From positions 10,659,501-10,723,500 of the forward strand of contig CM034550.1 in the NCBI GenBank assembly GCA_020055645.1: 64,000 nt of DNA, in the 5' to 3' direction. This stretch comes from Tomocerus qinae. Its lineage: Eukaryota > Arthropoda > Collembola > Entomobryomorpha > Tomoceridae. Shown one piece after another: positions 1 to 64,000 of this stretch (its first letter is position 1; the number at the start of each line of letters is the position of its first letter). The notes under the pieces were generated by a model. It did no database searches and was not told the origin of the DNA. It was given only the letters and a program-made list of their open reading frames with translations. The position numbers were made by a program, and so were the translations under genes.

Positions 1-916
1 AGATATTCTATTTAAGTATTGACGAAAAACAGAAACCTCTACAATCTTCTTTCCTGGATGAGGTGTAATATGTCAGAATAATATAATGTTTTATGGTTGA
101 GTACTATATTTAGTTGGGCATCAAATATTTTCCTCTAGAGTTTTAGGATATTTAGTATCACGCTTTCTTTTGTTTCGAGAATGATTTGCATTTCTGTTAG
201 GAGTGTTTACCTAATAGTTCACAGATAGGTATATTATGTACTCCTTTCTGTTTTGGTTGAAAGAAATCACGAATGCCGAATAGAATGGTAAACTAACAGT
301 AAGCACAATGTTTCCATAAAGTGTTCAGTTCAGTTGGCGTCTTTTTTGGCAAGCCCAATCGATTCTGTTGGTTCAATGAGCAGAAAATCGTGTGCTTGCA
401 GAATCGTACTCATCTCCAGTTCTGGCAGACTTCAGAAATCTTATATTTCGTACTATGTTTTGTCTTCGTCTGACTTTCTTTCAGTTGGATGCAAGTTTTG
501 TACTTTTTCACGGTTACTCTATAGTCTGATATTAAGCTAACAATAAGCAATATCGAAAAGGATATCGTGTGTGTTGAGTCTGGTTTTTCATTTCATGATT
601 CTTTATTCCATGGCATCTATTACAACATAATTCGTTGAAAGTTTTTCATTTTAGGAAGTACCCATTTATGAGGAGAACAATGATAAAACATGCTTAAGGT
701 TTGGAATGGTGAAAGTGCATGTCAAATTCATATTGTAAGTAAAGCGTTGTTTTAAGAGCAGAATAAGTTTTTGCGAATTCATAAAAAGTACAAGGAGTTG
801 TAGCGATGAGTATAATCTTATACACAAGACGACGCATTTATTAAATAAGGAAGAAAAGTTGTAGTTAGTGGGTTTCTTTTATTTGATGAAAACTTTGATG
901 TTTGGCATGTCTATAG
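1..916 (+). other. Upstream intron of the NMDAR2 gene (partial)
   Basis: A+T-rich sequence with no coding pattern that I can match to the amino-terminal domain of an NMDA receptor. It ends in the acceptor ctatag just before the first recognisable exon. A 68-codon open frame at 334-540 has no family resemblance. The amino-terminal (LIVBP-like) domain exons and the promoter must lie to the left of the window. Confidence 0.7.
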
Positions 917-1235
917 GGAGATTCGGAAACAAATGAGCCTCTCTTCACGTCCAGCCCCACCGGTGCCAATGGCTTTTGACATTCTGAATTTAGTTCGTAC
1001 TGGTGATAACATGGAGTGGCATAAAGTGGGGAATGTCTCACCAGAAACCACTCAAGTCCAATTGGAGACTATTCGGTGGCCTGGAGGTGGAATCTTTGGA
1101 CCTGGAGAAAGACCTTCAAAAGCCTATAGAGTAGTGACTATTGTTGCACCGCCTTTTGTGATGGAAGTTGAGGCTGAGGATAATAGAACTTGTGTTAAAG
1201 GCCTTCCGTGTCTAAAGGTCAATACTATTAACAAG
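917..1235 (+). CDS. Nmdar2: Nmdar2 exon a: linker from amino-terminal domain to ligand-binding domain, start of S1
   Basis: Acceptor ctatag, then one base completing a codon, then 106 codons. Encodes EWHKVG and RWPGG typical of the end of the amino-terminal domain, followed by YRVVTIVAPPFV (first strand of S1) and the cysteine segment TCVKGLPCLKV. Donor aacaag|gtatta, phase 0. The following intron (1236-1339) is only 104 bp and stop-free but not a multiple of three. A donor at CTAAAG|gtcaat (1217) is a less likely alternative. Confidence 0.85.
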
Positions 1236-4200
1236 GTATTATACAATTACATTGAAAATTCATTCCTAGTAAATCCCTTTAGTGTGAATCACAGTGTCAA
1301 TTTTATGGCTACATTAACCATTAATAAAACTGTATGTAGGACGAAATAGCACTTATATTTGCGGATTTCGAGCGTCGGAAGTCATCTGGCTCGTCCTACC
1401 GCCTCGCATGCTGTGACGGACTGGCAATGGACCTCCTTTCAAGTGTTGCCCGTGAGCTCAAATTTGAAATCGACTTGTATCTCGTCCCGGATGGTTATTT
1501 TGGCTCTCGCTCCGTAAGTCTATCTTTCTTTCTCTGAATCATTCTCCTTTCTAACACATTCACTTTACTCTCAAAACTACATATCCTCCTGTGAAAGATA
1601 TAAAACCATTTTGCATGACAAATACTTTGAGTACATACATAGTTTCTAACATTTTTTTCTTCCCACTACCGACTCGTACATTTTTGTGTACTATTGTGCA
1701 ATGCACTGTATTAATATGGAAACTATATTTCTCTACGTGTCTATTCAGTTATAACTTTCACCAACCAACGCACTGGTCTCCATTCACTTTGGTCTCGCTT
1801 TCCTCTCTCCAAATTTATGTCTCTAGGATATGAAGCTCATGTTATCCTATCTTGGGCTCAGTTGAATTACGAGTACATTGAACATGTTCACTGTAGTAGA
1901 ACACGCCAGAATAAAATGTAACAGGGTAAATAACTATATCTAATATAGCATAGAAGATTCACTCGTTGTTGTAACTTTAATGCTACTATATAGTTATATA
2001 TACCATGTAATAGTAAATAGAACTATGCATGCACTGACACAGATGTAAAAGCAGAAAATAAAGATCCTACCTTTGCTATTGAAGGATAGAGTTTTTACTA
2101 TACTAACACACTGTTGTAGTAGTTGCATGTGTTAGTTGGTAGTAGAATTCAACAGAAATGTTTTAGTTTATAGCTGAAATTGAACAAGTGCCTCCCGTCT
2201 AGCTTTCTACTCTACTGTGCAGTGCATGTGAAAATTGTATTAGGCCAGGCCAGCAGAGTACTTTTAAAATTGCCTTGCCCATAATACCAAATATTACTGT
2301 CGTTGAGATTTTGAGATTGTACAACCTGGAGCGTTTTATAACGATATACAAATAAGAGGCCCGCAGTCAATGTACACACACATACTACTACTAATACATA
2401 AACTAGTTTTCCTCTTCCTGTGTTGCTTTTGTAACTCTTTATTCTACACTTTTACATCTATTAGTTTCGTTTGGATGGGCCGTTTGAACAGCAAACATTC
2501 CTACACAACTAGCTACCAAAGACGAATAGTGAAGGGAAATCATTCATATAAAACTGGAGCAGAAAGCATTACGACTAGTTTTGTCAGTCTGTAAATTAGA
2601 GGAAACTGTAATTCAGTGTACTTTTTCTGATGACCTATAATCATATGAGCCAAAAGCCATCATAATAATATTAGCTTACCCATTAGAGAATTTATTTCTT
2701 TGAGTAGAATAGTGACATTTAAAACTAAATACCTACAACTGCATCCAAAACTTAATTCCTTACCTATGCGCACTTCTTAACGGACAGAGAGAGAATGAAC
2801 AGTTTAATCAGTAGTAGTAATAAAATCATAACAATTTTATTTTTTTGTATTTTAATGTATGAAGAAATAGCTTTCCATCTGATTGTAATACAGGATACGT
2901 TAATTCTTGAATCTGTAAATGTTATAAAACGGCAGGTATGTCATTTTTAACAAATACTCATTTTAGTAAATTTTTTTCCATTCTTGGCTTTGCTGCGCGT
3001 TAGGTGCGTTGGTGTAGTATAGCATAAGATGAAAAGTTAAAGTTTACACTTTTACACAAAATCAATTTTACACTGAAAAGTATACCATGAGTCTAGGTTT
3101 TTACTGGTCATTGTACTTTTTCGATGGGAAACAGGAAGCATTTGCTTATTAGCTCATTGCCTTGATTATGGACATTAGTTCCACCTGAGATTCTTTTCCT
3201 GAAGCTATCACCAAGGAGCAACGTTTTAGGTCTCCCGTCTTCTGTGGATTAGAGTTCCAGCTTCAGATTATGTATTCTGGCTCAGTTGAACATAAAACGC
3301 TGAAGTTGTAGTAAATGAAGTAGGAAACGGAATGTGTAGAACGTATCTGTAACAAGATCCGGGCAGACAAACATAGAAATTGGCTCATTATACCTTAGCA
3401 GCACAATGCTGGCACCCTTACTTAACGTTAACGTTACTAGTCGTTCAAAGTGCAGAAGCTAACAACCATAACCTTCGTTATTTAATGCTCATATGTTTGT
3501 CACAGTCCTGGATCAGGCCTTTGACTGGAACATATATCAGGCCACCAAATACATCTTAATTTAACATTTTATCGATGTTTACCCGTTCGATTTCGAAAGC
3601 TCTACCCGTTTTCTCGAGTCTTCTGTCTACTGGACTAATGGTTCTTGAAATAAAATAAAGTTTCTTACCCTACTCATTTGAAATAGATTAATGACAACGG
3701 GCCAAATGAAATTCTTAATCATTTACTGTATAAATGAACCTGATACGAAGAAAAAGAGGTAAAATGTACCCCTAAAATACAATGCTATGTAAATGTAATT
3801 GTAAATATGGTTTATTGTCAGTCATTTTAAATTAGTTTATTAGGTAAGAAACTTAGTTTAGGTATAACGTAACTGTTTTAGTGAAAAGACAGACTATCCT
3901 ATCAATGGGGGTAACTGTAGTAGATTTATATGTATTTTTTGAAGACAGAATCGCATGTAGTGCAATGTATGTATAGACATAGAGAGTAGGATAAATAACG
4001 TATGGTGTCTATGCTAAAGGTGGTCAAGCCAAAAAGGCGGATAAGAATAGGCCGAAAGTCATAATAGAGGAATGCAATGGGTGACCTACATAAGAGTGCC
4101 TCAATTGCAGTACAGTCAATTTTGTTGGGTTAGTAAATAGTAGAGGTAATCTGTGGACAGATTGCTTTTTATGGAAAATGCCTAGTGGAAATGGAAGTGT

Positions 4201-7200
4201 CAAGAAAGATCCTGCCAGATTTCTCTATCAGACTTGAGAGACTAATGTGTCCGAACGCAATACCAATATAGAGAATGTGTTGGCAAAAATCAACACAAAT
4301 GAAGACATGTCCAAGGTAAAATAAAATAAAAGGGGGTTTGTCCAGAGGCCTGGGGAAATTATAGTCTTCTAGTGCAATCAACACCTGAAATTACCTGACC
4401 AAAATGTAATTTAAGTCCCATTTCCCATTGATCATTTAATGTTTATTTGTAAGTACCTACTTTGGTGTGTCATATGTGTCCATACTAGTTATAGTCTGTC
4501 GGAACGGAAAGTACTGGCTAATATTCGGTGAAAAATTGTGTTAGACTCTGGTTGATGCGTCTTGGTAGATTTTTAAGCAATATAACATCATACATTTGAA
4601 AATTACTATCTTATTATTGAGTTCACAGAGAATGACTGGTAAAAATATTTTTCACGATGTAATTTCTGTAATTTAGATTTGAAAATATGTTTAATTGTAA
4701 TACTTTTGTAAAAATAATTGCGTTGGAATTCTATTTTGTTAACTTACAGATAACAGATCTCCTTTCTTTGCTGGCTGTTAAAGTGCAGAATTATTTGTTT
4801 ATCATTTACGCACGGCACATGGCACATTAAATAATAGTAAAAAACAGATAAAAAACAAATAGGAAATATTATCTAAAAATACAAAGTTGAATGCATGAAT
4901 GTTGTTTGGATTGTTTGATAAAGTATGTAAGTCGTAAGTCATCTTATTTCGGGTTTATAAATTAGTAGATAAATATAAGCAAGTCAAAGAATACTAATTA
5001 GTAGTGACACTACGTGGTTCACATAACTTTGGATTGAATTGTACGCAGGAAAAGTGCCATAAGATCTACCATTCCAGTAGAAAAGGATATTTTTCATTTT
5101 TGTACACTGGAAGCTCATCTAAGCACATAATGCTATTTTGCTTGCAGCTATTTATATGCCTCTATTGTAAAACGAGAGAAATGAAAGCATATGGCTGAAA
5201 TGAAAAGAATGGGGACTGCGATGAGAAAAAGTCTTTGTTAGTGAGTAGCAATTTGATATGTTGAAATGCAAATTTGACAGAGACATAATAGAATATGATG
5301 CATGAGATTAAAGGGGTATGATGTGCAGAGTATCATTACAGTGCATGTAAATGTTTGAGATAAGTGACATGTAGCAAGTGACTGAAAATCCTCTCGTCAT
5401 TCCATATCAACATGTTAATAATGATAACAGAGCAGTGAGAAAATGCAAAGGGCGGGGGTAGAGGAAATGATGTTAGTTGGAGGGAGTTCCGAGATGAGAT
5501 GGAAAGAGTGTTTGATCTGTTGAAGATTAAGTAACAAGGAACGGCTGTTCTAAAGTTAAGTAATAAAGAGAGAGAAATGGAAGACCCTGTAGGGAAAGTT
5601 AGTTTGATGAAATGATATGTGAGTGGAATATCATAAGATATGATCAAGTGTAGTAGTAGTGATTGTTCGGCAGAGTAGAACCGACCATAGGAGAGCTGCA
5701 TGACTGTTTGTTGGGATGATTAATGATCTCAGGAACGATGTGACATTCTCTCCGGAAAATTTATTCCCGGTTCCAGGGCATTCGGATTCCATCTCTTCAT
5801 CTATAACAGAGGAACTTGATGCTTAGTGCCATTCTTCAACTTTCAAGTCAAAATGAGTAGGTTACACAGGGATGTTATGTAGTAGAGAGAGAGCATTAGT
5901 AAGTAGCGACTACTACTGACATGTCTATATTGAATTACTATAAGTTATGGCCATCCTGCCCTCTCGTTCAACTCTATTCCGTTTTCGGACCAGATACGGC
6001 ACGTAGTTGCAGATAGGCATAATATGCAACTCAACTGTTAGAATCCACCAGCAACAATAATATTTACTACCCGTTGCAACCAACTAACTACTGAACTTAT
6101 CAATTCTACTGGAAATACATTAGTTAGTTACTACTACATTTGCTTTCTAGCTGCACTTAAATAGAAAGACGTGCACTCATTCCCTTGAACTAAAATTTTC
6201 ACCAATCCATCTACTATCCACATTCCAATTTTCTTGCTTACTCCAGATAACAAAGCCTGCAGTTTCCAAAAACAGAGAACATTAGTTATTTTCGATATGT
6301 TTGGCTTCACTATATTACAATCACTTAGCCTGTATAGCATAATATCCCACATATTGCACAAACAGCCATTGCATATATTCTTGAACTTGCTTCGTATATT
6401 ATAATGTAGTTCAGGTTTACTTATACAGTTATTTGGTTTCTTCATATTGGATATTGAGAATAGTTGTGGTGAATACGGCATATAGTTTTAGTATTTGTAG
6501 TATTAAAGTTTGTTATATTATATTGATAGTGTGGTAAACGCATGTAGTATCTGTAGTCTAGATTTATACAGTATAACAGTACAGATACGACTAATGCGGA
6601 TGGTATTTACACATGCATCAGTTAAATAGTTCAATAGTAAAAGTTATAGGGTATTTATATAAAGAATAGACTTAAGTATGAGTATATGTGTAAATACGTG
6701 AAGTAGTAAAAGGTATAAATTAAGTGCACTTGCAAGCGTTCGTTCTCTACTTTCATTTCAACTCTTGAGGTTCTGTTGAAAACGGTTGAAGCTAGAGATC
6801 CAGCAATGCTGATTTGGATTCGTAAGCAAAGAGAATGGGACAATAGTATATTGAATTCCGGATAAATTAGAAGAATAGTAGATCTGTGTATTAGGTGGCT
6901 ATACCTACATATTTAGGTACTTCTGGTGTGTACGTATGAATATGCATGAGAAAGTCGTTAAGGGGAAAGCGAGAGTGAAAGCATTATCCACTACTGAATA
7001 TAACATTGAATACAGAACGGGAAAGATGTTCTCTTTCACGTTCTCCCACGTGTTTAAATTTTAATAGATTCATTTGAAAGTGGATGCCAATACAATGTTA
7101 GTACTGAAGAGGCACAGGTCACTTATTATTACTAGTATTTAATAATCTATGACGAGAAAGAGATTAAACAGGTATGTTTTTTTGCAGAACGGGATATTAA

Positions 7201-10200
7201 ATGCGTACACTTAAGAAAGTCGGTAAGGAGGGGACCTGTTTATATTTCTATTAAAATGGAACATGTTAAATTGGGTATTGTATGGATTAAGTTGGTTTTG
7301 TTAGTTTGATAAACTAAAGTTGAGTACAACTGACTTCACTTGTTTTTGGTATGTGAAAAGGATGAAGGTTCGTCCTCGAGTGATACAGAAACAAGTCATA
7401 TATTTCTGTAGGAAGGAATTGAAGGGATTTTTGCCTTTGAAAGAAGTTGGAGTAAATGGTAGAATACAATAGAATGTAGAGGGTGGTGTAAAAAGAAAGT
7501 AGGCTAGTGAAGTGAACTAAAGCGGAGCTAGCTAAGCAACGCAAGTTGAAGAAGAGAAAAAGTTTCAAGTGTTCTGTTCTGAAGTCAGAGACGAAGGCAA
7601 AACAAACCAAGTGAATCGGAGCGGAGCAACACACAGACATATCATACAGATAGATATATTACAAAGGAAAGGTATAAGCACATACCTGCACATTCGTTCA
7701 ACTGATTGTGAGTGAGAGAACAAGGCAGAGCCAACATTGATCCGAATTCAGGTTAAACACCACACTATATCAGAATAGATAGCAAGAACAGTTCATTGTA
7801 GAAAATCGACCTTCATAAGACTAGCGTATAAGAAATATACTTATCAGATCTATCCTAAGAAAACAGACAGTATCCTGTCCCTGACTCCAAATACTTACAG
7901 GAAGGAGTACTATATGTATACTATGTATTGAAATGGGACTCAACTTTGATTTCCGATCGAAATAGAAAATACTTAGTAATATGTTAGGATATTTACGAAA
8001 AGAAGTCTTAGATGTAGTATACCTATTTAAGAAACCTACCTAGATACGTCTTGACTAGGCATATTGTATGAACACTTGAAGTCAAGTTGAGCTGAATTAA
8101 GTAAGAGAGAATGACTTGGATCAAATGAGATGAGTGGTAGTGGTACTCTGCTATACTATATGTGGGCTATGTAATGGAAGATGTTATAGCATAACTCAGA
8201 GTGAAGTTTAACTAAAAGAATGTAGAGCAAGTGTGCTAAGAAGAGGGAAAAAGACGGAGAGAGCAAAGTGTGCTAATATTTTCCCATCCTGAGGAAAAAA
8301 TTAGAAAAGTTACTCAAGTCATGTCAAATTCAGCTCAGGATTCCTAGACGCACTTACTGTCGTTTCTCTCATGTTATATTACTAAGCTATATAGTTTTAA
8401 CACAAAACTGGAATTATTAAGCACTTAAATATATACAATAGTAGATACCACGGGCACCTAAAGCATTGGTATTAATAACCACTATGTAGTGTATTACTAT
8501 TATTATATACATTATGTGATTGCTAGATTTATATAATTCAGTTCATGATTTTCATACAGTTTGAGTATATAGGTAGCTAAAAGCTGATTATAAACCTAAA
8601 TGAATGAATCAGATTTATAAGTACTATTTACATTACTTTATAGATACTTCAAAAGTTGATCTTCTTGTGTACATTCAAATGGTAGTGATAATTACAGGAA
8701 TGAAGTAGAGGTATGAATGTTATATTTAGCATACGATTCTAGATGTATAACTTTAAGCGAGTGCACTTAAGGCTTAAGTATTTAGTTTTCTTTCACTCAT
8801 TTACTTTTTCTTTTCTTGATTAGTTTGGTGAAGTTTAAGTTTGCGGCTTTAGTTAGTTATAGTACTATATTATTTAGATGTGGAGCTTTGAAACAATTTC
8901 TCCTCACAGGAAGTAGAGGTAAGAGGTTCTATTCTTGATCTGACTCTTTATACACCTTTTCACTTTGGCTGATATACTATGTAATTCAAATATCATCATT
9001 GCAACGAAATTTCGAGAGTAGAATATACAAGACTGAACCAATGAACTTCACAAGTATATAAAGACTATCTTCATACATATTAAGTTGTTTACTTAAGAGT
9101 CCTCAAATAGATATAATCCTATCATTTTGTAAGCAACTAAGTCCGCCTTTCGTTACATGTAATACTTGAGGTGGGTAGTACGGAGACTATTTATGTATGG
9201 ATCTATAAAAATTGTAGAGCAAAGGACATCATGTATCTATAGATTGAGTAAGTCATCTTCCACTATAAGTAAATGTATCATATGTAGACGAAATGAAGTA
9301 ATGCTCCTTAATCTTAGTTAGTCATAGAGGAAATTGGGGATGAGGAAAGTTTCAAAGTCGATTTAAAAGAGTCCATATGGCAAATACCCCCTGTTAAGCC
9401 TCTTTCCGATTTTTGACTTGATCCGAGTTGCTTGTGAAATTGGCCGTGCAATGCAATAGATAGTCTTAATCTTTGGCGTGGGTGTAGCACATATCAGTTA
9501 CTTTTTATTGTAGAGCTTCTAATGGTATTTAAAAATGTTGTCCTTCCTATTAGTATAGGTATACTGTAGATAATGTGTAACTAGTAGCAGTTTCCGTAAC
9601 TAATTTTCATTTTACTGTAGATTTGATATGAGATCAAGTGAAAGTCTAAGGAAAGCATTGCCATAAATAAGTATTAGAAAATAGTACGATGGTTGCAGTT
9701 GTGAAAGTTTTAACAAATGCATGTAAACTGGAAATTGAAGTTCAAAAAGGCATTAGAAATATATTTGTATTGTCCTTGATGAATAATTGTTAAATTCTGT
9801 TTGTTGTTTCAGAATGGAGGGCACTGGAACGGTTTAATGAGTGTTCTTCTCTCAGGCGCAGCCCATATGAGTTTTGCTCCATTTTCAGTCACCTCTACCC
9901 GTGCATCCGCTGTCGACTTTTCGACGCCTTTTTTCTTCTCGGGTGTTGGACTTCTTGGAGTGTCTCGTGAGAGAGATGTTCCACTTCTCGCCTTCCTGGC
10001 TCCTTTCAGTCCCGAGTTATGGGTTGCCATCTTCATTACGTGAGTTCTCAGCACGATAAAAATTACTTATGTCACGCTTACTTCAATTATAGGAAGTACT
10101 CATCTTATCATCGTAATTGCAAACCAGATACTATATACTACATCACCGAAAGAATGAAGTAGATAACTGTGTTACATAATAGAATGAAATTGCTTTTATT

Positions 10201-13200
10201 ACATCCACATTCACTTTGATTAATCTGTTCCAGAGGTGGAATACTGATGCTATAATATGGAGGATAGAATGCTTGTCATACCTATGCAAGATATTGCCAT
10301 ATAAAAAGATTAAATGTCTCATTAGGTTTAAGTGGGTGCTACAAGAGCAATGTTTCTGAAAACTGAACTTGACCAAGAATGGCAATGGATAGATAGTACA
10401 CATTACACATCATCATGTGTAAGTATCTATAGTATCCCTGATTATATTTTTATGAAGGTATATAGTATATAATTCAAAGAAAGCTAAAAAAGGTGTTTCA
10501 AATCCATTATGTATCTGTAGCCTCACTAAATTCTTAATGAAATGGATATGGAAATGCTAACATTATCTTTTACTACTATTACCCACATTACATTCCCAAT
10601 GATGATTTTTAATTTTAAATACCATTGAAATATTTTTATACACCCCAGAAGAGTTGGTAGATTCTTGTGAATATCTTGATAGTATTCTATTAGCAAAGGA
10701 TATAGGTTTAACTAAACTAAAGTGAAAACGTTAATAGTTTAATCATGTGTGCATAAAGTATTATATTACTGTGCCATTACCGTATTCGCCAAAAAATGAA
10801 ATTACTTTTATTATGGGCTGCTGATGCATATTTATAGTGAAGTGAGTAAAATGATAATGTGCAATGACATCATTTGGTTATTTTTTATGGAAATATAAAA
10901 GAGTGTAGTTTTCTTAATAGTTTTTGTAGCTTTGAGCATTAATTTGTGTATTTGTGTGTGAATAGACTGAACCTGACAGCCCTGGTGGTGGCACTTTATG
11001 AGTGGTTTAGCCCGTTTGGTCTTAATCCTTGGGGGAGGCAACGTACCAAAAATTTCAGCATGGCCTCTGCTTTATGGGTCGTTTGGGGACGATTGTTTTC
11101 CCATTTAGTGGCATTTAAGGTAATGACCATCTTACATTACAAGTCGTGTCTATTGAATATGGAGAAGACAGTGTAGTACTTGAATATAGATCATACACGT
11201 ACAATCATGCCGCACTTTCGAAGATTACTATATAGGTATCTTTGTTACACTTACAGTCCAGTTCACTTTAGACTTAACTTCATCTTCTGTCTATGTATCT
11301 TCTGCTTTCCTGCTCCTATTCCCATTCTCATCTCATCCATATCAAATTGCTTGCACCACAATGAACAGTGACAACTGGCAGACATCAGATCTCCCAAGTA
11401 GGCTCTTCTAAAATAAAGAGACGTATCCCCTAATTTTCTGCTGTATCTGTAGATACAAAATTGTCCCTTTGTACTATACTTAAGCTTGCAATTCCATAGA
11501 ATTTCCTATAGGTATCTCTGGGTTGTTGTGTAGTAGAGGAAGTACAATCACTTAATTCTCATCTGTGATAAGATCTTTCCATTTGTAAGGTCACTAAAGA
11601 TAATGCCATGTACCATGTACCCATTTGAATAATTTTCTTGGAAAGCCAGTGCTACATGATGATAGTGCGAGACGATTTAATGAGCCTTGAATTCCCTATA
11701 AATATTAAACCTCTAGATTTATGATCATTAGCTCTATTATCATCACTCATGTCTGTTTTTCTCTATCCAAGACAATAAAACAATGTGACTTATGATAATA
11801 CACAAGGGACAATGCTATGTTTAACTACACAATACCGAAATTAAAATTACAAATTTCATCAGCATAATGAAAAGGATGTCTCTTTGTATTTATGTTTGTA
11901 ATTCTGTCTGGTCTGGTTAAAAAATCTTTAAAATTCCGGTTAGGTATGTTATTTATCATTCAGTAAGTAGGATGTTAGTCCCATCAGTTGGAGAATCATG
12001 AAATATGTAGGTCAGTCCTGTAGTACATTGTATTGTGACCTATTTATTTGAAATTGAAGTAGACGAATGGGAATTGATAATTAATATTTACCATAATCCT
12101 GAGTGTCTGTAAATTAGGTACTTACCATTAAGTATAGGGAGCTTAAGATCTGGAAGTACGTGGTGGGGAGTTAAAATACTATTGGGTTGTATAGTGCAAT
12201 TTCCAGGATCAGATGTGGAGTACTGGAATTGTGTAACTATAATTTATTTATACGTGTAATTGGCATTTGAGTGATGTATGTTCAGTATTTATATTCACAT
12301 TTATTTATGCATTAGCCTTATTGATATTTAACGATCGTGGTAGCAAATGGACATGTTGACACGTTGCTTGACTCAAAGTCTATTTCTGGTTCTAGGCTCC
12401 TAAATCATGGCCTAATAAATTCCTTATTAATGTATGGGGAGGATTTTCCGTTATATTTGTGGCCTCGTATACCGCCAACATTGCTGCCCTTTTTGCTGGA
12501 ATGTTTTTCGAACGGGCTGTGGACGTTAACGACCGAAGTGTAAGTTGCCATAATAGTTTGTTTCAAATACTAATTTTAATTATAATCTTTGTTTACCTAA
12601 TTACATTACAAATGATAGCTCTAATCTAAAGCATGTACAATTACTAGTAGTGTATTACGATGCCCACATAAGTTATGACAATAAGATTGAAGAATGCACG
12701 AACATTGTTCGTGCACACTCAAGCGCTAACTTGCCTTTTCTGTAATCTATTTTTTGTTATTATTATTGTTCAATCTTATTGTCATACTTTATGAGGAGGG
12801 CATCGTAATAATTAAAACTTTACTTTTGCTGCTTTTATTTTTATCATTATTTTGATTTTTCTATTTTTCTGTGATCAATTTAGGTTGGGGTGTACGTTTT
12901 GTAATATTTATTGGAATACCCAGAATATCCATCTTAACAGTTTTTTAATGATTTTTTATGGTTACATTGGCAGTTTTGATAAACAAGTAAAAGTTTGGGG
13001 TTACACGGAGTTGATTTTTAAAGAAACCTTAGTGTATCCGTTTATTAAAGCTGTCATGACATAAGTAACCGAAGTGCAGATGCAGTGAGCTGAAATGAAG
13101 TGAAATGTAGCAAGTTCGTAGAAGTAAAATGAAAGTAGCAAGAGGAAAACAAAGCAAATACTTAGCATTGCAGATTGCTGCAAGTTACGTACTTGGTTTA

Positions 13201-16200
13201 TAGTATTTGTACATAGATATATAGTGAAAGTTGGTATATTAGTGTACTTTACTTTTACTTGTGAAGGAAAACCAACAGTTCTCATAAATTATTCTCACCC
13301 GTGAACGCTTTCCCAACCCTTGGGCCAAAATTCGATTCTAACCGACTGAATATTATCACTGCAGTAGTTATACATAAGTTACAAACTAGCTGTTTGCTAC
13401 TGTGTACCTACCGAAAAATAAGTATGTGTATATACAAGCACATACATATTTATCAGCTTTGCTTGTTCCGCTACACTACGCGGGTTAAATTCTACGTAAA
13501 AGCTTATTTTGTAGGCCAGTGACGAGAGTTGCACCGTAGACTTCGACTCGCATTACTGTAGATTAGACTAAAGCAAGATACTGTTCAAATACCATCTTAC
13601 TTTACTTCCTATGAATTATTGCCATTATTACTAATCGTCTGTATGTGCTAAGTATTATTATCTAATTAAAACGAGGAAACTACAAATTTAGTTTTACGAC
13701 ATGCACATTTCATGTTGCAGTAGAATTCTAAGCACTACTACTGAAGCTACTTGAGAAAATAGCTATGAATGTTATGTTACTTATGAAAATGGGTAATGAA
13801 AAGATAAAGAAAATGAGGGCAGTAAATGGCATATGAATAAACAATGGCTAAGTAAAGAGAAAATGATGAATGCTAGCTGCAAGTGCAACTTAATCTATTC
13901 TTTTGAAAGATTGTCGTTTATGTAATGTAAGATAAGTGAAATAATGTGTAGCATAGGTTGGAAAAAGTCCATAAAGACAAAGTTGACTAATTTTTCTTTG
14001 TTCTTGTCTCCTTTTGTTTGCTCATCCGGGCGTTGCGTCGAAATGCTCGAATCCTTCGACTTGGCTGTCGTGATGTAACGGGTTGGTGTCTTTCAACAAA
14101 CGAACGAACACGGACGAATAAAGTTGTTGTCTCAGAGAGTGGCGGCCGTCAAGCATTCGGCCACAGACTTTTACATCAAAAGAGAAAATCCACACTTGTG
14201 GGAACACATCCAGAAGTTTCCCGTCTATTCTTTCCAGCAGGGAGTTGACATGTTGAAGTAAGTCTCATCTTTCATATGTATGATTCCGTTGTTCTGCTTC
14301 TGACGCGATGTGACATTACGTGATGTGTAATGATGTGATCCAGCGATATGATGTGAAACGACTATTCAACTGACACAGTCCTTTTTATTCGGCACAATCT
14401 ATTAAATACATTGTTTTCTCATGTAGCTCTATGAATTCACATTCTTCTACACATTCCCTCTGATTTATTCCAATGCAATTCACCCAATTATCGATGTTTG
14501 ACTTCTTTGTCTATTTTCACTACGTTAAATCTTGAATTTACCTCCCCATCATGGTAATTAACTTGTAATTATATTAAGAATCTATTATTATTAAGCGGCG
14601 CCATTATTATTAGTGTCTAAATAATTAGCCAATTGAAGTGGTAATATTTCCTGAAGATAGTTTTCTTTGAATATCGAAATTACCTTTCTACTGCTGTGAC
14701 ATTTCCTTTGACGATAATTACACAAGCATGATTATCAACTTGTTTTGATCATTCTTCTGATTTGCGATTAATCTCAAATAAGGTCAAACCACAGTTGACT
14801 GTCAGGATAAATGAGTGAGTCGCCAACTCGCATCTGATCGTGATTGGTTGATAAATCGTCATACATGCGTGTGAAAAACAGAGCTTGCAAATATAACTAC
14901 TGCATGCAGGTAGTATTAGCTAGAATTATAGGCACTCTTTGTCATCTAAAAGAGGATAATGGGAATATTGTTTTTCAATCCCAAACAAATTCGTGTAGAC
15001 GGGCTAGGATAATCCAAACTCTTCTGTCACAATCCGTTTGATCCACATGCCTTGTTTTTTCCATGACTAGTTTCGAGTTTCTACTTTGCTGATACTAATT
15101 TTTTCTTTGACATCTGTTTATACCGAAATCCTCTTAGCACGTTATATGCAGAAAGTTTTATTTGTGTTTCCTTGATTTGAAGCATCTTGCGAATGTGTAA
15201 GTTATCATTGTATATGACAATAGTCGTATTGTTAAGTAGTTTGAATTCGTGTTTGTTATGTGTGTTTGTTTGTTCGCAGTATTCACTGTTAGATGTTCAT
15301 GACATTGTGTTGCTGACGACTTCCTTGGAAATCGGATCAGCTTTCCGCTTGTCAGAGTTACTTGTTTGAGTTGTCTTTTCATTGAAAAAGACTTGGCAGT
15401 ACTTCGTATTGTTCGTTAGCATTTTTTCTGGGTTAGGGATTCTATTGACTTATCTGTTAATACATGACCTTTAGCATTTGCCTTTGGATATTCTCAATCT
15501 CTCATGCATATTAACAGTGTAGGCGTAAGGATATCATAGTCGTCTCTATTTGGCTGTATCCAATTACTTCATTTCATTTCAAGCTGTTTTTATGTCACGA
15601 TGTGGAACATTCAAAGCCATATCAATACACTAGTGCCTAACTGCGCAATTCATACACATAAGACCAGCTACAGAATGGAATAATGATAATTGTTTCATAT
15701 TTGTGTTAAAAGTTGAGAAATAGTTTCTTGTATAGAAAGTACATTGTTAGTAGTAGTAATATGTATATGGACACTTTGTCAAAAATATAACGACTAAACT
15801 TACCTAAACTTGCTTCAGTTTTCTAGACATGTTTAATATGTTAAATATGCAGACACTCGAGAAGTATTTAAAATTGTATGTCTGTCTGCGTCACATAGAT
15901 AGCTGTGATTTATTATGCGTTATGATTTTTTGGTGTGACCAAGTGTCATGTAACAGTGTTGAGTTGAATTTAGAGTCGAGCCTTATGTTATTACCCTATA
16001 TATCACATTGTGTATACTGAGAGAAAGCCCATTAAAGTAATAGATGGTCGCGATTTGCATTGTCAATTGGCTAAACTTACGCAGATTCCTTTAATGTTGC
16101 CACAGCGCGTGTGTCGGCTTTACTGTAGTCCCAAGGTTCCCTAAACTTGTACACAAGGACTATACATCACAATAGAGCCAGTAGTTTGTGCACAATACTG

Positions 16201-19200
16201 AAATGCAACGAGATGAGTTTTCTGTGTTTTTGTCCATTTTTGTGTTTACGCTTTTGCTGAAGAACTCCTTGAGTTTCATTGTTACATACCGTATACAGCG
16301 TCCTAATTAAAACCATAATAAGACATTAGTCTTACTAAGAACACTTCTATATTTCTTGAATGTCATGGAAAGGTAGTTTGGCGGAACTTGGACAAATACA
16401 TATACTTAGTAGAAGACTTTCTCCCAAGGGACTGAGAAAACAGTTGTCTGAGGATGAGTTTCTTTTGTAGTTTAAAATTTTGTAATGCAAGCACCGTAGT
16501 AAATATCCTAAGAGGGAAGCAAACAATATTATATAGATACACTTCTTTAATTTTGTTGTGTTTACTACATGTACTATGTATTCTGCTTTCTAACTCTAGA
16601 TACATGTAGAAAGTTTTTTTTAAAGTTTTCTTTAGACTTTGTGTTATAATGAAGTTCAAACATAGAAGGGTACTAGTGAAACATTAAAGTAGACAGCTAC
16701 GGCCTTGTAGTGTATAAAAGTTAATAGTTAATAGGAGTTCATAGGTTAACAACTAGACGTTGGGAGGTAAAGTTTTCGATAATTTATGGGAATTCTTGTG
16801 TAGTGTAAGGAGTAAAAGAGGTTTGAACCTGAGCGGAAAGAATGCCAATAGTTAGCGTTACGACTACGGCCTTGTCTTGCATATTAAATTGGGATGCAAT
16901 AAATTTTCTTTGAAAGTTTATGGTTCGATTTGGTTAAAATTTAGAATTTTACTATAGGAGATGGAAATGTATTGGAAGCGCATGGGGTTTTGTTGTAGCT
17001 TTTGGAGAATGGCGAATGTAAGCCAAGTGGGCTTTTAAAGATCTCATGAGGAATTTTTAGTAGTTTTATATATTTCTACGATCAATTTATGCATTTCCGA
17101 GAGAGTTGGTTGGCAAATATTATGTTATGGAGTAGGAAAAGAAAGTAATTCTTTTCGCTATTTCCTAGTGTCCTTGTGTAATAGTATGTCGTTTTAAAAA
17201 TTCCGGAAGACATTGCATACTTTAGAGCTAAGACTACACGTTACGGTGTAGTGAAAAACAAACTATGTCTCCAACTCTGCACTTGTGCTCCTCTATTTAA
17301 CACATAGGACGATAAGCACTTAAAGAGATGTCGTTTAGCTGTGTAAATTCTTACAGTATGTATGCAAACTTCTCTCGAGTTGACACAGTGAAGGAGTGCA
17401 TATTTATAATGGTAGAAGACGACTGTTTCCAAATGGGGTGTTATATGTTTATTATATTTTATCCACCAGTATTGCACATAAATATGTAGCGATTTGACTT
17501 GATAGACATGGTATTCCTAAGTACGTAAATGGAAGTAGCTGGGACACTTTGTATGTAGCCAATCCTAGGGAAAAGCTGTGAAATCCTAAGCTGAACCATT
17601 TCGCCGTTTCCTCAAAGGGGACTAAGTCAAACCAAAGAAACGGACTCTTCTTCTTCTTCCTTAGATAGTATACGAAGGCGAAAAAAGAGCATATAGAAAA
17701 TAAGGAAGCATTGGCTCAGAAATGTAATAGTGTACGGTAAGTACGCATCACATCGTATCACATCGACGAAAGGAGAAATGTAATGTTGTAATGTAATGTG
17801 TGCACTGCAAACAGAGAAAACCTATTTTCCCCGTTTCTCCAAGTGATTTATACCATTTCTTTTACTTTCCTCCGTCCGCGCTACACTTTCTCTTTACTCT
17901 TACAGTGTTACATATAGACTCTGTGTGAATTCTTTCCTCCAGTCTCCCAAATACTTTTCTACTTAGCTTTCACCATCATAAGTACTGTGCTACAGACTAT
18001 ATCTGTACCTACTACGTGCAATCAAGTCAAGGAAAAGACAAGTCACAGAGTTCTTTCTCCCAGCTTTCTCTCTGCTCCGCTGTGAACTTCATAACGCTAA
18101 CGCTCCTTAACACTCTACCAGAAAAGGGAAAGAAGATATGCACTGAAGTGTTAGTCAGAACGAAAGTCTCACAGTCATTTCTACATTTCTTCCTTTGCCT
18201 GGGCTCCCCAGTCTTCCCAGAAATATTATGCAGTGCATCGAGATAACGATAACTTTACTTTACCATGCTCCATATAGCTTAAGCAGTTATGTCTGTAGTA
18301 GAACAAATCGTATAAAATACGTGTCTTACTTGTCCAATTTGGCTATCTAGACCTTCCGTGATCATTCACGAGGGAAATGGGGAGAAAATGACAAAATTAG
18401 ATCCCTGTATGCTTTTTGAGTGAGAATTTTCGTCATTATATCTGTCATTTAACCATGTTTTGTTGGATATGGAGAAAAATTAATAAATACATAGTTCAGT
18501 TAGCATGATGGGAATAAAGTGTCTTAGAATTTTCTGGACATGATGAGGAATTCGTTAGCATTCTTATCTATAAGTTATATTCATACTATTATAGAGGTGT
18601 ATATTATACAATGGATATAGGCAAACCATTTCTTGACAATTCCAACGAGACAGTTAGCTAAATAGTAAAATTGCAAGAGTTGCTCCCAGAGATTGCTGAC
18701 TGTCGGGTTGCTATAAGTTGAAGAACATTGCGTTTTTAAGTATAGTAGGTAAGTAGTCTATTCTTGGTGGTTCCACACTACTCCCCCACTCATAGAACTC
18801 TGGCAGATGTACTTAGACGTGAAGTTCCTAAGGACATGAATAGATAGACATGCAGCCTACTATAATATAGGTATGCGAAGTCTCTTCTAGGTAGTATATT
18901 TTTTGGCGCCTCGTTTCCCAGCTTGGGGCATTCCTTCCGATCCGACTTTCGGATCCTCTGACATGATTCCCTTCATCTTCTCCTATAAATTCACCGCTCC
19001 TTTTCCCAACTTGCTTGTGTGTGTCAAGAAACGGACCAAGTTTCACTCTTATACTCACTTGTCTCCTATGCTAGTGCTTACTCAGTCAACTCACAGTTCT
19101 ATATTCTGTGTATCCCTATCCCGCAAAGTAAAAATAATCCTTGAATTCCTTTCCCTATTCATTGATATGCATATAGTATGCATTTATAGACAAATGGAAA

Positions 19201-22200
19201 GATTTATATGCATAGATGGGTATACCTCGAGGGAATGAATGTATACCTCCCAGAAATGGAGCCTCCTTAAGGGAGATTGCCTAACTGAATGAGTATTCTG
19301 TAGAATAGTAGTAAATAGGTACCTATGTTCTTTTGGCCTAGTCTACTTTCAAATTCTATCATCTAACTTGACTTGGAGGAGGAAAGCTTAAAATGTGTAG
19401 CCGACCAAGCCAACATTCATTTTCATACTCATATCATAACACTCAACAGAAATGTGAAAAGAGGAGGAAATCGTCTGGACTGAACTGAAAAGTAGTGGTT
19501 TACAAGTCTTCACTGTGCACTTGTACTTTATATCTACACTCGTACCAATATTAAAAGCTATATTATATTAACTGAAATATACTATTCAAAACCCAAACAC
19601 TGTGGTGTGCTGTCTTTAGTAGCCTGAGAGAAAAGAAAATAGTTTGCCTTTACATTAAATATTCGGTAGTTAGAACACTATGGCTGACTGAATGACGTCT
19701 TTCTTCCTCCTGCACATCCAGAAAGCAAAAGGAGCAGAAATGGAATATATTTATACCAGTTCCAGTGGTTTACACTCGGGTTTAGTCCTCTTTTACTACT
19801 GCATACAGGAATAGTTAAAGTAGATACTCCATCCCTACTTATATGTGTAAGTTAGTTGTGCATATGTATGTATATGTAGAACAGACGAACAAGAGATGAG
19901 AAAGTGGAGCGTAATATTGCAATGTCCTTCTGTTTTCCCTCAGTTTTCATGCTTTCGTATCAGACACTGACTGTAAATAGGAAGAGGAAAGACAGAGGCT
20001 GTGTACTGCTTATACATTGCTTATCCTTACCTCCTATCCAACACACGTCTGTCTTTTAGGACGGTTCAGAAACCAAATCCTTGATATCTCAGCATTTTGT
20101 CCGTTATATATATAAATAGTAACTAGACAAAGAATCTAAAGAATAGAACTCTTGGGAAGCGTTTTCTTACTGTTGCCTTCATATTGTCTGTTTGACTATG
20201 GTTAGCTTACATCACGGTACATCAACATACTTAGGAGTGACTTCCCTTTTTACTCTTTGACTATAATACTACTCCTCCTGGATTGATGTTACTACTAACT
20301 GACTAACTGACTGAACACACTGTCATAACTGCCAACAAAAACTTCCTATTGTTACCTCGCAATACAATGGAGCACAGAATTAAATAGCCACAAATATCTG
20401 AGTTACACAACATAAAACCATTTCACTATAATGTGCCCTATTCTAGAATCAACAAAACTACAGCTTAAATATTTATTTATATGGAAAGAGATTGCAAAGT
20501 ACAAAGCATTTAAGCAAATCAGCACTACTTAAGACGTTATGATGCCTACATAAATAAATATACGTTGGAGCAATATTACAGAGGGATGGAAAATAAAACC
20601 AGAGAATAGGAGAATTTATGTCACTGTGTACTTTATTTTTAGGGGCTATTTTACTATAGTTATAATTAGGTGTGCAATGTGTATAGTGTATAATGTATTG
20701 ATTAATTTCATAAGTAGGACATTAAGAAGGACGTTATGATGATCCGTAGGATTAATAGCTGAAAGATAAAGAATGAAGGGTATGCTAACGATAAGAAATG
20801 TATAGCATGGCAGTTTGTAGCTAACGATTCTTCCGGTAGTATCCGAGATGCGTAATAGTAGTAGTAACAATTTAGTGTTGTGTGTTTTATTGGGAGTTAG
20901 TGGGGATCAGAGAGGAGCCGGAGTAAATTCTATGTCTTTTGCTATATAGTAGTTGTGGGTTCTTAAGTACCCTTGTGCACGTGGACGTGTCTTGCATTTT
21001 AGAAGATGGTATACCCATGTCTGTACTGTAGTAGCATGTTCATTAGGAGAGAGGGAGGTTACATAAGAGTCTTTCACTGTTTGCTGATGTGGTTTACTTC
21101 GGTGCGGTGGTTTAGATTTGGACTTGGGGAATACTATTAGATGGTTTGATACCCTAGGAGAGAAAAGGAAAACTCTTTGATGCAGATTCTAAACGAGCCC
21201 TGCCACAGTGACCTGAAAATGATAAAGCAGATAAAATGTGACACGTTGCTCTCATCGTAAGAGAATAAATGAATTTCCCCCAGCACTACTACTACTCTAC
21301 TATCTCTATTCTCAAAATCAGCCAGACACGTCGGGCTCCCAAGAACTTTGAAGAGCTACAGAGTGACTATGTTGTCCTCTCGTGCACTGTGTCTTTGTCA
21401 CAGCCATACATTTATAATCAACATCCACCATCAGATAAGCAACGGCTAAAAAATGAAGAAACGTGTTCAGACTTAACAAACATTCGTACACTTCACTTTT
21501 CCCTCGCACTTTTTCTCTTTCCACAATCTTTATTTGCGAAAAGGTGGATACACATAAAACCATAATTCCTATGTAATAACGTGAATGTAATATTATACTT
21601 ATTTATTATTATTACATAAGCGAGACAGACTTTGACTTTCTCACTGTCTATTATATAGCAAATCCTTTTCTTCTTTCAGATATACATCAAAGAAATCAAT
21701 TTGACACGTCTTTGTTTTATTTTAGTATCTCTTTCATACTCCCTTTCTCCTTTTGAAATCATAATCAACCCATTGAGAATTACGATTGCAACCGCCTACT
21801 CAATAACTGCAACTAAAATATTCTGTGTAGCTGCACTTTGCACTCTTAGTTATTAAGCTTTTTAATTTACAGTTGCCCCGTGGGAATGAATTAATATGGT
21901 TTTATATTTTAACTTTGCTTCAAATGATAAGCAAAGTTGTTTGATAAATGGATGTACTTTTATAATATTCGTTTGAATCGGGTTTTATTGTATTAGTATT
22001 GAAAAATTAGCAAAAAATATGCCATTCTATGTTTGACATCACAATTTTCAGTCCTAGTACCATCAAAGGTGTATTGACGGAACCAATATGGCATTATAAA
22101 CTGTAATCTACTTCTTTCTACATCTATTTTCAATTTGAGAATGAAACTGTGAACAGATGTTTTAAAAATTTTGAATCCCGTAATGTAATGTATTACTTTT

Positions 22201-25200
22201 GATTAACTAGGTTTACTGATGAAAATTGGGTTTACAAATGTATTATATTATTGTGAATAATATAATAATATAAGGTATAGTAGATGTTAAATTCAGATAT
22301 GTTGGTTGCGAGTTGGGGACCTCTGTGCCAGAAATATAATTTAATTAAGCACAAACCTAATAACTAGCGTAGCACTTGGGTACCAAGTTGTGCACTACAA
22401 CTGTATGGATTCCATGTTGCACCAGTCTATTGTTTCAGGCATGGCTGAGACAAGTTAAAAGAGAGTCTATTTACCTAAATATTAAATCCAAGTAGATATT
22501 ACTTGTTCGTGGTTTATTGTATGTATTTTTAATATGGAAATATAGTACGATGAGTAATAAGGTTTCTAGTCTTTAAGCTTGAAACTGCAGTCTGTGCAAA
22601 TATTATAAATTATAGTAAGTATGTAGAAGAGTGTATTGTGCTGCCCTTGACACTTTACGTTTATGTTCCAAGATACGCTCTGGCCAAAATTCGGTTAGCT
22701 CACATAGAATTTCCCTGGGGAAGGATTTTCTCGAGAGTAAATTGGATCACGTGCCTCTAACACTAACAATAAGGTGTCTTACGGAATCAAGCCTTCATAT
22801 TCCCCATCTCATTACATCCACTCTAAAAACGTGTTACACAGCATTTTCTCTAAATGTCCGACTTGCCTTCCAGCTTGAAATTTCCAATGATGTAAATAAC
22901 ACATGCACTAGCCTCTTGTAATTATGTTACATCCATTAAGAAAAGCTATTGAGCTATTTATATTGCTATGAAGGTGCATTAAGATAAACTGCAGCACTAA
23001 TACATATTTTCACAAATGAACCAATCGAAATGCTTTAGACAATTCATGATAGCTTTCCCAAGAGAGTTGTCTATCATTCATGAAATCTTGATACTTGAGT
23101 TAACCTATAAAGGTAGCTTCAATTACAATGAGTTCCTAATCTGGATTTGAGCCTAACTTGTCTATGTAATTCTTCTTCCTTAGGGCAGCTACCCATTTCC
23201 ATTTTAGTGCAAAATTAAGTAAGAAATCATCATTACTATCATTGCTATTGCCATTTAGGTCATACTAACTTATGATATATCTCAATGAAAGGGTTAAACT
23301 ACAATCTAGTATATGTATACTCCCTTACTAAGGTTAGCGCTCGTAAAATGGAATAGACTTACTGCTACAGTGTAGATTTTGAGATTTATGATGGACGAGT
23401 GGGCAGTGAAGAATTATATATTTTAAGCTTAATAAACCAGCTGCAGGTTTTATATAGCCTAGTTTTCGTCCTTAAGGCAGATTTCTTACTTTGATTGCAT
23501 AGCTCTTTACTCACTGGTAAATTAGATGTCTCTGCCAATACGATATTTTCAAGCCCCACATTTAATTCGTATTGTAATATTTATATTCATAATTATATAT
23601 TAAACAGGTAAATATTTAAGGATAATTTTAGTAATTCATTTTTAATGGAGCCATAGAATTTTGTCGAAAGCTTGAACGATTTTAATAAATATATTACAAT
23701 TAATAGCCTTTCTCCGTTAAAAATGAATTATGAAATCAAAGGCTGGAAGCATATAAAATCATTATTTCGATAATTTTAGTAATAATATGTCTAGTCATTG
23801 GGAAAAAATCGCACTAGTTCATTTTTGCCAAGGTACATAAAAACGTAAGCTCCTTCGCTCTTAGTAAGTATTTTGTAATTGCTTTAGGAGTTTAACATTG
23901 GTATTGGCTTTCTACTACAAAACGTAAAGTAGTTACTAGGATGGCTTCCTTCTCAATGTTTTGACTTTTGCTACAGCAGAGATCTTATGAGTTTCCTTGT
24001 CTGTTTAATTAGTCTTAAAAGGACTAGACATCTTCAACTACCTATCTGAAGAAATAAAAGCTTATGTATATCACATACAGCTTTCTAAGCAACTTTACAA
24101 ATGACAGTTCAAATGTTTAAGAAAGGAGAAATTATGGCGTCTTTCTGTGGCTTTTCTTTATTAGCTAAGTAATTGGAAAGGAAATTGGTCTTTAAAGGAG
24201 CAACACTGCGTAAGTCTTCTTAATTTGTTGTTGATGTCATATTTTGCGATTGTTAATTTGATTGCTAAACACTAAAGAGTTTGACTTTGATCCTACTGTA
24301 TTTAAGTGATTGAAGTATCTGCAATAGCTTACAGAGATTCAGTAATATTCGGTGGAGTACATATAATATGTCCGCTATTAACTATCTCATGAATGTAATT
24401 TATTAATGTTTCAATCCAGTCAGGTTATTCAACCTAAGTATATTTTTAACTATCTTAAAGATAGATAAGTATACATTAGTAATTAGTAACTGCTTTTTAT
24501 TTTGGGAAAGAGTTTTTTCTTTAAGTAAGATTTCATAAGACATACAATTGTAAAAAGCTTAATTTTTGCTTTTACAATTTATTTGTATGCATCCCAGAGG
24601 ACAGGACTACATTGTCTATGTGACTTTGAAACAAGCGATTTTTCATTCTCACTCCTTCAGAAACATAAGAGGAGAGCACGATCGTATCACAGAGGCTGAG
24701 AAAGTCAGTTCGACTTGTCTTGCTCCTTTTCTTCTTCATTTCAACATGACTTCACTTTCCATTCCATTTTCCACGCAGTACTTTAGCAAATATTCAACAA
24801 CCTATAGATAGTACTTCATATAGTATGTATAACAAAAGTATATATCTATATAGTTTAGAAAGGTATGAAAATATAGTCAGCATTAATCGAGGGTAGCCAA
24901 AAAGCCTATCTGCATTTTGCTTTTCTCTACTCTTTCTTGTCGGTTTCTAGTGAAATCAAAGGATTCCAGTACCTAACCACATTCTCAGGGGCTGGGGTCA
25001 TCTTTCTTCGTCACTCACAAGCTCATAAATTATCAAATAATCTGAAGTAGTGATATGTAGTGTCAAGCATCCAAGTAAACTGGAATGTTACCCTTGATTT
25101 GCTAGAAAGTTTTACTATACTCAGCTCTTTGGTTAGTTAAAAGAGAAATTTCAGGCTGTGAGACATTTTACTATTCGCAAAGTATACAGTTTGAGATTAC

Positions 25201-28200
25201 GCAACACCTTCAGACGCCGGCTACACATTGTTTTCAAAGGAAATGATTTCCAATGTCAGCGAATAGACTTGGGAGTAGTAGTTAGTACTCAAGTGCACAA
25301 GAAAAGGTTGACCTGATTTCCAAAGTTTGGGATGTACTTGGAGGATATTTTACGATCTGTAGTACTAATATAGTATTTTATTAGTTGGTGGAAATAAAAT
25401 TTTTATTTTTACGCACATCTCCTCGGAAGTAGTTTTTTTACAAGGGGATGGAAAATGGATTGATCTTGAAGGATATTTATTGAAAGTAATAAAATACAGA
25501 GATGACACTTTTATCTCTTTCGTATTCTGTCATTCTTTCGCGTCTTGAGTGTTCTGGTTGCCAGGTTGGATCTGATGTGATTTCTTTCATGGTCTAAATG
25601 TAAACGTAATCGTAAAGGGAGGAGGACGAGAGGCGAAGATGGATGCTAACTTAACAATAAGCTGAAAATGCAATATAAGAGGGAAAGGGAGGGTAGTAAT
25701 GTTAAGAAGAATGCCCCGCGTTTGCCACGGACCTGTCAATGAGTAGGGAAGTAGTGGAATTCATTGGCACACAATCGCATTCGTCTCGCTGTCATATATG
25801 AATGTAGTGTCATTCCGGGTTTGCACATGCCAATCAATTGTTCGCATCAAAGCACTATTTGATTTGATTTCTTAGAACGACTGTTGATACTAGGGAGAGA
25901 AAACAAAAGAGTACAATTGGTGGAATGAAACGTAAAGAAATGCACATTCTCCCAAAATATACTTCAATCATGTTAAAAGCAGATTTCCTTCACACCCGCT
26001 ACACTAGTCACAAACTGACATTCCATTTGGAGATTGAGTCTCTGTAGGTTATGACATATCAGCTGATATGCATAATTCAATGGTCTGCTTATCAGCTGAA
26101 AAAAACATTTCCCCCGTTCCACAATAATAGTAAGTGTGTGTAAAGAAAAAAGGAATGAAGCTCATTGATTGCATTCAGGAGTGTTTTTCGGAGAGCTTAG
26201 TGTTTATGTCGGAGATTTTTCTATCAGTGACAATAAACGAATGCAATCAAATTGATATATCATGGTTTCCTTTATTCACTAACAAGGAATGTTCCGCGGA
26301 AACTTTTATTATGCGTTTTTTGTGTGCCCGTGGAACCGTGTGAGCTAAGTAATGGTGCACACATAGTGGGGAGTACTAAAGTGTGTGTAATACCATAGTA
26401 TAGATTCTTTTGAGGATGAATGCTATTGCAAATGGGGACGGAGAGCAACAGCAGCTTCCAGTCCTCTGCCAAATTTCCATTCTCTCCGTATAAAAATGCA
26501 GATTTAGCACGTATAAATGACAGGATATTGAATAGAAAAGCAGAATATTGGATTACGACAACGGCTTCTATTACCTTTTACAACTGATGATATGGAATGG
26601 GATTCTTTGTGAGTGAGGGGAGACCCTCAAACTTCTCCTTAACTATTCAATTCACCAGCCTCCTGACACAATATTACATTGTATTACATAAGCTATGCAT
26701 CCCATCTCAACTTTAAAACTGACGGAAGAACCCTATTTCCTTCACACAAACTCTCTGCTATGTATTCAGAGGGGATAGCATCATCATCATGCTAAGCTCC
26801 CATGGAAAATAATATGCTAGGTACATACTCATCATCATTGGACACCACATGCACAAGTATACTATATTATAGATACCTACCCTTTAGGCTTCGGAGGAAG
26901 ACACCAATAAAATCCTCTCCATTCTCATCCCTATATCTCAAGCACCTAACCAAATAAGCATAAGAAAAGCCAATATCCTCCTCGACGTGGCCAACTCCTG
27001 TTTTACTTTGGAATTTTTAAACTGCATATAAGGAATGCATTAGGTACCGGCAGCTTAGTATGCATCAAGAATGCGGATGTAATCTCTATTTTATCAAATA
27101 CGCCCACAATAGTTTTCAAACTATTTTTTGTCTATCTTACAATAGATCCATTTACAACATTACGTGAGCTATTTCTTCAGTCAGCTTTGCAAATTATATG
27201 ATATTAGTCAATTATGCTCTACTGAGCTGCTAGGGCATCTCAAGTGTACATATACAGTATAGTAATGTCGCAATTACTGTATCAATAGATACATAGAAGA
27301 ATGGGACCATTTATAACTGTACTGCGTTATAAACTTAATTGGTGGAAACTTTGCTATTTGAGGTATTTATAAGTACAGTAGTAAGGTTTATAAACGAGAT
27401 TCAGTTTCCGTTGCTTTCTTACATGCTGATGATATGGTTTTATGTAAAGAATGGAAGACAGCGTATTTGATAAGGTTTCTAAGTTGACAGTGTGAAATGG
27501 CTGGAGCAAAGTTTTGAAGTTAAATAGTTCATTATAACACATACATATATGGTATAAAAGTACCTTAGGTTATTTACTTACGATTGGCTATAAGTGCTTG
27601 AACACATTGTTGGCGTAGTTTTGTGCCAGTAAGTACTTGGTGCTATTAAAGATGTGACAATGGGTTGGGTAGTTTTGGTTGTAGAAGTCCAAATGAATTT
27701 CTTGTTGGAAATAGCGCTGAGTGTGTGAAGGAGCGGATTAGATTGTTGATTATTGGAGATTTTGAATGTTGGAGAGAGAAAGTGGAAAGATTGAACAAGT
27801 TTCTGGGTAGATTGACTTTCATTCACAATCTTATTCTGATTGTGTGTGGTAGTGAGCCTGTTAGATATGTGATGTGATAGGATGCGATATAGTGTGAAAT
27901 TCAGCGAAGACATTGTAGCGGAAAGAGAAGTCCAATAGCTGACAGTGCGAGTTGATTCGAATTCCTGTTGTATAAATTGTAATTGAGAGAGGTAGTGTGA
28001 CGTAGGGGAGCGTTTGAGTAAATTGGAAAGTATAACAGTTGAATTCTGGATATTGAATATATACCTGTTTGTCTGTCTCACTGTCTCCTTAGCGTACTTC
28101 TGTGTTGATTCAATGGAGGGGAAAGTAGAAACTGATGCCGAGTCCAATATACATATCTATAGACTACGCAGATGGCATCTCATCTGTTCTTAACTGGTCT

Positions 28201-31200
28201 CCATTCCATTAGATCTGTTTGTAAACCTATGTCACATACAGTATGTCGCAACCGACAATACTCATGCTACTTTCTCTTTTATAATATAAAACTTTCCCCA
28301 ACTTTCACCTTTCAAAAATCCGTTAGACCTAATTAAAAGTTTTCTTCGTGAGGATTAAGAAGCTGGTGAAAATTCAGTAAGGAAATATCGTAGGAAAAGA
28401 GAAAGTACCAGGAAAGCCGTTGGTTGAGACATACGGTATAAAATTGTGAGAAAGCAAATGGGTTAGGAGTAAGTCCGTAATATATGTATGTATGTATCTC
28501 TGATAAATAAATACTTTTATAGAATGATTGTATATGTAGGTTGATGGGGTATACGAATGTAGTCGATTAGGTCGTCATCTAACTGATGCTACTTTTGTCC
28601 CACTTTTCAGAAATGGGAGTTTGGACTTGCTCATTGGAGATGGACCTTTACTGGACTATTATCGAGGCACGGACTCTTCTTGTAGTTTAATAGACGTCAG
28701 TGATCATGACAAAATCGGGGATGATACATATGCGGTCGCTATGCCTAAAGGATTCCCACTCAAAGTAAGTCAACTTTCCTCTCCTCATGTATATAATATT
28801 TTTCGTAGCTTTGTTTAACATTTGAACGAATTGTAATTTTAAAAATTACCACAGAAATATAGACTTCACGTGCAGTGTTGGAAATTGTGTCGTAATGCAT
28901 TACACAATCTAATTCGGTAGCATCATCATATTTTAAAATACCAAAGTCTTAGTTGTATCTGTCAATAAACTGAGTAATAAATTTTTCCATCAACCTTTCT
29001 CACAGTGCAGTTGTCCCTAATAAAATTCAAAAATTATAATTGCTTTATATAAGCTTTGGCTTGGCATTTTTGTTGACAATACGGAATACGGCTACTATTA
29101 CCATAATACACATTTCAATTCAAGTCATAGAAAAGTTAAATAGCACATGCATAGTTTGAATTTGATTACAAAGCATAAAAGAAAGCTAGACGTCATAAAC
29201 GTTTAATGTTAAAGAAATATACAATGCGTAGTATACATTAACAGATCTTTAAATAGAAATAGCAGGGAATAATAAATGATACTCAAATGAGACTTAGAAT
29301 TTGTCCGTAAAAATACTTCCATTAACTAAAAAGTTAGTGAAATTTACCAAATATTTTATCATTTTTCATACTTTCATACTTCAATCGCAGTTTCCTTTGT
29401 ATTCGCACCATTTTCTTCAATGTAGTCATTAAGGTGAATTTTGTATTTGTTATGGGGTAAGGTAAAAACCACATTAGTTGCTTCGTCAAAATACAGTGCT
29501 TCCGCTTTATTCACTGATTTATCTTTCAACTTTCTCCCAAAGAACATGAAATAAAACTACTATCAACTTATTACATTATTATGGTAATTCTATTCAATAG
29601 GTGTTTTGTACATAATTGTAATGTACTCTGTTCGATGGATAATTGTCACTGTACCATGGAATTTGTCACTAAAATAAGCAATATGCAAGTGTGTATGCCA
29701 TGTATATTGCATAAAAAACAATGAACTCGGGGTTGGCACTAGCATCTTATGAAATTAAACCAAATGTTGATACCTAAAGCGTTTAAATTGAAATAGTGGC
29801 CTTTCCTATTTACTTTGCAGTGGTTTATTAATAAAAATACAAATTAAGCCAATGCTTATTGAAAATTGGGTCACATGAAGGTGTGGCCTACAGTAAATAA
29901 ATGTTGAAATTATCATTTAAAATATGCTGTATGGTTAACCAACACTGTTTCGTCTAAATAAAATGTATTGGACGTATACCAATCAGGAAGCCTAATTCAT
30001 CTTTCAGTTTTAACCTTATCCCAACCCAACTTTGGCAATCACACTATCATATTATAATTAGCTTTGTAAGATTGATTGGTGGAAGCCCACACTTCTATTT
30101 CAAGACCTACTAAATGTATATAAAATAAAGTTTGTTCTTTAAAATAAAATGCGTATATGAGGTCTAAGTAATCGAATTTTTTAACTTTCATCCAACTTGA
30201 AACGCGTCACAACATATACTGGGGTAGTCAGTAAAAAATGCTCAAGCGATTATTGATCTGGTTGCTTTTGAAAATAAACATTTACTATAAGCATGTTTAA
30301 GTACTTACACCAACATTCTTTCTAGTCGTGCCTTTAGCTAATTATGTACATATTGCACACAGCACAACTAGAGATACTTTTTAACCGAACTAACCGAAGG
30401 TACTACAGACGTAGATGCTTAGTAGTTCGTTATAGCTGTTTTTTGTCACATTGTTCTGCTTCTTTATTACCTAACACACAAATATCCGTATCATCACAAG
30501 AATCACAATTTCTTGGAAGTACTAGCCATGTCTATTGTCCTCAAAAGTGTTATTTATTATTAAGTGAGATAAAGAGAAAGCTATCTGACACAGACACAAG
30601 GCTTTACTATTGATAAAAAATTCGAGAAAAGCATCCAGTTGTGAAAATCTAGAATTGAGTTGTTTTGATAAAAGGAAATGAAAGAGACCGTGGTGGAAGC
30701 CCATAGGCCACTCTTTATTGCCACTCGGCTTACTCTGACAGGGATCCCAATACTTGAACTCTCATTTTGATAGACAGATTCAAGAGGATAAAGAGGCTAG
30801 TGCCTTTGCGTAGTGACGTTGAAGATGTCTTACACTATTTCATTTATCAGTAAGAGGTAAAACACTTCACACGTGCAGGGTGTGTGCGTGTGTATTTCTT
30901 ACCAACCTAAGTCGACATTAATACTATGTTACTAGAAGTAGTATTTTCTCTAGCGAATACCATAGAAGAAAGTTTTTGTCTTCTAGGCTAAATCAAATTG
31001 ATAATATAATTTGCAAAAATGAACAAGAAATAAGTAAAACTAGGTAGCTTTAAGCTAGTGACTCTTATATACCATATTTCACTAAATATACGTATATTAC
31101 ATGAGAATGTGATGGATGAAAGCGTACATAGAGGTATAAATATATTTAGTTATGTATATAATGTACAGTTAGTTACACAGATAGTGTCAACAATGAGTAG

Positions 31201-34200
31201 AGATACGTGTAGATACTATCATATATGCTGACTGTGGTAAATTGTGATTCCATAAACTCAGTCACCATATCCTCTGGTTGTCATTCTGTATTATGTTGTA
31301 GCATAGAAGATATAATTTATGATAAGCATATGATAAGATACAAGTGACTGCATGTTGAATTTTTTATACAGGAAAGTATATCATCTCTTATTGCCAAATA
31401 TATCGGGAATGGCTACATAGATTACTTACAAGGAAAGTGGTACGGGCAGATGGCTTGCTACATCAACTCTCAGCAACTAGGAGCTCGGGTACGGAACTTT
31501 TTTCGTTTTACATTATGTTACATGTATAATGTTAAGTAAAAAGGATTATGCGAAAAAAGCGGTACAGATACATGGCAGGTTGTTTTTAGAAACTACTTGG
31601 CCGACTCTTTTTATTATTCTCTCTATGTCTGACGCTACCTTATGCTATAACTTATGATAACTTGTCATGTGGTCTTCCTGATTTCTGCACATACTACATA
31701 CATTATACAAACTTTAGTTACTACAAACAATCCAAATGAATATAAAATGTTTCTGTACTTAAAGATTTATTTATTACCTCTTGTTAATGTAGTATCTTAC
31801 TAGAAAAAGTAATTTTTTAACTTGTAAAAGTTGTTTTGTGAAATTATTGTTATGATAGGAATTAGCATTAAAAAATGGTAAGAAAGATACACTAATTGGC
31901 AATTTACATGGTACAAATTGCACATATGTTTTTTGTGATCACATTTGTAAGCTGCACTTGTCATCTTGTACTCTTGAGATGTTTTTATTTGTCTGCGTTG
32001 GAAAATAATTTACGTGGAGTGGTTTTCTTTTTCTAGGCTTTGGGAGTAGACGCAGTGGCTGGGATGTTCATCATGCTCGGGGTTGGCATGATTGTCGGCC
32101 TCTTGATTTTGCTCCTTGAGCTCATTGTTTACAAATATGCCTTGCCGTACTTTCGGGCTCAGCCTCGTGGCACTTTGTGGCGCTCGCCTAATCTCATGTT
32201 CTTTTCTCAGGTTTGTACCACATCTTTGTGTAAATAGTATGTTTACTTTTTACGATGTCCTCTTCTCTTTCTCAAAGAACCTAACAAGCAACCGCACACA
32301 TATCACTTGACATTTCAATAGTGTACTACAATGTACTACATAGTATATAAATCGTTGAATATAATTTCCAAGACTAAATGGAACGTGGTAAGGTAATACT
32401 AGTCGTAACAGTTATTATAGTTAATGATTCTTGGAAGAAATGATACATGTTTTGGTAAATAATATTATTGGCTAAGTTCTCAGACATTTTGACTAAAAGA
32501 GGAAATCCTTTTCCATGAAATAATAATATTAAGATGTACAACATACAACATTTTTCGTAATGGAATACACAAGTACTAAGGTAAAAGCAAATGCAATTTA
32601 ATGTTTAGGGATGAGGAAAGTTGTAATTTGAAGTGAATCAGAGCATAGCAGATTGGAGAAATAAAGAAGAAAATGCTGTAGTGGTTTGGTAACAGGAAGG
32701 TTTTGTTATATGATTTGGTGATGTAAAGTACGTAGATGGGTTTGCGTAACAAGTGAAAAGTACGTAATGTAATGATAACATTATGTATTGGTAAATGTGA
32801 TGTTATGTACAGGAGAATGTTGGACGTTGTCATAAGTATAGATGGTGATTGACTTGAAAGACTGCATGGGTTTCCATTTTCTCCACTTAGAGCTTCTCAC
32901 TATACTTAGGTATGTTAGAATACAAGTGAAAGCAATAGATTCTGGGAGGTACTTAGACTTCCTTTTGCGGTGTGATGTCTTGAGTGGTTGGATATGAAAT
33001 TCTCTGCTATTTCTTGTAGTAAATGGGAAGTAAAGTATGCCAAAAAGGAAATCCCTTGAATGCTGAGTTGACTTCATTACATTCGTTATGCTTCTGTGGA
33101 AGGACTTAAATTAAGTAGCATGAAGCTAAATTTAGTTCTTTTCTCTATTTTCACAGTATAACAATAGGAAAGTATTGTACTTTCACCAAGTAGGTATGTA
33201 TCTGTCTGCAGGATTTCAGAGAAAGAAAGCGGGAATGCCAATACACTCGCTACTTACCAGACACTTAACTTAACTCTCTCTTCTTCGTTACAGTTCAAGA
33301 CATTTCGCACAGAGGCAATCCTTAGGAGTTCCCTGTCTAATGCAAACATCCAGACTCTTTTATGTATTATGTATATAGACAAGCTGGCAACACACACGTA
33401 CTAAAGAGACAAAGATACGTTTACGTAAAGAGACTTAAAGTAATAGCTTGTGTGACAGTGTCACTATTAAGTGGCTTCCCTTATTGGCTTTATGGCCTCG
33501 TTTCTCCCAATCAAGTCCTACTAAAATAAACCCCTGTGACCACCAAAGCGTCATGCTGTCATAAATACTACAGGGTTACCCATTTCCATATATACACTAT
33601 TCTAACCACATAAAACACTTTTGGATTCACAGATAAGATATCCATTGCTAACCTACTACTGGCTCTGCATCTCTTTAATTTAACGTTCCCAATTCATCCT
33701 CTGTCCATCTAAATTATGTAATAAAATCATTTAGTCACTGTGCACTTGTACAGTGATAAATGGTTACGACTCTTCTGCAACCTATACCATTAAAGTAGAC
33801 TCATTTTACTCTGAGATACTTATTAGCACTTGCAATTTGCAATAGTAATTTATTTTCGTACACATATATATAGATATCCCAAGCTCACTTGTTTACGACC
33901 CAATGATTCATCATTGAAGCTATTTAAAAAGTCATGAACGATATACTCAAACTTACTTTTATCTTTACCAACTACACTAAAGACATTTATTGCCCCTAAT
34001 TTTTTCTTCTACTGAATTTACTAGTTTCTAAGATTAGTTCCGTAAGTAGACAATTATCGTTTTGATTTTGAATTAAAAAATCAACAAAACTTCTTGCCAC
34101 AAAGAATCAAACTCAGGCTGTTTAAACAAATGCAAAAATTAAACATAATATTTTAGCACATGCTATGACGAATGTAGGGAGCATTTATAAATATTTATGT

Positions 34201-37200
34201 ATTAAATCTTAATAATTTTCTAACAATTTGTCAGATACATTCAGGGTATAGTTTGAAGGTTTTTATAGTTTTGGAAATCGACAAGCATTGGAATAATTTA
34301 AGCTAATTGTGATAGGAACAGTGGTTACGAGTGATTTATTTGTGTAGGGGGATTGGTAGAATACAGATAATATTTGTATATAGGTATACGTCTGGGCTTT
34401 GTGTAGTAAGTAGAAGTGAAAGATTATTGTTGTCTTTCTTGATGCATATTGGTTGTAGGTTTTAGTGTAGTTAAGTTAGATTCATTCGGCTTTTCTCACT
34501 ATCTAGTTTTGTGGCGTCTTGCTGATTGCCGACTGGAAGAATTCGTTTCTTGGTTGGTGAGTGAGGGTGTACATATAAATACATTATTGCAAGATAGGCT
34601 TTTGGTCGTAGGCTATAAATTGAAAGGAAAGCAAGTCAGGTCTTTCCTAGTGTGCTCTGCGGGAAGCAGATAGAAAAGAATGTTGAATGTAGGTAATGCA
34701 ATTTACGGTTGAGCGTTGAGCTGATTGTCAGTGAATTGGGTTCAACTTTACTCTCTCTGTGTGTGAGAAGGTACGTGTAGTAGTAGACATCTATACATTT
34801 GCAAGTAATTCTACTACTTCCCTAACATAACATAATAACATTATACAGACTTTTATATAATAGTGTGACACTTATATACATTCTATATCACACTTAATAC
34901 AATACAGACCTTAACGAAAGGATCCTTCGTTCTTGTTAAGAATACATTATATTGTATATGTAGGTACTGCTTATATAAAGTCCAAGGTACATCCTATTCT
35001 ATTGTGTCTTCATGCTACAGGGGTAGAGATAGGAAATAAAAAAGTGGAAAGCGAGAACGAAGAAAAGCTCAAAGCTTCTCGACTTTAGGTGACACACATT
35101 GAGTTTTGGTCTTGGTTGGTGTCTATGTCTCCAAGTGTTGATACCTATAAATGTGCATATTGTAGATATATCTACAGTATCTACTACAGATATGTAAATA
35201 AATAAACTAGTTGAATATAACCATATCATCGTCAATATATTAGATATGTATGCTGCTTAAATGTTACGAGAATCATTTGTATAAAGTAGGATATGGAATG
35301 TAAAAGTACATGTTCTTCCGTTTTATTTTACATGTCTAGTTATAATGCACGTAGTACTATATGCATCATTTAATTTACCTCGCTAAATTGATATAAGTCA
35401 CTGTATCATTAGATAGATAGTGAAGATTTGAAATATATGTTGGTAGTAGAAGGCGTTTGGTATAAATGGGTTCTTTATGGGGCGAGTGACAGAGGGAAAA
35501 GGTAGTATGTTAGGTGGATTATTTTCTGTGAAGCAGAAGAAATGTGGGTCTGTATCGGTAATAGCCTAAATAAGAAAACGGGCGGTCGTATCGTCATCTG
35601 TCGCGGTGAAGTTAACGTGACTACAACGAGCTAACTTAAACTTGGAAATTGTGAAATCTAATGATTCTCTTAAAGAAGAGAGAGGGAAGTAAAAGAAAGA
35701 GTAAACTCTGTGGTTGTAGTAGTAGGTATTCTATTAACCATCTCATCGTGAGTAATGCAAGTCTAGTTATGTATGTAGGTTGAGAGTTGGAGGGGTAATG
35801 TAGTAAGTAACTGGGGTAGAGAAATTTTGTGTGGCACTAGGAGTGTATGAATGATAGTGTGAGTGAACTATCTGCATTCTTATGCTGTATACTATGAGAT
35901 TGAAGAGAGGAGCCGACAAGACAAGCGACCCAATCGATTTTCTCAAAGAGGATCAGAAGAACACAAACTAAAATAAAATGGATAGTCAAGGGAAGGGAAA
36001 GACAGGGAATGGAAGGAAAGGATATCGTAGCTTAAGTTAACGCGAGGCCAGACCAGCTACAATTCAGTGAGAATGGAATGTTTCCTATTACTATACACAA
36101 AATGCCTACACATTGAAATTGGTCTATTTTGCGGAAACTCCTCTTAGAAGTTGTCCTCTCATCTTATGCTAGGGATTGATGGGAAAAAAGAATACTTGTC
36201 TCAGCACTACTATATCAAGGGACAATCTGTGGACATGTTTTATTTTTGTGCACTATATAAAGTATATTTGTATCATGTTTTTCTCTTAGGTATATTGAAA
36301 AAGCTGGTATAAATAGAATTTTCTTAATAGTGTGACATTCAGTACGTGTAATGTTGTCTAAGAGGTAATGTAAGTCTCATAGCATTTACAATGAGTGTTC
36401 AACCTGGTATGAGGAAAAGAATGAGATGATACTGATCTGCTGGACATGAGCTCCATTCTGCCTTTGAATGTAATGCTTCCTTGTCTGTGCTGACTTACAA
36501 TGAGGAATACTTACAGTGAGTGTGGAAACTCACTAGAATCTTCCCTCCGACCCCATAAGTATTCTTGCCCCATTCTTTTTCGAATGAGCATGGGGCGATT
36601 GCTTACAGCCAAAGTTGTTTCGCAACGTAAGCTCCAAGATGTTCAGTAGCATTAGTATGTGGAAGAAGTGGCAAGTAATATATACTAGAATAACATTGCT
36701 GACTTTATGTGTAGGTATTTTATGTTTGTGAACCGTCTGTGCCATCAATTAAGCACCAGTTAAGTAAAGGGCTACTCTTACCCCACAAACTACATTCTTT
36801 GTCTCTGTAAATAAAGAAAGAATGAAACAACTGCAAATAAACAGTTTAAACCAGGAGAATAACTCTTTCTCTGTTGTAACTATTCTTACATCCAGTTTCT
36901 CTGCGTTGTAAACTGTTAAACAAAATTTAGAAAGTAGAGACTCTTTAAGCATAAAATTTCAGTACCAAATGAGACGATATCTAGGAACGTGCAATATGCA
37001 ATTTTGTACCTGCAAACGAAGGAATAAATATAGAGATTTATATGCAAATGACTTTTGCAAAGTATCGTAAGACAAGAAATCTATCGTAAAGTAGATACAA
37101 AGTAGATATTCTTGTCGTGTCTCTAAAAAAATAAATCATGAACCATCATAGTTAGTTTTAGTAGTCTGTAATGGTGAATAACTTTATGTTTACTACCATT

Positions 37201-40200
37201 TATTTTGTTTTTACAATTTATTAACAGCACAGATGACATAATGGAGCAGGAATTAGGACCAAATTGTACATCTACATTACGATAATATTATAATTCAAAA
37301 TATTTCAGAAATATAAACTGTAAGGTGTCTGCTATTGTGCTAATGCCTATGTTAAATATGCAATAGAATAAATTATTAAATATTTGGAAAAGTTTTCTTT
37401 AAAAATGTTTTGAGTTTGTAGAACGTGAAGTCTAGTTTGTTTAAAGTATTCATGAAAATAAACATAGTAAAATGGTCGTAAAGTAACCGTTTAGTTTCAC
37501 ATTGATATTCCCCAAAGGAGAAAAAGTATATTCCTATTTTCTACTTTTAGTTACTAAAAATAATTGCAAAATTGCATATCTGTGAACTGTTTAGTTCTAT
37601 ATTGTATGTAGAAGTAGTGATAGTGTTATCTAATGTTTGGTAGAGACTAGTTCTATTGAGACTAATATTTAGCTTAACGATATACTACTTATAGTATAAT
37701 CTTTATTGTTAATAGTAAAGCATTACTAGTAGTATGAACACTTTACACAAGAATGTAAATATGTACTTATCTATATATAATTGAACCGAATGCAGCTTTG
37801 GGTTCACGAAAAAGAATATTTCCAGTGTCTTGCACAAAAAAATTCCTAGAAGATTACAGTTTAGGAGGTTTTGTATGTTGCAATGCAGACATTGTGATTT
37901 AGGATAATGCTTGTAATGGAAAGTAATGTTTGTTTCATAATGTAAGACAATGAGCAGAGCACATTACAACATACAGATCTTGTGCTCTAGAAAACTAGTT
38001 TGTATGTGGATGTAGAATATTTTCCATACTGCATCCGAAACTACAGTATTAAAAAACTAAGTTGAAGTTTTTTTAGAGACGGGGTTAAATACAATTTCCT
38101 ATAATTTTATAAAAGTTATTTATGGACATTGAAGTAATAAGTAATGCAAGGAAGTTTAAACCAAATACATTTATAGTACGTTAGGCGTAAAGATAAAATG
38201 TCCCACGGAAAAGTTCTTGGTGTGGTTTGGCTGGTAAAGTAAGACGATATCGCATCACATTACATCACAGCAGGTAGTGCATTTAACCGGGCGGGTGAGT
38301 TCTTCTAAGTTACCTAAGTAAGAGAATTTCCCTTTAGTTCTCCACCCGACCGACCCGAAAGAGTATTAAAAGTGGGGGGGCCATTCCTCTCTTTTACTTT
38401 GTCGACTTGGAAAAGTTGCTAAGCTAAATGCCAGGAAAGAGATGAGAGGAGGAAAGTAAGTGCATCTGAGCATAAGAAATGAGTGTCTGTACTTAGTAGA
38501 AGTCAAAAAGTATATCCTACTAGTTCCCTAACTAAGTACATAGTAGGTATATATAGATGTGTATTCCGGTTTTGTCTAAAAGTTGTCATATATAGTATAA
38601 AGTACCTTTCTCCTTTGCAAAGCCCAATGTCCGAAACTTACTTAAAGTATAACCGTTTTAGCACTGGTGGTAAGTACTACTAGAATTAAATGTGGTTTAG
38701 CAAAAAACAGTAGAGTACACCATTGCTGCCTACTTTTGTTAAGTGTAATGCTAATAGTTTGTGTTTTCAAAGGGGCTAATAGTTCCCAAAGATTATCATG
38801 CATAGTCGGGTGGAGAAAGTACACCATGTCATTATAACTTTCTCCAAACTACTATTTCATACGAGATGATAAGGAAGAGACGCAACAAAGACACCTTCTG
38901 GCATCGTCCATTCAATTCTAATAGTTAGCAGTGTGTGTCCTCCTCTTTTGGTCCTCCTTCCAAGAGGACTTGGTGGTTAATGGAATTGCTACTCCTCTAA
39001 AATTACACCATTTCCTTCCATTCCATATCACTATTCCATCAAGGATGGATCCAGACAGAATTTTATGACTTGACCTTACTTTAGTTTAACTTATTCTCTA
39101 GAATTATTATGATTATGACCAGACATCAAATACTACGCTCTTCAAGTGACAAGGATGCGAATGTTTGTAGATGATGTGAAGGCTTCTCTCTATTAAAAAC
39201 CCTTTGGGATCCTATTACAAATAGTTTCCAAGTCAGGACACAGAACATGTCCTTCAATTACCAAATAATATTACTGCGTACTATGTATGTACATAAATGA
39301 CACGAAACGCAGAATACATTTTTCATTTCTTGAATTTTTTACACTATGGTTGGCTTCTAAATAAATTGGCATCGAAAGTAAGTGATCTTTAACAATTCCA
39401 AACATCGAGTTGGAAAAGTATCACGTTATACGTGTGTGTATCCATTGTGTACGACGTAATTGTAATACTTTTTGCGTCTTGAATGGTAATTCATACGCAA
39501 TTATAGAAAAAACTCAGAAAATGTGAATTACGCTTTAAAAAATGTACATTTTGGTATAGAACCCATATGGAAAGGCCAAAGAGTTGTGACTTTGTCAGAT
39601 GAAATTAAATTATGTTGTAGAGACCTGGAAATAATATTTCAGTTGTTCTCATATAAAGAAATGACGCAGGAATATCAAGTTTGGCTCTGGCTTGTGAAAT
39701 CTGCTAAGTGAGTTCTTTATTGAAACAAGCGTGAAATCAAACTTTTGTGCAAACCGTTCTTAAACAATATACAGGAATCTTTTTATAATACAATTGTCTA
39801 TAGCTACACCGAGTTTTATATTACAGAGTACAATCCAGGAGTAATCTAGAGCATTATATTAACGACGGTGCACAATGCACATTGTACACATAGTGGTTTT
39901 ATCTTTTTCATTTTTAGCTCTCTCCAAGATATGTTTTACGTCCTTAGGCTCTCCTTTTGTTCATTTTTCAATGTCTACATAGTTTTTTTCATAGTTCAAG
40001 CAGTCGCGTGTTTTTAGTACAGAATGTGGGTTAGATATCTTCCTTTTCCGTTTATTCGCATTACTGCATTCTTTCAATTCATATAGCAAGGAATATATTT
40101 ATTATACTTAAAATTTATGTCTCATAGATTATGTTGATATATACTGGACTGGGACTGACTGAACTGTACCATAAGGAGAAATATATGTTACTAAGCTTAA

Positions 40201-43200
40201 GTTAAGCCCATATGTATACTTAAGGGTACATATTCTCCGGATATCAGACTCTGTATGTTTTTTGCTTTTTCTGTTGTAAGTGTAAAAGATAAGGATTTTA
40301 TAGTTTTATCATTCTTCATCTTAGTCTTACCCATTCAGTACTAAATCAACGTATGTTTCAGTTTATTTTACCAATGTTTGCAAAGGCTTAGCAATATTAT
40401 AGCAATACGCTAATATTTTCTATTTTCTTTCTATCTCATCAAAATCCTGCACATAAATATACAGTAATGTAGCATTAAGAAACTGTAAAATAAGCAGTAA
40501 TATCCATTTTTTGTACACATATGGTATGAAATATCCGTAATAATATTTTGATGAAAGTAACCATTATTTTACTCCGAAGAAATGGTAGGGAAAATACAAT
40601 TTCCAGGGTTTAGAAAATGTTAACTATTTATTCAACCCGTATTGGTTTTCACCAATTTACTTGTATCCAGTAGTCAGTTGGTTTTCTGTAGCTGTTGTAG
40701 CCCCCCAATGAATAGCTCAATTGAATTATGCTACTAATGCCAAATCAGTTATTTAGTTGTACTTATCTTCTATCAGTACTTGGAAAAACTTACCCCCTAC
40801 GGTATATTTATGTGTCCTGGAGTATTAAGATACGACTTTGTACCACACACTGTTGTCATTTGCCATTTTTAGCAATGGTACTAAGACTAAGAGATTAAAG
40901 TTTGTTATCCAGAGCTCTCTTAGTGTATAAAGTATCAATCACCTATAGGTGCATATTAGGTTTACAAGAAAAGTAGTCTTTTGGTAGTGTCTGGAGAAAC
41001 ATTAAAGTAAATGCCTGCTGTTTTCTCCAGTTGCTTTCTCCAGAGACTCATTATCAATTCTTCAGAGTACTATTACTGTGAATAAAATCGAGAATAACAT
41101 GTGTATGTTCATGAATCATGAAAATATTAGAGAAAGTTATGCTAGCAGTCGCTTGTAATTATACATTGATACTCTTTGTCTATAAGTTAAAACTTTTTAA
41201 AGTGAATTTCAAATAGGTATACGTTTACGGTTAATAAAAATGTGTAAATAGAATATTCAAACCACATCTTTCTGACTCTTCTAAAAGAAATTCACTTTCT
41301 CACGTTTTTGCGATGAAATTTCAATAATTGTCTCTCTAAAATGACACAATGTGTCTTGAAAAATGAGCTAAAGGAGAATTCGCTAGCATAAATATGTGTA
41401 TAAGTACCTAATTGAAAATTCACAAGTGTTCCAATCTATCTTGAGGGGATAAAATGTCCCGACTGCATATTTGATATGCTTTTATTTGCGAATCTTGTGA
41501 TTTCAAAGAGGGACAGGAGAAGTAATGAAAAAAGTGAATGACAGAGTTGTACAGATAGGAAGCTATTGTGTATTCTGCTGGAAGCAACAGACTAGAAAAT
41601 ACTACTTAAGTTCCTTATTAAAAATGAAAACCTTGTTATTTGTTTCTTAGAATGGAATATATGCCTAAATGTAAATATAAGTACATTTCTAATGATGTCA
41701 GAGTGGTTAAAAAGTATCCCGGGTAGCACTGGATGAAATGGAACATGTTTCCCGGCATAATAATATGTACAGTGTCTTCTCTCTTCTATGAATCTCACGT
41801 CCATAGTAGTCGGACTTATTTTTTAAGACGTAGGGTAGGGAAAGTAAGGAGAAGTTAAGAAAGCGTTTATTGTCAAGTGAAAAGTGTGTTGTGTGGTTTG
41901 CAATGTTATTTATATGGATTTCACTGCAGTGTATTTTTATTTGAGTAAGTGAGAAAGGGAATGAATGACTGAGTTGAAAGCGACAACTAAATTATAACTC
42001 TGTGGAGGGTAATGGACTCGTTCTATTTTCATTAGTTACGCTCCATGCCCTATGCAATAAATAAAGGGGAAATGAAAACAAGAGATTTGTCTAAACTTAC
42101 ACTTTGCCTTTTCCAGAAATTGTATCGATTCATCAACTGTGTCGAGCTGGTCTCTCCACATCATGCTGCTAAGGAATTAGTCAACACTCTCAGACATGGC
42201 CAAATTACAAGTTTGTTCCAGAAGAGTGTCAAAAGGGTTGGGAGAAATACCTTCTATCTATCATACTCCTGATTTGTTACATATTATATCATTAACCTTT
42301 TCATTTCCTATCACCACCACTTCAGATGCTATTATTCAAAGTTTGCCTTAAGTATCCCCATTTATTATACCAAAGTTTTCTTTTGTTCTAACTTTATAAG
42401 TATATTGTCATTGTGTCACCTGAACTAACAAAAATTCATTCAACTAGTGCATTTTTTCCTAGAAGGAACATGAACAGCGCCGCAGAAGGAAGAGCAAAGC
42501 CCAGTTTTTTGAGATGATACAAGAAATTCGGAGGTAATGATAAATTATTAACATTATGATATTCATTCTTGTAAAAGGACAAATTAGGAAAAGGTATGTC
42601 ACTGTTTTATTAGGAATATTATCTCTCACATTTAGGATGTCACTAAATCTGTAAGTAGAGTTAGTAAGTAATGCATAGAGAGGAAAGTATGAATTATGAA
42701 GGAGAAGTCTTGGAAGTCATGATGTAGTATTATATTCAGGTGGAGAGGAAATAAAGGATGTTATTATTTCAAGTTGTGATTGTACTATGTAAAGGGAGGA
42801 GACTAGACCTGATCACAAAGAGAATCTTAATTGTTTTAGCATTTAAACATGTAAAAAATCAGTTGTATTGTATGTAGTACGGAAATAATTTAAACATCAA
42901 AGAAAAGAGAAGATCCTGGAGTTTAGGAGGAAGAGAAAGTAGATGAGTTGGTAAAGAAAGAAGCATTTGATATTACTCTTGGAGAAGTGAGCAATATAAT
43001 TGTATTTTAGCTTTCGTTAAGTATAGAGTGAGTGGTTGGTCTTTGACTACAGCTTCTTTCTTCCCTTTCACTCTTTTCTGGACGTTGGTAATGGGTTCTT
43101 CTTTGGAAGAACTGAAATGTGGGTGAAGGAAGAGAGTGAAGAGAGGCGAGACAGTAAAGGAATAAAGGAGTCCGGTAGTTCGGTCCAACAGAAATGAAAT

Positions 43201-44670
43201 GAATTGTAATAAGAGAGAAAGAAAAGATATAGAAAGGAAGGAATTCTTGTGTGATACATTTCTCTATCTGTGAGGAGATAGGAGAGCAGTTGATGATAAG
43301 TAGTGAGATCAAACAATGAGTTGCAACTGCGTTATATGTAACGTGTTAGTTGCTCATCTTGTCTTTGTTCAATTGTGTAAAAGTCTAGCCAATTGTAACC
43401 TACATAGTAAATAGGATCGTAATAAAACATACACACAAGATTCTGCCATCCCTATTCTTCGGGAAATAAGTAAATCCAGAGAGAGAAAGACCTTTCCTGT
43501 CATTGCTTTCTTCTCAGGAGAAAGGCAAAGAAATTTGATCAGGAGGTTTTCATTGGCGAGCAGGAAAACTTTGATGTTTTTGAGAAAGTATTGAAAGTGT
43601 CAGTTAATATTTTATGGCTTGTCTAGATTCCAGTGTGAAAAGTGGAGGAAAGGGTGGATACTAACGAGCAATGTTTCTTAAATGTAGTCAGTGAGATATT
43701 GGCAGGAGTTAGAAGGTGAGGGAGATAAAGATAAGCGAGGAAGGACGGAATTTGTACGGAGTGGAATTTGAGTAAAGACTGTAAATGTGAAGGGAAATCT
43801 GATGTATGAATAATTCATTGCAGAGTGCAGAAGGCAGAACGTCAGCAGAGTCTCCAGCAAGAAGATTCGTTGGATCTAGACGATAGTAACTCAACAATAT
43901 ACTCAATCCAAGGAAGACTGGAGAGCAACAAACAAATGCCAAAAGTTGTCCGAGTTTTAGGAGAGCACGCTGACATATATCAGAATAAAGCTCTGCCAAT
44001 GGGAGCATCAGCTCTTCCAATAGGTGCCACGGCTCTACCGACGAGTCCCACGATTTTGGAAGTACCAGAAGAGTTGTTTCCTGACGTGGATATGCTTTCT
44101 TTACCGCCCCCTCCGCCTGGCTACCGAAACTCTCCCGAAGAGCAAACAGTTCAGGGACGCTCTGTGAAATCCTCGTTAGTTGACAATAAATCCAGAGATA
44201 AAAAGAGCAACACGAAGAAGAAAATCAAGTTCAAAAAAGAGCCATGCTCGTCCACATCATTGTTTTCTCGGAGAAAATCTTTTGAAGATCCCGCGGCGGC
44301 GGAAGAGGGTATCGCACACAGACAGTATTATCACTATCGGAAGAAGAAACAAAAGGAGAAATTGCGATCCAGACCGGAAGGAAGCTGCGACGAAATCTTC
44401 GACGATGACTATGAAGAGGAAGATCTCAACCTGGCTGTCTACGGAGGAGATAGCACTGAAGAGTCAATCGGGGATCCTGGAGATATCGAAGAACCAGGCT
44501 CAATGGAGCAGAGTAATTTTAGTAGCATGAGTAAATCTCAAGTGATTGAATTATGGAGATCCTCCGAGATGGATTTGAGGCGACAGTTGGCTCAAGCTCT
44601 TAAAGATAAAGAAAAGCTCGCTGAGAAATTAGAGGTAGTCACGAAACCGGAAATCCTTGACCCTCCCTGA
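917..44670 (+). CDS. Nmdar2: NMDA receptor subunit 2 (arthropod NMDAR2), 3' twelve exons, 5' end outside window
   Basis: Join 917-1235, 1340-1513, 9813-10039, 10966-11119, 12396-12539, 14124-14257, 28611-28764, 31372-31488, 32037-32210, 42117-42236, 42463-42533, 43824-44670. All phases agree and give 877 residues before TGA. The product is a ligand-gated cation channel subunit of the synaptic plasma membrane. In order (numbering from the first whole codon in the window): linker 1-106; S1 ligand half with F160, P187, S189 and the ligand arginine R194; M1 about 232-255; pore loop about 273-291; M3 with SYTANIAAL at 315-323; S2 with T353 and D394; M4 about 483-508; cytoplasmic tail 509-877. The membrane-proximal tail (KLYRFINCVELVSPHHAAKE, QRRRRKSKAQFFEMIQEIRR) is the stretch I remember as conserved in insect NMDAR2. 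The usual Asn pair of the GluN2 pore is replaced by Ser-His (285-286). Exons are short and introns very long. The amino-terminal domain is missing because the window starts inside the gene. Confidence 0.93.
1340..1513 (+). CDS. Nmdar2: Nmdar2 exon b: S1 ligand-binding half
   Basis: Acceptor tgtatgtag, donor TCC|gtaagt, phase 0-0, 58 codons. Encodes CCDGLAMDLLSSVARELKFE and LYLVPDGYFGSR, which align with the GFCIDILKKLS and LYLVTNGKHGK stretches of vertebrate GluN2. The aromatic F160 sits where GluN2A has the ligand-contacting His485 and GluN1 has Phe484. Confidence 0.93.
1514..9812 (+). other. 8.3-kb intron of Nmdar2
   Basis: Bounded by gtaagt and tttgttgtttcag. No gene found on either strand. 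It contains A+T-rich unique-looking sequence, GTA/TAG-rich short motifs, a perfect 14-bp palindrome TAACGTTAACGTTA at 3423-3436, and two C-poor top-strand patches (about 5200-5700 and 7300-7640) that open long frames of Ser/Leu/Thr-rich composition on the opposite strand (5336-5701, 7314-7640); I regard these as by-products of composition. Confidence 0.75.
9813..10039 (+). CDS. Nmdar2: Nmdar2 exon c: S1 ligand arginine and first half of M1
   Basis: Acceptor tttgttgtttcag, donor AC|gtgagt, phase 0 in and 2 out. Encodes HWNGLMSVLLSGAAHMSFAP, then the ligand-site strand ending in the invariant arginine (SVTSTR), the VDFSTPFFFSGVGLL strand, and FSPELWVAIFI, the start of M1. Compared with GluN2A, Ser511 is Pro and Thr513 is Ser, while Arg518 is kept. 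Confidence 0.94.
10040..10965 (+). other. 0.9-kb intron of Nmdar2
   Basis: Bounded by gtgagt and tgtgtgtgaatag. A+T-rich, with nothing recognisable inside. Confidence 0.8.
10966..11119 (+). CDS. Nmdar2: Nmdar2 exon d: end of M1 and pore loop (M2)
   Basis: Starts with one base that completes the Thr codon from the previous exon, and ends GCATTTAAG|gtaatg in phase 0. Encodes LTALVVALYEWFSPFGLNPW (end of M1 and M1-M2 linker) and the re-entrant loop SALWVVWGRLFSHLVAFK. The position equivalent to the GluN2 N-site is Ser and the N+1 site is His. An Arg (282) lies three residues before the Ser. The EYFSP-like motif after M1 (YEWFSP) is conserved across NMDA receptors. Confidence 0.94.
11120..12395 (+). 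other. 1.3-kb intron of Nmdar2
   Basis: Bounded by gtaatg and tatttctggttctag. A+T-rich, no gene or clear repeat seen. Confidence 0.8.
12396..12539 (+). CDS. Nmdar2: Nmdar2 exon e: M3 gate helix with SYTANIAAL
   Basis: Acceptor ggttctag, donor CGAAGT|gtaagt, phase 0-0, 48 codons. Encodes APKSWPNKFLINVWGGFSVI and SYTANIAAL, the signature gate motif of ionotropic glutamate receptors (SYTANLAAF in vertebrate NMDA subunits). It then runs into the M3-S2 linker (FFERAVDVNDRS). Confidence 0.96.
12540..14123 (+). other. 1.6-kb intron of Nmdar2 carrying a MITE-like element and an extended AG-free 3' end
   Basis: Bounded by gtaagt and, unusually, aataaag. Contains the inverted-repeat element at 12655-12808. 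Its 3' end has a branch-point-like CTAAT at 13987-13991, a long pyrimidine tract at about 13990-14023, and then about 100 bp with no AG before the splice acceptor. Confidence 0.8.
12655..12808. mobile_element. MITE-like element with about 38-bp terminal inverted repeats and TA target duplication
   Basis: The left end TTACGATGCCC (12655) continues through TATGACAATAAGATTGAA. The right end (12769-12808) is its reverse complement apart from a few mismatches and a short gap near the middle of the arm. TA dinucleotides flank both ends (12653-12654 and 12809-12810), as expected for Tc1/mariner-type insertion. At 154 bp it is non-coding. A second near-perfect palindrome, tgcacgaac..gttcgtgca (12695-12715), lies inside. 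No second copy was seen in the window, so family membership is inferred from structure only. Confidence 0.6.
14124..14257 (+). CDS. Nmdar2: Nmdar2 exon f: M3-S2 linker and start of S2
   Basis: The only acceptor that fits is aataaag at 14123, because a stop lies in this frame at 14076-14078 and no other AG occurs between the two. Encodes LLSQRVAAVKHSATDFYIKR, then ENPHLWEHIQKF and QQGVDMLK, matching the FGTVPNGSTERNI and GVEDALVSLK regions of GluN2. Thr353 matches ligand-contacting Thr690 of GluN2A, while Ser689 is Ala here. Donor TTGAA|gtaagt, phase 0 in and 2 out. Confidence 0.88.
22241..22267. repeat. Perfect 12-bp A+T hairpin
   Basis: Arms tattatattatt and aataatataata are separated by gtg. 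Low complexity, so chance is plausible in this composition. Confidence 0.5.
23621..23783. repeat. Foldback (19-bp inverted repeat) bracketed by 15-bp direct repeats
   Basis: The arms are 23632-23650 and 23712-23730 (18 of 19 pairs match, taattcatttttaatggag against its complement) with a 61-nt loop. A perfect 15-bp direct repeat, gataattttagtaat, occurs at 23621-23635 and 23769-23783. The arrangement could be a degraded MITE or foldback element; no coding potential. Confidence 0.5.
26055..26070. repeat. 16-bp perfect palindrome centred on CAGCTG
   Basis: CATATCAGCTGATATG is its own reverse complement, and a second TATCAGCTGA follows about 20 bp downstream (about 26090). CAGCTG is a core bHLH (E-box) site; intronic location in a neuronal gene makes an enhancer possible but unproven. 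Confidence 0.45.
28611..28764 (+). CDS. Nmdar2: Nmdar2 exon g: S2 with ligand aspartate
   Basis: Acceptor cccacttttcag; the first base completes the Lys codon. Encodes NGSLDLLIGDGPLLDYYRG, whose Asp394 aligns with GluN2A Asp731 that binds the ligand amino group, then a cysteine (SSC) and DDTYAVAMPKGFPLK, matching the GYGIALQKGSPWK stretch. The residue before the Asp is Gly, where GluN2A has Tyr730. Donor CTCAAA|gtaagt, phase 0. Confidence 0.94.
28765..31371 (+). other. 2.6-kb intron of Nmdar2
   Basis: Bounded by gtaagt and gaattttttatacag. A+T-rich, with no recognisable gene or element. Confidence 0.8.
31372..31488 (+). CDS. Nmdar2: Nmdar2 exon h: end of S2
   Basis: 39 codons, phase 0-0, acceptor ttttttatacag and donor GCTCGG|gtacgg. 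Encodes ESISSLIAKYIGNGYIDYLQ then GKWYGQMACY, corresponding to the ID-LLQF-G-GEMEELETLWLTGIC segment before M4. The Cys is the partner of the conserved S2 disulfide with the Cys in exon g. Confidence 0.93.
31489..32036 (+). other. 0.5-kb intron of Nmdar2
   Basis: Bounded by gtacgg and ggttttctttttctag. Nothing else seen. Confidence 0.8.
32037..32210 (+). CDS. Nmdar2: Nmdar2 exon i: M4 and start of cytoplasmic tail
   Basis: 58 codons, acceptor ttctttttctag, donor TCTCAG|gtttgt, phase 0-0. Encodes DAVAGMFIMLGVGMIVGLLI and LLLELIVYKY, a hydrophobic helix (M4), then a basic juxtamembrane segment (PYFRAQPRGTLWRSPNLMFF). Confidence 0.94.
32211..42116 (+). other. 9.9-kb intron of Nmdar2
   Basis: Bounded by gtttgt and ctttgccttttccag. 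No supportable gene. Contains a C-poor patch (about 32590-33075), a C+T-rich patch (about 33240-34000) and a GATGTGAT-like cluster at 38244-38270. A short open frame at 39523-39711 reads like coding sequence but matches nothing I know. Confidence 0.75.
42117..42236 (+). CDS. Nmdar2: Nmdar2 exon j: conserved membrane-proximal tail
   Basis: 40 codons, acceptor ccttttccag, phase 0-0. Encodes KLYRFINCVELVSPHHAAKE and RHGQITSLFQKSVKR. The donor AAAAGG|gttggg is weak, but the protein continues correctly into exon k. Reading through would add about a dozen codons and stop at 42272. Confidence 0.9.
42463..42533 (+). CDS. Nmdar2: Nmdar2 exon k: basic tail segment
   Basis: Acceptor attttttcctag, donor CGGAG|gtaatg, phase 0 in and 2 out. 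Encodes KEHEQRRRRKSKAQFFEMIQ and EIR(R): a polybasic run next to the membrane-proximal tail, as in insect NMDAR2 from memory. The run could act in ER retention or lipid binding, but that is inference. Confidence 0.9.
42534..43823 (+). other. 1.3-kb intron of Nmdar2
   Basis: Bounded by gtaatg and aattcattgcag. Strongly purine-rich on the top strand, which opens three overlapping antisense frames (42973-43316); I reject these as genes. The acceptor has a poor pyrimidine tract. Confidence 0.75.
43824..44670 (+). CDS. Nmdar2: Nmdar2 exon l: long cytoplasmic tail to stop codon
   Basis: 847 bp: one base completing Arg, 281 codons and TGA (44668-44670). It is hydrophilic and probably disordered. 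Features in order: a short ALPxGA-type triple repeat (about 653-668), a run of five prolines at 690-694, a Lys-rich stretch (KKSNTKKKIKFKKEP), an acidic stretch (DDDYEEEDLNLAVYGGD), and a terminal amphipathic, probably coiled-coil segment (VIELWRSSEMDLRRQLAQAL followed by KDKEKLAEKLE). It ends EILDPP and has no PDZ ligand of the vertebrate ESDV type. Confidence 0.92.
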
Positions 44671-47600
44671 CTAGTCGTGGAATTCGATGCAGTAAAAATT
44701 TGACCCTTGCCATACGCTAGTTCGACTAGCCGCTACTATCCTAATCAAACGGAAATGAACTTCTAGAATAGTGAATTATTATACCTTACAATCGACTTTC
44801 CTATTGAATAGTGCTAAGGCTCTGGCAAGCTTGCCTCTACTGTACATAAACTCCAAGATTTAATCAATAGTAAACTTACTTGATTAAATTGTACTGTTTA
44901 CGTCCTTACATTAAAGTACGTGAGAGCCAGTATTTGTCTAGAGATATTGTAGCAGAAGTACTGGTGTTTGAGCAATAATGTTTTACGGGCAGTTTGTGAC
45001 ATTATTATCATTGTGATTGCCCCTCTCATCATCTCTGATACAAACTATATACAGAGGACATATAAAATAATAGAATATCAGTGTGGAGACATTCGGGTTT
45101 GTTTCCAGCGATTGTGCAACACAGTGACGTATTCTCTACAGCCTGAAATTCATCGGTGTGTGATAATTAATACAGCCTATGTAAAATTAGTGTTAACATT
45201 CAATTGATAATATTGTCAGTTGGATAGAATAGAATCAATTGTTCAATTGAAATGCCTTCTTGTAAGAAGGAGTCTAGTCTACTCCTCTAAATCTCAGAAA
45301 TGACAATTATAAAGCTAATTATTAATCTAAGTTAATTAGGTAACGTTTAATGTACTACGATAAGTCTTGTGAAAAATGTTCAAATAATGCTGCATTATTA
45401 ACCATGTAATTTAAGTACATTGTCCCAGTGTAAATAATTCCCTAATTTGGAGTACTAATGATGTCCAAAGCATAAAATTCTATTAGCGCAGTAGACAATT
45501 ATTTGTATACACTCCTAAAATGTTGTTCTTTGTATTTCTTAAAGAAAGAACTATTAGCTAGATCGCTTTGAAGGTTTTCTGAAGCGATTTCACTAAGGTG
45601 AAAGTTGTTAGTAAAAGTAATGTGTATAAGAAAATTGTTTCATGTTACTAATAATATATAGGTAAATTTGCAGGTGTATATTACTGTAGAATAGATTCTT
45701 GAGAACTGAATTTCTTGAGAAACATTAACGAAACAAGTGTTGTTATAAAGAAAAAAAATTGTGGTTACTGGCCGTAAAGGTAACTACACTGTAATAATAT
45801 AAAGAATATTTAAGGGAAAGCAAGACCTTTTCGTATATGGTCGATTTGCTAATCTGATCTAATAAATTGTGATAATATTATTATAAATACATAATACTTA
45901 ACGAAAAATGTCAATTCAAATTACTATTCGCGGCTGAACCATTAATTTTATTATAGAGTACTAACAATACTTACCTAATTAAGCTTAGGGATAAGCTACA
46001 AGTACTAAAACAGAAACATAATAGCCATCAAGCTACTTGTGTAAGGTTTATTGTAATTGTAACGCCTGGAATTGTTGGACTGTAAGCGGTTGTTGCTCAT
46101 TTTACACCGTAATTGTAATATATTATATTATAATCGTAATGTACCAAAACCAATTACTGAACGAGTCTACTGAGCCCAATTTCACTAATAATGTAATCTA
46201 ATGTAATGTAGATAGCACAATTATTGCAATACTAGTACATGCTTTGTTTAAATGAGACCCATTTGAATACCAGTCATGTAGGCAAACGTTTCACTATTTG
46301 ATACTATCTAATTAACTACTCGAATATCTTTAAATATACTTATCTCAAGTTGCTTTCCACATTTTCTGTAACTGCTCTAAGTATATACTAGATCTAATTC
46401 ACGCAATACTACTACATGCGTGTCAATGTAATACTCTTTTTATTTAATAGTGATCATGCATCAGGAATGTAAGAGATAATAATACCAGACGCCAACAAAA
46501 TATTGTAATGAATTGCAGTTATCGTTGCCAAAATGTTAACTAAATACTTATAGACGTTCCATACCTAAATTACTCAGACATTTAAACTTTTACGCAAATG
46601 AACTGTTTGTACATAGATATCTGTAGTGGCCTTAGATAAAATATTATAACGTTAAATAGTAGAGTAGTAATTAGTGATAATTAGCAAATCTGTTTAATCT
46701 ATAGATATAATACAAGCTTAGCCAGTTAATAATATTATACTTTCATAAAATCCATGTAAATCTGTTTTATGAAAATTAGAATTTTGACTTTAATAATTTG
46801 TAAATCTAATATGATAAAATCAAGCTTGCAGAATGACAATTTTACCATTTCAATTTTCAAATAGTTATATAGATTCTCACCTCACTAGATTATCATGCGA
46901 CTACGACATCATGACTGCTTTACAATCATTAGCACAGCAAGATTTTATGACATCTTAATTTATAATTTGAAATTCTTAGTTTAATCAATTTGGTTGATAA
47001 TTTGGTTTTTTAGATCGATATTGTACATAAAAACTGCCAAAATACTGTGAAAATGTATATCAGTGGGTAGTGAGTATCATAATCAGATATTGTCAAAGAT
47101 GTTTCTATTCTGTAATTAACAAAGAAATGAGTCGTCCATTCGTTGGAATTATTATAGGAGTATGTAGAAGTATTGCAAAGATAACAAGATTCATTTGGTG
47201 CAAATTAAAAATCAGACAAATATTGTACAGAGATATTGGATCACAAATTAAAGATATATTATTATCTATATTATATTGATGCCTTTTTTGCAATCAATAC
47301 CAGTACCTTTAAGACATAATATGTTATACTATGTAGTAGATTCACATTGACATGCAAAACCTGTATGAGAAATTCTATATAGAAAGATTACTTTATAATA
47401 AGTATATATTGTAGGTATTTACTTCTATAATTGACTACCTCTGTATAACCATTTTAATCCGTAGATAAGCAAGACACAGAGCTAATTTTAATGTTTAACG
47501 TAGTATTGTATAAATTTTAAAATCTTCCAAGTACAATGCATTTGTAAACTTGTATGCAGTAGCATTATCATATAAACATATAGTTATGCAATGCAACGAT

Positions 47601-48990
47601 GCAGATTTTGCATGCTAAGTACCTTTCTTCAACAACTGGTGTTGATTGAATGTATATCTATAGCTGATTTTTTGCTAGCTAATAATTTAATAATACAATA
47701 CTAATTGAGACTTCAGTTTAATATTTAAAAGACTCAAAGTTGTTGATCGTAATGGCATAATATGTACTCTTTATCTCATACATATTTATTATCATAAATA
47801 TTTACAATATACTTATGTACATAGCTATAAGAACTATAATTTCATTATAGCTATTAATGTTGAAAACTAAGTTAATATACTACACAAACAACTGCATCAA
47901 TATTTACCTTCGTTATAGGATGCTACTTAATTACATTCACTTACTTACTATGTACAACAACCACAAATACCGCATATTGAATTCCACAAATTATTAGGAC
48001 GCAGCAAATATGCAGTACAGGTTTAATAAATAGATATAAAGTATATATTATAGTTCATAGATATATCAATAAAGTAAAAACCTAATAAGGTCTAACTTTT
48101 AATTAAGTCACACACACATTACATTACGATTACAAGTATGTATGTATACGTAACGTACTGGAGAATATGATACTTGCGATGCGATTGCGATCACAATAAA
48201 ATTATGCAATGAATGAACTACAAAATGATGTAGCGTAGCTTGTTTAATGCTTTCCATCTTTGCATTTACTAATCGTTACCTTTCATCTACATACGTATAA
48301 AGATTAGAAATTGCTATATGAATAACTTCAGCTTATAAGTGATTACTATTTCAGCTACATTTGGCTTTTTTGTTAGGAGAGGGTCTTTCCGACTGATCGA
48401 TGAAACTCGAAATGGTCTATAATTAACTGAATTAACACTAATGTAGTTGTTTTAGCTCCCCACGGAAAATATTAGACCCCATATAAAATTTTTGTCACAT
48501 TATTGTTTCGCTTTTAAATAGCATCACGTTACACGTATTTCAATGACCATAATAATGATAATTTCTCTAAACGTAGGTAGCAAAGTACTGAGGCGAGGAG
48601 AATACAGGTAATTCTATGAAATGTAGGTATTTTGTCTCATATCATGTCCTATTGGGCTAAAAGTCAGTAGTAGTAAGAGTAAATACAAAGTGCAAGTAGT
48701 AGTAACTAGTATTAGCGAGAAGGATCTTTAAGAATAAAGAATACATGGTACATCATTAAAAACTTACATTTCCATGAAATGTTGCAAAAAGCCTAATCAA
48801 AGTTCAATATGCAAAATACGAAAATACACGTCAAATAAATCGAGTTATCAGCAGGAGAATTCATGTGTACGAAAGTTCTAGAGTAGTGTACAGAGAGCGA
48901 ATAGATAGATACAGTGGAAAAAGAGAATCTTCAAATAGAAATACGCCTACCCGCTTAGAAAGATAGTCGAATCTGGAGTTTACAACTGAG
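44671..48990. other. 4.3-kb gene-free interval between Nmdar2 and GRP94
   Basis: The proximal part must be the Nmdar2 3' UTR. The rest is very A+T-rich, with many short TA-rich palindromes and no gene on either strand. Candidate poly(A) signals are ATTAAA at 44883 and 44910 and AATAAA at 45861. Confidence 0.7.
44883..44915 (+). terminator. Candidate poly(A) signals of Nmdar2 (two ATTAAA)
   Basis: ATTAAA at 44883-44888 and 44910-44915, followed by a GT-containing stretch. A canonical AATAAA occurs at 45861-45866. In DNA this A+T-rich such hexamers are common, so the assignment is tentative. Confidence 0.25.
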
Positions 48991-49011
48991 AATTGGGAGG
49001 TGCAACGACTT

Positions 49012-49030
49012 CGTGGTTGGTTTCAATTGG
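49012..49030 (-). promoter_or_regulatory. ER-stress response element (ERSE), perfect consensus on the minus strand
   Basis: Top strand reads CGTGG (49012-49016), nine bases, ATTGG (49026-49030), the exact reverse complement of the ERSE CCAAT-N9-CCACG. In animals NF-Y binds CCAAT and ATF6/XBP1 binds CCACG, and the element works in either orientation. A further CCACG lies at 49043-49047. Position just upstream of GRP94, a classic unfolded-protein-response target, supports function. Confidence 0.75.
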
Positions 49031-49067
49031 TTCCTCTCTTGTCCACGAATGTCAACTCAGATTTTCC

Positions 49068-49079
49068 TATACATAAAAG
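49068..49079 (+). promoter_or_regulatory. TATA-like box of GRP94
   Basis: TATACATAAAAG lies about 40 bp downstream of the ERSE and about 130 bp upstream of the start codon. It would place transcription start near 49100 and give a 5' UTR of about 110 bp. Confidence 0.4.
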
Positions 49080-49211
49080 TCGTCTTCTTTTCTGTAAGTC
49101 AAGTTATTGCACTTCTTCTGTGAGACGCGTGAATATACGGCAAGAAAACTCTCTTTTGACAAGTTTTAAACAATTAAAAATTGTGATTATAAACTGAAAT
49201 TTGACGGCAAC

Positions 49212-49254
49212 ATGCCCAAAATTTGGGTCTCATTGGCGTTTTTACTACTGCTTG
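49212..49254 (+). CDS. Gp93: GRP94 exon 1: signal peptide
   Basis: ATG plus [14 protein letters not shown]; donor CTTG|gtaagt, phase 1. The hydrophobic core continues in exon 2. Confidence 0.92.
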
Positions 49255-52200
49255 GTAAGTTGACATTTTACTTCAGGTTTTTTCAAATTTGCAATCTTAT
49301 TTTGAATAGGAGGTTGAAATATTTTTATATCTACGCTTTACAAAATGACATGCCGGTTGCAAGAGATTTTCTAATTTTATTTTGCAGGTTTCTTAGGAGC
49401 CACTAAAGCAGATGTAACTTTAGATGAATCGGATTATGAAGGAGAAGGTGTCACACCAAAAGTAGAGTCGGACATAGGAAAAAGTAAAGATGGTTCGCGA
49501 ACAGATGATGAGGTTGTGTCCAGGGAGGAGGAGGCCATAAAAATTGACGGTCTTAATGTAGCCCAAATTAAAGAAATGAGAGATAAGGCTGAGAAATTTC
49601 ATTTCCAGGTGAGTGCCAATGCCTAATAATATTTCTGTAATCTTCTTGCAGCTATTTATATTATATCTGACTTGAAATTATGCGGATTTAAGTGGCAATG
49701 ACGTGTATTTATTTTTTGTGCGTATAGGCTGAGGTCAGTCGAATGATGAAATTAATTATCAACTCCTTGTACAAAAATAAGGAAATTTTCCTTAGGGAAT
49801 TGATCTCAAATGCGTCAGATGCTCTTGACAAACTTAGATTGTTAGCTTTAACTGACAAATCAATCCTAGACGCTACGGATGAGTTTAGTATACGTATTCG
49901 AGTAGATAAAGAAAATCACCTATTGAATATTGCCGATACTGGAATTGGTATGACTAAGGAAGAGCTTGTCAAAAATCTTGGAACAATCGCCAAGTCAGGA
50001 ACCAGTGATTTCTTAAATAAAATGCAAGAAGCTGCTGACGCCCAGCAACTTACTGATTTAATTGGACAGTTTGGTGTTGGATTTTATTCATCATTCCTTG
50101 GTAAGTAATGTAATGCTTTTTGTACTTTCGGGCTATTTGTTTTTGATCAATTTTAACTCATATTTTTCATTTAACGATTTTAGTTGCTGATCGTGTTATC
50201 GTCACAAGCAAATCCCCTGAAGATCCTGTACAGCACATTTGGGAGTCAGATGCAGCTGAATTTTCTGTCGTTGATGATCCACGAGGTGACACTCTAAAAC
50301 GCGGAACTCAAATTAGGTAGGTATTTTTATTGGTGTGATGCCCTTCAATTGTTAATGAACTTATAATGACGTATCACCGAATGTTAAAAGTGCAACTTTA
50401 AAGCATAAGTTAGACTTCCGTTTTTCATGCATACGTATATTTCAATTAAAAATCTTTTCTCAACTGCTTTCCAGTTTGAAAATGAAACCTGAGGCAACAA
50501 GTTATCTTGAAGATGCTACAATTCGGAACTTAGTGAAGAAATACTCCCAGTTTATAAACTTCCCTATTTATCTGTGGGCTGAAAAGGTAAATTTAATTGA
50601 AATAATTCTTGAAAGTGTGTTCTCACATATTACGTGGCTTTTGAGTAAAAGATATTAGGTTTGATATCATAAACACTCGTAAACAAATACAATATGATTT
50701 GCAGACTATCGAAGAAGAAGTTCCAGCCGACGAGGAAGAAGAAAAGAAGGAAGACAAGACAGAAGATGCCATTGATGAAGACGAAGATGCTAAAGTTGAA
50801 GAATCTACTGATACTGATAAGCCAAAGACAAAGAAGATCTCAAAAACAGTATACGACTGGGAACTTGTAAACGAATCTAAACCTATATGGACCAGAAAGC
50901 CAGGTCAAGTAGAAGATCCCGAATATGACGAATTTTACAAAAGCTTAACAAAGGATACCCAGGCACCTCTGGCTAAGACTCATTTTGTTGCTGAAGGAGA
51001 AGTGACATTTAAGGCTTTGCTTTTCGTCCCAGCTGTTCAGCCCTCTGAAAGTTTTAACCGGTACGGAACCCGAACTGATAACATCAAATTGTATGTTCGG
51101 CGAGTATTCATCACCGACGATTTCCAAGAAATGATGCCCAACTACTTAGCATTTGTTCGAGGAGTTGTCGACTCTGACGATTTACCATTAAATGTTTCTC
51201 GAGAAACCTTACAACAAAGTAAACTCATCAAAGTTATTCGGAAGAAACTCATCCGGAAGACATTGGATATGTTGAAGAAAATGGAAGGAGAGGATTACAA
51301 TAAGTTCTGGAAGGAGTATTCAACAAATATCAAGTTGGGAACCATCGAAGACACATCGAACAAAAGCAGATTGGCCAAACTCCTGAGATTCAATACTTCT
51401 GCCGGTGCCGGATTGTCATCCCTCACAGAATACGTGTCCCGAATGAAGGACAAGCAGGACGCTATTTACTACATAGCTGGTTCTTCCAAAGAAGAAGTTG
51501 AACGATCACCTTTTGTTGAACGTCTTTTGAAAAAGGGTTACGAAGTTTTGTACCTCACCGAAGCTGTTGATGAGTACTGTATTGGTGCTCTCCCAGAATT
51601 TGAAGGAAAGAAATTCCAAAATGTAGCCAAGGAAGGGTTCAGTCTCGCCGATGGTAAAGCTAAAGACAAACTCGAAGAATCTAAGAAAGTATTCGAACCA
51701 TTGACCAAATGGTTGGGTGAAAATGCCCTTAAAGATCAAGTAAGTATTCCTTAAGCTTAAAAATCGCTTTTTTATCGTTATTTTCTGCATCTCTCTCTGA
51801 AGTAACTCCCCTTTTACATTTTGGTAATGTACGTCAGAATGAACTTAACTCTTTAGTTAGTCAACCTACTACTGCATGGTTTTGGTTAATCAAGGTATCG
51901 GTATTCGGTATATGGCAACTATGTGCTGTATCGTCTCGCTCTAGTATTTTGTAATTAAAACATTTTTCATTTCACTCGACTCCCATTACGCATGCGTAAT
52001 TATAGTATAAACTGGGCTGTATAGGACAAACTGTCAAATTAGTCGTTATTAGTACTTTAGTTTTATTGACTAGTTATTCCACGGAAAACATAACATTAGT
52101 TTAACATAAAGGTGGTGATGGAAGGTGATGGTTACGGATGCTTGCTTTTTAATAGATTTCTAAAGCTCTGGTTTCGGAACGTTTGTCTAACTCTCCTTGT

Positions 52201-53324
52201 GCACTGGTGGCCGGTTTATATGGGTGGACTGGAAACATGGAGCGGATGGCTTTGTCTAATCCTCATCAAAAGGCTGACGATGTCTCTAAATCGTAAGTTC
52301 ATGTTATAAAATATTTTAGATTTTAAAAGCTGAGGTTAGTGAGAGGCTTGACCAAAGCCCTTCGGCCTTAGTCACTTCTCGTTTTGGGTGGACTGGAAAT
52401 ATGGAAAGAATAATCACTTCCCAAACCCACTCAAAGGCTGGAGACGTCAGCAAAGAGTATGAAATTTTGTTACAATTCATTGGTTTACATTGGTTGATGG
52501 CTACAATTCAATTGTTCTTATTGTGATTCAGGTTTTTGTAAGGAATCATAAATTTCCATAATATTTCCTATATCAAGTGTTAACTTAAATTTAAACTTCT
52601 GTAGATATTATCTAAGTCAGAAGAAAACAATGGAAATCAATCCCAGACATCCTTTGGTGAAAGAACTTCTTCGCAGAGTGAATGATGACCCAGCTGATCC
52701 TGTTGCAAAGGAAACTGCGCTTATGATGTTCAGAACAGCCACTCTTAGATCAGGTTATATGCTCAAAGACACTGTCGAATTCGCCGAAACAGTTGAACAA
52801 ATGATGAGACAAACTCTTGGTGTCCCCTTAGACGAAGAGGTAATTAATTTTTGTCAGTTATTACTGTAAATGGAATTTAAGTTAGACCCGTGCAAGACAG
52901 AATTTCCATAAGCGAATATTAAAAGGTTTAAAAATCGTGCAAAATTTTATTGATGATATGCCTTGGCAACTGCATAATGTCACTATTGAATTTATGTTTG
53001 CGGAATGCAAAATCTAATTCAAAGTTTATCTATTGCTTAGATACAAATTAAAAACAAATAAAAAACGAAATCCGCGTTTCAGATAACCTACAAAGAATTG
53101 GCACGGGTCTAATTTTAATTCCATCAACTCACATGTTAAATCATAAGTCATTTTTCTAACATTATTTGCATAGTTACCACTATTCACAAATCTCTTTTTT
53201 CTAGATTGACGAAGAGGAAGTCGATGGTCCAGAAGAAGAAGATACTCAAGCCCAAGAAGAAGATGCTGAAGGTGAAGATGATGGGAAAGGTGATAGCGTT
53301 GACACAGAACGTGACGAGTTGTGA
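49212..53324 (+). CDS. Gp93: GRP94 / endoplasmin (ER-lumenal Hsp90, Gp93), isoform with exon 7a
   Basis: Join 49212-49254, 49388-49608, 49728-50100, 50184-50316, 50475-50586, 50705-51739, 52156-52292, 52605-52839, 53205-53324; 802 residues, the normal family length. It is an ATP-dependent chaperone of the ER lumen that folds secreted and membrane proteins such as Toll-like receptors and integrins. Signal peptide at residues 1 to about 22 ([14 protein letters not shown]); N-terminal ATPase with [11 protein letters not shown] (109-119), DTGIGM (158-163) and GQFGVGF (202-208); acidic linker encoded at the start of exon 6; middle domain with [12 protein letters not shown] containing the catalytic Arg; C-terminal dimerisation domain ([24 protein letters not shown]); acidic tail ending RDEL for ER retention. 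ATG context aacATGC. Exon 7 has an alternative copy at 52320-52456. Introns are short (74 to about 420 bp). An ERSE upstream indicates induction by ER stress. Confidence 0.97.
49388..49608 (+). CDS. Gp93: GRP94 exon 2: signal-peptide end and pre-N region
   Basis: Acceptor attttgcag, donor TTCCAG|gtgagt. Encodes [14 protein letters not shown], an acidic pre-N segment, then [20 protein letters not shown] leading into the ATPase domain. Confidence 0.95.
49728..50100 (+). CDS. Gp93: GRP94 exon 3: ATPase core
   Basis: Acceptor tgcgtatag, donor CCTTG|gtaagt, phase 0 in and 1 out. Carries [16 protein letters not shown], the DTGIGM loop, [12 protein letters not shown] and [12 protein letters not shown], which are the nucleotide-binding motifs of the GHKL fold. 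Confidence 0.97.
50184..50316 (+). CDS. Gp93: GRP94 exon 4
   Basis: Acceptor cgattttag, donor ATTAG|gtaggt, phase 1 in and 2 out. Encodes [20 protein letters not shown] and the following strands of the N-domain ([18 protein letters not shown]). Confidence 0.95.
50475..50586 (+). CDS. Gp93: GRP94 exon 5
   Basis: Acceptor gctttccag, donor GAAAAG|gtaaat. Encodes the end of the N-domain ([27 protein letters not shown]). Confidence 0.95.
50705..51739 (+). CDS. Gp93: GRP94 exon 6: charged linker and middle domain
   Basis: Acceptor gatttgcag, donor GATCAA|gtaagt, phase 0-0, 345 codons. Starts with the acidic linker ([15 protein letters not shown]), then [13 protein letters not shown], the middle domain with [17 protein letters not shown] and the segment leading into the C-terminal domain ([16 protein letters not shown]). 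Confidence 0.97.
51740..52155 (+). other. GRP94 intron 6, upstream of the duplicated exon pair
   Basis: 416 bp, bounded by gtaagt and cttgctttttaatag. Contains a perfect 16-bp palindrome ATTACGCATGCGTAAT (51985-52000) and a G/T-rich tract (52111-52140, ggtggtgatggaaggtgatg) where a pyrimidine tract would be expected. No third copy of exon 7 was found here. Confidence 0.75.
52156..52292 (+). CDS. Gp93: GRP94 exon 7a: canonical copy of the alternative exon
   Basis: 137 bp, phase 0 in and 2 out, acceptor ctttttaatag, donor AAATC|gtaagt. Encodes residues 640-684 and part of 685: [20 protein letters not shown], then [20 protein letters not shown], then DDVSK. The NMERxAxSNxHQKxDD pattern is what I remember from insect Gp93, so I take this as the ancestral form. 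It spans the C-terminal-domain helix that in vertebrate GRP94 contacts clients. Confidence 0.95.
52320..52456 (+). CDS. Gp93: GRP94 exon 7b: duplicated, mutually exclusive exon
   Basis: 137 bp, identical length and phases (0 in, 2 out) to exon 7a and starting 27 bp after it. Acceptor aaaatattttag, donor AAAGA|gtatga. Encodes [20 protein letters not shown], then [20 protein letters not shown], then GDVSK: 29 of 45 residues match 7a, with many synonymous differences, no stop and no indel. Splicing into exon 8 gives Glu-Tyr-Tyr instead of Ser-Tyr-Tyr. Joining 7a directly to 7b would break the frame, so each transcript should carry one copy. Expression is not shown by sequence alone. Confidence 0.85.
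52605..52839 (+). CDS. Gp93: GRP94 exon 8: C-terminal dimerisation domain
   Basis: Acceptor acttctgtag, donor GAAGAG|gtaatt. The first base completes codon 685, then [32 protein letters not shown] and [16 protein letters not shown], the conserved dimerisation helices. Confidence 0.96.
52840..53204 (+). other. GRP94 intron 8
   Basis: 365 bp bounded by gtaatt and tcttttttctag. Nothing recognisable inside. Confidence 0.85.
53205..53324 (+). CDS. Gp93: GRP94 exon 9: acidic tail and RDEL
   Basis: Acceptor tcttttttctag. Encodes [20 protein letters not shown] and further acidic residues, ending DTERDEL and TGA (53322-53324). RDEL is a variant of the KDEL ER-retrieval signal. Confidence 0.95.
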   Translation: MDEEEVDGPEEEDTQAQEEDAEGEDDGKGDSVDTERDEL

Positions 53325-55249
53325 AATACCACTAACATCTCATAGCAAATTAATTACTTAATTGACCTAAGTATATTTCACAAAACCACTGTACAGAACA
53401 CACAACTGAAACCCTTTGTAATGTTATGATATAATAACTTTACTATATTTCAACAATGACTGTGTTAGGTTCAGGTACTGTAGGATATTATATAATTTTG
53501 TGTAAGTATTAATGTATGTAAAGCTTAAGTGTAGAAATTAGCAATGTTATAAGTACAGTCATAAACTCAATAGGATACTTTCAATTCAATTTCTTATTTG
53601 TTTAATGTCTTATGACCAAAAAGGAGGAACAGTCTTTATATTAACATTGTCACGTGCTGCATTTTGCTTTCATGTTTCACGTCCAAATACGAGCCACTCA
53701 TTCGAGTAATGAAAATCGGACTACAACAAACCACTTTAAAACCAAACCAAATCATTCGTATTTAAGTGTTATAATTTATTCTCATTACTATTACTTTCCT
53801 TCTCTAATAAGAATGTTTGTTGTTTTGTGTGCTACTGCTTAAATGATTACTATACAGAATACAGATAGTGTTATACGAATAACGATATAAAATGAACGAT
53901 GAAAAATGTAAGGATTTATATTGATGTGTTCGAAATGGATGAAATTTTTGCGTATGAAATGCAATTACTTACAATTAGAAATTACTGAATCTTTCTCACA
54001 GATAAAACTTTCCAATAGACAAAGTCAGTTATGTATTTATTATAGGTGTGTCGTATTGTGGTGCAGAAATTCAGATTTAATATTGTGGTAAATATATTGG
54101 CCATTTAATGTCAATAGTATTTATAATAAATAAAAATGGAAAATTAACTGAAGAAGTCATGTTTCATTTCCCATTCTTTACGATTAGCTGAAAACGTAAA
54201 CCAAATGTACTAGAATACAATACAAGTAGAAGAGGGGAATCATAAATTAATACATACTATTCAATTCAGTTAAATTCTTGGAATACGCCTTTATCAAGTG
54301 ACCAGCAAAAATGTTTCTTTTATTTTTGAAGGCGTTTTTGGCATCACAAAACTTAATTACAACGAGGAAAGGTGAAAGTTACATGTTGAAACATATCTTA
54401 AGTCATTTTGCTTTCTCCTCAAGAATTTTATTAAGTTTGACTATTTTGTCTATTTTTGTATTTTAGTAGTTTAGTGTTCGTAGTTTAAATTTCGTCAGTT
54501 TATAGCCAGTGAATAGTAAAAATAATTTTATTTCAGACCCAATTTTTTGAGATTACCTAATCTACTTCCAAAGCTAACTCGATGAAAGTTCACCATCACC
54601 ACACTGTAGATATATAAAGGACTTTAACTTACGGTATTTGTTGAGATTTAAAAATACGCGCGATCTTTGTTCGTGTGTGGTTCCTGTAGATGCTCGATAA
54701 ACAAAGAAAATAATTTTTATGAACAAAGTGGTAGATGCACGGCTTTCCGTTTTCAAGAATGAGATTGGATTGGGATGAGATTTCTTTCTCAAATAACCAT
54801 GGTCATGGCTACAGTTGGGGAGTGCGTATAATTTTTAATTTATTACTTTTGGCAATGTGACCGCGTGAACCTGAAATAAAATTGTTTTATTACAATTTCC
54901 AATCATTTCCATATTCGCCCTTGCTGTCTTTTATGATTCCAGGAAAATTTGCTCATTTCCGGTTAAAAAAGTTGACGATTTCATTAGTTATTGCTTATAC
55001 TGCCACTATCCCACAGGTTGATATAATTCTCCATTCAAATATCGAAAAGTAAGGATTCATTTGTGACAATCTACATCATTTTTCTTCCTGTCACCTCTTT
55101 TCTGTGTAGCTTTGTCATTTGTACTCTTGAAATATCAGCTTAGTCAAGTAAAAATCTTTGTAATACCAATATCATAAAATAATTATTCGGTTGTATTTGT
55201 ATATTAATTTCGTTGTAGATATTAAGACATTGCTGATTGCTGAGATATT
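53325..55249. other. GRP94 3' UTR and gap before gene 3
   Basis: A+T-rich and without genes. An AATAAA at 54125-54130 is a candidate poly(A) signal for GRP94. Near the right edge a splice acceptor (ttaatttcgttgtag, ending 55218) suggests that gene 3 has an intron in its 5' UTR. Confidence 0.65.
54125..54130 (+). terminator. Candidate poly(A) signal of GRP94
   Basis: AATAAA about 800 bp after the stop codon, within ttataataaataaaaatgg. No stronger hexamer was seen between the stop and this point. Confidence 0.35.
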
Positions 55250-55307
55250 ATGGCTGAAGGAAACCAGGATTCTCAAGAATTGGTCCAAAGCGAAGCCCCT
55301 AAACTTG
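55250..55307 (+). CDS. Gene 3 exon 1
   Basis: MAEGNQDSQELVQSEAPKL; donor CTTG|gtaaat, phase 1. ATG context attATGG is favourable and an in-frame stop precedes it by 9 bp. Confidence 0.8.
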
Positions 55308-58300
55308 GTAAATAATTGTGAAATAACCGCTGCTGTGGTCCTTTTTGCGTAAAAGTTTAATCAAAATTCTACATGTATTTTGTTCGTTGAAAATCTCTTG
55401 AGGAAAAATACGGCAAATTTTAGATTAATATTTAGTAAATTCTATAGATGATTTTGAAGAAAACAAAAAAGACTCAGTTGATTGCTTTCTGGGACCCGAT
55501 GCTCAAGAAAATGCTGGAGGTGAGGGCGAAAATGCCATTGCTACCGAATTAAATGCTAATAATTTAGCCGTGAGGCTTGCAAAAGCTAAGAAGAATCGCA
55601 GAAATCGTAAACGACGAAACAAGAATCGAGGTCCAACAGAAAGTGGTCTGGCTTCCAATAATGAGAGTAATGACGCATTGGTGGATACAGATACTGAAGA
55701 TACCAATGTACAGATAGTTATTGCTTCTACTCCGGATTCTTCTATTGTTGATCAAAATGACAATTTTGAAATAAAACAGATTGTCGTAGGTAGTTCCTTA
55801 GTAAGTTTTTAACAGTATTAATGTCTATCCAATAATATAAAAAGGAAAAAAGTAGTATAGTTTTGATTCCTTTTCATCTACATTATCGTATTTACATTTA
55901 CATTTGCATTAATCAGTTTTCAATGTCTAATAATTAATGATAATAGTGGACATAACATTATAGAATTCAGCTATTGAATGCATGCCAGAAGAAGATGAAG
56001 ATTCATTTCATTCAGGATTGGAAAACCAAAGCTCAACAACGGAACAGAATAATAATACTGAGTTGAACAATGAAGAATCCGATCCAATTGTAAATTCGAC
56101 CAGTGTAGCTGATCGTGAAGATTCCAAATTGTATGCTACCCCAAGTAATGACTTTGCTCAAGAAAACGCTGTTGAAGTAAATCACGTTGTTGTGGACGTT
56201 TCTTCTGTAAGTTTCGCTATCTTTGTGTACTTCTTTTAAAGGTATCTGAGTAATAATATTTTGTATGTCAGAGTCACTTTTTTATTATTTAGAATGTCCT
56301 TAAAGAAAACTTTGTTGACTGCGAATCACTAGTTGATCAGTCCGTTTTATTACAAGGCCAAATTTCTTTTCCCGATCAAGATATCAATGAAATATGCAGT
56401 GATGAATATGAATCATGTGCTAATTCATCCAGTGTAAATATAATATATCAATCAGAAGAAGTAACTATTACAGAAATTGAAAATGTACATATTGTATCTA
56501 CTTATGTAGTATAACTTACTAACAAACGAGCTTCAGGTGCTATATACTTATATATCAGATATAACATAATAACACTGCTTATTTTACTTTTTAATAGGCT
56601 CAATCAGAAGACACAGTTCTTTCCAGTATAAACGAAGAAGATATTGAGGCAATGGACAAGTTAAATAGAGAATGGGATGCGCTAGTAACGCAGGATGATT
56701 GCTTAGATAATAAAATTTGGTTGGACATTGAAAAATCCGGAAATAATTTCGTGGATCAAGAACTAATTTCAGAAATATCAACATGCATTAATGAGCACTC
56801 TGATCTATACAGTCCTTCCTCGAGTTCCCACATCCATTTGAAGGTTCCGAATCCCAGCATTGAGCATTTAGAAGGCGAAGAATTAAATGCTAATAGCATC
56901 CATAGATCTCCATCTGGGGCTACATCATTGTTTAGAAGTGAAAGTGACCACATTTCTTCAGTTGCACCTTTTAACACAAATGTGAACGAAATTTTACAGC
57001 AAGCGTGCATCAAAGTGGAACAAGAAATAAAATCAGATCCGATTAAATGGGGTGGTGAGACTGCTTCTGTACCACTTTTAACTTCAACAGAAGACCTTGC
57101 TGTGCAAAATGGTGAGACAATATCTAACTAATTAAAATAAAATGAGGTATAGTTACTCTGCTTATGGTTTTCGTATAGAAGTAGGCAAAGTATACATAAT
57201 TTCCATTGATATAATGATAAATTGTTACGATTACAAAGAGTTTTTTCATGAATGGAGAAAGTTTTGCAATTTTTGTGTACTAGTTAGAGTAATTATTTTC
57301 ATGCTTTTTTTTGCAATGTAAACTTGATACAACAATGTATGCTTTCATAAATTCAATCCTCGTTTGTCTTTCAAACATAAAAGAAAAGAATAAAAGTGTT
57401 TATTTTAAGCATAGTAAGAGTTTAGAATGAGAATTTAGAAACTTAATTATAGACATGCAGTTCATTTATTGCAGTTGATTTCGGTGTAAATACTTTTTTT
57501 ATTTTTCTCTTTTTTGTGTTATTGATGTGAAAATGTATTTTCCTATAATATGGTCTGCCTACTTCTGCTTAAATTTGTTATTTTGTTAGGCTAGGCATGT
57601 CAGAGAGGGACAAAATTGCATCTCAGGTCATATAGTATCAGCTGACAAACGAGATAATACTTTTAAAGGCCTATAGTATGTTCTTCCATTCTTCAATGGA
57701 AAAGACTAAAATGATTTTTATTCTTAGTACCCTTTCACTGATTTGCACACAAAACTTTAATGAAGAAGTATAAAAATCAATTTTTGATAATATAACAGAC
57801 TGATATATTTTATCGTATTCATTGGTTTCACAGAATTTAACTGGGAAGAAATGAAGACGCAAGAAGCTATAATAGATTATCATCAAACGAAAGACGATGA
57901 ACAAGAAGGTGATGAAACGTTTTATAGTTTCAATGATGGATACAAAAATGAAGAAGTGGGAATGGGAATTAATGATTTTGTGATAGACATGGAAAATGAA
58001 GACTTCGGTGTTAAAGGAAAAGCTGTTAATGTTTCATCGGTTGATATTTCGTCGGAAGATGACTTTATTCAGAAACTTATTAACGGCAACTCTTCAGTAA
58101 GTGCATATTATATAAGCATATATAAGTGCATGCTTATCGTATTCTTGGAAATATATTTCATTATGCATATGCGTTTATGAACTGAAACCTTTTTTGCACG
58201 AATTTTAGAATAACCTTCTTGAACGTACGTCTCAAAATGAAATCACCTCTGATTTGCCAAACTCTCTGAGTGATTTAAATAATGGCCAATGTGTACTTTA

Positions 58301-59183
58301 CCCAAATACACCCAGCGTAAATATATTATATCAATCCGAAGATATAATTTTGCAGGAAACTGAAGCAGTATGAAATGATTCACTTTATTATTACTATTTA
58401 TTACATTACCCTTGCACATAAATTAAGAAAATAAATAAATCACAGTTAGATATAAATAATAAAAGGTCGAATTGTGTCAAAAGATTGTTAATTTTTGAGA
58501 AAAAGTTAATTTTTTTTTGAAATTTTAATGTTAGGTACGGTCGGAGGCTGCAGTTCACTTTTATGTCAAACATCCAGAAGTTGAAAATGTTGTGAAAAGC
58601 GAGTCGGTTGTGTTTGCATCTTCCGAAGATCGTTTGAATAACAACTATTGGCCACAGGACACAAAGTCAGAAATAAACTTACACGATGAGAATGAGATAT
58701 TAGACCAAGTAAAAGTGGCTCCTCGTGTTAGTATCGAAATGGAGGAAATTCTTCCAATTGCAAGCCCCAAAGTAGAACAAGAGTTGCAATCAAAATCTAA
58801 CTTAAACGTTTGGGATGTTGATTCATCTGTTGTACTGCGGGCTTTAAATGAAGTGAAAGCTGAAAATCGCGGTACTAGGTGCACAATCATTGATTTTTGG
58901 TACAAATAGTTAATGACTACAATAATTATTTTGTTTGAATTTAGAAGAGGACAAAGAAAGCAAAAAATGGTCCTGGAAAAATTTGCTTCCGTGTATGTCT
59001 AACAGTCCACGCAGTAAATCCAAAGATCGCAATCGTTCTCAATCGGCAAATAAACTTGATGAGGAAGCAAAGCGTAAGAAGAGAGGATCTTCGTTACCAA
59101 GATTCCTTGACAGGAAAAGGAATGAAAAACCGGCAGCCCAGGTCGCTGACGAGACACCAAAATCGACTGATCCCCCACGCTAA
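55250..59183 (+). CDS. Unrecognised acidic, probably disordered protein with duplicated exon module (785 aa)
   Basis: Join 55250-55307, 55448-55800, 55964-56206, 56293-56484, 56598-57111, 57834-58096, 58209-58367, 58535-58871, 58945-59183; total 2358 bp with consistent phases and a TAA stop. An in-frame TGA at 55241 supports this ATG. I do not recognise the family. The protein is rich in Asp, Glu, Asn and Ser with few hydrophobic stretches, so mostly disordered. It has a basic patch at residues 62-80 (VRLAKAKKNRRNRKRRNKN) and a basic C-terminus (KKWSWKNLLPCMSNSPRSKS and further Lys/Arg). Related repeats: SVNIIYQSEE (265-274) with SVNILYQSED (577-586), and EILQQACIKVEQEIKS (413-428) with EILPIASPKVEQELQS (665-680). 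Lys sites of the form psi-K-x-E/D (IKVE, IKSD, VKSE, VKAE) and V/I-rich clusters (VQIVIAS, IVVGSS, VVVDVSS) resemble SUMO-attachment and SUMO-interaction motifs. A nuclear scaffold is a guess. Confidence 0.85.
55448..55800 (+). CDS. Gene 3 exon 2: basic patch
   Basis: Acceptor attctatag, donor TCCTTA|gtaagt, phase 1 in and 0 out. Encodes the strongly basic VRLAKAKKNRRNRKRRNKN (possible nuclear localisation signal), then NVQIVIAST and EIKQIVVGSSL. Confidence 0.85.
55964..56206 (+). CDS. Gene 3 exon 3
   Basis: Acceptor taacattatag, donor TCTTCT|gtaagt, phase 0-0, 81 codons. Acidic, Asn/Ser-rich; ends VEVNHVVVDVSS, resembling the ends of exons 2 and 6. Confidence 0.85.
56293..56484 (+). CDS. 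Gene 3 exon 4 (module copy 1)
   Basis: Acceptor ttttattatttag; the best donor by comparison with exon 7 is GAAAAT|gtacat. Other GT sites at 56494 and 56506 stay in frame, and a stop follows at 56512. Ends with SVNIIYQSEEVTITEIEN, the counterpart of the end of exon 7. Confidence 0.75.
56598..57111 (+). CDS. Gene 3 exon 5 (module copy 1)
   Basis: Acceptor ctttttaatag, donor AAATG|gtgaga, phase 0 in and 1 out, 171 codons. Starts AQSEDTVLSS and ends with NEILQQACIKVEQEIKSDP and LLTSTEDLAVQN. IKVE and IKSD fit the SUMO-acceptor consensus. Confidence 0.85.
57112..57833 (+). other. Gene 3 intron 5, junction between the module copies
   Basis: 722 bp, the longest intron of gene 3, bounded by gtgaga and ttggtttcacag. 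A+T-rich with T-runs; nothing else recognisable. Confidence 0.75.
57834..58096 (+). CDS. Gene 3 exon 6 (module copy 2)
   Basis: Acceptor ttggtttcacag, donor TCTTCA|gtaagt, phase 1 in and 0 out, like exon 2. Acidic; contains VKGKAVNVSSVDISSEDDF. Confidence 0.85.
58209..58367 (+). CDS. Gene 3 exon 7 (module copy 2)
   Basis: Acceptor cgaattttag, donor GAAGCA|gtatga, phase 0-0, 53 codons. Ends PSVNILYQSEDIILQETEA, matching exon 4. Reading through the donor would stop after one codon. Confidence 0.82.
58535..58871 (+). CDS. Gene 3 exon 8 (module copy 2)
   Basis: Acceptor ttaatgttag, donor CGCG|gtacta, phase 0 in and 1 out, the same as exon 5. Starts VRSEAAV and ends EEILPIASPKVEQELQSKS and LRALNEVKAENR, matching exon 5 in order. 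Confidence 0.85.
58945..59183 (+). CDS. Gene 3 exon 9: basic C-terminus
   Basis: Acceptor tttgaatttag; completes a Glu codon, then EDKESKKWSWKNLLPCMSNS, SPRSKSKDRNRSQSANKLDE and a Lys/Arg-rich run, ending STDPPR and TAA. The composition is opposite to the acidic bulk of the protein. Confidence 0.87.
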
Positions 59184-59801
59184 TGTCATCAAGGCCTACG
59201 TTAATTTCTTTTAAAGAATCGTACAGCTCTTTTCATAAATAATTTGGGAAACATCTTAATTAATATTCTCTGTCTATCAAAATTCAAGTTAGCATTAACT
59301 GGTGAACACAATAGTTTGGGAGGTAACCAGAAATCAACACAAAATCATAAAATATTCGCTCATTCATAATTTTGTAATCGATTTGTCTTATATGGTTAGT
59401 ATTCTCAGGTTGTAGCTCGCAATTAAGTAGGTATCCAATTCAAAATTTACGAGATCTATATAACCATATTATAAAAACCTTTTCAGCTTTCTATGTAGGA
59501 TTTGCAGTGAAATTAGTATTTAAGTAGTATTTACTATCTACTACAATTACTTAAAACTATGTCTATATGAAAACACATTTATATACGGCGATATTAAATG
59601 CTATTTCACATTATATAGGTAGTGGGTCATTAAGTACTCATTCCCATTAATTTCGTTGTTTCATATTTTTTAAAGAACACCTACTATCCTGTCCTAAACC
59701 TATCAATAATATATGTCCCTATTCCATTAAAAAGGTAAAGCATACCGTACACATGTAGTCGTGTAGCATCGTCAAAAGGGGATCCATAATATAGAATATG
59801 G

Positions 59802-59807
59802 AATAAA
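59802..59807 (+). terminator. Candidate poly(A) signal of gene 3
   Basis: AATAAA about 620 bp after the stop codon, followed by a T-rich stretch (gtatctctttctatg). Confidence 0.3.
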
Positions 59808-60121
59808 GAGGCGTATATTCGTATCTCTTTCTATGTACTGCATGATACAGAAGTAATAGCTAGTACAGAAAGAAAATTAGGTGACATTGGCACTTAATTT
59901 GTATTGTTACCTATTTATTTGTGTTTAATAACTTCATTTTTTTAAGCATGAGTCATATGCGGTACATTGTTATACTTTTATGCTATTGTGGTCCTAAAAG
60001 CTTTAGCCCTTACATGTTATTGAAAACTACAGCGAACGAAACACAAATGAAACGCTTTTACATTTACCATTGGAATGTATTGGTTATGGAATGAATTGAA
60101 TTGTGTTATTCGTTTATTTAA

Positions 60122-60158
60122 ATTCTTCCCAGTGCATTTAGATTCTTCCCAGTGCATT
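60122..60158. repeat. 20-bp tandem repeat, about two copies
   Basis: attcttcccagtgcatttag is followed directly by attcttcccagtgcatt. Confidence 0.7.
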
Positions 60159-63100
60159 GAAACTTCTGTATTTCCAGACCGAGAGTACTACACTCAAATA
60201 ATCCACAAATGTACTGACCTTAACTTTTTGTCAGACAATTTTCTCATACCGCATATCAAAGTAGTGCAAACGACAAAATGACAACTATGTTTGTAATTAC
60301 TGCATATTCAATATTGCGGTGCTATTTTCAGTTCTGCATTACTTAAATAGAACCGTGCTCGTTCATGAGTGACTTTTAATTTGTCGTGCAGATTGAATAA
60401 ACTGGGTTGTATGTAAATATACAATCTATAACTACATTACTATTAATACCTTAAACGGATTTTGCAATTTCCATTTCAATTTTCTTTCTATGTACATAAA
60501 ACATGTAACTTGAGATAATACCGTATTTCTCAATCTGGTACCAAATAGGGATTAGGGTTACCGATACTATAGTGTATACTGTGTGTCTTCTAAATTATAG
60601 TGTACCTTCTGTACTTTTGTTAACACTGTAAAGTAAGCTTAAGGAGAACGAACCAAATGATTAGGTACTAACGATTTCAGTAAGACCATGCTCTCCTAAA
60701 TGCGGAAATACGGTGTATTGTCATTCATTCACATGAAGTGAAAATGTGAGTCACAATCACATTAAATCAATAACATTAGTAGTGTCATATAATTTTTGAC
60801 ACAAAGAACCGGCATGCTTGAATAAGTTTATAGAATTGTGCGATTTCTGAAAATAGCTATTTTTCTCTTCTCTCGTTCAGTGCAGTAGTGTAGGAATAGG
60901 GATTACATTTTGCATGTTAATAAATTACATGTTACTCTTCTTTGTATACTTAGCTATATTTCCTTTTAGTTTGCTCTAAAAATTATAACAATTCTGTTTA
61001 GATGATAAAAACATGAATTGGGTTTAATAAAAAAAGCTTGTCCTCGTTTTCAATTATGTTACAATTACGATACTTAATTTTAATTGAGGACTGCTTTATC
61101 ATTTATTTTATAGTAACACTTATACTAGTTATATCAATACCTTGTTAACGTCGTAATATGCAAGTTGTTAACTCTGGCTTTAATAGCACTGCAGTGAACT
61201 TATTTCAGTCCGAAGCCCATAATAGTCCACAATCATACTACTAATGTTTTGATACAGTATAATGCTCTTACATCAACGTACCTTACGTTATGATTTAAAC
61301 TGATTTGTAAGTTGTACGGGTGGTGCTACTATACTAGGCAAATATCAGGAATGCGGTATGGTGAGAGCTTTAGGCTTATATGATAGAAAGTACTAGAATG
61401 AATGCTGTTACATTCTCTGTATACTTCAAAGCCTCCTTTAAGCCGAGATTTCAGTTCATAGTCCCGGGTTTCAGAAGGAAATATTATATTTTATATAGGA
61501 TATTGCTTTATACTTATGTAGTTATCTATTATTCTTACTCTCACTATAGTAGGTATAAATATATGTATGGTGCTATATACTTTTATTATATTGTACATAA
61601 CGTTCCGTCCCTGCCCGACACTCCGAATTCCAAAATGTTATAAAGCTTTTGACAACATGAAAGGGGACTTGTATGTATCATGTATAATATCACTATACTT
61701 TATGCGCTATGTTACAGTATGCATGTCAAGTCGCTCATTTTCCATGAGAAATTACCATTTCTAAAGCTAATTAGGCCTCTTTAAAAGTTAACGTGTTGAA
61801 AGGAAGTAATATATAATTATTACTGTCCGCTTCTACCATAAAATTACTAAAGGTAGCATTTGATCAAGTTTTTCTATGTATTTTGTAAAAGGGATCATTT
61901 TAATCTTTATAATATATCAATATAGCTATACTTATATGATGGTTTGATATTTTCCAGATATAATAATAGGTATCTCCTTAAGTTGCAGACCCAGAGTAAC
62001 AAGTGCTAATTATTATTTATAAATATGTATAATGATGCACCTAAATGTTGTGCTAGTCCACAATTCAAAGAATGCAGAGTAAATTGTTTTAAAATATTTT
62101 TCTTTGCGTGTTTTTTCCTTCGTTTCTATTTTAAAGTCTATAGCATGATGCAGAGTGGGCTACTAACCGTCGCTCAAATTCTTGTGGAAACTGTAACTTC
62201 ATTTTATTGAATACTAAAAAGCTTGTCCTATTATGAGTCTACTCCGGTATAATATAAGTACCCGACAAGCTGACAATGTTTAAATCCTTCATCAAAGGAA
62301 CATGCTAACATAAGGATATAGAATAGGGAGGAATGAGACGGAGTCTCCTTTCTAAATGCTACATCCATACACGCATACAAAAAGGAAGTACAATTAAAAT
62401 TAATTTTTCCTATCCCTTGAAATTAGATAATTACAAAGAAAACGTAGAAAACACGTACATGCATTTCTTTCGTACATGCAAATAAGATTTGTGATAGGCA
62501 GGACTAAAATGTAATAGGCATAATGAACAAAGCTTTCTGACTTGCGGTATACGTAAATAGTAGTTTAAATAATATGATGTAGTACTGTAAGATATCCGTA
62601 TGTTGTAAGTGATTTAAATTCTAGTTCATTAAGTTTATTAGCAGCTTTATTTAACAGCTCCCTCATTATAGTATTGCGCTTTACTGGCAGTTACACTCTT
62701 TTTTGCAGATTTACATAGATATACTACATATATGTGTTTGTAAATGTAAAAAGAAGATTGTCATTTAATAGAAATAATATTATAAGCATGCAATCTTGTA
62801 TTTCAAAGGCTAAGAGACGTGCATGCATGTACTATTTCGCATCAAAGCAATATATTCATCATATAATCATATATATTGGCTAGATTTTATATTGAAGCCT
62901 TTAAATATAGCTAGCCCGTGGTGAATAGCAAAATATATACGAGTTGAAATTAAGGGATATATTTGCTATAATAAGTTTCCAGTAGTAGTATTAAGCCATT
63001 TATAAGGCCCAAATACACACCTCATACAAAGTCAGACGTATCTGTGAAGTGCATTGTGTTTTGTATTGTAAAGGAGATTAGTAGCAGACAGACAGACAGC

Positions 63101-64000
63101 AGAGTCATGCAACTAAAGGTATATACTTACAGTCAGCACTTTGTAAAGTATAATATATTTCCTATAGGCTAAAAAACATCATATCCCTGCTCGAATTATA
63201 GGAACTATTGAATATTCTTGGATATATCTACCTTGCCCAGTTTATACGGATAGGGAATGTGGATTCACTAGTTCACTAGACATGCAATGCACATACTTAC
63301 ACGTTAGTTTACATTTCACTTGCACTACTACCACTACATACAAAGTCACAGCCGTATTTGATTAGTTTGTGTTATGTTTAGACTTTTAGTAGACCTATGC
63401 ATATATAGTATTCAGAAAAGGGAACATTTTCAGAGTGCAATATAAGACTCGTTATTACAGTAGTGGGATAGTATAATATGAAAATTGGAGTAGTGAGTGA
63501 ACTTATTTAATTTGATTGTATACGGGTGAATCTATCTCTATAAACGAGAAAAACGTATGAAAAAGTGCATTTCTCTTGCAGTCTGCAGTTGAATGCAGAC
63601 ATACTAAAATGCACATTTAAACCTGTCTAGTTGTAGTTTTTAACTAGGTATAACTCGTCTCGTACATATAAACCAAGTCTATTTACCAGTGTACTGTATA
63701 TTATGTGTCCTATTCTATAACGAACACAATGACAAAAATGATACATCAACTCATTTGGATTTTTTTGACAGCAGAAAAACATAAGAGAAAGTAAGACATT
63801 AGAGATGAGTCCAAATCCAATGGAAAATGAGAAAAATAATTAAATCCGAGTTGCTTTCACTTAAGAATCGATTTCATCTTCGATTTGTTCTCTAGCAAAA
63901 GTTCATTCGTATAAGTCAAACCCAAGGAATTCCAAAGTAATTGTTGGCTCTTGGCTCCACATTTTAAATTGATTCTGTTCATTCGGAAAATACAATAAAC

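Follow-up and report, generated by a model that had tools for sequence, protein, structure and literature searches.

The GRP94 gene of the collembolan Tomocerus qinae carries its exon 7 twice in tandem, within a window of 64,000 nucleotides of contig CM034550.1 (the whole stretch of DNA that was analysed). We consider it likely that the two copies, 7a and 7b, are both genuine and form a tandem-duplicated, mutually exclusive pair, and the animal can probably make two forms of GRP94 through the choice between them. Mutually exclusive tandem exons are a known kind of arrangement; GRP94 as their host gene is apparently new within the open-access literature, to the extent that its texts are available.

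Anatomy of the gene and of the duplicated exon

The positions of both copies and the start of exon 8 (Table 1), proposed in a preceding sequence-only reading, were reproduced, as were the common length of 137 nt, entry in phase 0 and exit in phase 2. The 29 of 45 residues that the copies were said to share, aligned without gap or stop, were likewise recovered. Each copy is preceded by AG and followed by GT, in keeping with the claim of usable splice sites, the 7b donor being a weak one. Spliced translation also bore out the prediction that 7b in place of 7a gives a full-length chaperone: with either copy, nine coding exons form an open frame of 802 amino acids. Both isoforms end in ERDEL, which contains the ER retention tail RDEL, and their hydrophobic N-terminus, judged by eye, has the character of a signal peptide.

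Table 1. Features of the GRP94 gene (positions within the window)
Feature	Position	Strand	Basis or remark
GRP94/endoplasmin coding region	49212..53324	+	spliced translation and Pfam HSP90 (exon 6: 493.8 bits)
Coding exons 1-6	49212-49254, 49388-49608, 49728-50100, 50184-50316, 50475-50586, 50705-51739	+	corrected boundaries
Exon 6, upstream partner common to both isoforms	50705..51739	+	donor CAA/GTAAGT
Exon 7a	52156..52292	+	137 nt; 45 residues plus 2 nt
Spacer, 7a donor to 7b acceptor	52293..52319	+	27 nt; below intron sizes estimated in the genome
Exon 7b	52320..52456	+	137 nt; 45 residues plus 2 nt
7b donor region, AGA/GTATGA	52457..52465	+	weaker than 28/28 comparison donors
Exon 8, downstream partner common to both isoforms	52605..52839	+	spliced translation
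Last coding exon	53205-53324	+	corrected boundaries

Exon 6 and both copies match the Pfam HSP90 profile PF00183 above its cut-off of 24.4 bits (7a, 39.5 bits; 7b, 41.2 bits), and a second, whole-genome HSP90 profile search gave 37.2 bits for each copy. The best PDB match of either copy is Endoplasmin (43.7 bits for 7a, 39 bits for 7b), whereas chloroplast HSP90-5, the best match outside endoplasmin, reaches 32.5 and 29.7 bits, and cytosolic HSP90s 29.9 and 28.3 bits, respectively. Judged by these matches, the gene is GRP94/endoplasmin, the HSP90 of the ER, and lies nearer to endoplasmin than to other HSP90s. An origin of 7b from a cytosolic HSP90 could be ruled out: 7b is closest to endoplasmin, and the cytosolic genes of the genome differ from it. 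The whole-genome family searches score the best candidates only, and copy numbers taken from them are lower bounds. With exon 6 as query, 40 loci were found in a collection of genomic contigs, all with bacterial titles, and no match was found among viral contigs.

At the nucleotide level the copies agree at 76 of 137 positions, with 19, 15 and 27 differences at the first, second and third codon position. This identity of 55% rules out an assembly duplication, and a BLASTP E value of 3e-20 between 7a and 7b rules out chance likeness. A genome-wide search at the DNA level located the 301-nt stretch with both copies at a single place. Within the window, tblastn returned 7a and 7b only, with no third copy of exon 7 (next matches at E >=3.5). 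The spacer bears a weak likeness to the 27 nt following 7b (14/27, shuffle P 0.03), although it is short for inference, and none to the 27 nt preceding 7a (6/27, P 0.91).

Constraint on both copies and strength of their splice sites

Constraint at the protein level can be read from the DNA directly. Synonymous sites are saturated (pS 0.754), as against a pN of 0.342, and none of 20,000 neutral simulations, run with assumed base frequencies, came up to the 29 identical residues observed, the highest count being 21; 8.4% of them were free of a stop codon. The copies are about equally distant from mammalian GRP94, with 25/44 identical residues for 7a and 24/44 for 7b. Simulations and distances thus speak for the earlier proposal that 7b is old and constrained, and support the view that both copies have been maintained under protein-level constraint since an old duplication.

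The splice sites of 7b are less persuasive. Its donor scores below all 28 comparison donors, which counts against use of 7b; that of 7a is also low, with 5 of the 28 scoring lower. The comparison set, however, favours good donors because its sites were chosen partly by donor score: 21 of 37 junctions were located in the sequence and 16 gave no acceptable intron, the minimum intron allowed being 30 nt, so that shorter ones were invisible. In one donor scoring run the donor frequencies were assumed values. The acceptor tract of 7b, with a pyrimidine fraction of 0.53, lies toward the low end of the range of the 21 others (0.47-0.76; mean, 0.61). Further donors in the same phase occur downstream of 7b at 52469, 52493, 52514 and 52523, and start with GTT or GTG.

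The weak donor and acceptor tract would suit a dying duplicate, that is, a 7b that remained functional through most of its existence and only recently fell out of use, so that all GRP94 now made contains 7a. We regard this as unlikely, given that the 45 codons of 7b are free of stops and frame damage, that its GWTGNMER motif is intact, and that it matches 7a in its HSP90 profile score and in its nearness to the mammalian protein. The simulations also exclude neutral drift across the whole divergence, an argument that applies to the full span and not to a recent loss.

Spacer length and probable mutual exclusivity

If both exons are genuine, the spliceosome would join exon 6 to either 7a or 7b and then the chosen exon to exon 8; both exons would be used, and the choice between them presumably regulated. 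Introns of this genome were estimated from the distances separating adjacent profile matches (57 rows); exclusion of pairs with a profile gap outside -20 to 10 or more than 6000 nt apart left 37 junctions, with a minimum of 78 nt and a median of 109 nt. The 27-nt spacer therefore has about one third of the length of the smallest intron estimated. Based on the available text of PMC6692369, the minimum distance from donor to branch site is about 50 nt, and such a steric limit is described as enforcing mutually exclusive exons (PMC7969005; PMC5740500, as far as their text is available). Joining of 7a to 7b should hardly be possible because the spacer places any branch point well below 50 nt from the 7a donor, and a steric block is thus the likely bar to joint inclusion, a view supported by exon-intron anatomy rather than by splicing itself. 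The motifs CTAAT and CTGAC within 7a precede the 7b acceptor by 64 and 46 nt but are also ordinary codons; that one of them serves as an exonic branch point for 7b is speculation.

Spliced translation of the three non-exclusive products, containing both copies, neither copy or the retained spacer, gave a frameshift and an early stop in each case, with 367, 156 and 397 nt, respectively, between the stop and the final exon junction. Since these stops lie upstream of the last junction, nonsense-mediated decay is expected, and it would remove the errors that arise when splicing slips. Together with the short spacer, these frameshifts support the apparent mutual exclusivity first suggested from the sequence. 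The same early stops would also be compatible with a real 7b that acts mainly as an unproductive switch, with joint or misspliced products lowering GRP94 through decay. Such a role would not need the protein-level constraint seen across the whole 7b cassette, and joint splicing is improbable with a 27-nt spacer; we consider it very unlikely.

Exclusivity might instead depend on competition between RNA structures, in the form of docking and selector sites, in which case the shortness of the spacer would be coincidental. Control of this type is known from insect genes (PMC6071210, available text), and there are weak inverted repeats at the 7a donor (9/9 between 52294-52302 and 51839-51847). About one perfect 9-nt repeat is, however, expected by chance in 865 nt by our estimate, neither whole-region nor local folds revealed structure beyond that of shuffled sequences (z 0.64 and z -1.05), and the spacer would suffice on its own; we consider this mechanism very unlikely.

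A close parallel is provided by exons 4a and 4b of vertebrate OGDH, which are likewise tandem homologous exons separated by an intron of restricted size and are mutually exclusive through distant branch points. These lie at 25-41 nt from the donor of the first exon, under the proposed steric threshold (PMC7969005, available sections). The gene is a different one, and in GRP94 the spacer measures 27 nt in total. Among human clusters of mutually exclusive exons, the distance from donor to branch point is below 50 nt in 57 of 629, and exon length is not a multiple of three in 377 (PMC5740500, available text). The GRP94 pair resembles clusters of this steric type in both respects; those, however, concern another animal and other genes, and the term 'HSP90' gives 0 hits in the main text of that paper. 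The docking/selector clusters of insects (Dscam, 14-3-3zeta, Mhc, MRP1) share with the pair the choice of single tandem exons in arthropods (PMC6071210, in the part available), whereas GRP94 has two exons only, a 27-nt spacer and no supported RNA structure. For human HSP90B1 in microglia, the same gene bears the same rMATS label 'MXE', but this denotes a class of short-read events, and duplicated homologous exons are not described in the available text (PMC11346782).

Possible consequences for client binding

Recognition of clients by GRP94 is described as an open question (PMC6726633, as far as available). The client-binding domain of GRP94/gp96 comprises residues 652-678 in the numbering of PMC4868323 (available sections), and by alignment the cassette covers 24 of these 27 residues. 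In the accessible literature this domain is treated as a single fixed site, whereas two versions are encoded here; a conserved client-binding domain is used likewise in worm ENPL-1 (PMC10112894, available text). The motif GWTGNMER is identical in 7a and 7b. At residue 662 (mammalian numbering) 7a has Ala and 7b has Ile; the pair Met658/Met662 was reported to be necessary for integrins but not for TLRs. If mammalian data can be transferred through the alignment, exchange of one copy for the other would keep the GWTGNMER core and alter other client-binding residues, including 662.

Residue 645, at cassette position 15, is Cys in 7a and Ser in 7b, and of the two cysteines that the protein contains, one is lost when 7b takes the place of 7a. 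Yeast K594 presumably corresponds to cassette position 33. A577 of yeast, 17 residues before K594, then falls on position 16, which is Ala in both copies. Its human equivalent is given as C598 (PMC7375816) or C597 (PMC7057950). On this placement the Cys-to-Ser change is not the known S-nitrosylation switch point, from which the alignment places it one residue away.

The isoforms would have a common ATPase machine and differ in the clients held or in C-terminal conformational control. 7a and 7b may serve different client sets, switched by splicing across tissues, stages or stress states. We put this at slightly less than even odds, and the effect on clients is extrapolated from mammals. Under the same exon-switch reading, the split might run, for example, between integrin-like clients and Toll-like or insulin-like ones and have been kept by selection since the old duplication.

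The gene seems to contain a natural, clean swap of a segment that coincides almost exactly with the published client-binding one, with the remainder of the chaperone constant. Placed in GRP94-null cells, the two cassettes could show on which residues the selection of integrins, Toll receptors or insulin-like clients depends. With its 27-nt spacer, the gene would also offer a very simple natural example of sterically enforced mutually exclusive splicing. If the proposed switch is real, GRP94 of this animal would be an HSP90 whose client specificity depends on the choice of an exon.

The GRP94 gene, its duplicated exon and its neighbours

The window contains a complete GRP94/endoplasmin gene in which coding exon 7 is present as two tandem copies, 7a and 7b. 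Direct comparison reproduced the gap-free match of 29/45 residues noted in the sequence-only reading, and gave 76/137 identical bases and a BLASTP E of 3e-20. As also claimed there, 7b can replace 7a in a full-length chaperone: spliced translation with refined boundaries gave an open 802-residue protein with C-terminal ERDEL from either choice. A DNA search located the 7a+7b stretch once in the 334-Mb genome, and an HSP90 profile gave at least 15 matches in three places genome-wide, with no sign of a second GRP94 gene among these lower-bound counts. The pair is an internal duplication.

Features of the window and related loci (profile match counts are lower bounds)
Feature	Location	Strand	Remarks
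GRP94 gene	in window	+	at least 5 HSP90 profile matches
Exon 7a	52156-52292	+	137 nt, AG before, GT after
Exon 7b	52320-52456	+	137 nt, AG before, GT after
Receptor-like gene	849-44670	+	by eye like NMDA-type ionotropic glutamate receptor
Downstream gene	~55250-59190	+	exons acidic and serine-rich, basic segment
Two tandem genes	C4, 4.960 and 4.968 Mb (L043-L048)		at least 6 HSP90 profile matches; read like cytosolic HSP90
One gene	C1		at least 4 HSP90 profile matches; taken for TRAP1 by eye
COX1-like copies	G000:C1:36670928-36672268 (L054); L055		within largest contig

The tandem C4 genes share 600/600 bases in one compared piece and differ at a few residues in other exons, suggesting recent duplication or gene conversion. 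One COX1-like copy is almost complete and reads without a stop under the mitochondrial code; these copies are perhaps nuclear mitochondrial insertions. Within the receptor-like gene, ORF 12396-12626 matched Lig_chan at 29.9 bits, just below the 30.8 cut-off, and ORFs 849-1346, 28540-28815 and 43810-44667 had no Pfam match, nor did three ORFs tried in the downstream gene. With exon 6 as query, a genome contig search returned 40 loci, every title bacterial, and viral contigs gave no match.

Constraint on both cassettes

Counting against the paired-exon reading, the 7b donor (AGA/GTATGA) scores 0.23, lower than every one of the 28 donors used for comparison (21 inferred plus 7 of GRP94, a set that favours good donors), which range from 3.2 to 10.8; the 7a donor scores 6.55, with five of the 28 lower. 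Weak splice sites are common in regulated exons; a decaying 7b exon would show an equally weak donor. Judging by the inferred introns (L056-L066), the genome seems to specify its 5' splice sites loosely, with G at +5 in about 48% of the 28 donors.

Each cassette alone found Endoplasmin as top match in the PDB (7a 43.7 bits, 7b 39; best non-Endoplasmin HSP90 32.5 and 29.7, respectively), and both passed the Pfam HSP90 cut-off (39.5 and 41.2 bits; 37.2 each in the genome-wide profile search). Synonymous sites between them are saturated (pS 0.754 vs pN 0.342). When random substitutions were added to 7a until the observed 59 mismatches in 135 nt were reached, none of 20,000 neutral runs retained as many as 29 unchanged residues (the highest count was 21), and 8.4% of runs were stop-free. 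On this sequence evidence 7a and 7b are both GRP94 exons under constraint, in agreement with the earlier claim of an old second copy constrained at the protein level. Mammalian GRP94 (2o1t, dog) matches 7a at 25/44 and 7b at 24/44 residues, and the duplication is probably old because 7a-7b identity (64%) is not far above that of 7a and mammal (57%). With mammalian GRP94, plant HSP90-5 and the HSP90 of this genome as outgroups, the 16 differing sites carry an outgroup residue in 7a alone (3), 7b alone (2), both (3) or neither (8); neither cassette seems to be a relic of its partner.

Probable use of one exon at a time

Only 27 nt separate the 7a donor from the 7b acceptor, as against a minimum of 78 and a median of 109 nt for 37 of this genome's introns, estimated from neighbouring chaperonin exon matches; the shortest of the 21 in which a script placed splice sites has 80 nt, and the six GRP94 introns outside the exon-7 region all have at least 83 nt. 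The published donor-to-branch-site minimum is about 50 nt, and a distance of 35 nt abolished assembly on one substrate (PMC6692369). Steric interference below 50 nt is an accepted mechanism for mutually exclusive exons (MXEs; 57/629 human clusters, PMC5740500), OGDH 4a/4b being a published case (PMC7969005). Steric exclusion of joint 7a and 7b inclusion is strongly indicated by this anatomy. The reading frame provides a second lock, with a premature stop before the last junction when both exons are included (367 nt), both skipped (156) or the spacer retained (397); such products would be decay targets. The apparent mutual exclusivity claimed earlier is supported anatomically, by spacer length against estimated introns of at least 78 nt and by frameshifted joint, null and spacer-retained products. 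RNA folds were no stronger than those of shuffles. Branch-point-like CTAAT and CTGAC in exon 7a (window 52256-52278) precede the 7b acceptor by 64 and 46 nt, and splicing to 7b might rely on a branch point inside the 7a exon.

The best reading, which we hold with considerable confidence, is a real, old, tandem MXE pair. Among the open-access literature matches listed, none describes tandem alternative exons in GRP94, Gp93, HSP90B1 or endoplasmin. Human HSP90B1 transcripts were labelled 'MXE' in an rMATS analysis whose relevant passages describe no duplicated exons (PMC11346782); PMC3774752 concerns cytosolic HSP90 gene duplications. The 7a/7b pair may already be annotated as two isoforms in related species.

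Predicted consequences for the protein

In gp96 the client-binding domain spans residues 652-678, the GWXGNMER motif is cited as essential for TLR interaction, and the mutant described lacks residues 653-660 (PMC4868323). From these domain, motif and deletion coordinates we number cassette position n as mammalian residue 630+n. Positions 22-45 then supply 24 of the 27 domain residues, wholly within exon 7, the following codon being split between exons 7 and 8. GWTGNMER is the same in both cassettes; differences inside the domain fall at 652, 661, 662, 663, 665, 666, 668, 671 and split codon 676, and the remaining eight lie upstream. Residue 645 is Cys in 7a and Ser in 7b, giving two cysteines and one per isoform, respectively. 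Two HSP90 C-terminal switch positions also fall in the cassette, by a partly tentative mapping: by count, we take the A577 switch site to be position 16, Ala in both, and the methyl-lysine K594/K607 site to be position 33, where 7a has Leu and 7b has Thr. It is plausible, if slightly short of an even chance, that the 7a and 7b isoforms differ in their choice of clients.
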